Source: Rouxiella sp. WC2420
GTDB taxonomy: Bacteria; Pseudomonadota; Gammaproteobacteria; Enterobacterales; Enterobacteriaceae
Assembly: GCF_041200025.1 (NCBI RefSeq)
Contig: NZ_CP165628.1
Location: forward strand, 2,976,001 to 3,040,000
Length of the DNA stretch: 64,000 nucleotides
Direction: 5' to 3'
Shown here piece by piece: positions 1 to 64,000 of the stretch (the first letter of the stretch is position 1; each line of letters starts with the position of its first letter). The notes under the pieces were generated by a model. It saw only the letters and a program-made list of their open reading frames with translations, did no database searches and was not told where the DNA came from. The translations under genes and the position numbers were made by a program.

Positions 1-345
1 TTAGATACAGCAACGCCTGTTGGCACCATTAGAGCCTATAACGTTGATAATATTGAAAGTATTGCCCAGTGTGGCAGTTGGATCCTGACAGATAAAAAAA
101 CGTTAAGCTCCGCCATTGAGAGCATTTTATTAATGTGCCAGGCGATGAATGATAAAGGAATTAAAACAGTCATTGTGGACGCACGTAAAGATAATGCTAA
201 AGCATTAAAGTTTATAATAAAAATATCTCATCGTTTCCACAGCGAGGATGACACCAACTTATACTATGAAATTGATGTCCCCACTATGGTTCAACGATTT
301 TATAAAGACAACTTGAAATACCTTAAGCCACAAACATCAGTGTAG
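1..345 (+). CDS. C-terminal part of a probable GNAT-family acetyltransferase (5' end outside window)
   Basis: The reading frame is open from the first base to a TAG at 343-345, so the gene begins upstream of the window; about 114 residues are visible. The visible part fits the second half of a GNAT fold: a strand ending VGTIRAYN, a strand around CGSWIL, a helix (SAIESILLMCQAMNDKG), then a strand with an N-x-x-AL-K-F pattern (DNAKALKFI). In GNAT enzymes that region carries the acetyl-CoA site and the Asn before the last helix. No substrate can be inferred. An internal ATG at 133 is unlikely to be the true start because the frame is coding-like upstream of it. The assignment rests on fold pattern only. 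Confidence 0.45.
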   Translation, partial: LDTATPVGTIRAYNVDNIESIAQCGSWILTDKKTLSSAIESILLMCQAMNDKGIKTVIVDARKDNAKALKFIIKISHRFHSEDDTNLYYEIDVPTMVQRFYKDNLKYLKPQTSV

Positions 346-449
346 ATTGACTTACGTTATAGTCACTAATGTATATAAATTAATTAACAGCCCTACTATT
401 TTCTTACTTGCCCTTCTTCCAGTGCTTACGAATGTATTATTGATTAATA

Positions 450-465
450 AGCCCCCTTAAGGGCT
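450..465. terminator. Possible bidirectional hairpin between convergent genes
   Basis: AGCCC and GGGCT arms flank a short loop, between the convergent partial GNAT gene and the DapA-family gene. Neither side has a clean T-tract, so terminator function is uncertain. Confidence 0.3.
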
Positions 466-509
466 ACATTTAGTCTTACTACATAATGGAAACATGAAAA
501 TAATTAATG

Positions 510-1439
510 TTATTCCTGTAATCGCTTTTCAAGCCGGTCAATGAGTCGCCCTAATTCGCGCATATCGTCGCTATCTAATACCGGGCCGGGTTGACGTACC
601 GCCGCGCTGCGGATAATGCCACGGCGGCGCAGAGTTTCTTTACGCAATGCCAGGCCAATGCCGAATTGAAACTCATGGCGCAACAACGGCAGATAAACGT
701 CAAACAAATCTTCGGCTTCTTCAGGCTTACCTGCATCAAACAATGCGCAGACCTGCACCAACATTTCAGGATAGGCAAACCCGGTCATCGCCCCGTCAGC
801 GCCACGGCGCATTTCCTGCGGTAAAAACAGGCCGCCGTTCCCGACCAGAATGCTGATACGACGCAGCTCCCTGGCAACACTTTGCGCCCTTACCTGACTT
901 AGCTTGCGCAGACCCGGCAAGTCTTCATGCTTAAGCATGACTAACTGTGGCAACGCCTTGATAAGGCGCAGGATCACCGCGACAGAGGTGTGTACTCCGG
1001 TGGATTGTGGAAAATCTTGCAGGCAGAGGGGTACATCGCCACCGAGTTGTTCTGCTACGCTCAGATAATAATGGCTGATTTGGTCGTCAGTCTTAAGATT
1101 TGCCACCGGTGCCAGCATCACTCCGGCAGCACCTAACTCCATGGCGGTATGGCTTAACCGCTGTACGTGACGATGGGACGCATGGCTGACGCCCACCACT
1201 ACCGGTACTTTACCATTGACCCGCGCCAGCACTCGGCGCATAAACAGCAGCGACTCTTCGTCAGTCAGTTTGGGGGCTTCCCCCATCATGCCAAGGATAG
1301 TAATCCCGCTAACGCCCTGCTGTAGATAAAAATCGGTCAGGCGATCGGCGCTTTCTAAATCCAGTTCACCATTATCGCTAAAAGGGGTGGCTGAAATGAT
1401 ATAGACACCGCGTGCCTGTTCGTCGAGTTTGCTGCTCAT
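510..1439 (-). CDS. DapA-family (dihydrodipicolinate synthase / N-acetylneuraminate lyase superfamily) lyase
   Basis: A 309-residue class I aldolase-type TIM barrel, the usual length for the DapA/NanA superfamily. It has TPF near residue 19, a GMMGE loop in place of the usual GTTGE, and the Schiff-base lysine in MLKHED. The position that is Tyr in the DapA YNxPxRT motif reads QDFPQST, so it is unlikely to be true dihydrodipicolinate synthase. The family also includes lyases and dehydratases for sugar acids and hydroxyproline-derived pyrrolines. An AGGAAG ribosome site precedes the ATG. It is the last gene of the minus-strand operon, 57 bases after the ABC ATPase, so it probably acts late in breakdown of the imported compound. 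The substrate is unknown. Confidence 0.85.
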   Translation of the reverse strand: MSSKLDEQARGVYIISATPFSDNGELDLESADRLTDFYLQQGVSGITILGMMGEAPKLTDEESLLFMRRVLARVNGKVPVVVGVSHASHRHVQRLSHTAMELGAAGVMLAPVANLKTDDQISHYYLSVAEQLGGDVPLCLQDFPQSTGVHTSVAVILRLIKALPQLVMLKHEDLPGLRKLSQVRAQSVARELRRISILVGNGGLFLPQEMRRGADGAMTGFAYPEMLVQVCALFDAGKPEEAEDLFDVYLPLLRHEFQFGIGLALRKETLRRRGIIRSAAVRQPGPVLDSDDMRELGRLIDRLEKRLQE

Positions 1440-1496
1440 AGTGATCTTCCTGAATAAACTGTTTCATTGGCCTGAAAATCAGGCTTGCGCTTGTTG

Positions 1497-2489
1497 CTAA
1501 AATATCAATGCGTCTGCCTGCTGAAATCCCCAGTCGACAGCGGTTCCCGGTATACGCTCAAGCGGCGAAATGTCCGGCGGCGCATAGGCGATAATGGTTT
1601 GTCCCATCGAGGCGATAAACAGCTTCCAATGCATCCCGCAAAAAGTCGCCACCTGAATTTCTCCCCGATAACGCTGAGCGGCGAACCGGCTCGGGCTACC
1701 GACCAGTAAATGCTCGGGACGAATGCCCAGCATGTTGCCGCCATCCTGCTGGATAAAATTACACTCCCCCAGAAACCCGGCGACAAAAGGGCTGCCCGGT
1801 TTGCGGTACAGGTCTTCGGGCGTTCCAGACGCGACAATGCTGCCGTTTTCCATAATCACGATAGTGTCCGAAAGATTCATCGCCTCCTCCTGATCGTGAG
1901 TGACAAACACCACCGTCAGCCCTAGTTCTTGATGCAATTTTTTGATTTGTAGCTGTATGGTCTGGCGCAGATTTTTGTCCAGCGCCCCCAGAGGCTCATC
2001 CATCAACAGGATATCGGGATTAAATACCAGCGCCCGCGCCAGTGCGGTACGCTGCTGCTGGCCACCGGAAAGCTCCCCCGGCATTCTCGCGCGAAAGTCT
2101 CTTAGACTGACCAGCTCTAACGCCTCGGCGACTTTACGGTCAATATCCGACTTTGCCAGACGCCTCATCCGCAGCGGAAAAGCCACGTTTTCAAATACCG
2201 ACATATGCGGAAACAGCGCGTAGTTCTGAAATACCATGCCGATGTTGCGATCGGCTATCGACATACGGCTGACATTTTTACCTGAGATGTGCACACTGCC
2301 GCGATCGGGCATTTCAAACCCGGCGATAATCTTCAGCAAGGTCGTTTTGCCCGATCCCGATGCGCCCAGCAGAGTACAGAATTCGCCACGCCGCACTGAC
2401 AAATTCACGTCCGGCAAGGCGACAACATCGCCGTAAGATTTGCGAATGCCGGTCAGGGTGACGTCTTTACCTTGTTGTTGTTGTTGCAT
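1497..2489 (-). CDS. ABC transporter ATPase, spermidine/putrescine (PotA) type
   Basis: Energises the import system encoded upstream. Visible motifs: Walker A GASGSGKT, signature LSGGQQQR, Walker B ILLMDEP followed by GALD, the switch His in FVTHDQEEA, and a C-terminal TOBE-type segment containing GIRPEHLLVG. The start chosen is the ATG at 2489, because AAGGAG lies just upstream and the protein then begins with MQQQQQGKDV; a longer frame to 2525 would run deep into the permease gene. With this start it overlaps the permease end by 23 bases, which suggests translational coupling. The ligand class (polyamine-like or other small cationic or amide compound) is inferred from the binding protein and neighbours. 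Confidence 0.9.
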   Translation of the reverse strand: MQQQQQGKDVTLTGIRKSYGDVVALPDVNLSVRRGEFCTLLGASGSGKTTLLKIIAGFEMPDRGSVHISGKNVSRMSIADRNIGMVFQNYALFPHMSVFENVAFPLRMRRLAKSDIDRKVAEALELVSLRDFRARMPGELSGGQQQRTALARALVFNPDILLMDEPLGALDKNLRQTIQLQIKKLHQELGLTVVFVTHDQEEAMNLSDTIVIMENGSIVASGTPEDLYRKPGSPFVAGFLGECNFIQQDGGNMLGIRPEHLLVGSPSRFAAQRYRGEIQVATFCGMHWKLFIASMGQTIIAYAPPDISPLERIPGTAVDWGFQQADALIF

Positions 2490-4182
2490 GCTTTTCTCCT
2501 TGACGACCGAACAGACTGTGAGCAATCAAAATAAGCGCGGTTGCCGCGATCAGCACACAGGAGGCTGAAATAACCGTCGGATCGAAATCCACTGACAACC
2601 CCTCATACATCAGTTTTGGCAGCGTACGATTGCGCAAATTGGTCAGGAACAGTGACATCACCACATCGTCGAACGAGGTGATAAACGCAAACACTGCGCC
2701 ACCGATAATCCCCGGCAACAGCGCTGGCAACATCACACGCCTGAACATCTGCACCCAGCTCGCACCCAGACTCAGCGCCGCCAGTTCAAGGCTGGGATCA
2801 AAACTTTGCAATGCTGCGCGCAGGGTAATATAGACGTAGGGAGTGGCCAGAACCGTATGGCCGATAACTAACGCGACGGAGTTATTCACCAGCCCCAACG
2901 GCCCACACAGGTAATACAACGCTACGGCAGTGATAATCGCGGGGACTGACATGGGGATAATAAACAGCGTTTCCAGCCAGCCTTTACGGCCTGGGCGCAT
3001 CTTATACACGCCAAGCGCGGCGCTGGCTCCCAGCAGCATCGACACCACGGTGACCATCGCGCCGATTTTGATGCTTTGCCACAGCGCGGCCATCCATTTC
3101 GGGTCCTGAAAGAAACTTCGATACCAGCGGATGCCATATTCCGCGGGTGGAAAGGTCGGGAAACTGCTGGTGCCGAAGCTCATCGGGATCACCACCAATA
3201 TTGGTAGCAGCAGGAACACCGCGCAAAGCAGTCCCGCCAGCGCGCTCATGCGCCCACCGCCGGTTCGCCTCCCGCCGCTCATCTGACTGCCTTTACCCGA
3301 CTGGCCGCCCATCAATTTATCCAACCCAAACAGTCGGTTGAATAACCACAGAGCAAACAGCGTAGTCACCAGCAATACCCCAGCCAAAGCAGCTGCAATG
3401 CCCCAGTTCAATTCATCACTAATGTTGTAGGAGATAAGCTCGGCAATCATGCGCTGCGCCGGGCCGCCCATCAACGAGGGGGTGATGTAATAACCGACCG
3501 CGTTCATAAAAACGATGATGGCTCCCGCAACCACGCCAGGGCGGGTCAGCGGAAAAATTATCCGGGTAAAAATACCGATAGAGTCAGCGCCAAGGCCCTG
3601 AGCCGCCTGAATCAGTGATTTATCCAAAGCACGAAAAGAAGAGTACAGCGGCAGCACGACAAACGGCATCAGTACATGAGTCATGCCGATCAGCACACCG
3701 GTAAAGTTATAGAGAAATGCAACGGGATGATCGATAAGGCGAGTGGTCACTAGCAGCGTATTCAACGGTCCATTTTGCTGCAACAGCGCTATCCACGCCG
3801 AAGTGCGCACCAGTGCGCTGGACCAAAACGGCAGCAGCACGGCGAAAAAAAGCAGTTTCGACAATGCTGGCCTGACCGAGGCCATCAGGTAAGCCAGCGG
3901 ATAACTCATAACCACACAGCTAACGGTCACGACCGCGGCGATAACAAAAGTATTTTGCAGCACAACCCGGTAGATAGGGACCCTCAGCAAGCGCAAATAG
4001 TTATCCGCCGATAGCGTCCCCTGACTATAAAAGCCCTCTTTAAGCAGGCCCAGAATAGGCCAGATAAAAAACAGCGCCAGAAAAATCAACAGCGGCAAAG
4101 CCAGCAGTGTCAGTCGGGAAAAACGCCGCATCCCCTTTTCTTTGCCCGCCGCGTCAAGCCGGGGTATAGATGATATCGTCAC
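2467..4182 (-). CDS. ABC transporter permease, fused two-domain (PotB-PotC-like) protein
   Basis: A 571-residue inner-membrane protein with two binding-protein-dependent permease halves joined head to tail (about residues 65-285 and 355-560). They are separated by a Gly/Ser/Arg-rich cytoplasmic linker (GGQSGKGSQMSGGRRTGGG). In the potABCD family these halves are usually two proteins (PotB and PotC); the fusion resembles the one-chain arrangement of ferric-iron-type permeases. Each half has the EAA-type loop that contacts the ATPase (first: QGLGADSIGIFTRIIFPL). The start is GTG at 4182, with GGAGAG six bases upstream. It lies 49 bases after the M24 hydrolase and overlaps the ATPase gene. Confidence 0.88.
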   Translation of the reverse strand: MTISSIPRLDAAGKEKGMRRFSRLTLLALPLLIFLALFFIWPILGLLKEGFYSQGTLSADNYLRLLRVPIYRVVLQNTFVIAAVVTVSCVVMSYPLAYLMASVRPALSKLLFFAVLLPFWSSALVRTSAWIALLQQNGPLNTLLVTTRLIDHPVAFLYNFTGVLIGMTHVLMPFVVLPLYSSFRALDKSLIQAAQGLGADSIGIFTRIIFPLTRPGVVAGAIIVFMNAVGYYITPSLMGGPAQRMIAELISYNISDELNWGIAAALAGVLLVTTLFALWLFNRLFGLDKLMGGQSGKGSQMSGGRRTGGGRMSALAGLLCAVFLLLPILVVIPMSFGTSSFPTFPPAEYGIRWYRSFFQDPKWMAALWQSIKIGAMVTVVSMLLGASAALGVYKMRPGRKGWLETLFIIPMSVPAIITAVALYYLCGPLGLVNNSVALVIGHTVLATPYVYITLRAALQSFDPSLELAALSLGASWVQMFRRVMLPALLPGIIGGAVFAFITSFDDVVMSLFLTNLRNRTLPKLMYEGLSVDFDPTVISASCVLIAATALILIAHSLFGRQGEKHATTTTR

Positions 4183-4231
4183 GTTATCTCTCCGGTGTTT
4201 CGCGCCATGTGAGCTGCGTCGTCCTGATGCC

Positions 4232-5362
4232 CTAGCTGATAAACAACTGACGGGGAAACTGAGTTAATCTCTCATAACCCTGTTCGGTAATTGCGATGGT
4301 TTCAGACATGCCAAAACCGCGCGCCAACACGTAAGTATGAAAAGTCATGCCCGGAGCAAAATGCCAACTGCAGCCGGGTGCGGCTTCCAGTGGCTCGCCG
4401 CCGCTTGGCGCCAGCAGCAGGCCGACCGAGTAAAAGGTCTTATTGGTATAGGTGTCGCGCAAGCCCGCCGACATCACTCCGTCACGATAAATGGCATCAG
4501 GCACGGTGGCCGCCACGCCGGGCCGCACTTCTGCCAGTGCCGCATCCTGAATGGCGATCAGTTGCTCAACGATGCGCTGATCCTCTTCACTGGCGTGCCC
4601 AACGCGGATTGGGCGCATAAAACGCGCATGGTAATGCCGCACGTTGGGCGTAGTTTCAATCTGCACAATATCGCCGTGTGCCAGCACGCGATCGCTGTAA
4701 CCACCGTGCAAATGATAAGCTCGCTCACCTGATGACATTACCCCTGGCCCCGGTAAATCACTGCCTGCGCGGATCATCGCGCTACAAATTTCGGCGGCCA
4801 TTTCCCGTTCGCTGACACCGACTTTGGCCGAGCCGATAGCCGCAGCCATACCAGCCTCGGCCGCCCGCGCCGCACGGCGTTGATAGCTAATTTCTGCCGG
4901 TGATTTTATAAAGCGCATTTGAGTGACCCACTGACTTTCATCAAGCATCAACGCCTGCGGCAACCCCGCCTTGATGCCGTTAAAACGAGCCACCGACAGC
5001 GGCCACGCGGCCATTTCCACCGCCAGCCGCGGTGAATCACCAAGCCGAGAGCGGATAGCCTGCACTGCAATGGCCGTTTTATCATCGCTGTCGCTCCACA
5101 TGACGCGGTCGTCGTAAAGGCAGGTACTATCGAGGTAGTAAGCTTCCACGTCGCGGCAAATCAAGGTTGGCTCACCGCTCGCCGGAATAATGGCAAACTG
5201 GAACGATGAATAAGCTCGAGTGAAAAATCCTGTTATCCAGGTTACGCTTTCCGGCATAAATGCCAGCAGGGCGTCATACCCTTTTTCCACCAGTTGTTGC
5301 TGTACACGCGCCAGACGCTGCTGGTATTCCACTTTTTCAAACCAGTAATCGGTTGCCACCAT
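4232..5362 (-). CDS. M24-family hydrolase of creatinase / ectoine-hydrolase type (pita-bread fold), probably metal-free
   Basis: A 376-residue cytoplasmic protein with a creatinase-like N-terminal domain (about 1-150) and a pita-bread C-terminal domain. Metal-dependent M24 peptidases carry two Asp ligands in a GDxVxxDxGxxxxGYxSDxTRT-like segment. Here the segment is GDIVQIETTPNVRHYHARFM: the first Asp is Glu236 and the second position is Arg247. Such loss is known for the creatinase and ectoine-hydrolase (DoeA) branches, which cleave C-N bonds of guanidino or cyclic amidine compounds instead of Xaa-Pro bonds. The start is the ATG at 5362 with AAAGGAG upstream, preferred over an upstream TTG. 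It sits between the binding protein and permease genes, so its substrate is probably what the transporter imports. Confidence 0.75.
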   Translation of the reverse strand: MVATDYWFEKVEYQQRLARVQQQLVEKGYDALLAFMPESVTWITGFFTRAYSSFQFAIIPASGEPTLICRDVEAYYLDSTCLYDDRVMWSDSDDKTAIAVQAIRSRLGDSPRLAVEMAAWPLSVARFNGIKAGLPQALMLDESQWVTQMRFIKSPAEISYQRRAARAAEAGMAAAIGSAKVGVSEREMAAEICSAMIRAGSDLPGPGVMSSGERAYHLHGGYSDRVLAHGDIVQIETTPNVRHYHARFMRPIRVGHASEEDQRIVEQLIAIQDAALAEVRPGVAATVPDAIYRDGVMSAGLRDTYTNKTFYSVGLLLAPSGGEPLEAAPGCSWHFAPGMTFHTYVLARGFGMSETIAITEQGYERLTQFPRQLFIS

Positions 5363-5385
5363 GACCAACTCCTTTCAGTAAATGT

Positions 5386-6432
5386 TTATTGCATGGCCGT
5401 GTTGTAGGCTTCGCCCGCGGCGAGAGAATGTGCTGCCCACCAGTTGATATTCATAAATACTGCATTGGCCAGCCGGTCGGGCGTTGAAGGAAGCCTGCCC
5501 TGCAGCGACTTATCAATCAGAGGGATCGATTTTGGCGTTACGGGGCCATAAGCGACATATTTGCTGAACCGCGCCTGCACTTCCGGGCGAATGATATAAT
5601 TAAGGAATTTAATCGCCTGCGCCTTGTCCGGTGCTCCTTTGACAATCATGAAATAGCCCACTTGGGCCACTGACTGGCTCCAGGACATGGCAATCGGCAA
5701 GCCGCTATCAATACCGGCCTGAAAACGACCGTTCCAACCCAGCGCCATCACGACTTCACCGCTGCCTAACGCCTGCACCGGCTGCGCACCTGACGACCAC
5801 CACATCGCGACATAAGGCTTGATCTCGCGAATTTTATTCAAGGCGCGATCCATACCGGCTTTGGTATCCAGCGTTTTATAGATATCGGCAGGGGCGACGC
5901 CGTCGGCCAGCAATGCCGCTTCCAGCACGGTGTCCGGCTTATCCGGCAGCGTGCGCTTGCCGGGGAATTTCTTCACGTCCCAAAAGTCGGCGAAGGTTTT
6001 TGGGCCGCCATTAGGGAAAGCCTTGGTTGAATAGCCAATAACGGTTGAAAAAATTTCAGAAGGAACACCGTAATCATTGCGCGCTGCGGGTAAAACATCA
6101 CTTTCATCGACCATAGCGGGCGTGATTTTCTCGAAAAGTCCGCTTTGTGCCCCCTGCATCAGGCTAGCGCCACCGGCTGTCACCACGTCCCACTGAACCT
6201 GATGGGTGTCCACCATCGCTTTGATACGAGCGATTACCGGGTTGGTATCCTCGGTAATCTGAATACCGGTTTCCTGAGTAAAAGGTTTCATCCAGGCGGC
6301 GCGGATCCCATCCTGATAAGCCCCGCCCCAACTGGCAAAAGTCATTTCTTCAGCCGCTGTGGCGCTTAGCGGCAGCGCCGCAGCAACCATAACGGTGAGC
6401 ATGCCAAGCATTTTATTGCGCATTCTTGTCAT
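5386..6432 (-). CDS. Periplasmic solute-binding protein, PotD/spermidine-putrescine type
   Basis: Captures the transported compound in the periplasm. It begins with a Sec signal peptide (MTRMRNK, a hydrophobic stretch, then ATAAEE with cleavage probably after the second Ala), followed by MTFASWGGAYQDGIRAAW, typical of the PotD/AfuA class of binding proteins. Total length is about 348 residues, normal for the family. The start at 6432 is chosen because AAGGGA precedes that ATG and it opens directly into the signal peptide; the longer frame to 6489 would add a non-signal extension. It lies 69 bases after the amidotransferase gene and 23 bases before the M24 gene. The ligand cannot be read from sequence. 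Confidence 0.88.
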   Translation of the reverse strand: MTRMRNKMLGMLTVMVAAALPLSATAAEEMTFASWGGAYQDGIRAAWMKPFTQETGIQITEDTNPVIARIKAMVDTHQVQWDVVTAGGASLMQGAQSGLFEKITPAMVDESDVLPAARNDYGVPSEIFSTVIGYSTKAFPNGGPKTFADFWDVKKFPGKRTLPDKPDTVLEAALLADGVAPADIYKTLDTKAGMDRALNKIREIKPYVAMWWSSGAQPVQALGSGEVVMALGWNGRFQAGIDSGLPIAMSWSQSVAQVGYFMIVKGAPDKAQAIKFLNYIIRPEVQARFSKYVAYGPVTPKSIPLIDKSLQGRLPSTPDRLANAVFMNINWWAAHSLAAGEAYNTAMQ

Positions 6433-6501
6433 CACTTTTCCCTTATTAAATGGATAAAAATCGTCATTATTCAGACCATTGCCTGCCAAGACGATAAATC
6501 A

Positions 6502-7203
6502 TTACCTGGAAATAAATGTCACAAAGCGAGTGAGCATCGACTTGGCGGCTGAAGCCTCGTCGGCGGTGGCGATCAGTTGCTCGATATCCGCGCCATCGCG
6601 CTCCATGGTGGCGCGATTTTGCTCAAACCACAGCGGTGCCTGCTGTAGCGTAATTTCAGGATGACCCTGAATACCCCAAATCGGCTGGTCTTTATAACGC
6701 CAGATTTGATTAGGACATTGGTCGCTGGAAGCCAGAATGGTCATATCCGGATGGGTCGCGCGCACCTCATCGTTATGCCAGACAAACATATACACCTGCG
6801 GCACAATGCCGGAGGCAATGATATCGTCGGCGGCCGCAGGCGTTGCCTGTAGCCATTTATTACCGATTTCACACGCGGGGCGTCGAAAGACTTGATCACG
6901 TCCGCATAATGCCGAGGCCAGAATTTGGCTGCCGAAACAAACGCCCAGCATCGGAATACCCAGCTCTGCGGCTTCTGCGATTAGCCGATGCTCGTGGAGG
7001 ATAAAAGGAATATCTTCATAGGCTCCGTGCGGGCTGCCGGAAAGAAAAATGCCGTCATAACCGGTCAAATCGCTGGGGAACTGGTTTTGGTAAGCCCAAA
7101 AACGATCAACCTCCATCCCCCAAGACTCAAAACGATCGTCCAACTGGGCTATCGTCTTTTGCGATGTGCCGTTGTGGAGATAAAGCAGACGCTTTCGACC
7201 CAT
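6502..7203 (-). CDS. Class I glutamine amidotransferase (GuaA-like GATase domain, stand-alone)
   Basis: A 233-residue stand-alone class I GATase. The nucleophile elbow is GVCFGSQ (Cys89) and the catalytic His-x-Glu is in GIQGHPE; an FLSGSPHGAYE loop forms the oxyanion side. Stand-alone GuaA-like proteins are usually amide or gamma-glutamyl hydrolases, or partners of unknown ligases; no synthetase domain lies nearby. AGGAGG lies close upstream of the ATG, an unusually strong ribosome site. It is the second gene of the operon, 52 bases after the GntR gene. A role in hydrolysing a gamma-glutamyl or amide intermediate of the operon's pathway is plausible but inferred. Confidence 0.82.
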   Translation of the reverse strand: MGRKRLLYLHNGTSQKTIAQLDDRFESWGMEVDRFWAYQNQFPSDLTGYDGIFLSGSPHGAYEDIPFILHEHRLIAEAAELGIPMLGVCFGSQILASALCGRDQVFRRPACEIGNKWLQATPAAADDIIASGIVPQVYMFVWHNDEVRATHPDMTILASSDQCPNQIWRYKDQPIWGIQGHPEITLQQAPLWFEQNRATMERDGADIEQLIATADEASAAKSMLTRFVTFISR

Positions 7204-7255
7204 CGGGCCTCCTGATGCTGGTTAATTGACCGTGATAAGCGGCTGAAATTTAATG

Positions 7256-7915
7256 CTAAAGGCTGGTGGTAAACGACTGGATTATCGCGTTGCGGGCACT
7301 TTCGATGTGTTTTGCCATCGCCTGCGCGGCCGCCTCTCCGTCTCCTGCTTCGATAGCATCGATAATTGCCAGATGCTCGTTACGCCCTGGCTCAAATCGC
7401 GAAGGCACCGTCTCTTTACCAAACATCCGAGTGCGGGTGCGTAACTCGGCTATCAGGCGCAGCAGCAACTTGTTGCCGCTGGTTTCGGCGATGCTGAAAT
7501 GCAAAAAGTCATCGACCTCCCAGTGATAACCGCCGCTGACCTGCGCGGGGTTTTCCATGGCCATCAGCCGTTGGCGGACTGCGGTGAGTTTCTCTGCCGA
7601 CATTTTGCCGGCCGCGCTGCGAGCAGCATCGGCCTCCAGCAGCATGCGCACCGACATGATTTCTAAAATCTCACTCAGCTCAACACCATTAACCAACAGC
7701 GTCCGGCCCGAACGGCGCAGATAATGACTGCCTTCTAAACGCCCCAACGCTTCTCGAATTGGCGTGCGCGAAAGCCCCAGTTTCTCCACCAGCCGCCGCT
7801 CACTGACCACCTCCCCATTGGCCAGCTCCCCCGCCTGAATCATATGCAAGACGGCGTCAAAGGCATTTTGCGTCAGCGATTGGTCATTGACCGGATTCAA
7901 CTCCATTGCTTTCAT
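7256..7915 (-). CDS. GntR-family transcriptional regulator, FadR/FCD subfamily
   Basis: A 219-residue regulator. An N-terminal winged helix (about residues 12-75, including ERRLVEKLGLSRTPIREALGRLE, here given as ERRLVEKLGLS then RTPIREAL) is followed by an all-helical FCD domain with the metal or carboxylate ligand residues typical of the family (Asp in EVDDFLHF, His in GRNEHLAIIDAI and AKHIESARN). FCD proteins bind organic acids, often with a metal. It is the first gene of the seven-gene minus-strand operon, so it probably controls its own operon. Candidate operators lie in the 431-base region upstream (8074-8089). Confidence 0.88.
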   Translation of the reverse strand: MKAMELNPVNDQSLTQNAFDAVLHMIQAGELANGEVVSERRLVEKLGLSRTPIREALGRLEGSHYLRRSGRTLLVNGVELSEILEIMSVRMLLEADAARSAAGKMSAEKLTAVRQRLMAMENPAQVSGGYHWEVDDFLHFSIAETSGNKLLLRLIAELRTRTRMFGKETVPSRFEPGRNEHLAIIDAIEAGDGEAAAQAMAKHIESARNAIIQSFTTSL

Positions 7916-8346
7916 TTTCGCCGCCTATTGCATGTTTTTTATCCACTCCTTTTTTGTATTCTATTTGTATACCCTGTGTCTATGATTAAATTTTGCAGTT
8001 TAATGCTGCAAACTCCCGAGAATAAGAGACTAACGGCAGCGAAATAAGAAAAACTTATTGCTGGCTTGGATTATGGTATTTTAGTACCACGTTGCGATAA
8101 GCCCACGCGCGCCTGCAGCAGGCGACGGATAAGGGATGCCAGAAAAATCCGTTCTTGTGAGAGCGTATTTTTTGAGGTTATGCAGGCGATTTAAATATGT
8201 CAGAGGCGGTAATAATATGTAATTCATATAGGTAGAAAATGCCCACCCAAATCATCAATCTGCAACAGTAAATTTTTTAAGGGTTGCGTTAGCCCCCCTT
8301 TTCAAAATAGATCACATTATCGATGCTTTATATTAGTTTTTAAGCG
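7916..8346. other. Gene-free region upstream of the GntR-led operon
   Basis: 431 bases without a convincing gene, between the GntR start and the end of the MFS transporter gene. It should contain the promoter of the GntR operon, reading leftwards. It holds a TTGTAT-type repeat near 7955-7972, the palindrome at 8074-8089, a perfect 15-base palindrome CGCCTGCAGCAGGCG at 8110-8124, and a GGG/CCC hairpin near 8279-8301. No T-tract pointing leftwards was found for the MFS gene. Confidence 0.5.
8074..8089. promoter_or_regulatory. Candidate GntR/FCD operator
   Basis: TGGTATTTTAGTACCA has TGGTA/TACCA arms. FCD-type GntR regulators often bind TGGTnnnACCA-like palindromes. It lies 159 bases upstream of the GntR start, so assignment to that regulator is inferred. 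Confidence 0.35.
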
Positions 8347-9699
8347 CTAAACCACTCGATCGTAGCCTGTATTAACCACGTCCTGTTGAGTAGCCCGCTT
8401 TTGCTGTGGCTTGTAATGGAAAAATAGACTGATTGAGATAAACGACACCAGCGCAACACAGGCAACATAGCCGACCACAGTAAATGGATTTCCGGTGGTG
8501 GTAACCAGCCAGGTGGCAATTAATGGTGCGGTTCCGCCAAACAGCGCAGTGCCAACGTTATAGGCCATTGATCCCGCGGTAGCGCGCATTTCGGCAGGAA
8601 ACATATCCACTAAACCAATATTAACTCCGCTCGTAATCATGGGGAAAATCAAAACCGGGATCATAGTGGCAATAATTGCGCTCAATAAGGTTGCCTGCTG
8701 AGCAATCAGGAAGGAGAAGAAAATAGCGGGTACTACCAGCACGCAGCCAATCAGCATAATCCGTTTACGGCCAATAAGATCATTCAGATAACCGTGTAAT
8801 AAGGTGCTAAAAATAAGTACCATCTGCGAGATGAAAATGGCAAGCGCGACATCGGATTTATCCAGCCCGATAAATCGGCTAAGGTAAGTTGCAAAGAATC
8901 CCAGAATTAAATAATTGGATAGCGTATGGCTCATCAGAATGGAAATAAACACCAGCATGTTTTTCCACTGCGAGCGAATAACATCCATTACTCCCGGTGG
9001 TTTGATGCCTTTGCTTTTACGTTCATGTTCAATCATCACAAATTCTGGCGACTCATCCAGTTTTCTACGGATCCAGAGCCCGACCATTCCTAAAGGAAAT
9101 CCGATAGCAAACATCACCCGCCAACCCCACTGCTCCATTTGTACATTGGTTATAAAATGCGAAAGCGCAGCAAAAATACCCAATGCAATAGCGGTGCCGA
9201 TATAAGCACCTGCAGGCGAAAAAGAAGCACGAAAAGCTCGGCGATGGCTCTGAGAGTTCTCGACAATATAGTCCGTCGCGGTGGCATATTCCCCACCGGC
9301 AAAGAATCCCTGCACGAGTCGAAAAGCCACTAATAATATCGTTGCCGTGCTGCCCGCCTGTGAATAGGTTGGTAATAATGCGGTCAGGCCGGTAATAATG
9401 CTCATCCCGGTAATAGTAATCATCAGTACCGAACGCCGTCCCCAGCGATCGCTTAACTGCCCCAAAATTATCCCGCCAATCGGCCGGATAAGAAAACTGG
9501 ATGCGTATATCAGTAAAACGGACAGTAAAGCGGTAAAAGGAGCATCTTGCGGAAAGAAAATACGTGAAATAACGCTGGCCAGCAGGCCATAAACGGCAAA
9601 GTCCAAAAACTCGACCATATTACCGGCTACTGCGCCTATCAATGTCTTTCGCTGCATTGCCGGTGTGACCCTGGGTAAAATCATCTCGGTATTATTCAT
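8347..9699 (-). CDS. MFS transporter, metabolite:H+ symporter (MHS) family
   Basis: A 450-residue inner-membrane protein with 12 predicted membrane segments. The MHS signature is clear: RPIGGIILGQLSDRWGRR after helix 2-3 (GxLxDrxGRR loop), a second related loop GYLNDLIGRKR between helices 8 and 9, and FFAGGEYATATDYIVEN in helix 5. Relatives import proline/glycine betaine (ProP), shikimate, alpha-ketoglutarate or citrate with protons. GGAGG lies ten bases upstream of the ATG. It is transcribed away from the IclR gene's downstream side, and a palindrome in its promoter (9808-9822) resembles the one in front of the FAD oxidoreductase-hyuAB genes. It is therefore probably the uptake system of that pathway. 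Confidence 0.88.
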   Translation of the reverse strand: MNNTEMILPRVTPAMQRKTLIGAVAGNMVEFLDFAVYGLLASVISRIFFPQDAPFTALLSVLLIYASSFLIRPIGGIILGQLSDRWGRRSVLMITITGMSIITGLTALLPTYSQAGSTATILLVAFRLVQGFFAGGEYATATDYIVENSQSHRRAFRASFSPAGAYIGTAIALGIFAALSHFITNVQMEQWGWRVMFAIGFPLGMVGLWIRRKLDESPEFVMIEHERKSKGIKPPGVMDVIRSQWKNMLVFISILMSHTLSNYLILGFFATYLSRFIGLDKSDVALAIFISQMVLIFSTLLHGYLNDLIGRKRIMLIGCVLVVPAIFFSFLIAQQATLLSAIIATMIPVLIFPMITSGVNIGLVDMFPAEMRATAGSMAYNVGTALFGGTAPLIATWLVTTTGNPFTVVGYVACVALVSFISISLFFHYKPQQKRATQQDVVNTGYDRVV

Positions 9700-9807
9700 A
9701 AACTATAAACCTCCATGCTACGCAGTCATTGTCAGTAATACGTTAATGGGAATACCTGTATCGATGTCAGCTCTACCGCCAAACAAGAGCCTTCTCAAAG
9801 CGCCCTA

Positions 9808-9822
9808 TGCCACATTGTGGTA
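9808..9822. promoter_or_regulatory. Candidate IclR-type operator upstream of the MHS transporter
   Basis: TGCCACATTGTGGTA has CCACA/TGTGG arms, and a further half-site GTGCCA lies at 9828-9833. It is laid out like TGGCAC-3-GTGCCA at 10880-10894, suggesting the same regulator. Confidence 0.5.
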
Positions 9823-9975
9823 CATCGTGCCAATTATGTTATATGACCATTTTTTATACTGCAATACGACAAGGCATAGGTCATTCTTATGACCGATTTA
9901 GCGAGGAGGATGAAAAAATAATGATTATCTGAATTCAGATCACGAGAGAGGCAGTCAACGGATTATATGAAATTA

Positions 9976-9989
9976 GGGGCCGCAACCCC
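9976..9989 (-). terminator. Possible terminator of the IclR gene
   Basis: GGGG/CCCC arms with a six-base loop just after the IclR stop codon. On the minus strand it is followed by TAATTT rather than a strong T-tract. Confidence 0.35.
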
Positions 9990-9997
9990 CAAAATAA

Positions 9998-10741
9998 CTA
10001 TTGCGGCTGGCTATGGCTTATCTTACGAGCAGCCTGAACAATCATGTCTCCCCAAGCTTTTTCCGAAGAGGAGTTATAACGAGAATCGGGCATAGAAATA
10101 CAAATACTGCCCACCGGCTGGTCACCCTGTTCGAATATTGGCGCGCCGATGGCGAAAATACCCGGACGGTAATAGCCGCGATTGATGGAATAACCGCGCT
10201 CACGAATAGCCTTTAATTCGGCACGCAGCGCGGCGGGATCCACCAGTGTTGCGCTATTCCAGGCTTTCAGTCCGGCGTTTATCACCGCGTCAATTTTTTC
10301 CTCGGGCATCCAGGCCATCATCGCCAGGCCATTGGCCGTAGAATACAGCGGCGACACCTCTCCCACGTTGCTCACAGCCCTGACAGCATGGTGACTTTCC
10401 AGACGATCAATGACCACAATACCGTTAATACCATCGGCAACCGACACGTAAACCGTTTCATTGGTAGCATCACGCAGCTCAGTCATCGGCCCGCGCGAGG
10501 CTGAAGAAAGCCCGCCGTTGGCTAATTCTGCCGGTCTGATAGTTAATACGTGCGAGCTAACCGACCAGCGAGGCACGTCACCGTCACTCAGGCGTAACCA
10601 CCCTGCTTCATGAAAAGCCCACAGGATGCGTTGCACGGTAGATTTTGGCAGCTTCATTATCCGGGCGAGTTCCCCTACGCTGATCGGCTGATGCTGAGAC
10701 ACTTTCTCTAGTATATTGAGGCTCTTGAGCAGACTTTGCAT
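9998..10741 (-). CDS. IclR-family transcriptional regulator
   Basis: A 247-residue protein with the IclR architecture. The N-terminal winged helix (about 1-65; SVGELARIMKLPKSTVQRIL is the helix-turn-helix) is followed by a C-terminal GAF-like effector domain (about 80-240) with conserved elements such as VSVADGINGIVVIDRL and SPLYSTANGLAMMAW. It is divergent from the FAD oxidoreductase gene; palindromic half-sites lie in the 219 bases between them and again before the MHS transporter. It most likely controls the transporter and the oxidoreductase-hyuAB unit in response to a pathway compound. Whether it activates or represses cannot be told from sequence. Confidence 0.9.
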   Translation of the reverse strand: MQSLLKSLNILEKVSQHQPISVGELARIMKLPKSTVQRILWAFHEAGWLRLSDGDVPRWSVSSHVLTIRPAELANGGLSSASRGPMTELRDATNETVYVSVADGINGIVVIDRLESHHAVRAVSNVGEVSPLYSTANGLAMMAWMPEEKIDAVINAGLKAWNSATLVDPAALRAELKAIRERGYSINRGYYRPGIFAIGAPIFEQGDQPVGSICISMPDSRYNSSSEKAWGDMIVQAARKISHSQPQ

Positions 10742-10878
10742 TATTCCATTCTATGATTGGTTTGCCAATTTACCTCCGATAATACTGGCACTGGCGACAC
10801 TGCGCCACCGCCGCAGCCACAAATTAACCTGTCCTTGCCTCTTGCCAGTACAAAAAATGTCATGCTAATGTATTTTAA

Positions 10879-10905
10879 ATGGCACGCCGTGCCATATTAT
10901 GGCAC
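10879..10905. promoter_or_regulatory. Compound palindromic operator, candidate IclR site
   Basis: Three half-sites TGGCAC, GTGCCA, TGGCAC create two overlapping perfect palindromes: ATGGCACGCCGTGCCAT at 10879-10895 and GTGCCATATTATGGCAC at 10889-10905. It lies 55 bases before the FAD oxidoreductase start, in the divergent IclR promoter region. Confidence 0.6.
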
Positions 10906-10960
10906 AAGAGATCTTTTCTCTCTCTTGATGACGTGAATGATTAATCCAGCGAGATAACCG

Positions 10961-12301
10961 ATGGCCCAGCGAGCAACGATTTTTAGTGAAGACTTCAGTG
11001 AATCGCCCTACTGGTGGCAGCAGTGGCGTCCTCATGAATCAAGCCAGGCTGCAATCCCTGCAGAAACGGAATTTGCCATTATCGGCGCGGGTTATACCGG
11101 CCTGTGCTGCGCCCTCGAACTGGCTAACCACGGCTATCAAGTCACTATTTTTGATGCGGGTTTACCCGGCGAAGGCGCTAGCACGCTGAGTGGCGGGCAA
11201 GTCACCGGAGGCGTTAACGTTGGCAAGAGCATGGTGCGAAAAAAACAGTCCACCACCGATGAATCAGCTTTGCAAAAAGCCCGTCTGCATGAGGCTGCCG
11301 AGGGCTATCGATTTCTTGAGGCCCTGATCGAGCGCTACGGTATTGACTGTGATTATCAGCAAAATGGCCGTATCAGCGCCGCCTGGATCCCCCAGCAGTT
11401 AGAAAGTTGGAAAAAAAAGCTGCCGCTGCTCAATGAGATTAGTCAAACCGATGCGCGTATTCTCAGTCGTGAAGAGATCCGTCAGGAGCTGGATACTGAT
11501 ATTTATGCCGGTGGCGTACTGATTAAACGTGCGGGTCAGCTTAATCCTGCTCGTTACTACGGCGGGCTACTTGCCGCAGTAATGAATGCCGGTGTGACCT
11601 TGTGCAGTTATGCGGCAGTGAAAAATGTCGAAAAACTTACCGTCGATTATCGTCTACATACCGCTCGTGGAACCTGTCGCGCACGCAAAGTCGTGATCGC
11701 TACAAATGGCTATACCGGGCATGAAATCCCAGAATTAAGACGCAAGATTGTGCCCGTGACCAGCCATCAAATCGCCACTGAACCGCTGCCAGAGGCGTTG
11801 CGTAAAAGCCTGATCCCCAAGCGCCGTGGCGTGGCCGAAACGCAGCGTGTCACACACTACTTTCGCTATTCGCCCGATGGCACGCGCCTGCTGTTTGGCG
11901 GCCGTGCCCGTTTTTATCCACTAAATCTGCGTCAGTCTGGCGAGGTTTTGCATCGCCATATGGTCGAGCGTTTCCCGCAGTTAAGTGACGTAAAAATTGC
12001 TTACAGCTGGGGCGGTAAAGTCGCGGTCACCCTCGATTATCTCCCCCACCTTGGACAAACCACAGATGGCTGCTATTACGCGGCGGGTTGCAACGGTAGC
12101 GGAGTCACCATGATGAGCTGGTTGGGCCATCGTTTGGCTCGTCACTTAATCGATGACCAGCCGTTACACCTGAGCCCTTATGGCGCAACGCCCATGCCGG
12201 GACATGCCTTGTACCGTGGCAGAACGTGGTTTATGCCGCTGCTCGGCAGCTATTACCAAATTCGCGACAGTCTTGACAAACGAGCAGAAAAGTCGTCCTG
12301 A
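10961..12301 (+). CDS. FAD-dependent amine/amino acid oxidoreductase (DAO family, PuuB/sarcosine-oxidase-like)
   Basis: A 446-residue flavoprotein. The N-terminal dinucleotide-binding motif is AIIGAGYTGLCCALELA (about residues 40-56), followed by the acidic end of the second strand in VTIFDAG. The DAO-family C-terminal FAD motif is YYAAGCNGSGVTMMSWLG. The short N-terminal lead (ending YWWQQWRPH) is typical of gamma-glutamylputrescine oxidase (PuuB)-like enzymes. They oxidise secondary amines or N-methyl amino acids with O2 or an acceptor. It is the first gene of a three-gene plus-strand unit with hyuA and hyuB, 63 bases ahead. If HyuAB opens an N-substituted ring, this enzyme could oxidise the resulting amine; the substrate is unproven. 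Confidence 0.85.
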   Translation: MAQRATIFSEDFSESPYWWQQWRPHESSQAAIPAETEFAIIGAGYTGLCCALELANHGYQVTIFDAGLPGEGASTLSGGQVTGGVNVGKSMVRKKQSTTDESALQKARLHEAAEGYRFLEALIERYGIDCDYQQNGRISAAWIPQQLESWKKKLPLLNEISQTDARILSREEIRQELDTDIYAGGVLIKRAGQLNPARYYGGLLAAVMNAGVTLCSYAAVKNVEKLTVDYRLHTARGTCRARKVVIATNGYTGHEIPELRRKIVPVTSHQIATEPLPEALRKSLIPKRRGVAETQRVTHYFRYSPDGTRLLFGGRARFYPLNLRQSGEVLHRHMVERFPQLSDVKIAYSWGGKVAVTLDYLPHLGQTTDGCYYAAGCNGSGVTMMSWLGHRLARHLIDDQPLHLSPYGATPMPGHALYRGRTWFMPLLGSYYQIRDSLDKRAEKSS

Positions 12302-12364
12302 ACACTTTGCCTGCCCGCTGACTGTGCAGGCCTTATTTAATCGAATGTTATTACAGAGGTGATT

Positions 12365-14416
12365 ATGGGTTTAAGAATTGGGGTGGATATCGGCGGCTCC
12401 TTTACCGATTTGGCTGTGTTTGATGACGAGACCGGCAAGCTTTCGAGCCTCAAAGTGTTTTCGCGCCCCGACAGACCGGGCGAGGAAGTGCTGGAAGGCA
12501 TGCGCCAGCTCACTGCGCGCTACGGTATCGACCCTGCGGATGTCACCTACTTTACGCATGGCACCACGGTGGGCGTGAACGCGGTTGTACAGAAGAAAGG
12601 TGCTCGCCTGGGCTTGATCACCACTCGTCATTTTGAGGATGTTCTCGATCTTGGCCGCTTGAAAACGCCGGATATGTATAGCCTGTTTTCACTGCGCCCC
12701 GAGTCGCTGATTAGCCGCGATCGGGTATTCGGCATTGACGCACGCATGGATGCTCAAGGCAATGAAATCCTTGCCGTTGATGTCGCCAGCGTGTTAAACG
12801 CCGTTGAAAAATTGCAGCAAAGCGGCTGCGTGGGCGTGGTGATATCTCTGCTGCATGCCTACCGTAATCCGGCGCACGAATATCAGGTTAAAGCCATTAT
12901 CGAACAGGCCATCCCCGGCTTCTTCGTCTGTTGCTCCAGCGATGTCTGGCCGATCATTCGAGAATTCGAACGGACACAAACGGCGGTGATTGGCGCTTAT
13001 GTGCAGCCACACGTGGCTCATTATCTGGGAGCTTTGGAAGTGGCGCTGAAAAATGCCGGCGTTCCGGCGGGTCTGAAGGTCACCAAGTCCAACGGTGGCG
13101 TGATGAGCGCGGAGAACGGCAAAAAAGACTGCGTGCAGATGATCCTCTCCGGTACGGCTTCGGGTGTGATCGGCGCGGCCTGGGTCGCGCGCATGTGCCA
13201 ACGCCCGAACGTAATGAGTCTGGATATTGGCGGCACCACCGCCGACGTGGCACTGATTGTCGACGGCCAGCCGCAGTATGATACCGGCGAGTTTATTGGC
13301 GATTATCAGATTCATATTCCCTCGGTTTCCGTGACGTCTATTGGCGACGGCGGCGGCTCGATTGCCTGGGTTGACGATTTTGGCGTACTAAAAGTCGGAC
13401 CGGAAAGCGCTGGCTCCACCCCAGGCCCAGTGTGCTACGGTCGTGGCGGTTCGCGTGCAACCATCACCGATGCCTTCGCCAGCCTGGGAATTTTGGGTCA
13501 GGCGGAATTGGGTTATAACGCCGTAAACGTTGATGTTGCAGCAGCACGCCGGGTTATTGGCGAGCTTGCCGCTCAGCTGGGACAACGCCCCGAAGAAACC
13601 GCCGAGGCAATTATTCGCGTGGCTATCTCGGGCATGTACGCCGGGATAAGCCGACTGGTTTCGCGATTTGGGATCGATCCGCGCCAGTTCTCGCTGATGC
13701 CGTTTGGCGGCGCGGGTCCGATGATGGCCTGCTATCTGGCACGCGCGCTGAGTATCAGAGAAGTGTTGGTGCCCGTGACGCCCGGAGTACTGAGCGCGTT
13801 GGGCGGTCTGGTCGCCGACATCAAAAACGATTTTGTGAAAATCACCTTTGAAGTACTGAATGAAGAAACTCTGCCGGCTATCGAGCAAGATTTCAATAAC
13901 CTTGAAAACGTAGCCAGAGAATGGTTGATCAACGAAAATGCCGACCCTGCCGGTGCTTGTTTCATATTTTCGGCGGAGATGCGCTATAAAGGCCAATCTT
14001 TTGAGATTGAAACCCCTCTTGCAGCAGAAGATATTCAGCAACGTCGCCTGGAAGCGATCCGTCAGGCATTTCATGATGAACATCAGCGGCTTTATGGTTA
14101 TTTCGACGAAAAAGCCACCATTCAAATCGTCTCGCTGCGACTGGTCGCCAGCCGTGAAGTGAGTAAACCGGTGTTGCAACCGCTGGAGCATCGCGAAGAA
14201 ACGCCACAACCGCTGCGACTGATTGATGTCTGGATGGACGATGGCTTCTTAAATGTTCCTCTTTACCAGCGCAGCCAGCTTTTTGCTCGTCAACAAGTCT
14301 CTGGCCCAGCCGTTATCGCGCAGGATGATACCACCACCGCCATTCTTCCCGGCTTCGTCGCACAAGTTGATGACTGGGGCAACCTGGTTCTAACCAACAC
14401 CACACTGGCAAATTAA
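12365..14416 (+). CDS. hyuA: Hydantoinase/oxoprolinase family protein, HyuA subunit (ATP-binding)
   Basis: A 683-residue subunit of an ATP-dependent cyclic amidase. The N-terminal domain has the ASKHA-type phosphate loop GVDIGGSFTDLAVFDDETGK (about residues 5-24) and the family motif FTHGTTVGVNAVVQKKGA. A second ATPase block SLDIGGTTADVALI follows near residue 285, then SIGDGGGSIAW. The family includes 5-oxoprolinase, N-methylhydantoinase and acetone carboxylase subunits; all couple ATP hydrolysis to ring opening or carboxylation. The ATG at 12365 with AGAGG upstream is preferred over a GTG two codons earlier. HyuB follows after 14 bases, so the two probably form a complex. Confidence 0.9.
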   Translation: MGLRIGVDIGGSFTDLAVFDDETGKLSSLKVFSRPDRPGEEVLEGMRQLTARYGIDPADVTYFTHGTTVGVNAVVQKKGARLGLITTRHFEDVLDLGRLKTPDMYSLFSLRPESLISRDRVFGIDARMDAQGNEILAVDVASVLNAVEKLQQSGCVGVVISLLHAYRNPAHEYQVKAIIEQAIPGFFVCCSSDVWPIIREFERTQTAVIGAYVQPHVAHYLGALEVALKNAGVPAGLKVTKSNGGVMSAENGKKDCVQMILSGTASGVIGAAWVARMCQRPNVMSLDIGGTTADVALIVDGQPQYDTGEFIGDYQIHIPSVSVTSIGDGGGSIAWVDDFGVLKVGPESAGSTPGPVCYGRGGSRATITDAFASLGILGQAELGYNAVNVDVAAARRVIGELAAQLGQRPEETAEAIIRVAISGMYAGISRLVSRFGIDPRQFSLMPFGGAGPMMACYLARALSIREVLVPVTPGVLSALGGLVADIKNDFVKITFEVLNEETLPAIEQDFNNLENVAREWLINENADPAGACFIFSAEMRYKGQSFEIETPLAAEDIQQRRLEAIRQAFHDEHQRLYGYFDEKATIQIVSLRLVASREVSKPVLQPLEHREETPQPLRLIDVWMDDGFLNVPLYQRSQLFARQQVSGPAVIAQDDTTTAILPGFVAQVDDWGNLVLTNTTLAN

Positions 14417-14430
14417 AGGAGTTATGACTT

Positions 14431-16443
14431 ATGGCATTTGATAAATCGACGCTGCAAATTCTTGCCAATTACTGTGTGGCAGCAGCTGAAAGCATGGCTT
14501 ACACGCTGGTGAGAACGGCGCATTCGACTTTCGTCAAAGAGACCGAAGATTTTTCCTGCGCATTGGTTAGCCTGGATGGCAAAGCTTTTGCCTCGCCGAA
14601 AACGCTGGGTGCAACCTGGTATATCGGCCTCGATTATGGCCCGGTGTTATCGATGATCGACCACTATAAACCCGGTGACGTCGCCATGACCAACGATGCC
14701 TATAGCGGTCACGTCGCGACCCACAGCCCGGACATGGTGATGTGGAAGCCGGTATTTTATCGCGGTGAAATTATCTGCTTTGTGGGTGGACACATTCACA
14801 ATACCGATGTCGGCGGCGCGGTTCCGGCGTCTTTGTCCCGCACATTGACCGAGATTCAGCAGGAAGGTATTCGCATCCCGCCGACCAAAATTGTTAATGA
14901 AGGCGTTTTGGATCAACGGCTGGTGGATATCATGAGCGCCAACGTCCGCGCCCCTGAGCAAAATATTGGTGACATGCACGCCCAATTAGCGATGCTGGCC
15001 AACGGCGAAAAGCGTGTGCTTGAAATGATTGAACATTTTGGTGCCGAAGCGTTTTCTCAGGGGATCGATGCTCTACTCGATTACGCCGAACTGCAGGCCA
15101 AAAGCATCTTGCAAACCATTCCTGACGGCGAGTATTTCTTTGCCGAATATGCCGATGAAGACAGCGTCAACGGCAAGCCCATGCGCGTGGCGCTAACGCT
15201 GAAAATCAACGGCGACAGCGCGATTATGGATTATACCGGCAGCGATCCTCAGTTGCTTTCCTCGCTGAATATGCCAACCGGTGGCATGACGCGGCACGCG
15301 CTGGCGCTGGTGGGATTCCACTACGTCTTGTATAGCCTGAATCCGGATATTCTTCTCAACGCCGGTCTCGATCGCGTCGTCGAATGCGTACTGCCGGAAG
15401 GCACAGTGATGAATGCGGTGCAACCTGCGGCGGTGGGCATGCGCAGCCTGACCTGTAAACTGACCCACGTGCTGACCTTTGGTGCTTTCTCGCAGGCCGT
15501 GCCGGATCGTCTTCCCGCCTGTGCCGCCTGCGGGCTGGCTATCCTCAATGTGAAAACCATCGACAGCAGCGGGCGCACGGTAATTGCATCTATCGGCCCG
15601 GTAGGCGGTGGCGCGGGCGGCATGCCGTTTGGCGACGGCGAGGAAGGTTCAGGCGCCAACGTGGCCTTCTTGCGTAACACTCCGGTGGAAATCAACGAAG
15701 CCGAGGTGCCTATCCGCATCAATCGTTATTGCCTGGTACCGGACTCGGGCGGCGCGGGCAAGTATCGCGGTGGATTGGGCCTGATGATGGAGTTTCAGAT
15801 TTTCTCTCCGGGAACCACGGTCACTGCGCGTAACCGCGACCGCACCCATTTTGCATCCTGGGGCGTGCTGGGGGGGCAATCAGGGGCGAACGCAATTTTC
15901 ACCCGCAATCCACAGCAAGAAGATGCCGAAGTGTTGGGCAATACCGACGTCGTGACCTGTAATGCAGGAGACGTTATTCGGCTAGTGGGCGCAGGCGGTG
16001 GCGGCTATGGCTCACCGTTTGAACGAGACCCTGAAAGCGTGATGCATGATGTGAAGTGTGGCTATGTTTCATTGGAAAATGCAAAACAGCGCTATGGGGT
16101 AGTGATAAATGACGGCGAAATTGACGTAGAGCGCACCCAGCTTTTACGTCAGCAATTAGCTCCGTTACTCACAACCGAGCACTTTAGTTTTGGCCCGTAT
16201 CGAGAGCATTTCGAACTGCGCTGGACGCAGGCGCGGTATGACGTGCTGACCGATATTTTGTCTCGCACACCGATTGTCTGGCGTTTTTTTGTTAAACATA
16301 AACTTTTTGATGCCATGGAGTCTCTGGAAAAACAGGGGACATTACCCGCAGGCAGTCAGATTATTGGTACGTTATTCGATTCACTGCGTCAAAAATATCC
16401 AGAACTGCAATCAGTCGCCCTTCCTGAAATCAGCCATGCCTAA
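14431..16443 (+). CDS. hyuB: Hydantoinase/oxoprolinase family protein, HyuB subunit
   Basis: A 670-residue partner subunit of HyuA. The hydantoinase B domain covers about residues 8-520. Its signature region contains NDAYSGHVATHSPDM and FVGGHIHNTDVGG (metal or catalytic histidines), followed by SRTLTEIQQEGIRIPPTK, and a Gly-rich stretch GPVGGGAGGMPFGDGEEGS later. The C-terminal 120 residues are less conserved in the family. AAAGGAG precedes the ATG. In known pairs, HyuA phosphorylates or activates the lactam and HyuB completes hydrolysis. The specific ring (hydantoin, N-methylhydantoin, 5-oxoproline or another) cannot be read from sequence. A strong hairpin at 16460 ends the operon. Confidence 0.9.
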   Translation: MAFDKSTLQILANYCVAAAESMAYTLVRTAHSTFVKETEDFSCALVSLDGKAFASPKTLGATWYIGLDYGPVLSMIDHYKPGDVAMTNDAYSGHVATHSPDMVMWKPVFYRGEIICFVGGHIHNTDVGGAVPASLSRTLTEIQQEGIRIPPTKIVNEGVLDQRLVDIMSANVRAPEQNIGDMHAQLAMLANGEKRVLEMIEHFGAEAFSQGIDALLDYAELQAKSILQTIPDGEYFFAEYADEDSVNGKPMRVALTLKINGDSAIMDYTGSDPQLLSSLNMPTGGMTRHALALVGFHYVLYSLNPDILLNAGLDRVVECVLPEGTVMNAVQPAAVGMRSLTCKLTHVLTFGAFSQAVPDRLPACAACGLAILNVKTIDSSGRTVIASIGPVGGGAGGMPFGDGEEGSGANVAFLRNTPVEINEAEVPIRINRYCLVPDSGGAGKYRGGLGLMMEFQIFSPGTTVTARNRDRTHFASWGVLGGQSGANAIFTRNPQQEDAEVLGNTDVVTCNAGDVIRLVGAGGGGYGSPFERDPESVMHDVKCGYVSLENAKQRYGVVINDGEIDVERTQLLRQQLAPLLTTEHFSFGPYREHFELRWTQARYDVLTDILSRTPIVWRFFVKHKLFDAMESLEKQGTLPAGSQIIGTLFDSLRQKYPELQSVALPEISHA

Positions 16444-16459
16444 TCGCTGAACCAATCCC

Positions 16460-16493
16460 TTCCCCATCAGTAATATTATGATGGGGAAGTTTT
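16460..16493 (+). terminator. Rho-independent terminator after hyuB
   Basis: Perfect ten-base stem TTCCCCATCA/TGATGGGGAA with a nine-base loop, followed by GTTTTC; 17 bases after the hyuB stop. Confidence 0.75.
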
Positions 16494-16566
16494 CACAACA
16501 GCTCCCCTGCCTTTATAAATAATCCTAAGGTCTGATAACAACAGAGCTGAGTATTACTTTAGGCAA

Positions 16567-17688
16567 TCAATACTCTGCGAGAATAACGCTTAGCCTTTCC
16601 GCCAATAGTTTGCCACGCCAGCCCCTGACCAGCTCAGGCGCATGCTCTTTGGTCTTCAGCTGCCAATGCCAGTTCAGTAGCTGATTAATCTGCCGACGCG
16701 AAGCCAATAACTCAACGCTAAGCCCCGTCTCCTCACTCACCGTTTGGATCAGGGCTTTAATGTCCTTGAAGACTTTCTTGTAGCCCGGCTTGTCGATCAG
16801 ATTTGAAATTGGGGCCGGCAAAGCAGATTCTTCGACTGTTTCAGCCTCAGCCACCAGCGCCAGCAAGGTACGGCCATGATAACGAATTTCAGGACCGCTC
16901 AAGCCTAAAGCTTCCAGCTCGCCCAGTGATTTCGGCTGATAGCGGGCAACCTGCCACAGATTTTCTTCACGGACGACGAAATTAATCGCCAGATCGCGCT
17001 GACGCGCCTGAGTCAAACGCCATGACGCCAGCTTTTGCAGGCAGGCAAGCTGGCGCGGACGCAGCTGCCAGGCATTGGTAATTTCGAGATAGGCCAGTTC
17101 TGGCTGCAACACTTCCTGACGACGGCGGCACAGCGATAAACACTCGTCGAGAGCCGCATCAATCCAGCCGGCTTCAACGGTTTCCTGCTCAAGTTGGCGC
17201 GCCAGTGGCAGCAGATACAACACATCGGCGGCGGCGTAATCACACTGCTTTTGCGTTAACGGGCGAGCCATCCAGTCGGTGCGCGACTCGCTTTTATCCA
17301 GTTCAATCTGCGTTGTTTCTGCAACCAGACGCGCAAAGCCGCAAGATAAAGGGCGTCCGCTAAAGGCAGCCAAGATTTGGCTGTCAATAAATGGCGTTGG
17401 CATTACGCCAAAGGCATTGATGAAAACTTCGAGATCTTCACTGCCGGCATGCAAAAATTTGACCACATTTTTATCGATCAACAAATCAATAAAAGGCTGC
17501 CAGGCAGTGATGGGTAAAGGGTCTATCAGCGTAAGGTTTTCACCATCATAGAGCTGGATAAGACCCAGCTGCGGATAGTAAGTACGAGTTCTGACAAATT
17601 CGGTATCTAGCGCAACCTGACTAAACTGCTGCGCCTGCTGACAAACCTTTGCCAGTTCTTCATTGCTAACGATCAACTGATAATTCAA
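16567..17688 (-). CDS. rnd: Ribonuclease D
   Basis: A 373-residue 3'-to-5' exoribonuclease that trims tRNA precursors and other small stable RNAs. The DEDD exonuclease residues are visible: Asp and Glu in ALDTEFVRTRTYYPQLGLIQ, Asp in LHAGSEDLEVF, and Tyr/Asp in KQCDYAAADVLYL (DEDDy type). An HRDC domain follows (about residues 210-290). Length and order match E. coli Rnd. It lies downstream of fadD in the same orientation as in E. coli, but with a terminator between them, so it is probably expressed independently. Confidence 0.97.
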   Translation of the reverse strand: MNYQLIVSNEELAKVCQQAQQFSQVALDTEFVRTRTYYPQLGLIQLYDGENLTLIDPLPITAWQPFIDLLIDKNVVKFLHAGSEDLEVFINAFGVMPTPFIDSQILAAFSGRPLSCGFARLVAETTQIELDKSESRTDWMARPLTQKQCDYAAADVLYLLPLARQLEQETVEAGWIDAALDECLSLCRRRQEVLQPELAYLEITNAWQLRPRQLACLQKLASWRLTQARQRDLAINFVVREENLWQVARYQPKSLGELEALGLSGPEIRYHGRTLLALVAEAETVEESALPAPISNLIDKPGYKKVFKDIKALIQTVSEETGLSVELLASRRQINQLLNWHWQLKTKEHAPELVRGWRGKLLAERLSVILAEY

Positions 17689-17792
17689 AGCTTTTTCTCT
17701 TTTCGCTGTTAGAAACCGGTTCGGCCTGCATCCTGCCGCCGGGCATTAGAAAACAGTACTACTGCTTCGCGTTACCTGCATTATAACGTGAA

Positions 17793-17815
17793 AACGCCGG
17801 ACTTAATCCGGCGTT
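17793..17815 (-). terminator. Rho-independent terminator of fadD
   Basis: Perfect nine-base stem AACGCCGGA/TCCGGCGTT with a five-base loop. On the minus strand it is followed by TTTC, 45 bases after the fadD stop. Confidence 0.75.
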
Positions 17816-17860
17816 GAATGAACAAGAGCTTCGACTGATGGAAAAAGCAGCACTAAGACA

Positions 17861-19558
17861 CTATGCGGCGTTCTGTCGATCGGCAGATTTCGGTTTACTT
17901 GCCTCTTCACGAAGTTCGCGGCGCAGAATTTTACCAACGTTTGATTTCGGCAATTCGTCGCGGAACTCGACAATTTTCGGCATCTTATAACCCGTAAGAT
18001 TGTGTCGGCAGTGGTCAAGCAACTCTTCGGCGGTTAATGACGGGTCACGCCTTACCACGCAAATTTTGACCTTCTCGCCCGTAGACTGGCTTGGCACACC
18101 GATGGCTGCAACTTCCAGCACTTTCGGATGCTGCGAGACAACTTCTTCAATTTCATTGGGATAGACGTTGAATCCTGAGACCAGAATCATATCTTTTTTT
18201 CGATCTACGATGTGTAAGAAACCGTCGTTGTCCACTGTAGCGATATCCCCCGTCGAGAGCCAGCCATCTTTTAATACTTCATCGGTGGCTTCGGGACGCT
18301 GCCAGTAACCCAACATAACCTGGGGGCCTTTAACCAGCAGTTCCCCTGCCTCGCCGTCGGCGACATCAACTCCGTTTTCATCAACTAAACGAACGTCGGT
18401 AGAAGGAACCGGTAAACCAATGCTGCCGCTGTAACGTTTGAGATCGTAAGGATTGCCAGTCACCAAAGGTGCGCATTCGGTCAAGCCATAACCTTCAAGC
18501 AAATGCAGTCCGGTAAGCTGCTGCCAGCGTTCGGCAACGGATTTCTGTACCGCTGCCCCGCCGCCGACCGAGAGTCGCAAATGCGAGAAGTCGAGCTTTT
18601 TAAAATCGTCATTATTAAGCAAGGCGTTAAACAAGGTATTTACCCCGCTTATTGCCGTGAACGGATAGTGCGCCAATTCTTTTACCAGCCCTTGAATATC
18701 TCGCGGATTGGTGATCAGCAAACTTTTCCCACCTAATTCTATAAAGAACATACAGTTAATAGTTAAAGCAAAAATATGGTATAGCGGCAAAGCGGTGACC
18801 ACCACTTCCTGACCGGGACGCAGCAAAGGTCCGTAAGCCGCCTTGGCCTGCTCAAGATTGGCCTGCATATTGCGGTGCGTCAACATCGCCCCCTTTGCTA
18901 CGCCCGTCGTGCCGCCGGTATATTGCAGGAAGGCGAGATCGTCGTTAATCACCTCAGGCTTGCTGTATTGCATGCGCTGGCCTTGATGAATAACCGTGCG
19001 GAATGAAATGGCATTGGGAAGATCGTATTTTGGCACCAACCGCTTGATATATTTGACTACGAAATTGACTAGCGTGCCCTTGGCCGGAGAAAGCTGATCG
19101 CCCATCTGAGTGAGGATCACATGTTTAATCTGGGTATTGAAAACTACTTTTTCCAGCGTATGGGCAAAATTGGAGACGATAACGATAGCGGCCGCACCAC
19201 TGTCATTGAGTTGATGCTCCAGTTCACGCGGAGTATAGAGTGGATTAACATTTACCACGACCATCCCGGCTCGAAGGACCCCGAACAGTGCGATGGGGTA
19301 CTGCAGTAAATTGGGCATCATTAACGCAACGCGATCGCCCTTCTTCAAACCAAGTCCCGACTGTAGGTAGGCAGCAAAAGCCCGGCTGCGTTCCTCCAGC
19401 TGACGATAGGTCATCACTTCACCCATATTGATAAAGGCGGGGATATCAGCATAGCGCAGCGTGGCGTTTTCGAACATCTCGACCAGCGAGCTGTAGCGAT
19501 CAGGGTCGATGTTCTCGGGAACATCTGCGGGGTAACGTTTTAGCCAGACCTTTTCCAA
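17861..19558 (-). CDS. fadD: Long-chain fatty acid-CoA ligase
   Basis: Activates imported long-chain fatty acids to acyl-CoA with ATP for beta-oxidation; acts at the inner face of the membrane. The AMP-binding motif is [18 protein letters not shown]; also visible are the [10 protein letters not shown] motif, the [13 protein letters not shown] hinge region and the catalytic Lys near the end in [12 protein letters not shown]. The start is taken as TTG at 19558 (AGGAG seven bases upstream), giving 565 residues that begin with [13 protein letters not shown] after the initiator. E. coli fadD also starts with TTG at this point, and the upstream ATG at 19585 has no ribosome site. A FadR operator lies upstream. 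Confidence 0.97.
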
Positions 19559-19630
19559 GGAATTACTCCTGATATCTTTATCCAATGCGCTCTCAATGGC
19601 ACATTATTACCATGCAATTAACAATATTTT

Positions 19631-19647
19631 AACTCATCTTACCAGAC
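19631..19647 (-). promoter_or_regulatory. FadR operator upstream of fadD
   Basis: Read on the minus strand, GTCTGGTAAGATGAGTT is nearly the E. coli fadD FadR site AGCTGGTATGATGAGTT. It sits 73 bases upstream of the TTG start, where FadR would repress without long-chain acyl-CoA. Confidence 0.75.
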
Positions 19648-20154
19648 GAGATTCAAACAATGTTTAGGTTGAGAGCCGCGTCACTAATTTTAAATCCCAA
19701 CCCTGTTTACTCATTAGTAAAGCACGTTAATCCGAATGGGACAAAGTTCGATAAATCATTAGGTTACTCAAGTATAGCGGCTAAGAGTGATTGATTCCAT
19801 GTGTCCGCGGTATTATTGGGGCTGTGGCATCAGCAAAACTCGCTGTTAACGCTATATGCTGAAAAACTCTTCTGCGGGCAGTTAAATATCCAGTAAGTTT
19901 ATACTTGGGTAATTTTCCTGAAACTTTAACTCATAACTTAATAGCTTTAACCAAATCAGTTAATCGAAAAGCTAATAAATTAATCACCGTCGAAAAAACA
20001 CTGCAGTGTAATTTTAATTTATTTAACAAAAATATTATTTGGGGCATTACAGTTTAATTACTGATACAGTCTTTTCGGGTGCTCGGATCTTTTTATTCCG
20101 AGTTATCTTTTTCGATTAGGATTTTTTATTTGAAGGAGAGTATACAAGGGATAA
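19648..20154. other. AT-rich gene-free stretch between fadD and the hok locus
   Basis: About 500 bases with no supported gene. It should contain the remaining fadD promoter elements on the left and the promoter of the hok mRNA on the right, whose long leader is typical of hok loci. No repeat or RNA gene was recognised. Confidence 0.4.
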
Positions 20155-20211
20155 AAAGAGAAAAGCCCCTGATTAGATAATCTTAACCAGGAGCCGCTCT
20201 TTATGCCCAGA
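20155..20211 (-). ncRNA. sok: Sok-like antisense RNA of the hok locus
   Basis: The minus strand has a promoter with -35 TTGCGT (20246-20241), a 17-base spacer and -10 TACCTT (20223-20218), placing the start near 20211. About 20 bases later comes a long G:U-containing stem (GGCTCCTGGTTAAG against CTAATCAGGGGC) ending in TTTTCTC, a terminator. The resulting RNA of roughly 55 bases matches Sok RNAs in size and layout. It is complementary to the leader just upstream of the hok start and of an in-frame upstream ATG at 20203, as expected for translational silencing. The ends are inferred, not mapped. Confidence 0.65.
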
Positions 20212-20259
20212 AACATAAAGGTAGCGCCTCATTTGCTTAAACGCAAGGGAAAACACGCT

Positions 20260-20415
20260 ATGAACTCACTAATGCTTTTTATTGCCGGTCTGATAGTTAT
20301 TTGTGTAACGCTATTGTCGTTTACATGGATGACCAGAGATTCACTGTGTGAAATTCGCTTCAGCGACGGAATAAAGGAGGTAGTGGCTTTAATGGCCTGT
20401 GAAACCACGAGGTAA
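20260..20415 (+). CDS. hok: Hok/Gef-family type I toxin, small membrane protein
   Basis: A 51-residue protein with one membrane helix (LFIAGLIVICVTLLSFTWM) and the Hok signature TRDSLCEIRFSDGIKEVVAL, close to the E. coli Hok pattern TRKSLCEIRYRDGxxEVAA. Hok proteins damage the inner membrane when their antisense RNA decays. The start at 20260 has AAGGGA upstream and gives the standard Hok length. A second ATG at 20203, with AGGAG upstream, extends the same frame by 19 residues. In classical loci the leader peptide mok overlaps in another frame, so this in-frame arrangement is unusual. The reading frame appears intact. Confidence 0.85.
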   Translation: MNSLMLFIAGLIVICVTLLSFTWMTRDSLCEIRFSDGIKEVVALMACETTR

Positions 20416-20420
20416 TACAA

Positions 20421-20454
20421 CTGGCGGCGTACATGAGTTCGCCGCCAGGTTTTC
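20421..20454 (+). terminator. Hairpin after hok
   Basis: Perfect nine-base stem CTGGCGGCG/CGCCGCCAG followed by GTTTTC, six bases after the hok stop. It may also be part of the stabilising 3' structure of hok mRNA. Confidence 0.6.
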
Positions 20455-20488
20455 AGGTAGAGATCCCACAGCACCCGTTTACTCCTTA

Positions 20489-20515
20489 AGCCAGCCTTAG
20501 CGCTGGCTTTTTTTT
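20489..20515 (+). terminator. Strong rho-independent terminator downstream of hok
   Basis: AGCCAGC/GCTGGCT stem with a six-base loop followed by eight T residues; the strongest transcription stop of the hok locus. Confidence 0.85.
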
Positions 20516-20723
20516 ATAAATCACTGACTATTTATTAATAATTAAAATGACAAAATTTATGATATTTATTTGGTGAATAATAACCAGACATCAATAAAAA
20601 GGCGGCACAGAGCCGCCAGTTAGCATCAATGAAACGTCAATTATTTTGTTGCGTGTATTACGTCTAAAAACCACTTGAGAAAATGCCGTGCTGTTTATTA
20701 GTTATTCCGTTAACTCCGATCAG

Positions 20724-20993
20724 TTAATGCCCCACCAGACCATAGGGAATAGAGGAATCGCTTTGAATATAATCCACCCACGACTGGATATTTTCGATCA
20801 TTATCCTTGCCGTGTTGATATCTAACGTCACGATAATATCTTTTGCAGATGGGAGAGTATCCCCTTCCTCCAGACAATACTCAAAGTGAAGACCAAAAAA
20901 ATAGTCCATTTTATTTTTTATATCGTCTGGAGTAATACTTACTGTGCTCCAGGATGTTGGCAGCATCATGTCTTTGATTGGATAATTATTCAT
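20724..20993 (-). CDS. Small uncharacterised protein
   Basis: An 89-residue soluble, acidic protein that I do not recognise. The ATG at 20993 has AGGAA eight bases upstream and is preferred over a GTG two codons earlier. The sequence has no signal peptide or membrane segment. It includes SWSTVSITPDDIKNKMDYFF and a helical region DINTARIMIENIQSWVDYI. It is isolated between the hok locus and the Slp lipoproteins, in a spot where E. coli has nothing between fadD and yeaY, so it is part of the same insertion as hok or an independent accessory gene. Confidence 0.6.
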   Translation of the reverse strand: MNNYPIKDMMLPTSWSTVSITPDDIKNKMDYFFGLHFEYCLEEGDTLPSAKDIIVTLDINTARIMIENIQSWVDYIQSDSSIPYGLVGH

Positions 20994-21147
20994 ATTCACG
21001 TTCCTGTGATTGGGGAGTTAATAACCTGCGTTCACATCCAGAGTTGCAGGGTCTCTCACAGTATTACAGAAAATCCACATGAAACGTCAAGTACTGATAG
21101 GTTGTTAATTAAAGCTTGATGGAGGTCAAATTAATTTGCGTTTGAAA

Positions 21148-21167
21148 TGGCGGGAAAAATCCCGCCA
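21148..21167 (-). terminator. Terminator of the first Slp gene
   Basis: Perfect eight-base stem TGGCGGGA/TCCCGCCA with an AAAA loop on the plus strand (TTTT on the minus), followed on the minus strand by TTTC; 44 bases past the stop. Confidence 0.6.
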
Positions 21168-21210
21168 GATAAAAACTTCGACACTCGCCAATTATTTTAG
21201 CGGTGGTTAA

Positions 21211-21804
21211 TTATTCTGTCACGACGGTCTGCACGCGTGCCGGCCCGAAGTCATAGGCTCCCCATGCAGGGCCAAATCCCGGGCCCCAGGGACCACCGTA
21301 CCCCCAACCCCAAGGACCTACAGGTTGTACAGGCATCGCCACCTCAGTAACTTCTCGCCAGCGTTTATAGCTATTCATATTCACTGTGACATAACGGTAA
21401 GAAGCCTGACCCACGGCACCGTTTTCAGAACCCGTAATTGGCCCTACCACGGTGATTAGCTGGTTTTTAAAATCAATCGGGTCCAGGAATCCATTGTAAT
21501 AAGCTGCAAACCGACCCAAAGTTGGCTGGCCGAGAATAGGGCGAGCTCCCGAGTCCAATGTCATCGCGGCAATTTCAAGTCGGGTTTTATTATTCTCGTT
21601 AATGACAGAGACGACACGACCGCCGAAACGCGCTTCCTGTCCGACATAAATTTGCGGAGCACCCTGCACCGCTGCCAAATTCATTTGTGGCGTTGCCGTG
21701 GATCCACGAATTGAATCTGGAACAGTGACACAGCCGGAAAGCAGCAACGCACAGAAACTGGTTGCTAATACCCATCCCTTTTTACCTTTAGAGATTTTAC
21801 GCAT
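21211..21804 (-). CDS. Slp/YeaY-family outer-membrane lipoprotein (downstream copy)
   Basis: A 197-residue lipoprotein. The signal sequence has a basic start ([10 protein letters not shown]), a hydrophobic core and the lipobox LLSGC with the lipidated Cys at about 25. The body has Slp-family features: [24 protein letters not shown], and a conserved Tyr-rich strand [14 protein letters not shown]. Residue +2 after the Cys is Val, not Asp, so outer-membrane sorting is expected. The E. coli relatives Slp and YeaY are starvation or sigma-E-linked outer-membrane proteins of unknown biochemical role. The C-terminus carries a Gly/Trp/Pro-rich tail ([20 protein letters not shown]). It follows the larger paralogue by 193 bases, evidently a tandem duplication. 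Confidence 0.88.
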
Positions 21805-21997
21805 GGTAATTACCTCTGGATATATTAATTATTTCGACAACGAATTGATGCACAAGTTGCTGGTATAAATCTGCTGCAAAACACTTTAAAGGCATTGATC
21901 GTGTAATAACTTCAGGTACAAAACCTGGCGCAATTTCTGGAACATCCAGTGAGCAGCGACAGAAACGCCCACTGTTAAATACTATTCAAGGAGCCGG

Positions 21998-22891
21998 CTA
22001 TTTCTTTAGTGTCGGCGGCCGATACGGAGGAGGAGCACTATGCATATGTGGCGCTTCATGTGGCGCAGGATTGCTGTGCATTTGCGGCATTGCATGCGGC
22101 ACAGGAGTAATGTGCATCGGCGGCATCTCACGCGGCGTAGGCCTGCTACCTGGATTATCATGGGGCGTTTTTCCACCTTGCACTGGCAGTGTTCCATGCT
22201 GCCAGTTGCCATCATGCGCGTTCGGTCCCCTGTGCTGCCAGCCTCCATTGTGCTCAGGCGGCGCAACGGGATGCGATGAATTAATCCATAATGGGCGCTT
22301 TAAATCGCGCTGCTGCGGGACCACTCTTTCGCCATGCCAACCTCTTGCCGCCGGGGAATCATTAAACTCTTCGGCTATGAAGGTTTGCGACTCGTCGTAG
22401 ACCTCTTGTCTGGCCGTATCATTATCCATCGTCGCCTGGCCCCAGTTTTTTAAACCGTTAACTCTGACTTGAATATAGCGATAAGTGGTCTGGTTTCTTA
22501 CCACATCCTGATAACCAATAACCGGTCCGATTACGGTGACAGCGGCACCTTTATAAGCCTCGGGATTTAGAAAACCCGCGCAGTACGCGAGCACTATTCC
22601 CTGATAATGAGCATTCAGATCAGGCTGACCTAGACCATCAAGCGGAGATACGGCTAACAGAAGCTGAGTTGTATTACTCTTGGCATCATAAACCGCAGAC
22701 TCTACAAGGCCGCCAAAACGGACCTCTTGCCCTTGATATACTTGTGGATTACGTTCAACCAGCGCAAAGTTTTGCTGTGGATTCGGCGTAGTGCCGCGAA
22801 TCGATTGCGGCATAACGCATCCTGAAAGCAGCAACACGCAAAAACCTGCAGCTAAAGCGAGTCCTGATTTTGTTTTGGAGACCTTAGGCAT
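21998..22891 (-). CDS. Slp/YeaY-family lipoprotein with long His/Met/Pro-rich tail
   Basis: A 297-residue lipoprotein, about 100 residues longer than usual Slp/YeaY proteins. The lipobox is LLLSGC. The Slp domain covers about residues 25-165 (MPQSIRG, QVYQGQEVRFGG, YRYIQVRVNGLKNW). The rest is low-complexity and rich in His, Pro, Gly, Asn and Met, ending in a repeat of about 11 residues with MH steps (PMHITPVPHAM, PQMHSNPAPHE, PHMHSAPPPYR). Such tails often bind copper, nickel or zinc. The ATG at 22891 has AAGG eight bases upstream and is preferred over one two codons earlier. It occupies the yeaY position between fadD and tsaB. Confidence 0.85.
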   Translation of the reverse strand: MPKVSKTKSGLALAAGFCVLLLSGCVMPQSIRGTTPNPQQNFALVERNPQVYQGQEVRFGGLVESAVYDAKSNTTQLLLAVSPLDGLGQPDLNAHYQGIVLAYCAGFLNPEAYKGAAVTVIGPVIGYQDVVRNQTTYRYIQVRVNGLKNWGQATMDNDTARQEVYDESQTFIAEEFNDSPAARGWHGERVVPQQRDLKRPLWINSSHPVAPPEHNGGWQHRGPNAHDGNWQHGTLPVQGGKTPHDNPGSRPTPREMPPMHITPVPHAMPQMHSNPAPHEAPHMHSAPPPYRPPTLKK

Positions 22892-22952
22892 GCTCATTAC
22901 CTTGAATATAGTATTTCTTTTAGCAACCAGAGGAGCGTTAAGTCACAAAGGC

Positions 22953-23669
22953 TTAACGACCAGGAAGTTTTTTCCAGGTAACTTCATTACGCAAGTAGGT
23001 CGGCTCGGCCTGCTCGGCCCGAACCCTAACGCCACGCTCCCAGGCAGCCAATGCAAGAGGCAGCATATCTTCGGCATGCGGCAACAAGATATTACCCGAC
23101 ACAAGTTCAGCAGCCGTTGAACCTAATAACTGTGGATAGGTTTGCCAACCTGTGCCCACAGTGGCCCAACGACCTTCATAAGTGGCTTCTCGCTCGACTA
23201 ACTGCTCAGGTTTAATGACTACCTCAGTAGCTTCTCCGGCCCAGACACCTTCTGACTCGCGGGTAAATTGGCCCCAGTAGACCTCACCCATACGGGCATC
23301 GATAGCGGCTAAAACACGCTCGGCACCGGTCTCGCGATAAGCTCCCTGCGCCATGGTTTGCAGAGTAGAAATAGGCAGCAATGGTAGTTCGGCACCAAAA
23401 GCCAGACCTTGTGCAATACCAATGCCGATACGCACGCCAGTAAAGCTGCCCGGACCGCGACCAAACGCCAGCGCATCAAGCTGATTAAGCGCCAAGCCAG
23501 CTTGCGCCAGAATTTGCTCGACCATAGGAAGAATGCGTTGTGTGTGCTCACGAGCGCAGAGCTCAAAATAAGCCAGCGTCTCACCAGCTTTATCCGATGA
23601 AGCAGTGTTGTATAGCGCAACCGAACAGGCTTCTGTCGCCGTATCAATTGCTAAAATTCGCGTGGACAT
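22953..23669 (-). CDS. tsaB: tRNA threonylcarbamoyladenosine biosynthesis protein TsaB
   Basis: A 238-residue ASKHA-fold protein that, with TsaD and TsaE, transfers threonylcarbamoyl to A37 of ANN-decoding tRNAs. Visible features: [16 protein letters not shown] at the start, the helix containing [15 protein letters not shown], and the signature [23 protein letters not shown]. Length and position next to yoaA match E. coli TsaB (YeaZ, 231 residues). GAGG lies six bases before the ATG. Essential in E. coli and presumably here. Confidence 0.97.
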
Positions 23670-23731
23670 GCCAAACCTCAGGCGGGATAAAAATAGAAAT
23701 TGTGTTTATAGGGCGATGATAGCATAAGCAA

Positions 23732-25633
23732 TTAGTTCTTTTGTAAAAACTGAATTGCCTGATCGAGCGAGCGCGTGCGCGGTGTCGGCGGTAAGCTATT
23801 GATAAATAACTCCCCGTAGGGACGCATCACCAGCCGGTTATCACAGATAACCATCACACCGCGATCGTCGGTATCACGGATTAAGCGGCCAACGCCCTGT
23901 TTCAGGGTAATCACTGCGTCGGGAAGTTGCACCTCATTGAACGGATCGCCGCCGCGCAGACGGCAGTCTTCAATTCGAGCCTTAAGCAGCGGGTCATCAG
24001 GGGAGGTAAACGGCAGTTTATCGATGATAACCAGCGACAGCGCCTCCCCGCGAACGTCGACCCCTTCCCAGAAACTGCTGGTCGCGACCAACAGCGCATT
24101 ACCGGCCTCGACAAACTGGCTAAGCAGCTGGCCTTTGCTGGTCTCACCCTGCACCAGCACCGGCAGAGTCATGCTGGCTCGAAACTCTTCGGCCAGTTCG
24201 CGCATCATCTGATGTGAGGTACAAAGGAAGAAACAGCGCCCCTTGTTAGCTTCAATCAGCGGGCGCAACATGCGCGCCAATTGCCGTGAGCCACCCCGTT
24301 CATTAGGTGAAGGCAAATAGCGTGGCACGCAAAGCAGCGCCTGATTGGCATAGTCAAACGGACTCGCCAGCAGCAGCGTTTTCGCACCGTCCAGGCCTAA
24401 ACGAAGAGTAAAATGCTCGAGTTTTTCATTTACAGACAACGTTGCCGAGGTAAACACCCAGGCGCCGGGTTTGTCTTGCATCAGCTCGCGGAATTTATCC
24501 GTCACCGACAGCGGCGTCAGCGCCAGAACGAAATGCCGTGAATTGCATTCATACCAGTAGCTGTAGCCCGGCACGTTGACATCTTTGAGGCGTTTTAGGC
24601 GATTGCGGTAAAGCGTGGCTCGTTCAAACGCCGCATCGAGCAGCGCGGAGCGGCCCAGCGAAAGTTTCATGACGTCGTAACAAAGCTCCAGCGCATCATC
24701 AAGCAACAGCAGCGCGCGTTGAATGCTGCTATCAGCCAGCACGTCACGAAGATTGCCACGGTAACCCGGTTCTCCCAAAGCCAGACGAAAATCCTGTGCG
24801 CTTTGGCTCAGGCGGTCAGCGCTCTTTTGCAACTGAGCGGAATCACGAACTTCTGTGCGGTAGGCAATGGTGATGTCTTTCGACAGGTCCAGCAATTGGC
24901 GACTGGACAGCTGCTGCCCGAAATATTGGCTGGCGATATCGGGGATCTGATGCGCTTCATCGAAAATCATCACGTCAGCCGTTGGGATTAACTCACCAAA
25001 GCCGCTTTCCTTGACCACCATATCGGCCATAAACAGGTGATGATTAACCACCACGACGTCGGCGTCCATCGCTTTGCGACGGGCCTTCACCACAAAACAC
25101 TCTTTATACATCGGGCAATCGCTGCCCAGACAGTTGTCGTTGGTGCTGGTGACCAGCGGCCAGACATAGCTGTCTTCAGCCACGACGTTGCAGGTGCTGA
25201 TATCACCTTCTTCCGTTTTAGCCGACCAACTGCGTAAATGTGCGAGGTCACTCAGTGATTGGCTAGCCAGTTCCCCGCCGGCCATTGACTGCTGATCGAG
25301 ACGTTCTAGACACAGATAGTTGGAGCGGCCTTTCAGCAATGCCAACTTACCCTTGAATTTCAATGCGCTGGCTACTTTTGGCAAGTCACGGGAATACAGC
25401 TGATCCTGCAGGGCCTTGGAGCCGGTCGAAATGATCACTTTTTTACCGGATCGCAGCGCGGGTGCGAGATAGGCATAGGTTTTGCCCGTTCCCGTTCCCG
25501 CTTCGACCACCAGACCTTGCTTGTTTTGAATCGCCAGAGCAACGGCGTTCGCCATCAGACGCTGTGGTTCACGGGGTTTGAAACCCTCAATTTTCTGCGC
25601 CAGTGCGCCGTCTGTTGCGAAATCGTCTATCAC
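23732..25633 (-). CDS. yoaA: ATP-dependent DNA helicase YoaA (XPD/DinG family)
   Basis: A 633-residue superfamily 2 iron-sulfur helicase linked to replication repair. Motifs: Walker A EAGTGTGKT (about residue 45), DEAH box in IFDEAHQIPDIASQ, a four-Cys cluster site (first Cys in RSNYLCLERL, then the region ending CLGSDCPMYKEC), motif III FTSATLS, and motif VI VGRLIRDTDDRG. In E. coli YoaA works with HolC at stalled forks. The start is GTG at 25633. It keeps the E. coli order between tsaB and the divergent yoaB. Confidence 0.96.
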   Translation of the reverse strand: MIDDFATDGALAQKIEGFKPREPQRLMANAVALAIQNKQGLVVEAGTGTGKTYAYLAPALRSGKKVIISTGSKALQDQLYSRDLPKVASALKFKGKLALLKGRSNYLCLERLDQQSMAGGELASQSLSDLAHLRSWSAKTEEGDISTCNVVAEDSYVWPLVTSTNDNCLGSDCPMYKECFVVKARRKAMDADVVVVNHHLFMADMVVKESGFGELIPTADVMIFDEAHQIPDIASQYFGQQLSSRQLLDLSKDITIAYRTEVRDSAQLQKSADRLSQSAQDFRLALGEPGYRGNLRDVLADSSIQRALLLLDDALELCYDVMKLSLGRSALLDAAFERATLYRNRLKRLKDVNVPGYSYWYECNSRHFVLALTPLSVTDKFRELMQDKPGAWVFTSATLSVNEKLEHFTLRLGLDGAKTLLLASPFDYANQALLCVPRYLPSPNERGGSRQLARMLRPLIEANKGRCFFLCTSHQMMRELAEEFRASMTLPVLVQGETSKGQLLSQFVEAGNALLVATSSFWEGVDVRGEALSLVIIDKLPFTSPDDPLLKARIEDCRLRGGDPFNEVQLPDAVITLKQGVGRLIRDTDDRGVMVICDNRLVMRPYGELFINSLPPTPRTRSLDQAIQFLQKN

Positions 25634-25776
25634 GCTAAACCTACAGTAGTTAAATCAGCGCTGATTATGCCAATCCTTGACCTCCTGTACCACCACCATC
25701 TGTAAGTCCATTGCCGTCCAATGATGTGCTACTCTATTGCCCATCAATAAAACAGCGACTTTCAGGAGTACTCTTC

Positions 25777-26121
25777 ATGTCAATTCAACGCATTAGACCC
25801 GAACCCCGCATGTCAGATATCGTCGTCCATAACGGTATCGTTTATTACACCAGCGTGCCGGAAAATCTGGATGCCAACGCTAAAGATCAAACCGCCGAGA
25901 CTTTGGCAATTATTGATGCCGCTTTAGTCGAAGTGGGCTCACACAAAAGTAAAATTCTTGATGCAACCATTTTCCTGGTCGACGGTAATGATTTTGCCGC
26001 CATGAACGAAGCCTGGGATGCATGGGTTTCACCGGGCAATGCGCCAGTGCGCTGCACCGTGCAGGCGAAGCTGATGAATCCGAAATATAAAGTTGAAATC
26101 AAAGTTATTGCGGCGATTTAA
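25777..26121 (+). CDS. yoaB: RidA-family protein YoaB
   Basis: A 114-residue protein of the YjgF/YER057c/UK114 family, which hydrolyses reactive enamine or imine intermediates in its better-studied members. The conserved catalytic-type Arg is in NAPVRCTVQAKL, and the family strand SDIVVHNGIVYYTS is present near the start. The ATG at 25777 has AGGAG eight bases upstream; the longer frame from 25711 lacks that support. It is divergent from yoaA as in E. coli. Confidence 0.93.
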   Translation: MSIQRIRPEPRMSDIVVHNGIVYYTSVPENLDANAKDQTAETLAIIDAALVEVGSHKSKILDATIFLVDGNDFAAMNEAWDAWVSPGNAPVRCTVQAKLMNPKYKVEIKVIAAI

Positions 26122-26130
26122 GCTATAACA

Positions 26131-26164
26131 TTTAAGGCATAGTTAAATAGCACTATGCCTTAAA
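26131..26164. terminator. Bidirectional hairpin between yoaB and the convergent orphan gene
   Basis: Perfect 12-base stem TTTAAGGCATAG/CTATGCCTTAAA with a ten-base loop. AT-rich on both sides; likely serves both convergent genes. Confidence 0.6.
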
Positions 26165-26233
26165 TATTAACTATATAGATTGGGAAATTATTTTTTAAAT
26201 CATTAAATGCAGAGTATTAAATATTTTCGGCGA

Positions 26234-27271
26234 TCAGGCCCATCGAGCTTTATACACTTGCCCGCCAGCGTCAAAGTCATATCTAACACCATCTTTAACA
26301 ATGCAAAATGTATTAGTACTAGTGTGATCGCTCGTCGTTTGGGTATAAAGAATAAGTCCATCCTTACAGCTTAGACACTTGAGATTCGTTGCAGAACCAT
26401 GTTCTGCACTCGGTATTTTATTATTCTTCGGTGTTTTTTTCTCATTTTCTGCCATTAACTTATGATTTGATACGGTAGTTACTTTCCCATTCTTCCTAAG
26501 GTCAAAGGCTAACACCTGCGATTCTGTAGTAATCCATAAAGTATTTTTGTCTGGCCGAGCAATATCATGTGGTCCTTCCCAATATTCAGGCTGATCCATA
26601 TACTCCAGATTGTCTGGACTATCTACTAGGATAATATCTTCAGCAGGGTGATGATTAATATCGCCATCTTCCGAAGGAAAGTATTTTTTTAATAAACACT
26701 TTCCACTTTTGGCATCGTCACCAACCTGAGGTGTATCACGCCCCACAACCCACAGAAAACCGCCTCCAGGGCCATCTCCCTGATCGATCCACATACATGC
26801 GTGGCTAGCAATAAAATTACATTTTATATATTTTTCTTCCTGTTTAGCCTGCATACCAATATATAACATACTCACGTTCTTTTCATCTTTTTTATCCGAG
26901 GGAGCAGTCACCATAATACTGCCTTTTCCTGTAGGGCTATCTACATAGGTTGCCGAATGAATCCCTCCCGTTAAATCACTTAATGATTTGCCAATTTCAT
27001 TCCAATAAGTCAACCCTGTCTTATAATTAATTGCAAGTAAATGAGGGGCTTTTCGCGTTCGTGTAACGAGAACAGTATCAACTCCATTTATATTTACTCT
27101 TTTTGCATCTGTATATGAACTTTTAAGACTGGCATCTCCATCACGTGGCTGCCAAACAATACTCGTAGTAGTTTTTCCACTTTTATCTACCATGGGTCTC
27201 ATAATGTAGGGTGCTTGATTATCGACTGCAACAAGTACATCAGGAAAAATAATTTCTTTTGATTCGGACAT
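26234..27271 (-). CDS. Uncharacterised 345-residue protein, probably beta-propeller-like
   Basis: Not recognised with confidence. No signal peptide or membrane segment is visible. Repeated short strand patterns suggest a propeller-type fold: LLAINYKTGLTYWNEIGK, DNLEYMDQPEYWEGPHD, TLWITTESQVLAFDLRKNGK. It has several Cys (KCNFIASHACMW, LKCLSCKDG) and a loop HHPAEDIILVD. Codon use is AT-rich compared with neighbouring core genes, and the gene lies at the edge of a non-coding, AT-rich stretch, both signs of transfer. It is alone, with no obvious partner, between the conserved yoaB and eda blocks. Confidence 0.6.
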   Translation of the reverse strand: MSESKEIIFPDVLVAVDNQAPYIMRPMVDKSGKTTTSIVWQPRDGDASLKSSYTDAKRVNINGVDTVLVTRTRKAPHLLAINYKTGLTYWNEIGKSLSDLTGGIHSATYVDSPTGKGSIMVTAPSDKKDEKNVSMLYIGMQAKQEEKYIKCNFIASHACMWIDQGDGPGGGFLWVVGRDTPQVGDDAKSGKCLLKKYFPSEDGDINHHPAEDIILVDSPDNLEYMDQPEYWEGPHDIARPDKNTLWITTESQVLAFDLRKNGKVTTVSNHKLMAENEKKTPKNNKIPSAEHGSATNLKCLSCKDGLILYTQTTSDHTSTNTFCIVKDGVRYDFDAGGQVYKARWA

Positions 27272-28185
27272 AATTTTCTCACTAAAATTATTTAATTAAA
27301 AATTACAGGAAATCGATTGTTTATGTTTCCCCGCATGTCGTAGTAAATATTAAAGTTCATTTACTGGCCCTCAAACTTTAGTGAAATATTAGTTATAAAT
27401 CTTGCTCTGGCTTATTTTACAACATTAGAAAATTATCTTAATGTTTGAAATTTAAATTGGAAGAGAAAATATTAGATCATTGATTTTGATACATAATATT
27501 TATAAGAAACTCAAAGATTCATATCGTTTTTTTATTGTATAGGTATATCGATCGATTTATAGCCTAAAAGGTCAGCTCAACACTTATTATCAAACATAAA
27601 CAGAATTAAAAACTTGCCCCTACAGCGGTTAGTATTCTAAAAAATACTCCTGTAAGCATTACAGAAAGCCTCATGATATGAAGTAATGACGATCAGTTAA
27701 AGGCCGGTTGAACGATCCCTTCACTACGAAAAAATCCGCAATAGGCTCTGTTTTCATATGTTTTATTTATCAATCGCTTGACCTCATCTCCCCCTTCACT
27801 ACAACTAACAATGCTCTTCCTGCCCTCGGCGATGTTCTTGACCTGGAGCTTATCATTCAGTTTTTGGCCGAAACAGGAACGTAACCTTTCGTAAACGACG
27901 CCTTCCGATGGACATTAGGTGTAGTGGATTTTCGGTATGGCGCTTGAGCAGTAATATTCCCTACACCAAATCGTTAGGACTGGCTGATAGCCATCAAAAC
28001 GGCGTTTCAATCGACGTCAATGGCAACAAATATGCTGGGTGGATACCTGTTGGTTCGCCAAGACACATACCCGAACTGCTGCGAGATCTTGAGTGCCTAA
28101 AGAAAATAGTTTTACTGGCATCAAGACGAGAAAGAAGTTATTCGAGAATAACGAAGGAAAGACCGTCAAAATGTCTTACGAAAAA
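27272..28185. other. AT-rich accessory stretch without an intact gene
   Basis: About 900 bases. The left part (27272-27650) is very AT-rich and probably holds the promoter of the orphan gene. The right part contains a coding-like but start-less minus-strand frame (27693-27914) and an open plus-strand frame from 27908 that runs through the eda terminator and is not believed. An AGTATT/AATACT hairpin lies near 27630-27650. It looks like decayed accessory DNA between yoaB and eda. Confidence 0.4.
27693..27914 (-). pseudogene. Possible C-terminal gene remnant
   Basis: A 73-codon minus-strand frame, closed by a stop just upstream and lacking an early ATG/GTG/TTG. Its composition is protein-like (QVKNIAEGRKSIVSCSEGG, then VKRLINKTYENRAYCGFF) with four Cys. 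It may be the tail of a lost secreted or envelope protein. No family was recognised, so this is weak evidence. Confidence 0.25.
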
Positions 28186-28219
28186 ACGCCATTCAGTGTT
28201 AACTAACTGGCGTTTTTTT
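28186..28219. terminator. Terminator after eda (bidirectional)
   Basis: ACGCCA/TGGCGT stem, extendable to include AGT/ACT, with a run of seven T on the plus strand and six T on the minus strand. It lies 41 bases past the eda stop and ends the zwf-pgl-eda operon. Confidence 0.8.
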
Positions 28220-28260
28220 GAGGTGGAGGCTTTTTTTCATCAAAAGACATCAGACAATCT

Positions 28261-28902
28261 TTAAGCTTTTGCGCCCGCTACGGCTTCACGCGCCAGCTGA
28301 GTGATACGATCGTAATCACCGCTTTCCAATGCATCGGCAGGAACCAACCAGGATCCGCCAATACAAAGCACGCTTTTCAATGCCAGATAGTCGCGGTAGT
28401 TGCCCGGTGTAATGCCGCCAGTGGGGCAGAAACGTACCTGAGGAAATGGCCCGGCGATGGCCTGCAGCGCTTTCACGCCGCCGTTGGCTTCGGCCGGGAA
28501 GAACTTGAATTCACGCAAACCCGCATCGAGACCCAGCATGAGTTCTGATACCGTACTGATACCCGGAATCAGGGGAATAGACCCTTCATTTGCAGCTTTC
28601 AGCAGCGCATCCGTCAGACCTGGGCTGATAGCAAACTGTGCTCCGGCAGCGGTCACTTCGGCTAACTGTGCCGGGTTAAGCACCGTGCCAGCGCCAAGGA
28701 TTGCATCTGGCACTTCTTTCGCAATCGCCCTGATAGCCTCGATAGCACAAGCCGTGCGCAGAGTCACTTCCAGCACGCGAACGCCACCGGCAACCAGCGC
28801 TTTCGCCAGCGGTACCGCGTGTTCGAGCTTGTTAATCACGATAACCGGCACGACCGGTCCCGAGGTCAGGATCTGTTCTGCGCTTGTTTTCCAGTTCTTC
28901 AT
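28261..28902 (-). CDS. eda: KDPG/KHG aldolase
   Basis: A 213-residue class I aldolase that cleaves 2-keto-3-deoxy-6-phosphogluconate to pyruvate and glyceraldehyde-3-phosphate in the Entner-Doudoroff pathway. Visible: the Schiff-base Lys in [13 protein letters not shown], the catalytic Glu in VLEVTLRT, and the phosphate loop [15 protein letters not shown]. The ATG at 28902 (MKNWKTS, as in E. coli) has GGAG six bases upstream. It is last in zwf-pgl-eda, 21 bases after pgl. The dehydratase edd that makes its substrate in E. coli is not present here. Confidence 0.97.
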
Positions 28903-28923
28903 CATTTTCTCCATTTATGTCCG

Positions 28924-29616
28924 CTATGGGGTCCAATAGACCTCTACCGGCGTCTGTTGTTGATGCAGCAGTGCCCTCACGGGCATTTCATTTTGATCGG
29001 TGCCCTTATCGGCGCGCTCGTAAGCCTCGCGTTTGGATTCACCGGCCAACAGTAAATAGATTCGACGACTGTTGAGAAGCACGGGTAACGTCAGCGTCAT
29101 GCGCTCAATGGGCGCGGTTATCGGGGTAATCGCGATGCAACGTTTAGTCGACTGCAAATCCAGCGCTCTGGGCAGACTGGCACTGCCGGGAAACAGGGAG
29201 GCAATATGCCCGTCAACGCCCATGCCCAGAAGTGTGACGTCTGCAGGCAACTGTAAAGCCGTCAGCGCCTGTTCAGCACGAGCTTCCCCCTCCAGCGCAG
29301 TCAAGGCGTCGTTTTTTAATGCAATAAAGGTGGCTTTCGCCACCTCGCTTTGCAACAGACTATTGCGCACCATCTTTTCATTGCTGGAACCGTTATCGCT
29401 GGCAACCCAACGCTCATCGGCCAAGGTGATAGTCACCCTTCCCCAGTCAAGCTCCTGACGGGAAAGCTGCCGAAAAAGTTCAAGCGGCGTTCTGCCGCCT
29501 GAAACTATCAGCGTGGCCTGACCTCGTTCAGCAATGCCCTGCCTCAATGCGTCAGCCATTTTACCGGCCAGATTCTTTAACGCAGTCGCACCGGAAATTT
29601 CGACGAAATTGGCCAT
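28924..29616 (-). CDS. pgl: 6-phosphogluconolactonase, DevB/SOL type
   Basis: A 230-residue enzyme that hydrolyses 6-phosphogluconolactone to 6-phosphogluconate, the second step of the oxidative pentose phosphate pathway. DevB-type motifs: IVSGGRTPLELFRQL, the acidic TLADERWV, DVTLLGMGVDGHIASLFPG (catalytic His). The ATG at 29616 (MANFVE) has GAGG six bases upstream and is preferred over the in-frame ATG four codons earlier. E. coli uses a different, unrelated lactonase (YbhE) encoded elsewhere. A DevB gene next to zwf and eda is the Pseudomonas-like layout. It lies 42 bases after zwf. Confidence 0.95.
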   Translation of the reverse strand: MANFVEISGATALKNLAGKMADALRQGIAERGQATLIVSGGRTPLELFRQLSRQELDWGRVTITLADERWVASDNGSSNEKMVRNSLLQSEVAKATFIALKNDALTALEGEARAEQALTALQLPADVTLLGMGVDGHIASLFPGSASLPRALDLQSTKRCIAITPITAPIERMTLTLPVLLNSRRIYLLLAGESKREAYERADKGTDQNEMPVRALLHQQQTPVEVYWTP

Positions 29617-29658
29617 GTGGTGCCTCATAGTCCTGACGTAGCGTTAAAATACGGAGGA

Positions 29659-31134
29659 TTAGCCGAACTCGTTCCATGAACGACCATCTCGGGTAATCAT
29701 TGCCACTGAGGCAACAGGTCCCCAAGTACCCGCCTGATAAGGCTTAGGTGCTTCGTTCTCTGCCGACCATGCGTTGACGATGCCGTCGACCCATTTCCAG
29801 GCTTCTTCAACTTCGTCGCGGCGTACAAACAGCGCCTGGATACCGCGCATGGTCTCCAGCAGCAAACGCTCGTAAGCATCGGCAATGTGCTCTTCGTGGA
29901 AGGTTTCCGAGAAACTGAGATCCAGTTTAGTGGTTTGCAGGCGATGTTTATGCTCCAGACCCGGCACTTTGTTCAGTACTTCGATTTCGATACCTTCGTC
30001 CGGCTGAAGACGAATCGTCAGTTTATTCTGCGGCAGCTGCTGATAAGAGTCGCTGAACAGGTTCAGGGCCGGAGTCTTGAAATAGACCACAACTTCTGAG
30101 CATTTCGCAGGTAAACGCTTACCGGTGCGCAGGTAGAACGGCACGCCCGCCCACTGCCAGTTGTCGATATCAACACGAATGGCGACAAAGCTCTCAGTGT
30201 TGCTATTTTTAATTGCGCCCTCTTCTTCGAGGTAGCCAGGTACTTTTTTGCCCTGTACGAAGCCCGCAGTGTACTGACCACGAACGGTGGTTTCACGCAC
30301 GTTGGACTGGTCGATACGGCGCAGTGAACGCAGCACCTTAACTTTTTCGTTACGGATACTGTCAGTGCTCAGGTCCGCCGGAGGTGACATGGCAATCATG
30401 GTCAGGATCTGCAGCAAGTGGTTCTGAATCATGTCACGCATCTGCCCGGCTTTATCGAAGTAACCCCAACGGCCTTCGATACCGACTTCTTCCGCCACAG
30501 TAATCTGCACATGATCGATGGTGCGGTTATCCCAGTTGGAAGCAAACAGGTTATTGGCAAAACGCAGCGCCAGCAGGTTAAGAACGGTCTCTTTACCCAA
30601 ATAGTGGTCGATACGATAAACCTGGGTCTCGTTGAAATACTCGGCAACGCCGTCGTTGATTTCCTGAGAGGATTTAAGATCGGTACCCAGCGGTTTTTCC
30701 ATAACCACGCGCGCAGGCTCTTTGTTCAGACCTGCTTCACCCAAACCTTTACAGATAGCGGCAAAGGTGCTTGGCGGCATAGCGAAATAGTTGATGGTGG
30801 TGCGCTTGCTGGTATCAAGCATTTTACCGAGACGGTTGAAATGCTTTTGATCGTTGACGTCGAGATTACAGAACTCTAAACGCGCGGAAAGTTTTTCCCA
30901 CAGTTCAGGGTCCAGCTTCTCTTTCATAAAGGTGGTCAGCGCTTCTTTTACCACTTCGGTATAAGCTGCTTTATCCCATTCGGCACGGCCTACACCAATG
31001 ATTTTGGTGTCGTCATGAATGTGCCCAGCCTTTTCCAGCTGATACAGGGAAGGCAACAGCTTACGGCGAGCCAGATCGCCTTTAGCACCGAATATTACCA
31101 GGTCACACGCCTGGGCAGGTTGGTTTACCGCCAT
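29659..31134 (-). CDS. zwf: Glucose-6-phosphate 1-dehydrogenase
   Basis: A 491-residue enzyme, the exact E. coli length, oxidising glucose-6-phosphate with NADP+. Nucleotide-binding segment near the start VIFGAKGDLARRKLLPSLY; substrate-binding/catalytic motif RIDHYLGKETVLNLLALRFA; a structural NADP-type C-terminal region follows. It is the first gene of zwf-pgl-eda and divergent from its repressor gene hexR. Two HexR-type palindromes lie in the 388-base divergent promoter region. Confidence 0.98.
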   Translation of the reverse strand: MAVNQPAQACDLVIFGAKGDLARRKLLPSLYQLEKAGHIHDDTKIIGVGRAEWDKAAYTEVVKEALTTFMKEKLDPELWEKLSARLEFCNLDVNDQKHFNRLGKMLDTSKRTTINYFAMPPSTFAAICKGLGEAGLNKEPARVVMEKPLGTDLKSSQEINDGVAEYFNETQVYRIDHYLGKETVLNLLALRFANNLFASNWDNRTIDHVQITVAEEVGIEGRWGYFDKAGQMRDMIQNHLLQILTMIAMSPPADLSTDSIRNEKVKVLRSLRRIDQSNVRETTVRGQYTAGFVQGKKVPGYLEEEGAIKNSNTESFVAIRVDIDNWQWAGVPFYLRTGKRLPAKCSEVVVYFKTPALNLFSDSYQQLPQNKLTIRLQPDEGIEIEVLNKVPGLEHKHRLQTTKLDLSFSETFHEEHIADAYERLLLETMRGIQALFVRRDEVEEAWKWVDGIVNAWSAENEAPKPYQAGTWGPVASVAMITRDGRSWNEFG

Positions 31135-31179
31135 GTTCTTCTCCTTAGAGCAGGATATACCCTTTGCTTTTGGGTAGAT

Positions 31180-31194
31180 TGTAATTTTATTTCA
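31180..31194. promoter_or_regulatory. HexR operator, zwf-proximal
   Basis: TGTAATTTTATTTCA, close to the HexR consensus TGTAATTAAATTACA, 46 bases upstream of the zwf start. HexR is known to repress zwf in Enterobacterales and Pseudomonas and to release DNA on binding KDPG. Confidence 0.65.
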
Positions 31195-31331
31195 ACCGAT
31201 TTGCGTTTCAGCAACAATGTACTCTGATCGGGCAGAGGCAGTAAACCAAGATCTAAGGCATTAATAAATGAATAAAAATCCACATAATTTGTCATGGTTG
31301 TAAAATCGGCTAACCTGTAAGCAAGGGTTGC

Positions 31332-31346
31332 TGTAATTTTATGACA
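31332..31346. promoter_or_regulatory. HexR operator, second site in the zwf-hexR region
   Basis: TGTAATTTTATGACA, again with TGTAA/TnACA arms, placed between the two divergent promoters. Confidence 0.6.
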
Positions 31347-31522
31347 AATTTGAACATTAATTACCATATTGAAACTTAGATCTAGCTCATAGTCTGGAAA
31401 AAAAAGCTTGGATTTCACCAGATTGTGTCTGCCACCACCTTCACCGTCGTAGTATATTTTCATCAAACTGACATGATTTCTCCTTTTCGTTGAAATCGAT
31501 GAAACCTATCGAGTGGTCGCCC

Positions 31523-32392
31523 ATGAATACGCTGGAAAAAATACTCAGCTTTTTGGATATCCTCAGCAAATCTGAAAGAAAGGTTGCCGAAGTTATCCTT
31601 GCTGACCCCCAAACTGCCATCCATTCAAGTATCGCCACGCTGGCAAAAATGGCGGATGTAAGTGAACCCACCGTTAACCGCTTTTGCCGCCGTCTCGAAA
31701 CCAAAGGATTCCCTGACTTCAAACTTCAGTTAGCCCAAAGTCTGGCTAACGGAACGCCATACGTAAACCGCAATGTCGAAGAAACTGACAGCGTCGAAGC
31801 CTACAGTGCCAAAATTTTTGAATCTGCCATGGCCAGTCTTGAGCAGGTCAAAAACACATTGGACATCACAGCGGTTAACCGGGCAGTCGATTTACTGACT
31901 CAGGCGAAGAAAATTTCGTTCTTCGGGCTTGGCGCTTCGGCTGCTGTGGCACATGATGCAATGAACAAGTTTTTCCGTTTTAACATTCCGGTAATATATT
32001 TTGATGATATCGTAATGCAACGAATGAGCTGTATGAATTCGGGCGATGGCGACGTTGTAGTGCTGATTTCTCATACCGGCCGCACGAAAAACTTAGTGGA
32101 GCTTGCTCATCTTGCCCGTGAAAACGACGCCACGGTGATTGCTATCACTTCCCGTGATACCCCTCTGGCCTATGAGGCGACACTCTCGCTGCTGCTTGAC
32201 GTGCCGGAAGACACAGACGTATATATGCCAATGGTTTCACGCCTGGCCCAGCTAACACTGATTGATGTACTGGCGACCGGATTTATTCTGCGCCGAGGCG
32301 CTAAATTCAGGGATAACCTGAAGCGGGTCAAAGAATCCCTGCGAGATTCGCGCTTTGATAAAGGGGTATCGGCTCCCCCTCGCTCAGAATAA
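31523..32392 (+). CDS. hexR: HexR, RpiR-family regulator of hexose metabolism
   Basis: A 289-residue regulator. The N-terminal RpiR-type helix-turn-helix contains SKSERKVAEVILADP and SEPTVNRFCRRLETKGFPDF; the C-terminal SIS phosphosugar-binding domain has FFGLGASAAVAHDAMNKFFR and VVVLISHTGRTKNLVELA. The ATG at 31523 gives the E. coli length; the longer frame from 31490 is not supported. Divergent from zwf, with matching operators in this region and before pykA. It is expected to sense KDPG and adjust zwf-pgl-eda and pykA. Confidence 0.95.
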   Translation: MNTLEKILSFLDILSKSERKVAEVILADPQTAIHSSIATLAKMADVSEPTVNRFCRRLETKGFPDFKLQLAQSLANGTPYVNRNVEETDSVEAYSAKIFESAMASLEQVKNTLDITAVNRAVDLLTQAKKISFFGLGASAAVAHDAMNKFFRFNIPVIYFDDIVMQRMSCMNSGDGDVVVLISHTGRTKNLVELAHLARENDATVIAITSRDTPLAYEATLSLLLDVPEDTDVYMPMVSRLAQLTLIDVLATGFILRRGAKFRDNLKRVKESLRDSRFDKGVSAPPRSE

Positions 32393-32556
32393 TTGCGTGA
32401 GGTTGCTGATGTTTTTATCTGAATACCTTTGTTACAATGTTGTTAAATACCAGGGTCTGGTCCAGATGAGTGGGTACTTTATTACTACAGCTGCCAAGAA
32501 CCAGACAAAATTGACGGGATATCAACGGCTTTAGTCATGCGAAGGGTGTCATAATT

Positions 32557-32573
32557 TTGTATTAAAATTACAA
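32557..32573. promoter_or_regulatory. HexR operator upstream of pykA
   Basis: TTGTATTAAAATTACAA, a near-perfect palindrome matching the HexR consensus, 69 bases before the pykA start. Confidence 0.7.
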
Positions 32574-32641
32574 TCATCACCCTTTATGTTGATAACCGGA
32601 TTTTAGCAATACCAATGCCTAACAAGTCAACGGAGTAATGC

Positions 32642-34084
32642 ATGTCCAGAAGGCTCAGAAGAACCAAAATCGTCACCACCCTCGGCCCGGCAACGGACCG
32701 CGACAATAATCTTGAAAAAGTGATTGCCGCCGGTGCCAACGTTGTTCGCCTCAACTTCTCTCACGGCACTCCGGAAGATCACCAGCTTCGTGCTGATAAA
32801 GTGCGCGAAATCGCCGCCAGACTTGGTCGTCATGTCGCTATTCTTGGCGACCTGCAAGGTCCAAAGATTCGAGTTTCCACCTTCAAAGAAGGCAAAGTCT
32901 TTCTCAATATTGGCGATAAGTTCCTGCTTGATGCCAATATGGGCAAAGGTGAAGGCGATAAAGAAAAAGTCGGTATCGATTATAAAGGGCTGCCCGCAGA
33001 CGTCGTGCCCGGCGATATTTTGCTGCTCGATGACGGCCGTGTGCAATTAAAAGTATTGGAAGTTCAGGGTGTTAAAGTGTTTACCGAAGTCACGGTGGGC
33101 GGCCCTCTGTCTAACAATAAAGGCATCAACAAGCTGGGCGGCGGCCTTTCAGCCGAAGCGCTGACCGAAAAAGACAAAGCCGATATTATCACTGCTGCAA
33201 AAATTGGCGTTGATTTCCTGGCCGTGTCTTTCCCGCGCACGGGTGAAGACCTTAACTACGCTCGCCGTCTGGCGCGCGATGCAGGCTGTCACGCCAAGAT
33301 CGTTTCTAAAGTTGAACGTGCAGAAGCCGTGGCCTCGGACGCAGCCATGGATGACATTATCTTGGCCTCTGACGTAGTGATGGTGGCTCGTGGTGATCTG
33401 GGGGTTGAAATCGGCGATCCTGAGCTGGTGGGTATTCAGAAGAAGCTGATCCGCCGCGCTCGCACGCTCAACCGCGCCGTGATAACCGCCACGCAGATGA
33501 TGGAGTCAATGATTACCAACCCGATGCCAACCCGTGCGGAAGTGATGGACGTTGCCAACGCCGTGCTGGACGGAACGGATGCAGTAATGCTGTCAGCAGA
33601 AACGGCGGCAGGGCAATATCCGGCAGAAACCGTGGCCGCGATGGCACGCGTTTGCCTTGGCGCCGAGAAAATTCCAAGTATCAATGTTTCCAAGCACCGT
33701 CTTGACATTGAATTTGACAATATTGAAGAAACGATTGCGATGTCGGCAATGTATGCGGCAAACCATCAAAAAGGCGTTACTGCAATTATCTCTCTCACCG
33801 AGTCAGGTAGAACGCCGCTTATCATGTCACGAATCAGCTCGGGGCTGCCTATTTTTGCCATGTCACGGCATGAACACACGCTGAACCTCACTGCGATGTA
33901 TCGCGGCGTGACGCCAGTGTTTTTCGACAGCCACAACGACGGTGTTGTTGCCGCCGTTGACGCCGTTAATCTGCTGCGTGATAAAGGCTACTTGCTGTCC
34001 GGCGACATTGTTATCGTCACTCAGGGTGATGTGATGAGCACTACCGGCACGACCAACACCACCCGCGTACTGACTGTCGACTAA
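32642..34084 (+). CDS. pykA: Pyruvate kinase II
   Basis: A 480-residue glycolytic enzyme converting phosphoenolpyruvate and ADP to pyruvate and ATP. Motifs: [14 protein letters not shown] at the N-terminus, VVRLNFSHG, the active-site block with [13 protein letters not shown] and [13 protein letters not shown], and [24 protein letters not shown] lies upstream of the ATG. It follows hexR in the E. coli order and carries its own HexR site, so it is probably separately transcribed. Confidence 0.98.
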
Positions 34085-34109
34085 TTTACACTCTCGGATT
34101 GCCGACAAC

Positions 34110-34141
34110 AAAAAACCGGCCAAGGCCGGTTTTTTGTTTTT
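34110..34141. terminator. Bidirectional terminator between pykA and lpxM
   Basis: An 11-base AAAAACCGGCC/GGCCGGTTTTT palindrome with an AA loop and T-rich ends in both directions, between the convergent pykA and lpxM genes. Confidence 0.9.
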
Positions 34142-34195
34142 ACAACGCTAAATGAAAATCCGCAGCGTTTTCTTTCCGATGCTAGCTTCTGAAAA

Positions 34196-35173
34196 TCACT
34201 TATAGGGATAAAGTTCGTCGCGATCGTAAGGCTCTTTCAAATCATCTTTACGGGTCTTCAGCAGCTTGAGGATCCAGGTATATTGCTCTGGATTTGGCCC
34301 CACCAACACCTCAACCTCTTCGTTCATACGACGGGCGATAGTAACATCGTCGGCGGTGGCTAAATCGTACATCGGCGGACGCACAAAAATATCCAGCCGA
34401 TGCTCGCTGCCATTGTAAACCGGGAACAGCGGCACGATTTCGGCACGGCAGACTTTCATCAAGCGACCCACTGCCGGTAACGTAGCTTTGTAAGTGGCAA
34501 AGAAATCGACAAACTCACTGTGTTCGGCACCGTGGTCCTGATCGGGAAGATAATAGCCCCAATATCCCTGACGCACCGAGCTGATAAACGGCTTGATGCC
34601 GTCATTACGGGCATGCATGCGCCCACCGAAACGGCGTCGCACCGCGTTCCACAAATAGTCAGTGAGCGGATTCCTTTGATTATGGAACATCGCAGCCATC
34701 GGCTGACCCTCTGCGGCCAGCAGCATCGCCGGGACATCCACTGCCCAGCCGTGCGGGACCAGAAAAATAATGTTCTTCCCTTCGGCCTTAAGCTTTTCGA
34801 TGATCTCGCGGTCGTGCCAGTGCACCCGTTGCTGAATACTTTTGGTCTTACCACGAATCGCCAACTCGGCCATCATCACCATCGACTGCGGAGCTGCGGC
34901 GAACATATCATCAATGATCTCTTCACGACGCGCTTCAGATAGCTCTGGCAGACAATAAAACAGGTTGATCTGCGCCCGACGTCTGGCACCCTTGGCATAT
35001 TTGCCCACCAAACGGCCTAGTCCGCCCAATAGCGGGTCACGAAAAGAGGCGGGAAGGCACGCCAATCCTGCCATTACGCCGACACCCAGCCAAATGCCCC
35101 AATAGCGCGGATGAAAGAAGGCTTTTTGAAACTGTGGAATAAATTCCACAGTTGATTTTTTTTCTGATTGCAT
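34196..35173 (-). CDS. lpxM: Lipid A myristoyltransferase LpxM (MsbB)
   Basis: A 325-residue inner-membrane acyltransferase that adds the last secondary acyl chain (usually myristate) to Kdo2-lipid A. N-terminal membrane segment [20 protein letters not shown]; the catalytic His/Glu motif region [13 protein letters not shown]; further signature [20 protein letters not shown]. High similarity to E. coli LpxM along the whole length. It is downstream of mepM with a 129-base gap, as in E. coli. Confidence 0.97.
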
Positions 35174-35302
35174 CCGTTAACTCATAAGCTTTTTATACTA
35201 ATTATAAAATCCAATCTTCCAATGATAAGTGCCAAGAATTAATTTGCAATGAATGTTATCGCCCGAATTTACGGGCGACAGTATTCAACCAAAGGAAAAG
35301 GT

Positions 35303-36634
35303 TCAGATTTTTAGCTGAGGCATGACCTCACGCACGGTTGCCAGATAGTCTTTAAGGTCTTTACCGCTCAAGCCTTCTGAACGCGGCAGCTTGGCGGTAA
35401 GCGGGTTAACGGCAATATTATTGATCCATACTTCAAAATGCAGATGAGGCCCGGTGGAACGACCGGTATTGCCCGATAAACCAATGCGATCGCCACGCTT
35501 CACTTTCTGCCCCGGTTTGACCAACGCCCTGCGCAGGTGCATATAGCGGGTCATATATTGACGCCCGTGGCGAATGGCCACATAGTTACCGGCTGCTCCC
35601 CCTCCTTTCACTACCATTACTTCACCGTCGCCGACGGCCAGTACCGGCGTACCAATGGGTACCGCAAAATCTACACCGCGATGTGGGGCGATACGCCCGG
35701 TGACCGGGTTTAGACGACGCGGGTTAAAGTTTGAAGAAACGCGATACTGCTTGAGGGTCGGGAAGCGCAGGAAGCCGCGTGCGAGGCCGCTACCCGAGCG
35801 GTCGTAGAACTTGCCGTCTTCAGCACGAATGGCGTAATAATCTTTACCGCCCGTGCGCAAATGCACGCCCGAAAGTTCGCTCTGCTGGCTCTTGCCATCG
35901 AGCATTTCGCGCGACATTAAAACCGAGAACTGATCGCCTGCGCGCAGTTTTCTGAAATCCATCTGCCATTGCAGGGCCTTTACCACAGCGCCAATTTCGG
36001 CATTGGTAAGCCCGGCCTCTTTGGCGCTGCTGACAAAGCTACCGTCGAGCGTGCCTTTAAGGACCTGGTCCTGCCACTCGCCTTTCAGCGTTTCTGTCGA
36101 GGCTTTAAAACCCGTTCCGCTGCGATCGAAAGTCACCGTTTCACGACGCGACTTCTCCCAGGTTACGCGCTGGAGATCGCCGTCGTCATTCAAGGTCCAT
36201 GACAGCTGCTGGCCTATCTTCAGATTGCGCAAATCGCTGTTGCTGGATGCCAGCGCCGTGATGTCCGACATATCAATGCCGTACTGATTCAGAATGCTGC
36301 TGAGGGTATCACCGGTAGAGACCACGTATTCGTGAACACCCTTCTCGTTCTCGGTTTTATCATCGAGCTCGTCTTGCGGGATATCGGTAGTGGCTGGCGT
36401 GTCTTCGTCAATGGGTTCGCTGGCTTCAGGCAGCAGAGATCGCATCTGCTGGCTGTCGAGCATAATTTGCTTTGCTAGAGGTTTCCCCTGATATCCATCT
36501 TGATCCAATTCATAAACAACGGGTTTCCAGACGGCAACAGCAAGAGTAACGATGGTCAAAGACCCCAGCATGAGGCGATGAGGTCGAGGAAGATTGTTGA
36601 ATGCCAGAGCAATCGATCGGGCTAATAGCTGCAC
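35303..36634 (-). CDS. mepM: Murein DD-endopeptidase MepM
   Basis: A 443-residue periplasmic, membrane-anchored M23 metallopeptidase that cuts peptidoglycan cross-links during growth. An N-terminal membrane anchor (LMLGSLTIVTLAVAVW), a LysM-type domain (HEYVVSTGDTLSSILNQYGI, about residues 100-145), an OapA-like middle region, and the M23 domain with zinc ligands in PHRGVDFA and GPHLHFEVWIN. The start is GTG at 36634 with AAGGAC upstream. It lies 19 bases after znuA and is likely cotranscribed with it, as in E. coli. Confidence 0.96.
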   Translation of the reverse strand: MQLLARSIALAFNNLPRPHRLMLGSLTIVTLAVAVWKPVVYELDQDGYQGKPLAKQIMLDSQQMRSLLPEASEPIDEDTPATTDIPQDELDDKTENEKGVHEYVVSTGDTLSSILNQYGIDMSDITALASSNSDLRNLKIGQQLSWTLNDDGDLQRVTWEKSRRETVTFDRSGTGFKASTETLKGEWQDQVLKGTLDGSFVSSAKEAGLTNAEIGAVVKALQWQMDFRKLRAGDQFSVLMSREMLDGKSQQSELSGVHLRTGGKDYYAIRAEDGKFYDRSGSGLARGFLRFPTLKQYRVSSNFNPRRLNPVTGRIAPHRGVDFAVPIGTPVLAVGDGEVMVVKGGGAAGNYVAIRHGRQYMTRYMHLRRALVKPGQKVKRGDRIGLSGNTGRSTGPHLHFEVWINNIAVNPLTAKLPRSEGLSGKDLKDYLATVREVMPQLKI

Positions 36635-36653
36635 TTGTAACAGTCCTTATGGC

Positions 36654-37589
36654 TTACTTCAGGCAGCTCACGTACTGAGAAGTCAGATGTGACAGGAAGT
36701 TCACATAGCTGTCCTTGGTCAGTGCGATGCCGTTCCCTAGCAAGTCCAATGTGCCCACACGCACTTTTGCTCCCTGGGCAACGGCATTAATTACGGCCGG
36801 CCTGAACTGTGGTTCAGCAAAAACGCATTCCGCTTTCTGCTCAACCAGCTGAGTTCGAATTTGATGTAATTGCTGTGATGCAGGCGGAATTTCAGGATTG
36901 ACGGTCAAATGGCCGATTGGGGCCAACCCGTAGTGCTTTTCAAAGTAGCTATTCGCGTCTCGAAAAACAAAATATCCCTTCCCCTGAACAGGTTGCAGCA
37001 TCTTACCAAGCTTTATGTCAGTTTGTGTCAATCTGTCTTCAAACTGACGCAGGTTGGCGTCTAGTTGGTCTTTCTTTTGCGGCATTAGTTCCAATAATTT
37101 TGCGTGAATTTCCACAGCGGCTAATTTTGCCACTTCGGGTGAGAGCCATAGACGCATGTTATATTCATCACCTTGATGCCCTTTCCCAGGATCTTTATGC
37201 TTGCGAATACCCTGTTGCTGTGGGTCCCTTTCAGCTAAAAGCAGCGGCTGGACACCTGGTAGCGCCGAAATATTCACCACCCGATTTGGTGGCAGCTGTG
37301 CAACAGATTTGCTCATAAAGCGTTCCATGCCAGGACCCACCCAAACCAGTAAATCGGCACTACGCATGTGCTGGAGATCGGCGGGACGCAGGGAATAGTT
37401 TCCTGGAGAGGCGCCAGCGGGCAGTAAAACCTCGGTTGGCGTCACTCCATCGGCGATTGCGGCGGCGATAAAGCCTAGCGGGCGCACGGAGGCCAGTACG
37501 GCTGCCTGAACCTGAGCGAGTGTGCCAGCACCTAGCATTGAAACGGCAATCAGGGTACGGACTACAAAAGATTTACTAATTTTCATCAT
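36654..37589 (-). CDS. znuA: ZnuA-like periplasmic binding protein lacking all zinc ligands
   Basis: About 311 residues with a signal peptide ending near AQVQA. It aligns end to end with E. coli ZnuA (NMxLWLSPE, KGKGYFVF, HLTVNPEI, CVFAEPQFRPAV, YVSCLK), and both disulfide Cys are kept. The zinc ligands are gone: E. coli SEHDY is SPGNY (Pro62, Gly63), NMHLW is NMRLW (Arg146), VFHDA is VFRDA (Arg210). The His-rich loop is reduced to about two His (KHKDPGKGHQG). The frame is otherwise intact. znuCB, normally divergent between znuA and ruvB, are absent. Either a relic or a protein with a new ligand. The start is uncertain: ATG 37589 or 37586, with ATG 37619 possible. Confidence 0.88.
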   Translation of the reverse strand: MMKISKSFVVRTLIAVSMLGAGTLAQVQAAVLASVRPLGFIAAAIADGVTPTEVLLPAGASPGNYSLRPADLQHMRSADLLVWVGPGMERFMSKSVAQLPPNRVVNISALPGVQPLLLAERDPQQQGIRKHKDPGKGHQGDEYNMRLWLSPEVAKLAAVEIHAKLLELMPQKKDQLDANLRQFEDRLTQTDIKLGKMLQPVQGKGYFVFRDANSYFEKHYGLAPIGHLTVNPEIPPASQQLHQIRTQLVEQKAECVFAEPQFRPAVINAVAQGAKVRVGTLDLLGNGIALTKDSYVNFLSHLTSQYVSCLK

Positions 37590-37704
37590 TATTAATCTCG
37601 GAATCATGGGCTTATTCATTTTTATCGTTCTCAAGCCTGGATTCAGACTACGTATTCTTCGGGTAATAAAATAAAGTTTTTAGAGCAAATTCATAGTTAT
37701 TTTG

Positions 37705-37741
37705 AAAAAAAAGGAGAGCGGCGTAATACGCAGCTCTCCTT
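37705..37741 (-). terminator. Rho-independent terminator of ruvAB
   Basis: Nine-base stem AAGGAGAGC/GCTCTCCTT; on the minus strand it is followed by eight T. It lies 21 bases past the ruvB stop and immediately upstream of the znuA-like gene, where znuCB would sit in E. coli. Confidence 0.85.
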
Positions 37742-37761
37742 GGAGACATACTTTTTGCACT

Positions 37762-38766
37762 TTATTCTGGTCTGATCATTCCAAAATGCTTATAGGCGTG
37801 ATTGGTTGCCATTCTGCCTCGCGGCGTGCGTTGAATGAATCCCTGCTGGATCAGGAACGGTTCGATCACGTCTTCAATGGTTTCGCGCTCTTCCCCAATC
37901 GCTGCCGCAAGGTTATCAAGTCCAACCGGTCCGCCGGTAAACTTGTCGATAATTGCCAGCAACAGTTTGCGGTCCATATAATCAAAACCTTCAGCGTCGA
38001 CGTCGAGCATATCCAGCGCGCCGTTGGCGACGTCGCCGTTTATGGTGCCATCACCTTTCACTTCGGCGAAGTCTCGCACACGGCGTAGCAGGCGGTTGGC
38101 AATACGTGGCGTACCGCGCGAGCGGCGAGCAATTTGATGCGCGCCCTCTTCTGAAAGCTCCAGCCCCAGACAAGTGGCACTGCGGCCTACAATATGCTGC
38201 AAATCGGCGACCTGATAGAACTCCAAACGTTGCACGATACCAAAACGGTCACGCAGTGGAGAAGTCAGTGACCCCGCGCGCGTCGTTGCACCCACCAGCG
38301 TAAAGGGAGGTAAATCAAGCTTAATCGAACGTGCCGCCGGACCCTCGCCAATCATGATATCCAGCTGATAATCCTCCATCGCCGGATAAAGCACCTCTTC
38401 CACTACCGGTGAAAGGCGGTGGATTTCGTCGATAAACAGGACGTCATGCGGTTCGAGGTTGGTCAGCATCGCTGCCAAATCACCGGCTTTTTCCAGCACC
38501 GGGCCGGAAGTCGTGCGCAGATTAACGCCCATTTCATTGGCGACAATATTTGCCAACGTGGTTTTACCCAGCCCCGGCGGACCGAAAATCAGCAGGTGAT
38601 CCAGCGCATCGCCACGCTGTTTTGCCGCCTGAATGAAGATCTCCATCTGCGATCGCACGTGCGGTTGCCCAACATAGTCGGACAATCGTTTTGGACGGAT
38701 CGCTCTGTCGATAACTTCTTCTTCGCTGAACACTTCAGCAGAAATAAGACGGTCAGCTTCTATCAT
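37762..38766 (-). CDS. ruvB: Holliday junction branch migration ATPase RuvB
   Basis: A 334-residue AAA+ motor forming hexamers on DNA with RuvA. Walker [12 protein letters not shown], Walker [11 protein letters not shown], sensor 1 LVGATTRAG, arginine finger region [14 protein letters not shown], and a C-terminal winged-helix domain (IQRTPRGR). Eight bases after ruvA; SOS-controlled together with it. Confidence 0.98.
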
Positions 38767-38774
38767 CTGTTACC

Positions 38775-39389
38775 TCACAGAGCCGCGCGCAGCGCTTCTC
38801 TAATCAATGTTTCGCACTCTGCACCCGGTTTGGCAACTTTGCTTATCATCCTGCTCGCCTCTGGTGGCTTATAGCCAAGAGAAATAAGCGCAGCCACCGC
38901 CTCGCCTTCTGCATCAGATTCTTTTGCCCTGGACGCCGCCGCAGGCAGGGAAATATCCGTGGGACTGTTGAACAAGTCACCGTTAAGGCCTTTAAAGCGG
39001 TCCTTCATTTCGACCACCAGACGTTCGGCGGTTTTTTTGCCAACGCCCGGCAGCTTGATAAGCGAAGTAATTTCTTCTTTTTCAACCGCGCTGACAAACT
39101 GTTGTGCCGACATGCCTGAAAGGATTGCCAACGCCAGTTTTGGCCCCACGCCATTAACTTTAATCAGTTCGCGAAACAGTGCGCGCTCCTGCCTGTCATT
39201 GAAACCATACAGCAACTGAGCGTCTTCGCGCACGATAAACTGAGTAAATACAATCGCTTCCTGCCCTAATTCCGGCAGTTCGTAAAAACAGGTCATCGGC
39301 ATATGAACTTCATAACCTACACCGTTGGTTTCCAGCAATACTAACGGGGGCTGTTTTTCCAGAATAACGCCTCTGAGACGACCTATCAC
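38775..39389 (-). CDS. ruvA: Holliday junction DNA-binding protein RuvA
   Basis: A 204-residue tetrameric junction-binding protein. N-terminal OB domain ([15 protein letters not shown]), the acidic pin region, two helix-hairpin-helix motifs ([18 protein letters not shown] and [19 protein letters not shown]) and the RuvB-binding domain III at the end. First gene of ruvAB, with a LexA box upstream. Confidence 0.98.
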
Positions 39390-39472
39390 TTTGACCTTCC
39401 TTTGCGGATTAACCCCGTCGGCCTGGCAGACGGAGTGATTATAAATTTTATCGTTTATATCATAAAAAAGAG

Positions 39473-39488
39473 CTGGATAGATATCCAG
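39473..39488. promoter_or_regulatory. LexA (SOS) box upstream of ruvAB
   Basis: CTGGATAGATATCCAG fits CTG-N10-CAG; read on the minus strand with flanks it closely matches the known E. coli ruvA SOS box. It lies 84 bases before the ruvA start and immediately downstream of ruvC. Confidence 0.8.
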
Positions 39489-39494
39489 CCTTAA

Positions 39495-40016
39495 TTAACG
39501 CATTCGCCCGCGCGTCAACTGCAATTTTTCAGTGCCCAAACGGATTGAATTCTGACTGACATGACAGTGAGTGATGGCAATGGCCAACGCATCGGCAGCA
39601 TCCGATTGCGGATTGGCTGGCAGCTTAAGCAATGAGCGCACCATGTGCTGCACCTGACTTTTTTCCGCCGCGCCAGTGCCGACCACCGTCTGTTTAACCT
39701 GCCGAGCCGCGTATTCGAAGACCGGCAAATCCTGGTTGACAGCGGCCACAATCGCCGCGCCGCGCGCTTGACCGAGCTTCAAGGCCGAATCTGGGTTTTT
39801 CGCCATAAACACCGATTCGATGGCGAAAAAGTCCGGTTGAAATTGAGTAATAATTTCCGTGACGCCGGCATAAATCAGCTTTAAACGCCCTGGCATGTCA
39901 TCAACCACCGTGCGAATGCAGCCGCTGCCCAGATAACTGAGCTGCCTGCCCTGTTGGCGAATAATGCCATAGCCGGTAACGCGCGAGCCTGGGTCAATCC
40001 CCAGAATGATAGCCAT
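39495..40016 (-). CDS. ruvC: Crossover junction endodeoxyribonuclease RuvC
   Basis: A 173-residue RNase H-fold nuclease that resolves Holliday junctions. Catalytic acids: Asp7 in [15 protein letters not shown], Glu in [20 protein letters not shown], and the C-terminal pair in [16 protein letters not shown]. Next to ruvAB but with its own upstream signals; the yebB gene found between ruvA and ruvC in E. coli is absent here. Confidence 0.98.
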
Positions 40017-40120
40017 AGCTTATCGATACCTTATCTTGTGATAACGCTGGACCTGCCGTTTCGCATTCTTGGTCGTTGTTAATTGTTGAACGTTTTCTTC
40101 GGCAAGTTTGTCTTGAATTG

Positions 40121-40152
40121 AATAAAAAAACAAACCGGACTGAGGAAGTCCG
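40121..40152 (-). terminator. Terminator between yebC and ruvC
   Basis: CGGACT/AGTCCG stem; on the minus strand it is followed by GTTTGTTTTTTT. It should stop or reduce yebC read-through into ruvC. Confidence 0.7.
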
Positions 40153-40159
40153 TAAAGCC

Positions 40160-40193
40160 AGCCGGAAGACACGAGCCTGTCGCGCTTCCGGCT
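40160..40193 (-). terminator. Second hairpin after yebC
   Basis: Perfect nine-base AGCCGGAAG/CTTCCGGCT stem just after the yebC stop, in tandem with the terminator at 40121-40152. No own T-tract beyond TTTA. Confidence 0.5.
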
Positions 40194-40203
40194 GAGAGGA
40201 AGA

Positions 40204-40947
40204 TTACAGGGTTTCTGCAATCTCATCGGAGATTTCACCGTTGTGGTAAACCTCCTGCACATCGTCACAGTCTTCGAGCATGTCAATCAGACGCAGCAGT
40301 TTAGGCGCTGTGTCGGCATCCATATCGGCTTTGGTCGATGGGATCATGGTGACTTCGGCCTGATCGGCTTTAAAACCCGCCGCTTCCAACGCGTCTTTCA
40401 CATCGCCCACGCTTTCCCATGCGGTATAAACGTCGATAGCGCCGTCGTCGAAGGTTTGCACGTCATCGGCACCAGCTTCCAGCGCCGCTTCCATGATCGC
40501 ATCTTCGTCCACACCCGGAGCAAAAGTGATCACGCCGGTTTTGGTAAACAGGTAGGCCACGGAACCGTCAGTTCCCAGGTTACCGCCGGTTTTTGTGAAG
40601 GCATGGCGAACTTCGGCAACGGTACGGTTGCGGTTGTCACTCAGGCACTCAACCATTACGGCGGTGCCGCCAGGGCCGTAACCTTCATAGATGATAGTTT
40701 CCATGTTGGAATCATCATCGCCACCCACACCGCGCGCGATGGCACGGTTAAGGGTGTCACGCGTCATGTTGTTGGACAGTGCTTTGTCAATCGCTGCACG
40801 CAAGCGCGGGTTGGCACCCGGATCGCCGCCACCCAGTTTCGCCGCAGTAACCAGCTCGCGAATAATCTTGGTGAAAATTTTACCGCGTTTAGAGTCTTGC
40901 GCTGCTTTGCGGTGCTTGGTGTTGGCCCATTTACTGTGACCTGCCAT
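40204..40947 (-). CDS. yebC: YebC/PmpR-family protein (TACO1-like)
   Basis: A 247-residue three-domain protein beginning [18 protein letters not shown], diagnostic for the family. Members act as DNA-binding regulators or, as shown more recently, as ribosome factors easing translation of proline-rich stretches. Acidic C-terminal part ([18 protein letters not shown]). Length matches E. coli YebC (246). It is followed by two hairpins before ruvC. Confidence 0.96.
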
Positions 40948-40989
40948 AAAAGATCTCCATTAGCCTTTTTCAGGCTGAACTCAATTTAG

Positions 40990-41430
40990 TTAATCAAAAA
41001 TAACAAATTCTTCAATCGCCTGCTGATTGCTCGGTGATTTGGTAAAAGCCGCCGCGGCCGCCTTGTCCAACCATCGATAGGCGAGATGCTCCGTCAATGG
41101 AATCTCTCGCTCTTCGGGCAACGCCAGGCAAAACCAGTGCTCTTTATTCCAGCTTACGCCGGGCGCATAGCGATAGCGCAGGTGCGCAAACAGTTCAAAC
41201 TCGACGCAGCGATCGCAGTCCTGCAAATAGAGGTTTTCAGCGGCAATATCAATGCCGACCTCCTCCATCACTTCACGCTGCGCGGTTTGTGCGGGTGACT
41301 CACCGTCTTCAAGACTGCCGGTAACCGACTGCCAAAACTGGGTATCGTCACGCCGCTGAAGCATTAGCACCCTGCCGGTGTTGCTGGCGTAGATTACGAC
41401 CAGTATCGACTCAGGACGCTTATAGCTCAT
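40990..41430 (-). CDS. nudB: Dihydroneopterin triphosphate diphosphatase NudB
   Basis: A 146-residue Nudix hydrolase of the folate pathway. The Nudix box is GSLEDGESPAQTAQREVMEE followed by VGI. E. coli NudB has 150 residues. Its start codon overlaps the aspS stop by one base, so the two are translationally coupled as in E. coli. Confidence 0.95.
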   Translation of the reverse strand: MSYKRPESILVVIYASNTGRVLMLQRRDDTQFWQSVTGSLEDGESPAQTAQREVMEEVGIDIAAENLYLQDCDRCVEFELFAHLRYRYAPGVSWNKEHWFCLALPEEREIPLTEHLAYRWLDKAAAAAFTKSPSNQQAIEEFVIFD

Positions 41431-43229
41431 TACTCATTCTCTAAATTTATGTCGGTATCGGTCGCCGCTTTTTTGGCAATTACGCTAATTCCCAGCTCAA
41501 CCAGCGATGCCGGGTTGGCGAAGTTTGGCGCTTCAGTCATCAGACAAGCCGCTGCGGTAGTTTTAGGGAACGCGATAACGTCACGGATGTTATCGGTGCC
41601 GGTCAACAGCATCACCAAACGGTCAAGACCAAAAGCCAGGCCCGCGTGCGGTGGTGCGCCGTATTTCAGCGCATCGAGCAGGAAGCCAAACTTCTCGCGC
41701 TGCTCGTGCTCGGTAATACCCAGAATGCTGAATACCGCCTGCTGCATTTCACCGCGGTGAATACGCACTGAACCGCCACCGACTTCATAGCCGTTGATTA
41801 CCATGTCGTAAGCGTTGGCGATAGCAGAAGTTGGATTAGACGCCAGCTCCTGCGCAGTCATTTCTTTCGGCGCGGTAAACGGATGGTGCATCGCGGTCAG
41901 GCCGCCTTCGTCAGTGTCTTCAAACATTGGGAAGTCAACCACCCACAGAGGCGCCCAGGCTTTTTCGTCGGTGATTTGCAGGTCGCGACCAATTTTCAGG
42001 CGCAGCGCACCGATAGCATCAGTAACAATTTTAGCACTTGCCGCGCCAAAGAAGATGATGTCGCCGTCTTGCGCCTGCAGGCGTTCAAACAGAGCACTTA
42101 ACAGCCCGGCGCTCAGGAATTTAGCTACCGGGCTCTGAATACCTTCCAGACCTTTAGCTACCTCATTGACTTTGATGTAAGCCAAACCTTTGGCACCATA
42201 AATCTCGATAAACTTGGCGTATTCGTCGATTTGTTTACGGCTCAGCTGGGACCCGCCCGGCACGCGCAGTGCAGCAACGCGGCCTTTCGGATCGTTGGCA
42301 GGATCGGCGAAAACTTTAAATTCGATATTTTTGAACAAATCGGCGACGTCAACCAGTTCCAGCGGGTTACGCAGGTCAGGTTTGTCAGAACCATAGCGAC
42401 GCATGGCATCGGCATAGGTCATGATGGGGAAATCGCCCAGATCAACGCCTTTCACATCCAGCCACAGTTCACGCGCGAGTTTCTCCATGACTTCACGAAC
42501 CTGCTCGGCGGTCATGAACGAGGTTTCCACGTCGATCTGGGTAAATTCTGGCTGACGGTCGGCGCGCAAGTCTTCATCGCGGAAACATTTGACGATCTGA
42601 TAGTAACGATCGAAACCTGACATCATCAGCAACTGTTTGAACAGCTGTGGAGACTGCGGCAGCGCGTAGAACTTGCCTTTATGCACGCGGCTTGGCACTA
42701 AATAGTCACGCGCGCCTTCCGGGGTCGCCTTGGTCAGCATCGGGGTTTCGATGTCGAGGAAGTCGTGGCTGTCCATGAAGCGGCGAACAAAGCTGGTGAT
42801 GCGCGCACGGGTTTTCAGGCGGTTGGCCATTTCAGGGCGACGCAGATCGAGATAACGGTATTTCAGACGCGCTTCTTCGGTGTTGTTGTGGTTGGAATCC
42901 AGCGGCAGGGGTTCTGAACGGTTAATGATATTCAGCGAGCTGGCAAACACTTCAACCTCACCGGTCGCCATGTCTTTGTTAAACTGGCTTTCAGGACGCG
43001 CACGAACGGTACCGGTCAACTGCACGCAAAACTCATTACGCAGTTCTGATGCCAATTCGTATGCCGCGCTCTGATCCGGATCGAAAAATACCTGCACGAT
43101 GCCTGCACGGTCGCGCAAATCGATGAAGATCAAACCACCCAGATCGCGACGGCGGTTAATCCAACCGCACAAAGTCACTTCCTGGCCAACGTTGGACGAA
43201 TTAAGCTTGCCACAATATTCAGTACGCAT
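41430..43229 (-). CDS. aspS: Aspartate-tRNA ligase
   Basis: A 599-residue class IIb aminoacyl-tRNA synthetase. N-terminal OB anticodon-binding domain ([17 protein letters not shown]), class II motif 2 [20 protein letters not shown], the bacterial GAD insertion in the middle, and motif 3 [13 protein letters not shown]. Slightly longer than E. coli AspRS (590). First gene of aspS-nudB; divergent from yecD. Confidence 0.98.
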
Positions 43230-43413
43230 AACGGTATCCCTTTGATCTCACTGCCTGTGAGCATCGGATTAATATGGGTCGAAAAAAGGCGGTCATTATA
43301 AAGGAATTTCGTTCACAGGATAAGTGCGAACTCGCACGAGAAGCGCCAGAAATTATTCCGTAACCCTTCTCACACATAATTTAACAAAATTATCATCAAA
43401 CCCCACGCTGGTT

Positions 43414-43483
43414 AGCATAAAATGCTCCGACACTCTTAGTACCCTAAGTAACTGCCCACGCCGGGACGCCGAGCAAGTGCCGG
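43414..43483 (+). promoter_or_regulatory. Structured leader region upstream of yecD
   Basis: Three consecutive small hairpins within 70 bases: AGCAT/ATGCT (43414-43426), CTTAG/CTAAG (43435-43448), and an imperfect CCGG-AC/GT-CCGG stem (43461-43483), ending 34 bases before the yecD ATG. It might be an untranslated regulatory leader; no known riboswitch was recognised. Confidence 0.3.
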
Positions 43484-43517
43484 GGGTTCATTCATCTTAT
43501 TACTGGTGGGCTTTTTT

Positions 43518-44093
43518 ATGTCTCTGAAACTTGATCCTAAAACCACAGCGCTGGTGTTAATCGACTTACAAAAAGGCATTCTGCCCTTCGCTGGTGGTCC
43601 GCACACTGCTCAACAGGTGCTGGATAAAGCCACTGAACTGAAGACCCGTTTCAACACTCTGGGTGCGCCAGTGTTCATGGTGCGCGTTGGTTGGTCAGCC
43701 ACTTTTGATGAAGCGCTGAAACAGCCTACCGATATTTCTGCCGGTGGTGGCAGCCTGCCAGAAGACTGGTGGGAATTCCCAGAGCAACTTAACGTTACTG
43801 ATAAAGACCTGTTGGTCGTTAAACGCCAATGGGGTGCTTTCTACGGTACCGATCTTGAGCTGCAACTGCGCCGTCGTGGTATTAAAACCATCGTGCTGGC
43901 GGGTATTTCTACCAACATCGGGGTTGAATCAACTGCGCGTAACGCCTGGGAACTGGGCTTCGAGCTGGTGTTTGCCGAAGATGCATGCAGTGCGCACAAC
44001 GAAGAACATCATGGCTCCAGCGTGAAGTTTATTTTCCCGCGCATTGGCCGCGTTCGCCCCACAGAAGAGGTGCTTGCTGCCGTTGCGCAGTAA
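43518..44093 (+). CDS. yecD: Isochorismatase-family hydrolase YecD
   Basis: A 191-residue cysteine hydrolase of the isochorismatase superfamily. Active-site Asp in [17 protein letters not shown], Lys in [19 protein letters not shown] and a beta-strand [19 protein letters not shown]. The usual Cys nucleophile position before the cis-peptide reads GISTNIG, with Ser/Thr and no Cys; E. coli YecD is the same (GISTNIG), so catalysis is doubtful for this subgroup. The ATG at 43518 follows GGTGGG. Function unknown. Confidence 0.93.
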
Positions 44094-44114
44094 AGTTACC
44101 CTTAGATGAACGCC

Positions 44115-44138
44115 AACGCCGCCTTCGGGCGGCGTTTT
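44115..44138 (+). terminator. Terminator after yecD
   Basis: GCCGCC/GGCGGC stem with a small TTCG-type loop followed by GTTTTC. Confidence 0.8.
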
Positions 44139-44166
44139 CATTTTTAAAACCGGACAGGGAAACGGC

Positions 44167-44985
44167 ATGTACATTGGACTTCCGCAATGGCATCACAATG
44201 CCTGGAACAGTATCGGCCTTCACGATCTGGCCGATTACGCGCGCTATTTTAACTGCGTTGAAGGGAATACGACGTTCTATGCCCTGCCCAAGGCCGAAGT
44301 GGTCATGCGCTGGCGTGATATGACTCACGACGATTTCCGTTTCTGTTTTAAATTTCCCTCTACTATCAGTCATAAAGCCGCGCTGCAAAACTGTCGGCAG
44401 GACATCGACGCCTTTTATCAGTGCCTGGCTCCGCTGGAGAATCGCCTCGGCCAGCTGTGGTTGCAGCTGCCTTCAACCTTTGCGCCGCAGCATCTTGACC
44501 GGCTGTGGACCTTTCTCGATGCGTTGCCTAAAGGATTTGATTACGGCGTCGAAGTCAGGCACGAACAGTTTTTTGCCAAAGGCGAAGAAGAGCGGGCGCT
44601 GAATCGCGGGCTGCACCAACGCGGTGTCAGCCGTACTGTATTGGATAGTCGCCCGGTGCATCATGCCACCAGCGATACCGAAGCCGTGCGAGAAGCCAAA
44701 CGGAAAAAGCCCAAGCTGCCGGTGCATGCAGTGATGACGGCGAGTCGCCCGATAGTTCGCTTTATCGGTGGCGATGACTTGGCAGTCAACCAGCGCTGGT
44801 TCAGCCAGTGGGTTCCAAAACTGGTGGACTGGCAGCAGCAGGGCCATGCCCCATACCTGTTTATTCATTCACCTGACTGTAGCGATGCTCCGCAGCAGGC
44901 GCAGGCGCTGTGGCGAACGTTGCGCCAGCATCTCCCGGCGGTTGGCCCGGAACCGGATTGGCCCGAGCAAGACTCGCTGTTCTGA
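44167..44985 (+). CDS. yecE: DUF72-family protein YecE
   Basis: A 272-residue TIM-barrel-like DUF72 protein of unknown function. It begins MYIGLPQWHHNAWNSIGL and has YFNCVEGNTTFYALPKAE and the FKFPSTISHKAAL strand typical of the family. GGGAAAC lies upstream. Position between yecD and cmoA as in E. coli. Confidence 0.93.
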   Translation: MYIGLPQWHHNAWNSIGLHDLADYARYFNCVEGNTTFYALPKAEVVMRWRDMTHDDFRFCFKFPSTISHKAALQNCRQDIDAFYQCLAPLENRLGQLWLQLPSTFAPQHLDRLWTFLDALPKGFDYGVEVRHEQFFAKGEEERALNRGLHQRGVSRTVLDSRPVHHATSDTEAVREAKRKKPKLPVHAVMTASRPIVRFIGGDDLAVNQRWFSQWVPKLVDWQQQGHAPYLFIHSPDCSDAPQQAQALWRTLRQHLPAVGPEPDWPEQDSLF

Positions 44986-45114
44986 GACATTACGTCGCCA
45001 TCAGGTCATTAAGCACATTTTTTCGAGTATCCCGCGGGGAGAATCTGATAAACTTCGCCCCCATTACAGCAAACAGCAGCTCTTTTGCTCCCCTATTTAC
45101 TATTTTTGGTCTGA

Positions 45115-46846
<1,732 letters not shown>

Positions 46847-46851
46847 TTGTT

Positions 46852-46879
46852 TAGCTCCCGGCCTCCAGCCTGGGAGCTA
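46852..46879 (+). terminator. Hairpin after cmoB
   Basis: Perfect eight-base stem TAGCTCCC/GGGAGCTA with a 12-base loop, six bases after cmoB. No T-tract follows (CCCCC instead), so the mechanism is uncertain. Confidence 0.45.
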
Positions 46880-47289
46880 CCCCCTCCAAAACCATTGATA
46901 AAACATCTTGTACAATCGGTTGCAATTCATTCATTGCGGCCGAGGGGAATTATCGCTTAATGTAAACTTCGTAGAGTTTATTTTTTTGTATCGTTATTTT
47001 TTAATTTATTGAGGAGAGAAGCGTAAAATTAATTTTCATATCTTACGGCCAGCTTTTTATTTCGAATTAATCTGATTTTAATACAAAGTCTAAAAATCAG
47101 AATTTACCGTTTCGCATCAGTCTTATTAAACATATGGTAATAATCTGATTTACTGCTCATTGACAATTAATGTCTGTAAATCGAGTAATATACTGAGAAC
47201 ATAATAGACAATTGACGGCTGCAGTACAGGGAAGAGGCGATTTAACGTTAATTATAATAATAAAATCCCCATTCATTAATCGAGGATGA
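46880..47289. promoter_or_regulatory. AT-rich upstream region of the PqaA-like gene
   Basis: About 410 bases without a gene. It holds a CTGATTTT/AAAATCAG inverted repeat (47072-47100) with a third copy of TCTGATTT near 47145, and a TTGACA hexamer at 47160-47165. A PhoP box was looked for and not convincingly found. Probably a long regulated promoter or leader. Confidence 0.35.
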
Positions 47290-48723
47290 ATGATGAAAAA
47301 AATTTACGTAATGATTATTTCGCTGTTATTTATTTCCACCGAAACTTTTGCACAAACCAACACCAGTGATGCCGCTTGTAAAGGTGAGAGTGCCAATGAT
47401 GCTTCGAATGTTATTTCCTGCTACCGGCAACAACTGGCAGCTCAGCCATTAAATTACTGGTTTATGAGTAACCAAAGCTATGATGGCGTAGAGGTTAACC
47501 GGTATCAGATGATTTCTCAGTCATGGTCTCCGGCAGGACTTGTGTCGCCTGCGGCATGGAAGGAGAATGTCACTATTGCCATTCCACCGCATCCTAAATC
47601 TGTTCGTGCTCTGATTGCCGTTGATATCCCGGATGCCACGCTTTTAGATGTAGCGAAAAGAACCAGCACCATTGTTATTTCACTGCAAACTATTCCCAGT
47701 AAAGATTTGGTTTATCAGAATGATAATAAACCGCTGGAGGAAGACGACAGTATTGCTCGCACCTGGAAGCTTTATATGGCAGACCCTGTTGACCGAGAAC
47801 AACTGCCCCTGCACGTTCCAATGGCGGCCTCAATCTCTCAAACCATCCGATTAGCTAAAAAAGAACTGATCAAATGGGATATTAATAAATTTATTGTGAC
47901 CGGTGCGTCCAAGCGTGCCTGGGCAACCTGGTTATCGGGAATTTCCGATCCTGACGTTGATGCTATTGTTCCATTCGTCATTGACGTGCTCGACACTGGA
48001 AAGATAATGGCAAATATGTACCATTCCTATGGCGGTAATTGGCCAATCGCCTTTGCTCCTTATTATAATCAGGGAATTGACCAAGCTACCCGCACAGCCA
48101 ATTTCGGCAAGTTAATGAAAATCGAAGATCCGCTGCAATATATGGGCACTGCTTATCAAGCACGATTGGCTATCCCCAAATATATTGTCAATGCCAGCGG
48201 TGATGATTTCTTTGTTCCTGATAATACAAGATATTATTACGATAAACTGCCAGGAATAAAATCGCTGCGAATGGCGCCAAATACCGGACATATGGGCATC
48301 ATGGGTTTTATTGATCAATCGCTGGTACCGTTTGTTAACCGTATTCAGGACGATCGCCCGCTGCCACAGGTTATCACCGCCCCCTATCGCCAGGAAAACT
48401 CAAACCAGCTGGATGTCCGCTTCTCGGAGAAACCGGTTAAAGTGGTACGCTGGACGGCAACGAATCCTGTGGCTCGTGACTTCCGTTTTGCCTGCGGTAT
48501 CAAATATGCTGCCACTCCGCTGGAATTGAGTTCAACAAACAGCGTCGAAATGCCTTTGGTCTACAACGGCCCTGGATGGCAGGCTAGTTTTGTTGAAGCG
48601 ACTTTTGACGATGGCTATATTGCGACCTCTCAGGTGTATATCACTCCTGATGATAAATATCCGACAGTTGCACCACCGGGAGATAAGGCTGGCTGCCAGA
48701 CATTACCTGGGCGAGGCTTATAG
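47290..48723 (+). CDS. PhoPQ-activated pathogenicity-related (PqaA-type) exported protein
   Basis: A 477-residue protein with a Sec signal peptide (MMKKIYVMIISLLFISTETFAQ, shown here as MMKKIYVMIISLLF then ISTETFAQ; cleavage probably near FAQ). The body fits the PhoPQ_related family, an alpha/beta-hydrolase-like group: nucleophile-type elbow VTGASKRAWATWLSG, VDAIVPFVIDVL, and a late His in APNTGHMGIMGF. Salmonella PqaA is PhoP-controlled and linked to resistance to antimicrobial peptides; the activity is unknown. GAGG precedes the ATG at 47290 or 47293. Single gene, AT-rich at the start, likely acquired. Confidence 0.85.
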   Translation: MMKKIYVMIISLLFISTETFAQTNTSDAACKGESANDASNVISCYRQQLAAQPLNYWFMSNQSYDGVEVNRYQMISQSWSPAGLVSPAAWKENVTIAIPPHPKSVRALIAVDIPDATLLDVAKRTSTIVISLQTIPSKDLVYQNDNKPLEEDDSIARTWKLYMADPVDREQLPLHVPMAASISQTIRLAKKELIKWDINKFIVTGASKRAWATWLSGISDPDVDAIVPFVIDVLDTGKIMANMYHSYGGNWPIAFAPYYNQGIDQATRTANFGKLMKIEDPLQYMGTAYQARLAIPKYIVNASGDDFFVPDNTRYYYDKLPGIKSLRMAPNTGHMGIMGFIDQSLVPFVNRIQDDRPLPQVITAPYRQENSNQLDVRFSEKPVKVVRWTATNPVARDFRFACGIKYAATPLELSSTNSVEMPLVYNGPGWQASFVEATFDDGYIATSQVYITPDDKYPTVAPPGDKAGCQTLPGRGL

Positions 48724-48816
48724 GATCTGTCTGATAAACGGCGTGTTTTTAGGGCCAATGCCGCAAACTTTTTTTTCTCTGCTAACCTTATTTAACAACT
48801 AATAAGGAGATCGCGT

Positions 48817-49065
48817 ATGTTTAATCAAACTGAAGATAAAGTTAAAGAAGTTGCCGGTGCTGCTCAGGAAGCTTTTGGTGATGTGACTGATTCGCCAGAG
48901 CATCAGGCAAAAGGTGCCGCCAGAAAATACGCTTCTCAGGCAAGCTACGCAGCTAAAGATGCCGTTTCTACCGCGGTAGAGCAGGTAAAAGAAAACCCGT
49001 TTGCGGGTGTCGCGGTGGCCGGTGCGATAGGTATCGTGATTGGTTACCTGCTGGGCCGCAAGTAG
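48817..49065 (+). CDS. Small CsbD-like / YqjD-ElaB-type membrane-anchored protein
   Basis: An 82-residue protein. The N-terminal half resembles CsbD-type stress proteins (TEDKVKEVAGAAQEAFGDVT). The C-terminal half is like the ElaB/YqjD/YgaM (DUF883) group: NPFAGVAVAGAIGIVIGYLL then GRK, a single C-terminal membrane helix. YqjD-type proteins anchor ribosomes to the membrane in stationary phase and are RpoS-controlled. AAGGAG lies upstream of the ATG. Combining the two halves in one short protein is unusual. Confidence 0.75.
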   Translation: MFNQTEDKVKEVAGAAQEAFGDVTDSPEHQAKGAARKYASQASYAAKDAVSTAVEQVKENPFAGVAVAGAIGIVIGYLLGRK

Positions 49066-49201
49066 TTTGCTTATATCTTATGGACGGCTGTGTGAAATTT
49101 CTTCACGCCTATTGACGTCATCTTGAATAGGTTTATTATTTCGCCCGCATAAAATTTACACACAGCAAGTCCATAAAATCGATTAGAAGTACATTTTATT
49201 G

Positions 49202-49231
49202 AGCCATCAACCTAGGTTGATGGCTTTTTTT
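49202..49231 (+). terminator. Strong rho-independent terminator
   Basis: AGCCATCAACC/GGTTGATGGCT, an 11-base perfect stem with a two-base loop and seven T. It ends the small membrane protein transcript. The rest of 49066-49417 holds no gene; the efflux operon promoter must lie there. Confidence 0.9.
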
Positions 49232-49417
49232 ATGCCCGTGCCTATCCCTCTTACAGTACCCTCTGCTGCAACACCAATGATTGATAATGTCGATGTTTAC
49301 CTCTCACCCCCGCATACGTTTAAGCGTTAATAGTACAGATAAATACTTCGCCTTAAGCCTCTCTTAATAAGAATTATTTAAGCTGCACTGAATTAACTTA
49401 TGTTCGGGAGAAAAGTG

Positions 49418-50848
49418 ATGATGGCCGATGGGTCCCGATATGTAGCCTTTACCCGGCTCGGAAACCGACTGAAACCGGTTCCATTACTATTGATAGGCCT
49501 GATCGTCAGCGGCTGCTCGATGTTTGTACCTGATTACCATCGACCTGCCGTGCCGATTGCCAGCAAATGGTCCTCACCTTTGGAGACGGCCAATAAAACC
49601 GCCATGCCGGTCAGCGGCCCCTGGTGGCAAGATTTCAGCAGCAGCGAGCTTAACGGGCTGATGAAAGCCGGGCTGATGGAGAACTATTCATTACAGGCAG
49701 CCTATCAACGTATCGAAGAATCCCGCGGCACTGCGGAGCTTGACGGTGCACCTCGTTATCCAACCCTCGCCCTTGGCGGCTTATACACCAGACAAAATAA
49801 CTTCTCCACCACCAGCAAAACCAGCGTTTATGGTCAGGCCAGCTACGAAACCGACTTTTGGGGTAAAAATCAGGATAAATATCACTCGGCACAGCAGTTA
49901 GCCACTGCCGCAGAATATGATGCTGAAACGGTGAAGATGACTTTGGCAGCCAATATCGCCAATACTTATTTTCAGCTGCTATCGCTGGATGAGCGAATCT
50001 TGCTGGCGCAAAAAATTTCAGGAGATGAACAACATATTCTGGACCTGGTGCAAACTCAGGCCAACCTTGGCGCGGGTTCAAATCTCGAAGTCGAGCAACA
50101 GCGCAACGTATTACAGACCTATCAGGCCACCGTGTTTTCCCTTCAGCAGCAGCGCAATCAGACTCGCTTCGCCCTTGCGGTGCTGGTTGGGCAAAGTCCT
50201 GAAAGTTTCACTATCGTCAGCAAAAATTTGAATCACGTCACTGACCCGGCCCCGCAGCTGAGTTTTCCAGCCAACCTGTTACGTCGCCGACCCGACATTC
50301 AGGCGGCCGAGGCGCGTCTGATTTCTACAAACTATGACGTGGGCGCGGCACGGGCCAGTTTCCTGCCGGACATTGTGGTAACGCCGCTTGCCGGTATCAA
50401 CACCCTTGCCGGCACCTCGGTCTGGAGCCTGATTGGCACCCTGACACAGCCTATCTTCTCGGGCGGTTCGCTGAGCGGCCAGCTGCATTTCGACAAGGCT
50501 CATTCGCAGGAAATGGCGGCCAACTACAAGCAGACCCTATTGACTGCTTTTCAGGATGTGGAGACACAGATTAGCGCGGTGAATCAGTTTACCCAGGCCG
50601 ACAAACTCAACGCCGAAGCAGTGGTGTCGGCTCAGGAGGCCAATCGACTGGCGCTTGTCCAGTACAAACTTGGCAGCATCGATTATCAAACATTGCTGAC
50701 CGTCGAACGCACGCTGTATCAGAGCGAAGACAGCAGTCTGCAGGTTAAATTACAGCGGTTGCAAGCTTCGGTTGGCCTGTTCCGCGCTTTGGGTGGTGAC
50801 TACGTAACCCCCTCTTCCTCTCCCCAAACAAATTCACAGGTAGGATAA
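49418..50848 (+). CDS. RND efflux outer-membrane lipoprotein, NodT/OprM family
   Basis: About 476 residues. A long basic lead, hydrophobic segment and lipobox IVSGC put the lipidated Cys near residue 33. Two OEP domains follow, each with coiled-coil helices that build the periplasmic channel; repeats begin near YSLQAAYQRIEESRG and FPANLLRRRPDIQAAEARL. The ATG at 49418 has GGGAG upstream and is preferred over 49400. It is the first gene of a three-gene RND operon, three bases before the adaptor, so all three parts of the pump are made together. Confidence 0.9.
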   Translation: MMADGSRYVAFTRLGNRLKPVPLLLIGLIVSGCSMFVPDYHRPAVPIASKWSSPLETANKTAMPVSGPWWQDFSSSELNGLMKAGLMENYSLQAAYQRIEESRGTAELDGAPRYPTLALGGLYTRQNNFSTTSKTSVYGQASYETDFWGKNQDKYHSAQQLATAAEYDAETVKMTLAANIANTYFQLLSLDERILLAQKISGDEQHILDLVQTQANLGAGSNLEVEQQRNVLQTYQATVFSLQQQRNQTRFALAVLVGQSPESFTIVSKNLNHVTDPAPQLSFPANLLRRRPDIQAAEARLISTNYDVGAARASFLPDIVVTPLAGINTLAGTSVWSLIGTLTQPIFSGGSLSGQLHFDKAHSQEMAANYKQTLLTAFQDVETQISAVNQFTQADKLNAEAVVSAQEANRLALVQYKLGSIDYQTLLTVERTLYQSEDSSLQVKLQRLQASVGLFRALGGDYVTPSSSPQTNSQVG

Positions 50849-50851
50849 ATC

Positions 50852-52003
50852 GTGTCTAAAACTTACGGTAAATCCAGGCGTCGTGGCTACGTAGCGTTGG
50901 CCGCCGTGGTAGTCGCTATTGCTGCCGCCCTTTATTTAAGCCAGACGCGCACCGCCTCTGCGAAAGTCACTAAAAATTCACCGATCCCAATCGGCATACA
51001 AAGCGTGCAGGTACAAAACCTGCCGATATCTATCTCCGAAATAGGCAACGTGCAGGCGCTGAATACGGTGAATGTCAAAGTGCGGGCCGATGGGGAATTG
51101 CAGCAGGTTTATTTCAAGGAAGGACAATGGGTTCACGCCGGAGATTTACTGGCACAGGTCGATCCCAAGGTTTATCAAGCGCAGGTTTTACTGTCGAAGG
51201 CCACCATGGAGAAAGATCAGGCTCAGTTGGCCAGCACCATGGTGGATTACACACGTGCCCGCAAACTGGCCGCGGCGGGGGCAGGCCCGACGCAAAACGT
51301 AGATACGCTCAAGGCTCAGGTTGCAGCCCTGAAAGCAGCAATTGATGGCGACAAGGCTAATTTGGATATCGCCCAGTTGCAGCTGGGCTACACGCGGATC
51401 ACCGCGCCAATCTCCGGCCATGCTGGCCAGCGGCAGATTGATGCGGGTTCAATTGTGCACGGTTCCGATGCCAACGGGCTGGTCACACTGACGCAGATGA
51501 ACCCAATTTCGGTAGCATTTTCCGTGCCGCAGGGCGAACTGCCCGCCATTCTCAAGGCCAACGCCAATGCGCCATTAACGGTAATCGCCCTGACTCGTGA
51601 TGCTACTCAGCAAATCGCCCATGGCAGATTGTCATTTATTGACAGTCAGGTCGCTACCGACAGCGGACAGATTCAATTAAAAGCCAACTTTACCAATGAT
51701 AACAATGCCCTGTGGCCAGGGCAGTTAATCAGCGTCAAACTCATTGAAGGTGAAATTCCGCATGCTCTGGTGGTCCCGGTTTCAGCGGTGCAGCAGGGCC
51801 AGCAAGGCAATTATGTTTACGCGGTTAAAGCCGATAACACGGTTGCCGTGCAGTGGGTTAAAACCGGTGAGACCGTCGATAACAGACAACAGATTGTCGA
51901 GGGATTACAGCCCGGCCAGCGAGTGGCGACCAGCGGACAATTCCGACTGGCCAGCGGCGATAAAGTCAGCGCCCTGCCGCCGGTTACAGGAGCAAGGCCA
52001 TGA
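50852..52003 (+). CDS. RND efflux periplasmic adaptor (membrane fusion) protein
   Basis: A 383-residue adaptor with an N-terminal membrane anchor (YVALAAVVVAIAAALYLSQ), the beta-barrel and lipoyl halves (VNVKVRADGELQQVYFKEG, ITAPISGHAGQRQIDAGSIV), and an alpha-hairpin between them. Related to MdtA/MuxA. The start is GTG at 50852 with AGGA seven bases upstream. Its stop overlaps the pump gene start (ATGA). Confidence 0.92.
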   Translation: MSKTYGKSRRRGYVALAAVVVAIAAALYLSQTRTASAKVTKNSPIPIGIQSVQVQNLPISISEIGNVQALNTVNVKVRADGELQQVYFKEGQWVHAGDLLAQVDPKVYQAQVLLSKATMEKDQAQLASTMVDYTRARKLAAAGAGPTQNVDTLKAQVAALKAAIDGDKANLDIAQLQLGYTRITAPISGHAGQRQIDAGSIVHGSDANGLVTLTQMNPISVAFSVPQGELPAILKANANAPLTVIALTRDATQQIAHGRLSFIDSQVATDSGQIQLKANFTNDNNALWPGQLISVKLIEGEIPHALVVPVSAVQQGQQGNYVYAVKADNTVAVQWVKTGETVDNRQQIVEGLQPGQRVATSGQFRLASGDKVSALPPVTGARP

Positions 52004-55000
52004 ATCTGTTTGAGCTGTTTATCCGCCGCCATATAGGCACGACTCTGGTCGCGATAGGCGTCATGCTGCTAGGTATCGTGGCCTATTTTATGCTGCCGGT
52101 GGCACCGCTGCCACAGGTGGATTTCCCGACCATTCAGGTCTCTGCCAACCTGCCGGGCGCCAGCGCCGAGACCATGGCGACTTCGGTGGCAACGCCGCTG
52201 GAAAAGGCGCTGGCCGCCGTTCCTGACGTTACCTCAATGACCTCTTCCAGTTCACTCGGCGTCACACAGATTGCGCTGCAAATGGATCTCGACCGCGATA
52301 TCAACGCAGCGGTGCAGGATGTGCAAACGGCGATGACTGCCGCCAACGGTTCATTGCCGAAAGATATGCCAAATCCGCCGACTCTGCGTAAAGTCAATCC
52401 GGCGGAAGCAACGCTTATCTCGCTGGCGCTGACTTCCCAGGAGCATACCCTTCCGCAGTTGGATGAATACGCAGAGCATTATCTGGGGCAGCAGATTTCG
52501 CAAATGCCCGGCGTCGGGCTGGTAGACTTTCATGGTCAACAGCATCCGGCGGTGCGTATCCAGATTGACCCGGACGCTCTGGCGGCACACGGCATGACCC
52601 TCGAGGACGTGCGCAGTATTGTCGGTATCAGCACGGTCGATATGCCCAAGGGTAATATCAGCGGACCCGATCGCAACATGGTACTTAATAGTACCGATCA
52701 GCTGCTGAAAACTTCGCAATATAATAATCTGGTAGTGGCCTATAAAAATGGCATGCCAATTCGCCTTGGCGATCTGGGCAAAGTTATTGACTCTTCGGAA
52801 GATACCCATGAAGCAGCCTATTATGAGAATCAGCCTTCGGTAATCCTCGATGTGCACAAACAGGCAGGTTTTAACGTGGTGGAGACAGTCAACGCCATCA
52901 AGGCCAGCCTGCCGCGCCTGACCTCGTCACTGCCAAAAGATGTGACCGTTAATGTTGTCGGCGATCGAACGCAAACCATTAATGCATCAATCAAAGACGT
53001 GCAGTTGACTTTGCTGTTGTCGATTGTGCTGGTGGTGATGGTGATTTTCATTTTCCTGCGCAATATTACCGCCACGCTGATCCCATCGATTACCATTCCG
53101 CTGTCTTTACTGGCCACTTTTGCCGTGATGTATCTGCTGGGTTATAGCCTCGATAATCTGTCAGTAATGGCGCTGTCCATCGCGGTGGGATTCGTAGTCG
53201 ATGACGCCGTGGTGGTAATGGAAAATATCTATCGTCATATGGAAATGGGCAAATCGCCTTTCCAGGCTTCAATTGATGGCGTGCGCGAGGTTGGCTTTAC
53301 CATTGTCTCAATGACCCTGTCGCTGATTACCGTGTTCGTGCCGATCCTTCTCATGGGCGGGATAGTCGGCAGGTTGTTCCGCGAATTTGCCGTCACCATA
53401 AGCATTGCCGTACTGATGTCTGGGGTGGTTGCGTTGACGGTTATCCCAATGCTCAGCGCACGCGTGCTGAAACCACACTCCTCAGAACATCACGGCCGCT
53501 TTTTCACATTCACTGAAAGAATGTTCGACCATTGTCAATCGAGTTATCGCCGCGGGCTGGATTGGGTGCTGGGTCATCAGCGGATTACTTTAGCGGTGAC
53601 GTTAATGACCGTAGTGCTCACCGCAGTACTGTATATCACTATTCCAAAAGGATTTTTCCCTTCACAAGATACCGGCATCATTACCGGTGTGGCACAGGCG
53701 GCACCCGACGTCGGCTTTGACCAGATGCGTTATCAGGTCGGCCAGCTGGCTCGCATCGCCGAGGCAGATCCGGCAGTACAAAATGTTCGTTATTGGGTCG
53801 GCGCCAATCCCACGTTGAGTCAGGGGCACGTTATCATCAGCCTCAAGCCTTTCTCTCTGCGCCATGATAATGCCGCCACGGTGATTGCCAGACTCAATAA
53901 ACAGACCAAAAGCGTGCCAGGCATCGTGCTTTATATGCAAGCCCAGCAGGATATTCAGATCGGTGCGCGCGTCAGCAAAACGCAATATCAGTACACACTG
54001 CAATCCGCCGACAGCACCGAGCTGAGTCACTGGTCAGGCATTTTGCTGGCCAAACTCAAACAGCTGCCGCAGTTGACCGATGTCACTTCCGATCAACAGT
54101 CATTGGCGCCGCAAACCACGCTGGTTATCGATAGACAAATTGCCTCGCGTCTCGGAGTCAGCGCGCAGGATATCGATAACGTACTTTACGACTCTTTCGG
54201 TCAGCGCCAGATTGCCACTATGTATACGCAAATCGATCAGGATCACGTGATCCTCGAGCTAGACCCGCATTGGCAGGAAAATGCCGACAGCCTTAAACAT
54301 CTATACGTGCGTTCGAGCCTGCACTCGAATCTGGTTTCAATGAGCGTGCTCGGGCATTTTACCCATAGTCTGGCGCCGATTACCGTCAACCATCAGGGGC
54401 CATTCCCTGCTGTGACGCTATCGTTTAACCTGGCACCGGGCCAGTCTCTTGGCAATGCCGTCACCGCCATTCAGAATGCAACATTACTGTCCGGTCTACC
54501 TGATGACATCACCGCCAGCTTCCAGGGCGCGGCCCAGTCGTTCCAGAGTTCACTCAAATCACAGCCGTGGCTGATTCTCTCCGCGATTCTGGCGGTCTAT
54601 ATTCTGCTAGGGGTGTTGTATGAAAATGCGATTCACCCGTTAACTATCATTTCTACCCTGCCCTCGGCCGGTATCGGAGCTTTGGCCGCGCTGATGCTCA
54701 CCGGTCAGGATCTGTCTATCATGGGCATGATAGGTATTCTGCTGCTGGTTGGGATCGTGAAAAAGAATGCGATTATGATGGTCGATTTTGCGCTGGCGGC
54801 CGAAAAAAACGCGGGTATGTCGCCGCTCGAAGCCATTCGACAAGGCTGCTTATTACGCTTTCGACCGATAATGATGACCACCATGGCGGCGCTATTGGGG
54901 GCGGTGCCGCTGGCTTTAGGCACCGGTGCCGGGGCAGAACTTCGCCAACCGCTGGGGGTTGCGATTGTCGGCGGGCTGATCGTTTCTCAGGCGCTGACGC

Positions 55001-55071
55001 TGTTCACTACGCCAGTGGTCTACCTGTGGTTTAGCCGCTTAACCTCTGTTAATCCGCCGCGGCACCCGTAA
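52000..55071 (+). CDS. RND efflux inner-membrane transporter, MdtB/MdtC (MuxB/C)-like
   Basis: A 1,023-residue proton-driven pump with 12 membrane helices and two large periplasmic loops. HAE1-type features: MNLFELFIRRHIGTTLVAIG at the start, PLPQVDFPTIQVSANLPGA, and the proton-relay acidic pair in FVVDDAVVVMENIYRH of helix 4. MdtBC-type pumps work as BC heteromers; here only one pump gene is present, so it presumably forms homotrimers. No regulator gene lies nearby. Substrates are unknown; relatives export novobiocin, bile salts and other drugs. Confidence 0.93.
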   Translation: MNLFELFIRRHIGTTLVAIGVMLLGIVAYFMLPVAPLPQVDFPTIQVSANLPGASAETMATSVATPLEKALAAVPDVTSMTSSSSLGVTQIALQMDLDRDINAAVQDVQTAMTAANGSLPKDMPNPPTLRKVNPAEATLISLALTSQEHTLPQLDEYAEHYLGQQISQMPGVGLVDFHGQQHPAVRIQIDPDALAAHGMTLEDVRSIVGISTVDMPKGNISGPDRNMVLNSTDQLLKTSQYNNLVVAYKNGMPIRLGDLGKVIDSSEDTHEAAYYENQPSVILDVHKQAGFNVVETVNAIKASLPRLTSSLPKDVTVNVVGDRTQTINASIKDVQLTLLLSIVLVVMVIFIFLRNITATLIPSITIPLSLLATFAVMYLLGYSLDNLSVMALSIAVGFVVDDAVVVMENIYRHMEMGKSPFQASIDGVREVGFTIVSMTLSLITVFVPILLMGGIVGRLFREFAVTISIAVLMSGVVALTVIPMLSARVLKPHSSEHHGRFFTFTERMFDHCQSSYRRGLDWVLGHQRITLAVTLMTVVLTAVLYITIPKGFFPSQDTGIITGVAQAAPDVGFDQMRYQVGQLARIAEADPAVQNVRYWVGANPTLSQGHVIISLKPFSLRHDNAATVIARLNKQTKSVPGIVLYMQAQQDIQIGARVSKTQYQYTLQSADSTELSHWSGILLAKLKQLPQLTDVTSDQQSLAPQTTLVIDRQIASRLGVSAQDIDNVLYDSFGQRQIATMYTQIDQDHVILELDPHWQENADSLKHLYVRSSLHSNLVSMSVLGHFTHSLAPITVNHQGPFPAVTLSFNLAPGQSLGNAVTAIQNATLLSGLPDDITASFQGAAQSFQSSLKSQPWLILSAILAVYILLGVLYENAIHPLTIISTLPSAGIGALAALMLTGQDLSIMGMIGILLLVGIVKKNAIMMVDFALAAEKNAGMSPLEAIRQGCLLRFRPIMMTTMAALLGAVPLALGTGAGAELRQPLGVAIVGGLIVSQALTLFTTPVVYLWFSRLTSVNPPRHP

Positions 55072-55077
55072 TTTGCT

Positions 55078-57612
55078 TTATTCAGCGATGAGTATTCGCG
55101 GTATATAGCTATTCAGGTTTTCCATTTTGATGCGATGGGTCAGGGAAAACCTGCTGCCACTCAAAATATCGCGATAATGGCGATTGGCGAGCTGTGTTGG
55201 CAAGACGATCTCAGTCATTGTCCCGCTTTGCATGGGCGGGTGGGCAAGGTCGGTCAGCTGCGGGTCGAAGACTAAACGCGGTGCGATAACAATTAACGCA
55301 TCGGCGGCGTGGTGGCGAGCAAAGGCAACCCACTTACCCGCATTCTCTCCGCTGGCAAGCAGCGGCAAATAGTCGCCGTGGCGAAACAGAGCCGGTTTTT
55401 CAAGGCGTAAATGCAACCCCCTGGCGATCGCCTGTTGCTTAACCTGCCCGGTTAGCCAACTCTGTTGCGAGTCGAAAACCGAATCCTCTCCGCTTTCCAA
55501 CAGCCTTGCCATGGCTGCGAAGTCAGGTTCACGCCGGTTATCAGGATCGACAAGGCTAAAGTTCAGCGCCTCGCTGCCCTGATAAATATCCGGGACGCCT
55601 GGTGCCGTCAGCTTGATAACAGTTTGACTTAAACTGTTCACCAAACCCGCGAGAACGAACGGTTGTATCGAGGCGGTAAAGTCGGCTAAAAAGGCCCGAT
55701 TATCCAGCGCGAACAGATGACGAATGTAGTCATTCACTGCTTCTTCGAAGATTTCGTTGCTGTCGCTCCAGTTGGTACGCAGCTTGGCTTCGCGAACCGC
55801 CTTTTCTACAAAAGCCAGAAATCGCTGTTCAAGTTCCTCAAGCCCTTTATCGTCGTCTAGTTGCAGCGTGGTTGGCCAAACGCCGGTCAATGCCTGATAC
55901 AGCATCCACGCACCCGCCGGTTTTGGAGCTGGACCATCTTCAAGCACCGAGACTTCCGACTGATTCATTTTACGCCAACGCGTAACGCATTCGGCCCAAA
56001 GCTCAGGAGCTTCAGTCAGCGAATAAAGCCGCGCACGGGCATCTTCACCGCGTTTGGTATCATGGGTCGAGGTGCTGGAAATCGCATCAGGCTGCTGTTG
56101 CAGTCGGATCTTCATATCCTCATGAAAGCGTTCCACAGAGAAGTGACGCGGTAACGGTTCGGCACCAACTTCGTTCAGCGCCAGCGCCATGTGATGACGG
56201 AAGAACAGCGTATCTTCTACTGACTTAGCCATCAGCGGCCCGGTAAGCTGCTGGAAGCGAGTGCGGAAAACGTTCGCTTCGCGGGAGGCTTTATCCGCGA
56301 CTGTGCCATTCAAAACGCGGATCAAAAAGTCCAGCGATTCGCTGTCGACAGCATGGGGACCTTCTTTTAGTTCTGATGCCAGTTTTTGCAACAGCTGCTG
56401 GCCCTCGACGGGCAACCCGCTGTCCGTGCCATAGGTGCGATAAACCGGGAAAGCCGTCAACAGTTCTCGCAGGCCGAGGCGAATAGCTTGCTCGCTGAAC
56501 TTTCGCTGTTCATTTTCAGCAATCAACCAGGCAAGCCGTAAAAGCGTAGTAAATTCGCCCTCAAAATTTCTATCGACCATCAAAAGCTTGGCCGACCGCA
56601 GTTCAGCTTCCATATTTACTGGTTTGCCGACCACGCGATCGTACGCCGCGCTGAGGGCCTTAATTTGATTGCCATCGACCAATACGTCAGAAAGCGAGGC
56701 AATGAATTCATAGCCAGTGGTGCCCGAAACAGGCCAATCTGCTGGAATGTGCTCACCGTCACCAAGGATCTTTTCAATAGTTAGATAGCAATCTTCTCCT
56801 GCTTGCTGGCGAAGCAGCTCAAGATAACCTTTCGGGTCGGCAAGCCCGTCAACGTGGTCAATCCGCAAGCCATCCACCGCGCCAGAATGTACCAGTTCGA
56901 GGATTAACCGATGGGTATCATCAAAAACTGCTCGCTCTTCGACACGAATGCCCACTAAACCCGTTATCTCGAAAAATCGCCGGTAAGACAGCTCGCGAGG
57001 GGCGTCGCGCCAGCACATCAGTCGCCACGGCTGCCGTTGGTGCAATTCGGCAATGGCGGTCTTATCGCTAAGTTGCAGAACTTGCTGTTCGCGGCCTCGC
57101 CAACTTTCAGGAGTCAGTGGATAAAAACTTTCGAAATAGGCCAGCGTAGGTTTTCCTGTTTCCGGATCAGCCTTAATGGATATTTCACCGTTTTCCAGCG
57201 CGGCCTCAAAGGTATCGCCAAGAAATGGCAGTGTCAGACGGCGCGACCAGTCGATATCAAAATGGCCAGCATAACGGCTGTTTTCCCCATGCTCGATAAC
57301 ATCCCGCCACCAGGCATTCTCCAGCGAAGCTGCCATGTGATTTGGCACAATATCAAGGATCAGGCCAAGACCCGCACTTTTCAATGCCTTTACCAAGCGG
57401 TCAAAACCGGCTCTACCGCCAATTGCGGGCTCAATTTCGTTGGCATCGGTGACATCGTAGCCGTGCGTCGAGTCCGAGGTCGCGGTGAAAATCGGAGAAG
57501 CATACAGATGGCTGATCCCAAGACGCTTGAGATAAGGCACCAAAGCAGCCGCGCGGTCAAAGGTCATACCGTTGCGAAACTGAATACGATAAGTTGACGT
57601 TGGAATGCTCAT
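55078..57612 (-). CDS. treY: Maltooligosyl trehalose synthase TreY
   Basis: An 844-residue GH13_26 enzyme that turns the reducing end of maltodextrins into a trehalosyl unit. GH13 regions: GLILDIVPNHMAAS, nucleophile Asp in GLRIDHVDGLADPKGYL, acid Glu in YLTIEKILGDGEHIP, and SSTSTHDTKRGEDAR with the transition-state Asp; N-terminal STYRIQFRNGMTFDRAA is diagnostic. Its start overlaps the treZ stop by four bases (ATGA). The gene ends only six bases from the convergent RND pump gene, so no room for separate terminators exists. Confidence 0.96.
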   Translation of the reverse strand: MSIPTSTYRIQFRNGMTFDRAAALVPYLKRLGISHLYASPIFTATSDSTHGYDVTDANEIEPAIGGRAGFDRLVKALKSAGLGLILDIVPNHMAASLENAWWRDVIEHGENSRYAGHFDIDWSRRLTLPFLGDTFEAALENGEISIKADPETGKPTLAYFESFYPLTPESWRGREQQVLQLSDKTAIAELHQRQPWRLMCWRDAPRELSYRRFFEITGLVGIRVEERAVFDDTHRLILELVHSGAVDGLRIDHVDGLADPKGYLELLRQQAGEDCYLTIEKILGDGEHIPADWPVSGTTGYEFIASLSDVLVDGNQIKALSAAYDRVVGKPVNMEAELRSAKLLMVDRNFEGEFTTLLRLAWLIAENEQRKFSEQAIRLGLRELLTAFPVYRTYGTDSGLPVEGQQLLQKLASELKEGPHAVDSESLDFLIRVLNGTVADKASREANVFRTRFQQLTGPLMAKSVEDTLFFRHHMALALNEVGAEPLPRHFSVERFHEDMKIRLQQQPDAISSTSTHDTKRGEDARARLYSLTEAPELWAECVTRWRKMNQSEVSVLEDGPAPKPAGAWMLYQALTGVWPTTLQLDDDKGLEELEQRFLAFVEKAVREAKLRTNWSDSNEIFEEAVNDYIRHLFALDNRAFLADFTASIQPFVLAGLVNSLSQTVIKLTAPGVPDIYQGSEALNFSLVDPDNRREPDFAAMARLLESGEDSVFDSQQSWLTGQVKQQAIARGLHLRLEKPALFRHGDYLPLLASGENAGKWVAFARHHAADALIVIAPRLVFDPQLTDLAHPPMQSGTMTEIVLPTQLANRHYRDILSGSRFSLTHRIKMENLNSYIPRILIAE

Positions 57613-59396
57613 TTTTCAGTTTCCTGAACCAGCCGGACAATAATTGAATTCTGCGGCAACGTACTGCCCGCAGTGGGTAAGGCAAAAATGGTTTCGCCGG
57701 GAAAATCCACCAATGGTTGCGTATTTTCGCCGATGTTCAACGCAATAGCCAGCGTGCCTTTAGGGAAAGTCCAGCTTACGGCGAGGAACCCCTCTGCCGT
57801 TTTCACCACTCTACCCGCGTTGCCAGCGGCGCTAGAAAGCAGCGGGACGATATATCTGCGCCGCAGGGTGAGCAGCTCGCGAGTCAGAGCAAGCCATTGC
57901 TTACCGTCGGGGGAGTCCGTTTTTTGCCAGTCAAGTCTGGACATTTCAAAGGTTTTTCTGGCATTGGGGTCGGGCACCGTTTCACCTTCAAATCCGCTAT
58001 GGCCCTGGAATTCTTTCGCACGGCCCTCACGCACCGCCTTGGCAAGATCGCCGTGAAAATCGGTAAAGAACAGGAAAGGATTTGTCTCGCCGTACTCTTC
58101 GCCCATAAACAGCAGCGGGATATGCGGTGATAAAAGCACAGTGGCAAGCAGGACCTGAGTTCGCGCGGCTCCCGCCAGTTCAATCAGTCTATCACCGTGA
58201 GCACGGTTACCAATTTGATCATGATTTTGAATGAAATCTACAAAAAACAGCGGCGACTGGCTGGCGCTACTGACGCCACGTTTCTCTCCCGTCTGCGGCG
58301 AGACTTCCCCCTGATAAGCAAACCCTTCTGCCAACGTGCGGGCAACCAGGTTTTCAGGCTGTCTGGCGAAATCCTGATAATAAGCTTGAGTCTCACCGGT
58401 GGCAAAAACGTGAACGGCATTGTGGAAATCATCATTCCATTCGCCGGTAAACAGCGGCACTGAACCATCTTCACGACGCGGATGCAAAAAAGTCACGTTG
58501 CGGCTGTCTTCAGTGGTCAGATGAATTGGCCGGTCAGTAATTTCTGAACGGATCCTCTCGGCAATCTCGATCAACACGTGTTTTTCAGAAAGATCTTCAA
58601 TCTGATCGATAGCATCAAAGCGCAGGCCGTCGAGATAAAACTCCTGCAACCAGTAAAGCGGCGCTTCGACAATATAACGCCTGGCGGCATCTACGTCGTA
58701 AGCAATGCCTGCCCCCCAAGGCGTCAGCCGTTCCTGATGGAAGAATTCGGGCGACAGCAATGGCAAATAATTACCCTCGGGGCCGAAGTGGTTGAGCACA
58801 ATATCCAGCACTACCGACAGGCCCAAACCGTGTGCGCTGTCGATTAAAGCCTTGAAATCATCCGGTGTGCCGTAGGCTGAATGTGGAGCATAAAGCAGCA
58901 CACCGTCATACCCCCAACCTCGGTTACCGCCAAATTGGGAAACCGGCAGAATCTCCAGCATGGTAATACCCAGCTCGGCAAGATAAGGCAGTTTCTCGAT
59001 TGCTGCTTTAAAGGTGCCTTCTGGCGTAAAGGTACCAATATGCATCTCGTAAACGACTGTTTCATCCCAGGGACGACCTTGCCATTGTGCATGCTGCCAT
59101 TGATAGCGGTTAGGATCGACCACCAGCGAAGGGCCGAATACCTCCTCCTGCTGGGCGCGAGAGGCAGGATCCGGGAGCAGCGTTCCATCGGCAAGCAGAA
59201 AGTTATAGGCCGTTCCGGGTTTAACGTTGGCAACCTCTTGCTCGAACCAGCCATCACCGGTCGGCTTCATCTCAGCATCCAGATGCCCCAGTCTAAGTGA
59301 AACCCTTTCCTGCCCATTCGCCCAAACTCGAAATCTCACGGTGTCGGCGTTGACGTATTCCGCACCCCAACTTTTAAGAAATGACTTGGAACCCAT
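57609..59396 (-). CDS. treZ: Malto-oligosyltrehalose trehalohydrolase TreZ
   Basis: A 595-residue GH13_10 enzyme that releases trehalose from the TreY product. An N-terminal CBM48-type domain (VRFRVWANGQERVSLRLG), then the barrel: VVLDIVLNHFGPEGNYLPLL, nucleophile Asp in LRFDAIDQIEDLSE, acid Glu in HLTTEDSRNVTFL, and FIQNHDQIGNRAHGDRL. GAGG precedes the ATG. First gene of treZ-treY. The usual third partner, a debranching enzyme (treX/glgX), is not in the window and may be supplied by the glycogen genes. Confidence 0.96.
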   Translation of the reverse strand: MGSKSFLKSWGAEYVNADTVRFRVWANGQERVSLRLGHLDAEMKPTGDGWFEQEVANVKPGTAYNFLLADGTLLPDPASRAQQEEVFGPSLVVDPNRYQWQHAQWQGRPWDETVVYEMHIGTFTPEGTFKAAIEKLPYLAELGITMLEILPVSQFGGNRGWGYDGVLLYAPHSAYGTPDDFKALIDSAHGLGLSVVLDIVLNHFGPEGNYLPLLSPEFFHQERLTPWGAGIAYDVDAARRYIVEAPLYWLQEFYLDGLRFDAIDQIEDLSEKHVLIEIAERIRSEITDRPIHLTTEDSRNVTFLHPRREDGSVPLFTGEWNDDFHNAVHVFATGETQAYYQDFARQPENLVARTLAEGFAYQGEVSPQTGEKRGVSSASQSPLFFVDFIQNHDQIGNRAHGDRLIELAGAARTQVLLATVLLSPHIPLLFMGEEYGETNPFLFFTDFHGDLAKAVREGRAKEFQGHSGFEGETVPDPNARKTFEMSRLDWQKTDSPDGKQWLALTRELLTLRRRYIVPLLSSAAGNAGRVVKTAEGFLAVSWTFPKGTLAIALNIGENTQPLVDFPGETIFALPTAGSTLPQNSIIVRLVQETEK

Positions 59397-59708
59397 TCAA
59401 TTGCCTCATTAAGCCAAAAGTGAACAATAGGCAGCTTCTCGTGATAACTCCCTCGCCAAGGTAAGCTGCTTCTAAAGGGTGAAATTTAGGATATAGAAAA
59501 TAATCATAGTCTATGATCAAGGCATTGATGGACTACGGAGGTTGGGCAATGTACTAAGAAAGAGTAGAATTTGGCAGGGGGAACGAGACAAGACAAAGTA
59601 AAGTTAACAAAAAGGTAATGCAGAATTTGATAATTATTTTTTGAATTAATCCCTTTATCCCCACCGGACGACAACCTGTGATAATACCAGGCGGGGCGAG
59701 TTCAAGAG
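59397..59708. other. Promoter-side region of treZY and 3' end of the YmgB-like gene
   Basis: 312 bases without a gene. It holds the perfect 15-base palindrome at 59503-59517 and a CTATAT-type -10 candidate (minus strand, near 59490-59496) for treZ. Confidence 0.4.
59503..59517. promoter_or_regulatory. Palindrome upstream of treZ
   Basis: ATCATAGTCTATGAT, seven-base perfect arms around one T, 107 bases upstream of treZ. It may be an operator; no regulator is known. Confidence 0.35.
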
Positions 59709-59912
59709 TCAGTTCATTTTATCGGCGATCAGTCGTAAAGCCTCGAGGCAATGTTTCTTTAAACCGGGATCAGTGGCTTCATTTGCCTGATGCATCAGCA
59801 TGGCAGCAATTTCTTGTAGGTATATCGGCTTGCCCGCTATAATCAAAGACGACACTACACGACCTATAACAGCCTGGACATCCTCTGAACTTGCTGTTCT
59901 TTCCTCGTTCAA
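59709..59912 (-). CDS. YmgB/AriR-like small connector/biofilm regulator protein
   Basis: A 67-residue, mostly helical protein with the pattern of the YmgB/AriR/YcgZ family: VIGRVVSSLIIAGKPIYLQE then a second helix pair DPGLKKHCLEALRLIADKM. Compare E. coli AriR ([20 protein letters not shown]). In E. coli these small proteins link blue-light/BluF or acid signals to RcsC and biofilm control. The best start is TTG at 59912: GGAGG lies eight bases upstream and no ATG precedes the conserved part. Its relative is divergent at 60294. Confidence 0.6.
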   Translation of the reverse strand: MNEERTASSEDVQAVIGRVVSSLIIAGKPIYLQEIAAMLMHQANEATDPGLKKHCLEALRLIADKMN

Positions 59913-60240
59913 TTGTTTTCCCTCCACTCCTATCCTTTGTTTCAACTTTAGTTTAACTCTTTATTAGTGCAAACAACAGATAGCCATTAATTAGATGCCT
60001 ACGATTAATCCACGACATGAATAATTATGATGATTTAATCACCACCTCGTTAACTTAAGTTAACAAGAATCTCCTGGCAGGAAATTTATTCAGTAAAAAT
60101 TAAATGGGGAATCAAAAATAAACTATAAATCAATGATTTTATTGATATTATTCATTACACGCTTCTTCTGAAATATTATATTACTCAGATTTTACTCGTT
60201 TCTGATTGCATAAGACTGTAATTGCACAAGAATTCCATAC
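59913..60240. other. AT-rich divergent promoter region of two YmgB-like genes
   Basis: About 330 bases, gene-free and strongly AT-rich, with runs of A/T typical of H-NS-bound DNA. It must carry both divergent promoters. Confidence 0.45.
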
Positions 60241-60246
60241 TATAAT
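60241..60246 (+). promoter_or_regulatory. Candidate -10 element of the second YmgB-like gene
   Basis: TATAAT preceded by CATAC, 48 bases before the TTG start; no good -35 at 17 bases, which would suit a sigma-S-type promoter. Confidence 0.4.
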
Positions 60247-60293
60247 GAAGCCGTGGTTATAGCGTAGAAACCAGAAATGATTTGGAGGCAACA

Positions 60294-60596
60294 TTGATAA
60301 TTTCTGATGAAGTGAAGGGTAATAGCTTGATTGGTGAAGCCACGATCAACCTTATCTTCAACAGGGAAGAAGTGACTCTTAACACACTTTTAATTCAGTT
60401 AGAATTCATGGCTGAAAAAGAAGCGGGGTTAGATAAACGACTAATGATTAATGAGGTTCGTAGCTGGCTAATGAGTTACTTTAGCAAGGAAACCTTTTCA
60501 ATAGATAAATCTAACTGGCTTGAAAGTGCGCTTGCCGAAAATGGGGAGAGTAATAGTTTGCCCCCAATACATTCAGTTTCTAGCCTAGACGACTAA
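60294..60596 (+). CDS. Second YmgB/AriR-like small protein
   Basis: A 100-residue protein sharing the family core: SLIGEATINLIFNREEVTLN and LDKRLMINEVRSWLMSYF, parallel to AriR [18 protein letters not shown]. An extra 35-residue acidic tail (SALAENGESNSLPPIHSVSS) is not typical. TTG at 60294 has GGAGG five bases upstream and is chosen over a TTG at 60282, which would place the ribosome site inside the gene. Together with the divergent partner it forms a pair of related regulators sharing one promoter region. Confidence 0.55.
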   Translation: MIISDEVKGNSLIGEATINLIFNREEVTLNTLLIQLEFMAEKEAGLDKRLMINEVRSWLMSYFSKETFSIDKSNWLESALAENGESNSLPPIHSVSSLDD

Positions 60597-61064
60597 TGAC
60601 CTATTAGAATGATGACTTGTTGATTAGGGTACGCTATTTCAGTGTTGACTAGACCATTAAGCGAATTGTTTTTTTGCTGACTTTAATTTAAAAACTTATT
60701 GTTCCTGGAACGAGAACACCTAAGCTTGCTTATGGATAGAACACATTCGGAATAATGTTAAAAAAAAGGATCAGTTAATTAAAATTTATGATGCCAACAA
60801 GTTATAAAATGGACGCAGAAATTAACTATCTGATTGAAATAATTAACATTTTATCTTTAACTGTAGGATTGCATGCCTCTTGCACCTCTCACATTCAGCA
60901 ATGTTGCTAAGCTATTCTTCAAGAAATTTTACATTAGTGAAAAAAAGATTTTCAAACTCACTTTTTGCTAAGTAAATTTGATATAACTATATTTCGTCTT
61001 ATTATTTTTATTGCCGCAAGACTAAAATGGTTTTCAGAATAGTTAAACTACGTGAGATTGGAAG
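60597..61064. other. AT-rich gene-free stretch before the S24 repressor
   Basis: 468 bases. A 40-codon frame at 60788-60910 has no ribosome site and is not counted. No operator repeat was recognised, although a repressor of this type would be expected to bind its own promoter near 60950-61060. Confidence 0.4.
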
Positions 61065-61751
61065 ATGGATAAGAAACAACGAGACATTATGGCGGGGCGT
61101 TTTATTATTGACGGGTCAATTGGCGATCGTATTCAAGCACTAAGGAAAGAGCTTCAACTCACCCAAAGGGATCTTGCTAAGCTGCTACGTGTTTCTCATG
61201 TCACCATATCTCAGTGGGAAAATTCGGAAAGCGAGCCCAAAGGAGGCAACCTTATCTCGCTGAGTTTTGCCTTGAACTGTTCTCCAACACATTTAATGTA
61301 TGGTATTGATTTTGATAAGGTTGATTCAGAAATTCAACCGAATACGCTGTGCATCAGATATCCGGTGTTAACTCATGCTCAGGCTGCAAATCTTGAAAAG
61401 CCTCTGGATGTTAACGCATTGAAAAACATTGATTTATGGTTTGAGTCTGATGCTCCGCTGCTTGGCGACGGATTCTGGACTCGTGTGAATAATGACTCGA
61501 TGACGGCACCTCTGGGGCTCAGCATTCCTGAAGGAACCTATGCACTGTTTGACACTTGCCGCGAAGCAGTGAGCGGTGACCTGGTGATTGCAAAGTTAAG
61601 CGGCGCAAACGAAGCAACGTTTAAAAAGTATGTTGTGGATGCCGGGGAAAAATACTTGAAAGGCTTAAACCCTGCCTGGCCGATGTTTGTCATCAAGGAT
61701 GACTATGAAATTATTGGTGTCGCCGTAGAGACCAAACTTCGACTGGTTTGA
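61065..61751 (+). CDS. CI/LexA-like repressor (Xre HTH plus S24 peptidase domain), orphan
   Basis: A 228-residue protein. The N-terminal Xre helix-turn-helix (about 18-75; LTQRDLAKLLRVSHVTISQW) is followed by an S24 domain with the catalytic Ser in NNDSMTAPLG and the catalytic Lys in ATFKKYVVD. The Ala-Gly or Cys-Gly pair at which LexA/CI-type repressors cut themselves was not found between the two domains, so SOS-type self-cleavage is doubtful. No phage genes flank it; it may be a relic of a prophage or a domesticated regulator. Confidence 0.88.
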   Translation: MDKKQRDIMAGRFIIDGSIGDRIQALRKELQLTQRDLAKLLRVSHVTISQWENSESEPKGGNLISLSFALNCSPTHLMYGIDFDKVDSEIQPNTLCIRYPVLTHAQAANLEKPLDVNALKNIDLWFESDAPLLGDGFWTRVNNDSMTAPLGLSIPEGTYALFDTCREAVSGDLVIAKLSGANEATFKKYVVDAGEKYLKGLNPAWPMFVIKDDYEIIGVAVETKLRLV

Positions 61752-61889
61752 GTATTTGCCGCTGCTGTTGCACTACGCTTTGATGATTAGCACGTGATAT
61801 CAAAGCATTCAGTACTCTAACAACGGGCACTGGTTTCTGGCATAAAGCTCTGTTTACTTTTGATTCGGCCTGAGTGTTGACCTCAGGTC

Positions 61890-62834
61890 TTACTGCTGTT
61901 CAACAGGTTGAAATACAATCAATTTATCAGGTTTGGCCACCAGCAACCCGATGATGAAATCTATAAACGCCCGTACTTTTGCCGCGGGCAGGTGTCGTGA
62001 CGGATACAGGGCGAAAAGTTGAAACTTCTCCCCCGTCCAATCGGTCATCAGCTCGACCAAATCTCCTTGCGCCAGTAACTCTTTCACTCCTTCGGCCTTC
62101 ATCCTGGCAATCCCGGCACCCGCAAGGCAGGCCGCCAGCAGAGTTTCAGATTCATTGACCAATAATCGACTTGAAATATCAGCCGTTACATTGTCACCTT
62201 TAGCTGAATAGACCCATTCCAGCGGCATGCCGGTCATTGAACTCCGCATCTGTATACAAGCATGGTGAATTAAATCGGCCGGGCTTTGTGGAGCACCATG
62301 CCGCCGAACATAGTCGGCGGACGCCACGGTAACCGTTTGAGTTTCAAATAGTTTGCGGGCAATCAGTGAAGAAGATGGTGGCTGCCCAAATCGCACCGCG
62401 ATATCAAAACCTTCCGCAACGATGTCACCTAATTGATCTCGCACCATTATCTCTAATGAGATGCCCGGGTATTTATTCAGAAACTCGTTAAGGTGCGGAG
62501 CCAGTATTCGCCGCGAAAAATAAGGATCGACGTTGACACGCAGCCGGCCATGCACCGCGGTCGATGCCCCCGATGCCAGACTTACCGCGTCGCTAATCCC
62601 CGCCAATAATGGACTAATTTCTTCATACAGCCTCCTGCCTTCGTCCGTTAAGGTCACAGCCCGCGTGGTGCGGTCGAACAGCCGAATACCGATGCTCGAC
62701 TCAAGACGACTCACTGCTCGACTTACTCCGGAAGGCGACAGGCTTAGTGCTTCGGCCGCGCGTGCAAAGCTCCCGCTGTGGACTATCGCGGCTAATACAT
62801 TGATGTTAGAAAGCAGTCGCCCGTCAAAGCTCAT
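61890..62834 (-). CDS. LysR-family transcriptional regulator
   Basis: A 314-residue LysR regulator. N-terminal winged helix (GSFARAAEALSLSPSGVSRA then VSRLESSIGIRLFDRTTR), followed by a two-lobe ligand-binding domain (GRLRVNVDPYFSRRILAPHL onward). It belongs to the large AaeR/CrgA/DsdC-like group of one-gene regulators that control an adjacent divergent gene. The divergent gene is the NmrA-like reductase 164 bases away, its likely target. AGGAA precedes the ATG. Confidence 0.92.
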   Translation of the reverse strand: MSFDGRLLSNINVLAAIVHSGSFARAAEALSLSPSGVSRAVSRLESSIGIRLFDRTTRAVTLTDEGRRLYEEISPLLAGISDAVSLASGASTAVHGRLRVNVDPYFSRRILAPHLNEFLNKYPGISLEIMVRDQLGDIVAEGFDIAVRFGQPPSSSLIARKLFETQTVTVASADYVRRHGAPQSPADLIHHACIQMRSSMTGMPLEWVYSAKGDNVTADISSRLLVNESETLLAACLAGAGIARMKAEGVKELLAQGDLVELMTDWTGEKFQLFALYPSRHLPAAKVRAFIDFIIGLLVAKPDKLIVFQPVEQQ

Positions 62835-62998
62835 GATTTATTCCTGTAAAAGGTATTGATGCGTAAACGTCATTAAAGTTATGACCCGATGTGCATTCTG
62901 TCAACTAATGATCCTCTTTATACTTCCCATCACGGCTTACAGAAAGCAACAGCTTTACACCCTATCCATTCTAATATTAGAAAGTAAGGAAGAAATAA

Positions 62999-63865
62999 AT
63001 GTATGTAATAACTGGTATTACCGGGAAAGTCGGCGGCGTAGTTGCGCGTCAATTGCTTAAAGCAGGCAAACCCGTTCGTGCGGTGATCCGCGATGCTACA
63101 AAAGCGCCATTCTGGCAAAAGCTTGGATGTGAGATTGCCTTGGCGGATATGGCTGATGCAAAAGCGCTAGAGGCGGCTTTCCTGGGAGCAACCGCCGTGT
63201 TTATTCTCCCACCTTCAGATTTTGACCCTGAACCCGATTTCCCAGAGGCCACAAAAGTTATCCTTGCCGTTTGTGATGCCCTCAAAGCCGCGAGGCCGCA
63301 AAAGGTCGTATGCCTGTCAACCATTGGGGCACAGGCTACGCAGAGCAATTTGCTGACTCAACGCACTCTCATGGAACAAGCTTTATCCGCCCTGGATCTG
63401 CCGATTGCGTTCCTGCGCCCGGGCTGGTTTATCGAAAATTCAGCCTTTGACCTCGATTCCGCGCGCAGTAATGGCGTGATCCACAGCTTCCTGCAACCGT
63501 TGGATAAAACCGTTCCAATGGTGGCCACTGCGGATGTTGGCCGCGTCGCGGCTAATTTGTTACAGGAAAAGTGGACGGGAAAACGTATTGTCGAACTCGA
63601 AGGGCCAGAGCGAATTTCCCCACACAATCTTGCCAATGCTTTCAGCAAAATTCTCGGGCGAACAGTTATTGCCGAGGCAGTGCCGAGGGAGAATTGGGAG
63701 TCTTTATTTCGTTCGCAAGGAGCAAAAAATCCTCAGCCGCGCATGCGAATGATTGATGGCTTCAATGAGGAATGGATAACCTATCAAGGCGCACCGGCAG
63801 AAAGAATTATTGGCGAAGTCGCATTGATAACCGTTTTAAGTGAAATAGTTAACCCACAGCATTAA
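62999..63865 (+). CDS. NAD(P)-binding NmrA-like SDR protein
   Basis: A 288-residue atypical short-chain dehydrogenase. The nucleotide motif is the shortened type ITGITGKVGGVVARQLL at the N-terminus, followed by AVIRD and FILPPSDFDPEPDF. The Tyr-Lys catalytic pair of classical SDRs is absent, so it may be a redox sensor (NmrA, HSCARG) or quinone reductase (QorB)-like enzyme. Regulated, by position, by the divergent LysR protein. AAGGAAG precedes the ATG. Substrate unknown. Confidence 0.88.
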   Translation: MYVITGITGKVGGVVARQLLKAGKPVRAVIRDATKAPFWQKLGCEIALADMADAKALEAAFLGATAVFILPPSDFDPEPDFPEATKVILAVCDALKAARPQKVVCLSTIGAQATQSNLLTQRTLMEQALSALDLPIAFLRPGWFIENSAFDLDSARSNGVIHSFLQPLDKTVPMVATADVGRVAANLLQEKWTGKRIVELEGPERISPHNLANAFSKILGRTVIAEAVPRENWESLFRSQGAKNPQPRMRMIDGFNEEWITYQGAPAERIIGEVALITVLSEIVNPQH

Positions 63866-63878
63866 TGGAAGCGGCCTG

Positions 63879-63998
63879 CTAGTTATCTAACCGGGAATAG
63901 TTTCTGATTTGGAAACCCGTTTTGTTTTGCTCGAACCCAGCGGCAAGATAAAAATTATGTACCGATTCAGACTGCGATCCTGTCAGTAGCATGACTTT
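63879..63998 (-). CDS. C-terminal part of a GNAT acetyltransferase (5' end outside window)
   Basis: A minus-strand frame open from the window edge to the TAG at 63881-63879; about 39 residues. VMLLTGSQSESVHNFYLAAG then FEQNKTGFQIR is the standard GNAT C-terminus: a strand, the acetyl-CoA-contacting Asn/Tyr helix (HNFYLAAGFE), and the last strand. The start lies beyond 64000. Convergent with the NmrA-like gene, 13 bases apart. Confidence 0.7.
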   Translation of the reverse strand, partial: KVMLLTGSQSESVHNFYLAAGFEQNKTGFQIRNYSRLDN

Positions 63999-64000
63999 AT

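Follow-up and report, generated by a model that had tools for sequence, protein, structure and literature searches.

A ZnuA orthologue without its histidine ligands, transporter genes or Zur box, kept in frame ahead of mepM in Rouxiella

What keeps the gene of a zinc-import protein in frame when the residues that should hold the metal are no longer there? The question is raised by a reverse-strand ORF at 36654..37589 (ATG at 37589, stop at 36656-36654) of the window, as we call the whole 64,000-nucleotide stretch of the Rouxiella sp. WC2420 genome analysed here. The ORF encodes a ligand-less ZnuA orthologue of 311 residues. It runs without a stop or a frameshift, as the initial annotation of this DNA had described, and a further in-frame ATG lies upstream of its start at 37619. 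The NCBIfam ZnuA equivalog model gave it 421.7 bits (cut-off 268), which places it in the orthologous group and, by the same wide margin, has a curated model calling a ligand-less protein a zinc carrier, an annotation trap. The nearest solved chain was 7rcj, a ZnuA (E 2.7e-111); we take PDB entries 2osv and 7rcj to be the ZnuA, a cluster A-I substrate-binding protein, of E. coli and other Enterobacterales. Judged from its sequence, the window ORF is ZnuA by descent but lacks the functional hallmarks of the family.

Six Rouxiella genomes were compared, namely the window genome (G000), G060 (strain M24T3, of the same species), G001 (R. badensis DSM 100043), G002, G003 and G004 (R. silvae 213). 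The named relatives of the window genome were Serratia sp. M24T3 (99%), R. badensis (73%) and R. silvae (72%).

The zinc site of the window ZnuA

The ligands of E. coli ZnuA are numbered His60, His143 and His207, as in the initial annotation. Alignment with orthologues placed Gly63 (37403-37401), Arg146 (37154-37152) and Arg210 (36962-36960), all on the reverse strand, at these three positions, exactly the replacements that had been reported earlier, and Asp282 of the LDxLG motif (36746-36744, reverse strand) was found to be kept together with Asp211. The three histidines were intact together in 68 of the 70 ZnuA sequences examined, a set made up of the best 30 loci and 40 of the top matches listed from a family-wide search, and the exceptions were the window species and R. 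badensis. ZnuA of G060 carries Gly/Arg/Arg at the ligand positions, identical to G000, and that of R. badensis carries His/Ser/Gln, with the first histidine kept. The loss of three histidines from the window ZnuA is far beyond chance.

Two technical sources of the loss were considered and rejected: an assembly error, the same residues being carried by G000 and G060, and a shift of the ligands by an indel, the alignment having none beside the lost positions. In the window protein, the three residues on either side of each lost ligand position include neither His nor Cys, which argues against ligands supplied by shifted residues, and no relative was met that combines the same residues with measured zinc binding.

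The initial annotation had counted four lost ligands. Only three are lost, since the position of E. coli Glu59 holds Pro in 36 of the 70 orthologues (Glu in 33 and Gly in one), so that Pro62 of the window protein marks no ligand loss and the position is not a defining one; this fourth ligand was probably never present in this lineage. The near disappearance of the His-rich loop, also claimed, holds in that the loop is down to two histidines (131 and 138), too few for it still to be called His-rich, but it is not peculiar to the window gene, as the loop is likewise reduced in G003 and G004, whose ligands are intact. Both disulfide cysteines (Cys255 and Cys309) are in place as stated, and a signal peptide was recognised by eye. 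From these residues we infer, with good support, that the window ZnuA has lost zinc binding, and it has very probably lost its part in zinc import. Compared with the ZnuA proteins of Enterobacterales such as E. coli, it is an orthologue in the same place before mepM with both cysteines kept, but it is without the three ligand histidines, ZnuCB and a Zur box, and its loop is His-poor. Among the literature matches listed, in which subscription journals are thinly covered, there was no report of a ligand-less or orphaned ZnuA. A different departure was seen in the ZnuA of locus L026, which has Ile at the Asp282 position in a broken frame from a 49%-complete assembly.

The locus without znuCB and Zur operator

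Upstream of znuA stands a gene (37762..38766, reverse strand) that we take, from the conserved neighbourhood, to be ruvB; in relatives, znuCB stands between the two. The ruvB-znuA gap of the window measures 172 bases (37590..37761, reverse strand), whereas in G002, G003 and G004 the interval spans about 1.8-1.9 kb and holds znuB, znuC and a Zur box, and similarity to these relatives restarts just past the Zur-box position (CAAAATAAC...). The corresponding gap in R. badensis is about 430 bases and contains no znuCB; a znuB or znuC remnant was sought in it and rejected, the best match (E 1.2) being unconvincing. Six-frame ORFs, read by eye, showed a divergent ZnuC-like ORF or fragment next to znuA at 28 of the best 30 loci, the exceptions being G000 and G001.

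Among 295 sampled family genomes, ZnuA was found in 218 (E<=1e-45) and ZnuB in 231 (E<=1e-55). ZnuA without ZnuB occurred in two of the 218, G000 and G001, in a comparison of the full genome sets of both searches; for these two genomes the ZnuB scoring covered 8 of 14 and 8 of 11 first-look candidates. When every ABC-3 permease candidate was scored, G000, G060 and G001 were each found to have three permeases, all Zni- or Azt-type. A relocated znuCB was rejected, as this scoring and the ZnuB search found none elsewhere in the genome. The window ZnuA has no cognate ZnuC or ZnuB at its locus and no ZnuB at E<=1e-55. A ZnuA cut from its transporter in so few of the sampled family genomes with ZnuA amounts to a natural experiment. 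In three further genomes (G180, G190 and G308; loci L158, L159 and L160), ZnuB matched as two abutting pieces, perhaps from a broken frame or a misassembly, and ZnuA and ZnuC each matched as a single piece.

A Zur box, GTTATAATATTGC, lies between znuC and znuA in G002, G003 and G004. None is present at the aligned position in the znuA leaders of G000 and G060, and in G001 a weak alignment places GGTATAATGCCGC there, an altered box. The best remaining Zur-like match in the window gap (37663..37675, forward strand) is mismatched at 3 of 13 positions and lies off the aligned box position; 17 matches with three mismatches were found in the window where 16.8 were expected, and G060 shows four mismatches. 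This lone match is thus at chance level and is read as such, and a surviving Zur box in the G000 gap was rejected. No Zur operator was recognised for the window znuA.

An intrinsic-terminator-like hairpin lies past ruvB (37705..37739, reverse strand; GGAGAGC...GCTCTCC followed by T8), its stem forming within a 75-base fold of -21.1 kcal/mol; a consensus terminator scan called no terminator at this hairpin. Closer to znuA, a leader stem, GGCTT/AAGCC (37609..37637, reverse strand), looks similar by eye in all six Rouxiella genomes; when the G001 and G002 leaders were folded, another pairing had lower energy. Its loop carries AACGATAAAA, matching changes occur on both sides of the stem in G004, and the stem was not seen in G028.

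Since G000 and G001 have unlike gaps, one unchanged deletion did not produce both; a single loss with later erosion and two separate losses are both possible histories. The trees disagree and give no decision between one shared loss and two. Nineteen genes grouped G001 with G003/G004 (41%) as nucleotides, G000 with G001 (57%) as proteins and G000 with G003/G004 (72%) at codon positions 1 and 2. G000 and G001 were joined at 39% by six flanking genes and at 86% by znuA alone.

On the other side of znuA, 19 bases separate its stop from the GTG start of mepM (35303..36634, reverse strand), which encodes an M23 endopeptidase and is the presumed second cistron; across the seven genomes compared, this spacing stays within 19-21 bases. 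The next gene downstream (34196..35173, reverse strand) is presumably lpxM, a name taken from the conserved neighbourhood. A search for sigma-70-like promoters from 36500 to 37900 found no site where 1.5 were expected, and with no promoter recognised there the expression of znuA is presumed only. According to two reports, znuA and mepM relatives are co-transcribed under Zur in E. coli and Erwinia amylovora (PMC7705223, PMC6381278). The window pair is like the operons so described (mepM in E. coli, eagA in Erwinia amylovora, yebA in Yersinia) in gene order and tight spacing. Unlike these Zur-controlled pairs, it has lost its Zur box (altered in R. badensis), and its mepM is not expected to be zinc-responsive. 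One of these reports leaves open a promoter for mepM relatives inside znuA (PMC6381278), and such a promoter, if present, would weaken any argument from polarity.

Other zinc importers in Rouxiella

An operon of the ZniCBA type, encoding an ATPase, a permease and a substrate-binding protein, was found in all six Rouxiella genomes, its gene order being read in G000 and the other five checked against it at 88-100% identity. The ZniA-like substrate-binding protein of G000 matched PDB 8svc at E 3.4e-117, an entry given as ZniA of Klebsiella pneumoniae in its report (PMC10797113). Just upstream of the zni ATPase gene, an exact match to the Zur-box pattern TGTTATANTATAACA is present in six of six genomes. 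At up to two mismatches, the pattern gave 79 forward matches in the six genomes against 89 for the reversed control; since it is no commoner than the control at this stringency, only exact, conserved Zur sites were counted. A binding protein near ZniA, the order ATPase-permease-binding protein and the exact box match in every genome together identify the operon as ZniCBA-type, and by analogy with Klebsiella, for which zinc import and Zur regulation are reported, we infer that it would import zinc in Rouxiella.

In the same report, ZnuCBA and ZniCBA are described as functionally redundant for zinc uptake in Klebsiella pneumoniae (PMC10797113). On that account Klebsiella pneumoniae keeps both systems, whereas the window species has its ZnuABC dismantled; a close relative of the Klebsiella ZniCBA is present in the window genome, behind an exact Zur-box match. 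With a ZniCBA-type importer behind a Zur-box match in all six genomes, zinc import via ZnuABC was probably dispensable. A Znu-to-Zni swap, which is likely, would have freed mepM from zinc control.

The wider zinc inventory of the six genomes varies. Each genome retains a FUR-family gene, scoring about 60 bits, that we read as Zur, and an AztABC-like third system with Zur-like sites before it is present in five. In G000, this AztABC-like importer (L118 2890-7298; G000:C1 about 2711900-2716300) comprises two permeases, its binding-protein gene is preceded by a Zur-like palindrome, and a LysR-type gene lies upstream of it in this genome, the only one examined for that gene. No ZIP importer was found in the six Rouxiella genomes, and ZinT was found only in R. 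badensis (one of six; L157, G001:C11:1855-2391). G003 (C1:2658369-2661608) and G004 (C86:16283-19525) encode one more ZnuA-family binding protein, their fourth, accompanied by two ABC-3 permeases that match strongly. Two extra FUR-family genes lie close together in G000 (C1:1964621-1967030; L102 and L109), and the other five genomes are without them. Beside the zni operon, another exact Zur-box match (L125 2508-2522; G000 about 4193508) precedes two small ORFs (2543-2797 and 2816-2956) that by eye resemble L31B and L36B, ribosomal proteins of the zinc-free kind. A COG0523-like GTPase ORF, recognised by eye (L155 1561-2292; G000 about 2012233), has a one-mismatch Zur-like site upstream, and a transposase-like ORF on the opposite strand (L155 2285-2908) overlaps its end, as if an insertion element had trimmed it.

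Selection on the orphaned gene

Codon models of the GY94 type, with separate branch classes, were fitted to seven of nine taxa (G029 and G020 left out). Over the whole of znuA, the ligand-loss branches had an omega of 0.241 and the other branches one of 0.212, which is not different (2dlnL 0.5), and an omega of 1.0 on the ligand-loss branches was rejected (2dlnL 97); mepM, ruvB and lpxM showed no notable omega change on the same branches. The background value for Rouxiella ZnuA, 0.21, marks it as less constrained than these three modelled neighbours (0.02-0.07). When the gene was divided, omega in the ligand regions increased to 0.225 on the loss branches from a background of 0.032 (p=0.0001), whereas the remaining mature protein gave 0.118 on the loss branches versus a background of 0.165 (p=0.22), the N-lobe being most constrained (0.04 versus 0.08). 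This division (residues 60-68, 143-148 and 206-245) was picked after the changes had been seen and gave like results on three topologies; windows around residues 63, 146, 210 and 282, run on one topology, are the fairer test. Since the loss branches include time before the loss, a single neutral fraction for both parts was tested, and it was rejected with windows of 5, 8 and 12 residues (p=0.019, 0.0065 and 0.018, respectively), a result against uniform decay that, at p 0.007-0.02, is not overwhelming. No partition of ZnuA gave an estimate of omega above 1.

Within the species, znuA of G000 and G060, both ligand-less, differ by four nonsynonymous and eight synonymous codon changes, fewer nonsynonymous changes than the neutral expectation of 72% (P=0.0057). 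Six neighbour genes gave 1:50 between the same genomes, and the 4:8 of znuA departs from this ratio (Fisher p=0.004). By a hand calculation (dS 0.40 and 0.33), a neutral fraction of 0.2 predicts about 5 stops over both lineages and a fraction of 0.1 predicts 2.5, and none was seen; nor does GC3 show any sign of decay. Purifying selection on the window ZnuA quite likely continues. The dN/dS comparison of orthologues that the initial annotation proposed thus finds relaxation limited to the ligand regions and the rest of ZnuA constrained, so that its suggestion of a recent loss of constraint stands for the ligand regions and not for a wholly neutral gene, which the codon tests and the 4:8 count disfavour.

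The reading we prefer, with confidence about evenly divided for and against, is that of an orphaned, zinc-blind ZnuA outside zinc control, whose frame is kept by its leader position ahead of mepM and by selective pressure for a sound fold. Under this reading, ZniCBA was able to supply zinc and would have made ZnuABC expendable; the znuB (permease) and znuC (ATPase) genes would have been deleted, and the Zur operator at znuA deleted or decayed. With the transporter gone, the zinc site would drift, ending tight zinc binding and service to the importer. The frame would be held because znuA is the first cistron and a break in it would have a polar effect on the gene of the cell-wall endopeptidase, mepM, and the fold because a misfolded exported protein is costly; the escape of mepM from zinc control would be a by-product. 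That operon position and fold are the reason for retention may equally be right or wrong. Leader position and fold by themselves should not sustain the full constraint of a working orthologue outside the ligand regions; a retained function accounts for that constraint no less well.

A retained or new non-zinc function, such as that of a periplasmic MepM partner or the binding of a non-metal ligand in the two-Arg cleft, is the foremost competing reading, though on balance we doubt it. Constraint beyond what the leader and fold account needs, together with a possible mepM promoter inside znuA, makes a metal-free role a serious rival: off the ligand regions constraint is undiminished and in the N-lobe omega is lowest, amino-acid changes within the species fall below the neutral level, no stop has arisen in two lineages, and the tight znuA-mepM spacing is conserved. 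Slightly more tentative is the version in which a metal-free second periplasmic job, possibly with MepM, is a moonlighting role shared by intact ZnuA and unmasked by orphaning. The replacements tell against such roles, as those of G000 and G001 are unlike and hence define no common new site; omega nowhere exceeds 1, and no partner was identified. Loss of constraint and a new role, the two options offered by the initial annotation, are still the right two. It had missed the absence of znuC and znuB, the loss of the Zur operator, the other importer and the limitation of relaxation to the ligand regions. Among the roles it named (decoy, MepM partner, other ligand), the shared mepM neighbourhood is the sole suggestive pointer, and a decoy finds no support here. 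The metal site has loosened and the rest has not in both lineages, which makes the zinc-selected part separable from the part selected otherwise, and the case allows a direct test of whether ZnuA does anything besides zinc import.

A plain pseudogene in early decay, with the whole of ZnuA neutral and too young for a stop, is improbable. The joint loss of transporter, operator and ligands would fit it, as would a substitution ratio more mixed than in the neighbour genes. It also draws on 100 columns invariant in 22 intact ZnuA sequences, of which 12 are broken in G000 and 14 in G001 versus 0-4 in the intact ones (leave-one-out); the 22 comprise 19 from outside Rouxiella and G002-G004, six of 25 having been dropped (L026 for its broken frame, L027-L030 and L033 as distant). 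But the broken columns coincide between G000 and G001 in seven cases where 1.7 are expected (P=0.0001), with the same residue in two. The unchanged omega of the rest, the rejected shared neutral fraction and the count within the species likewise tell against constraint having been lost throughout the protein. A point against the preferred reading is that, for residues 206-245 by themselves, the enrichment of broken columns is modest (P=0.04 and 0.03). Less likely still, the window ZnuA would carry zinc or another metal via other residues and serve another permease such as ZniBC: Asp282, Asp211 and the two loop histidines remain and the genome has other metal permeases, but no His, Cys or indel adjoins the lost ligands, the Zur operator is gone, and those other permeases in G000 are adjoined by substrate-binding genes of their own.
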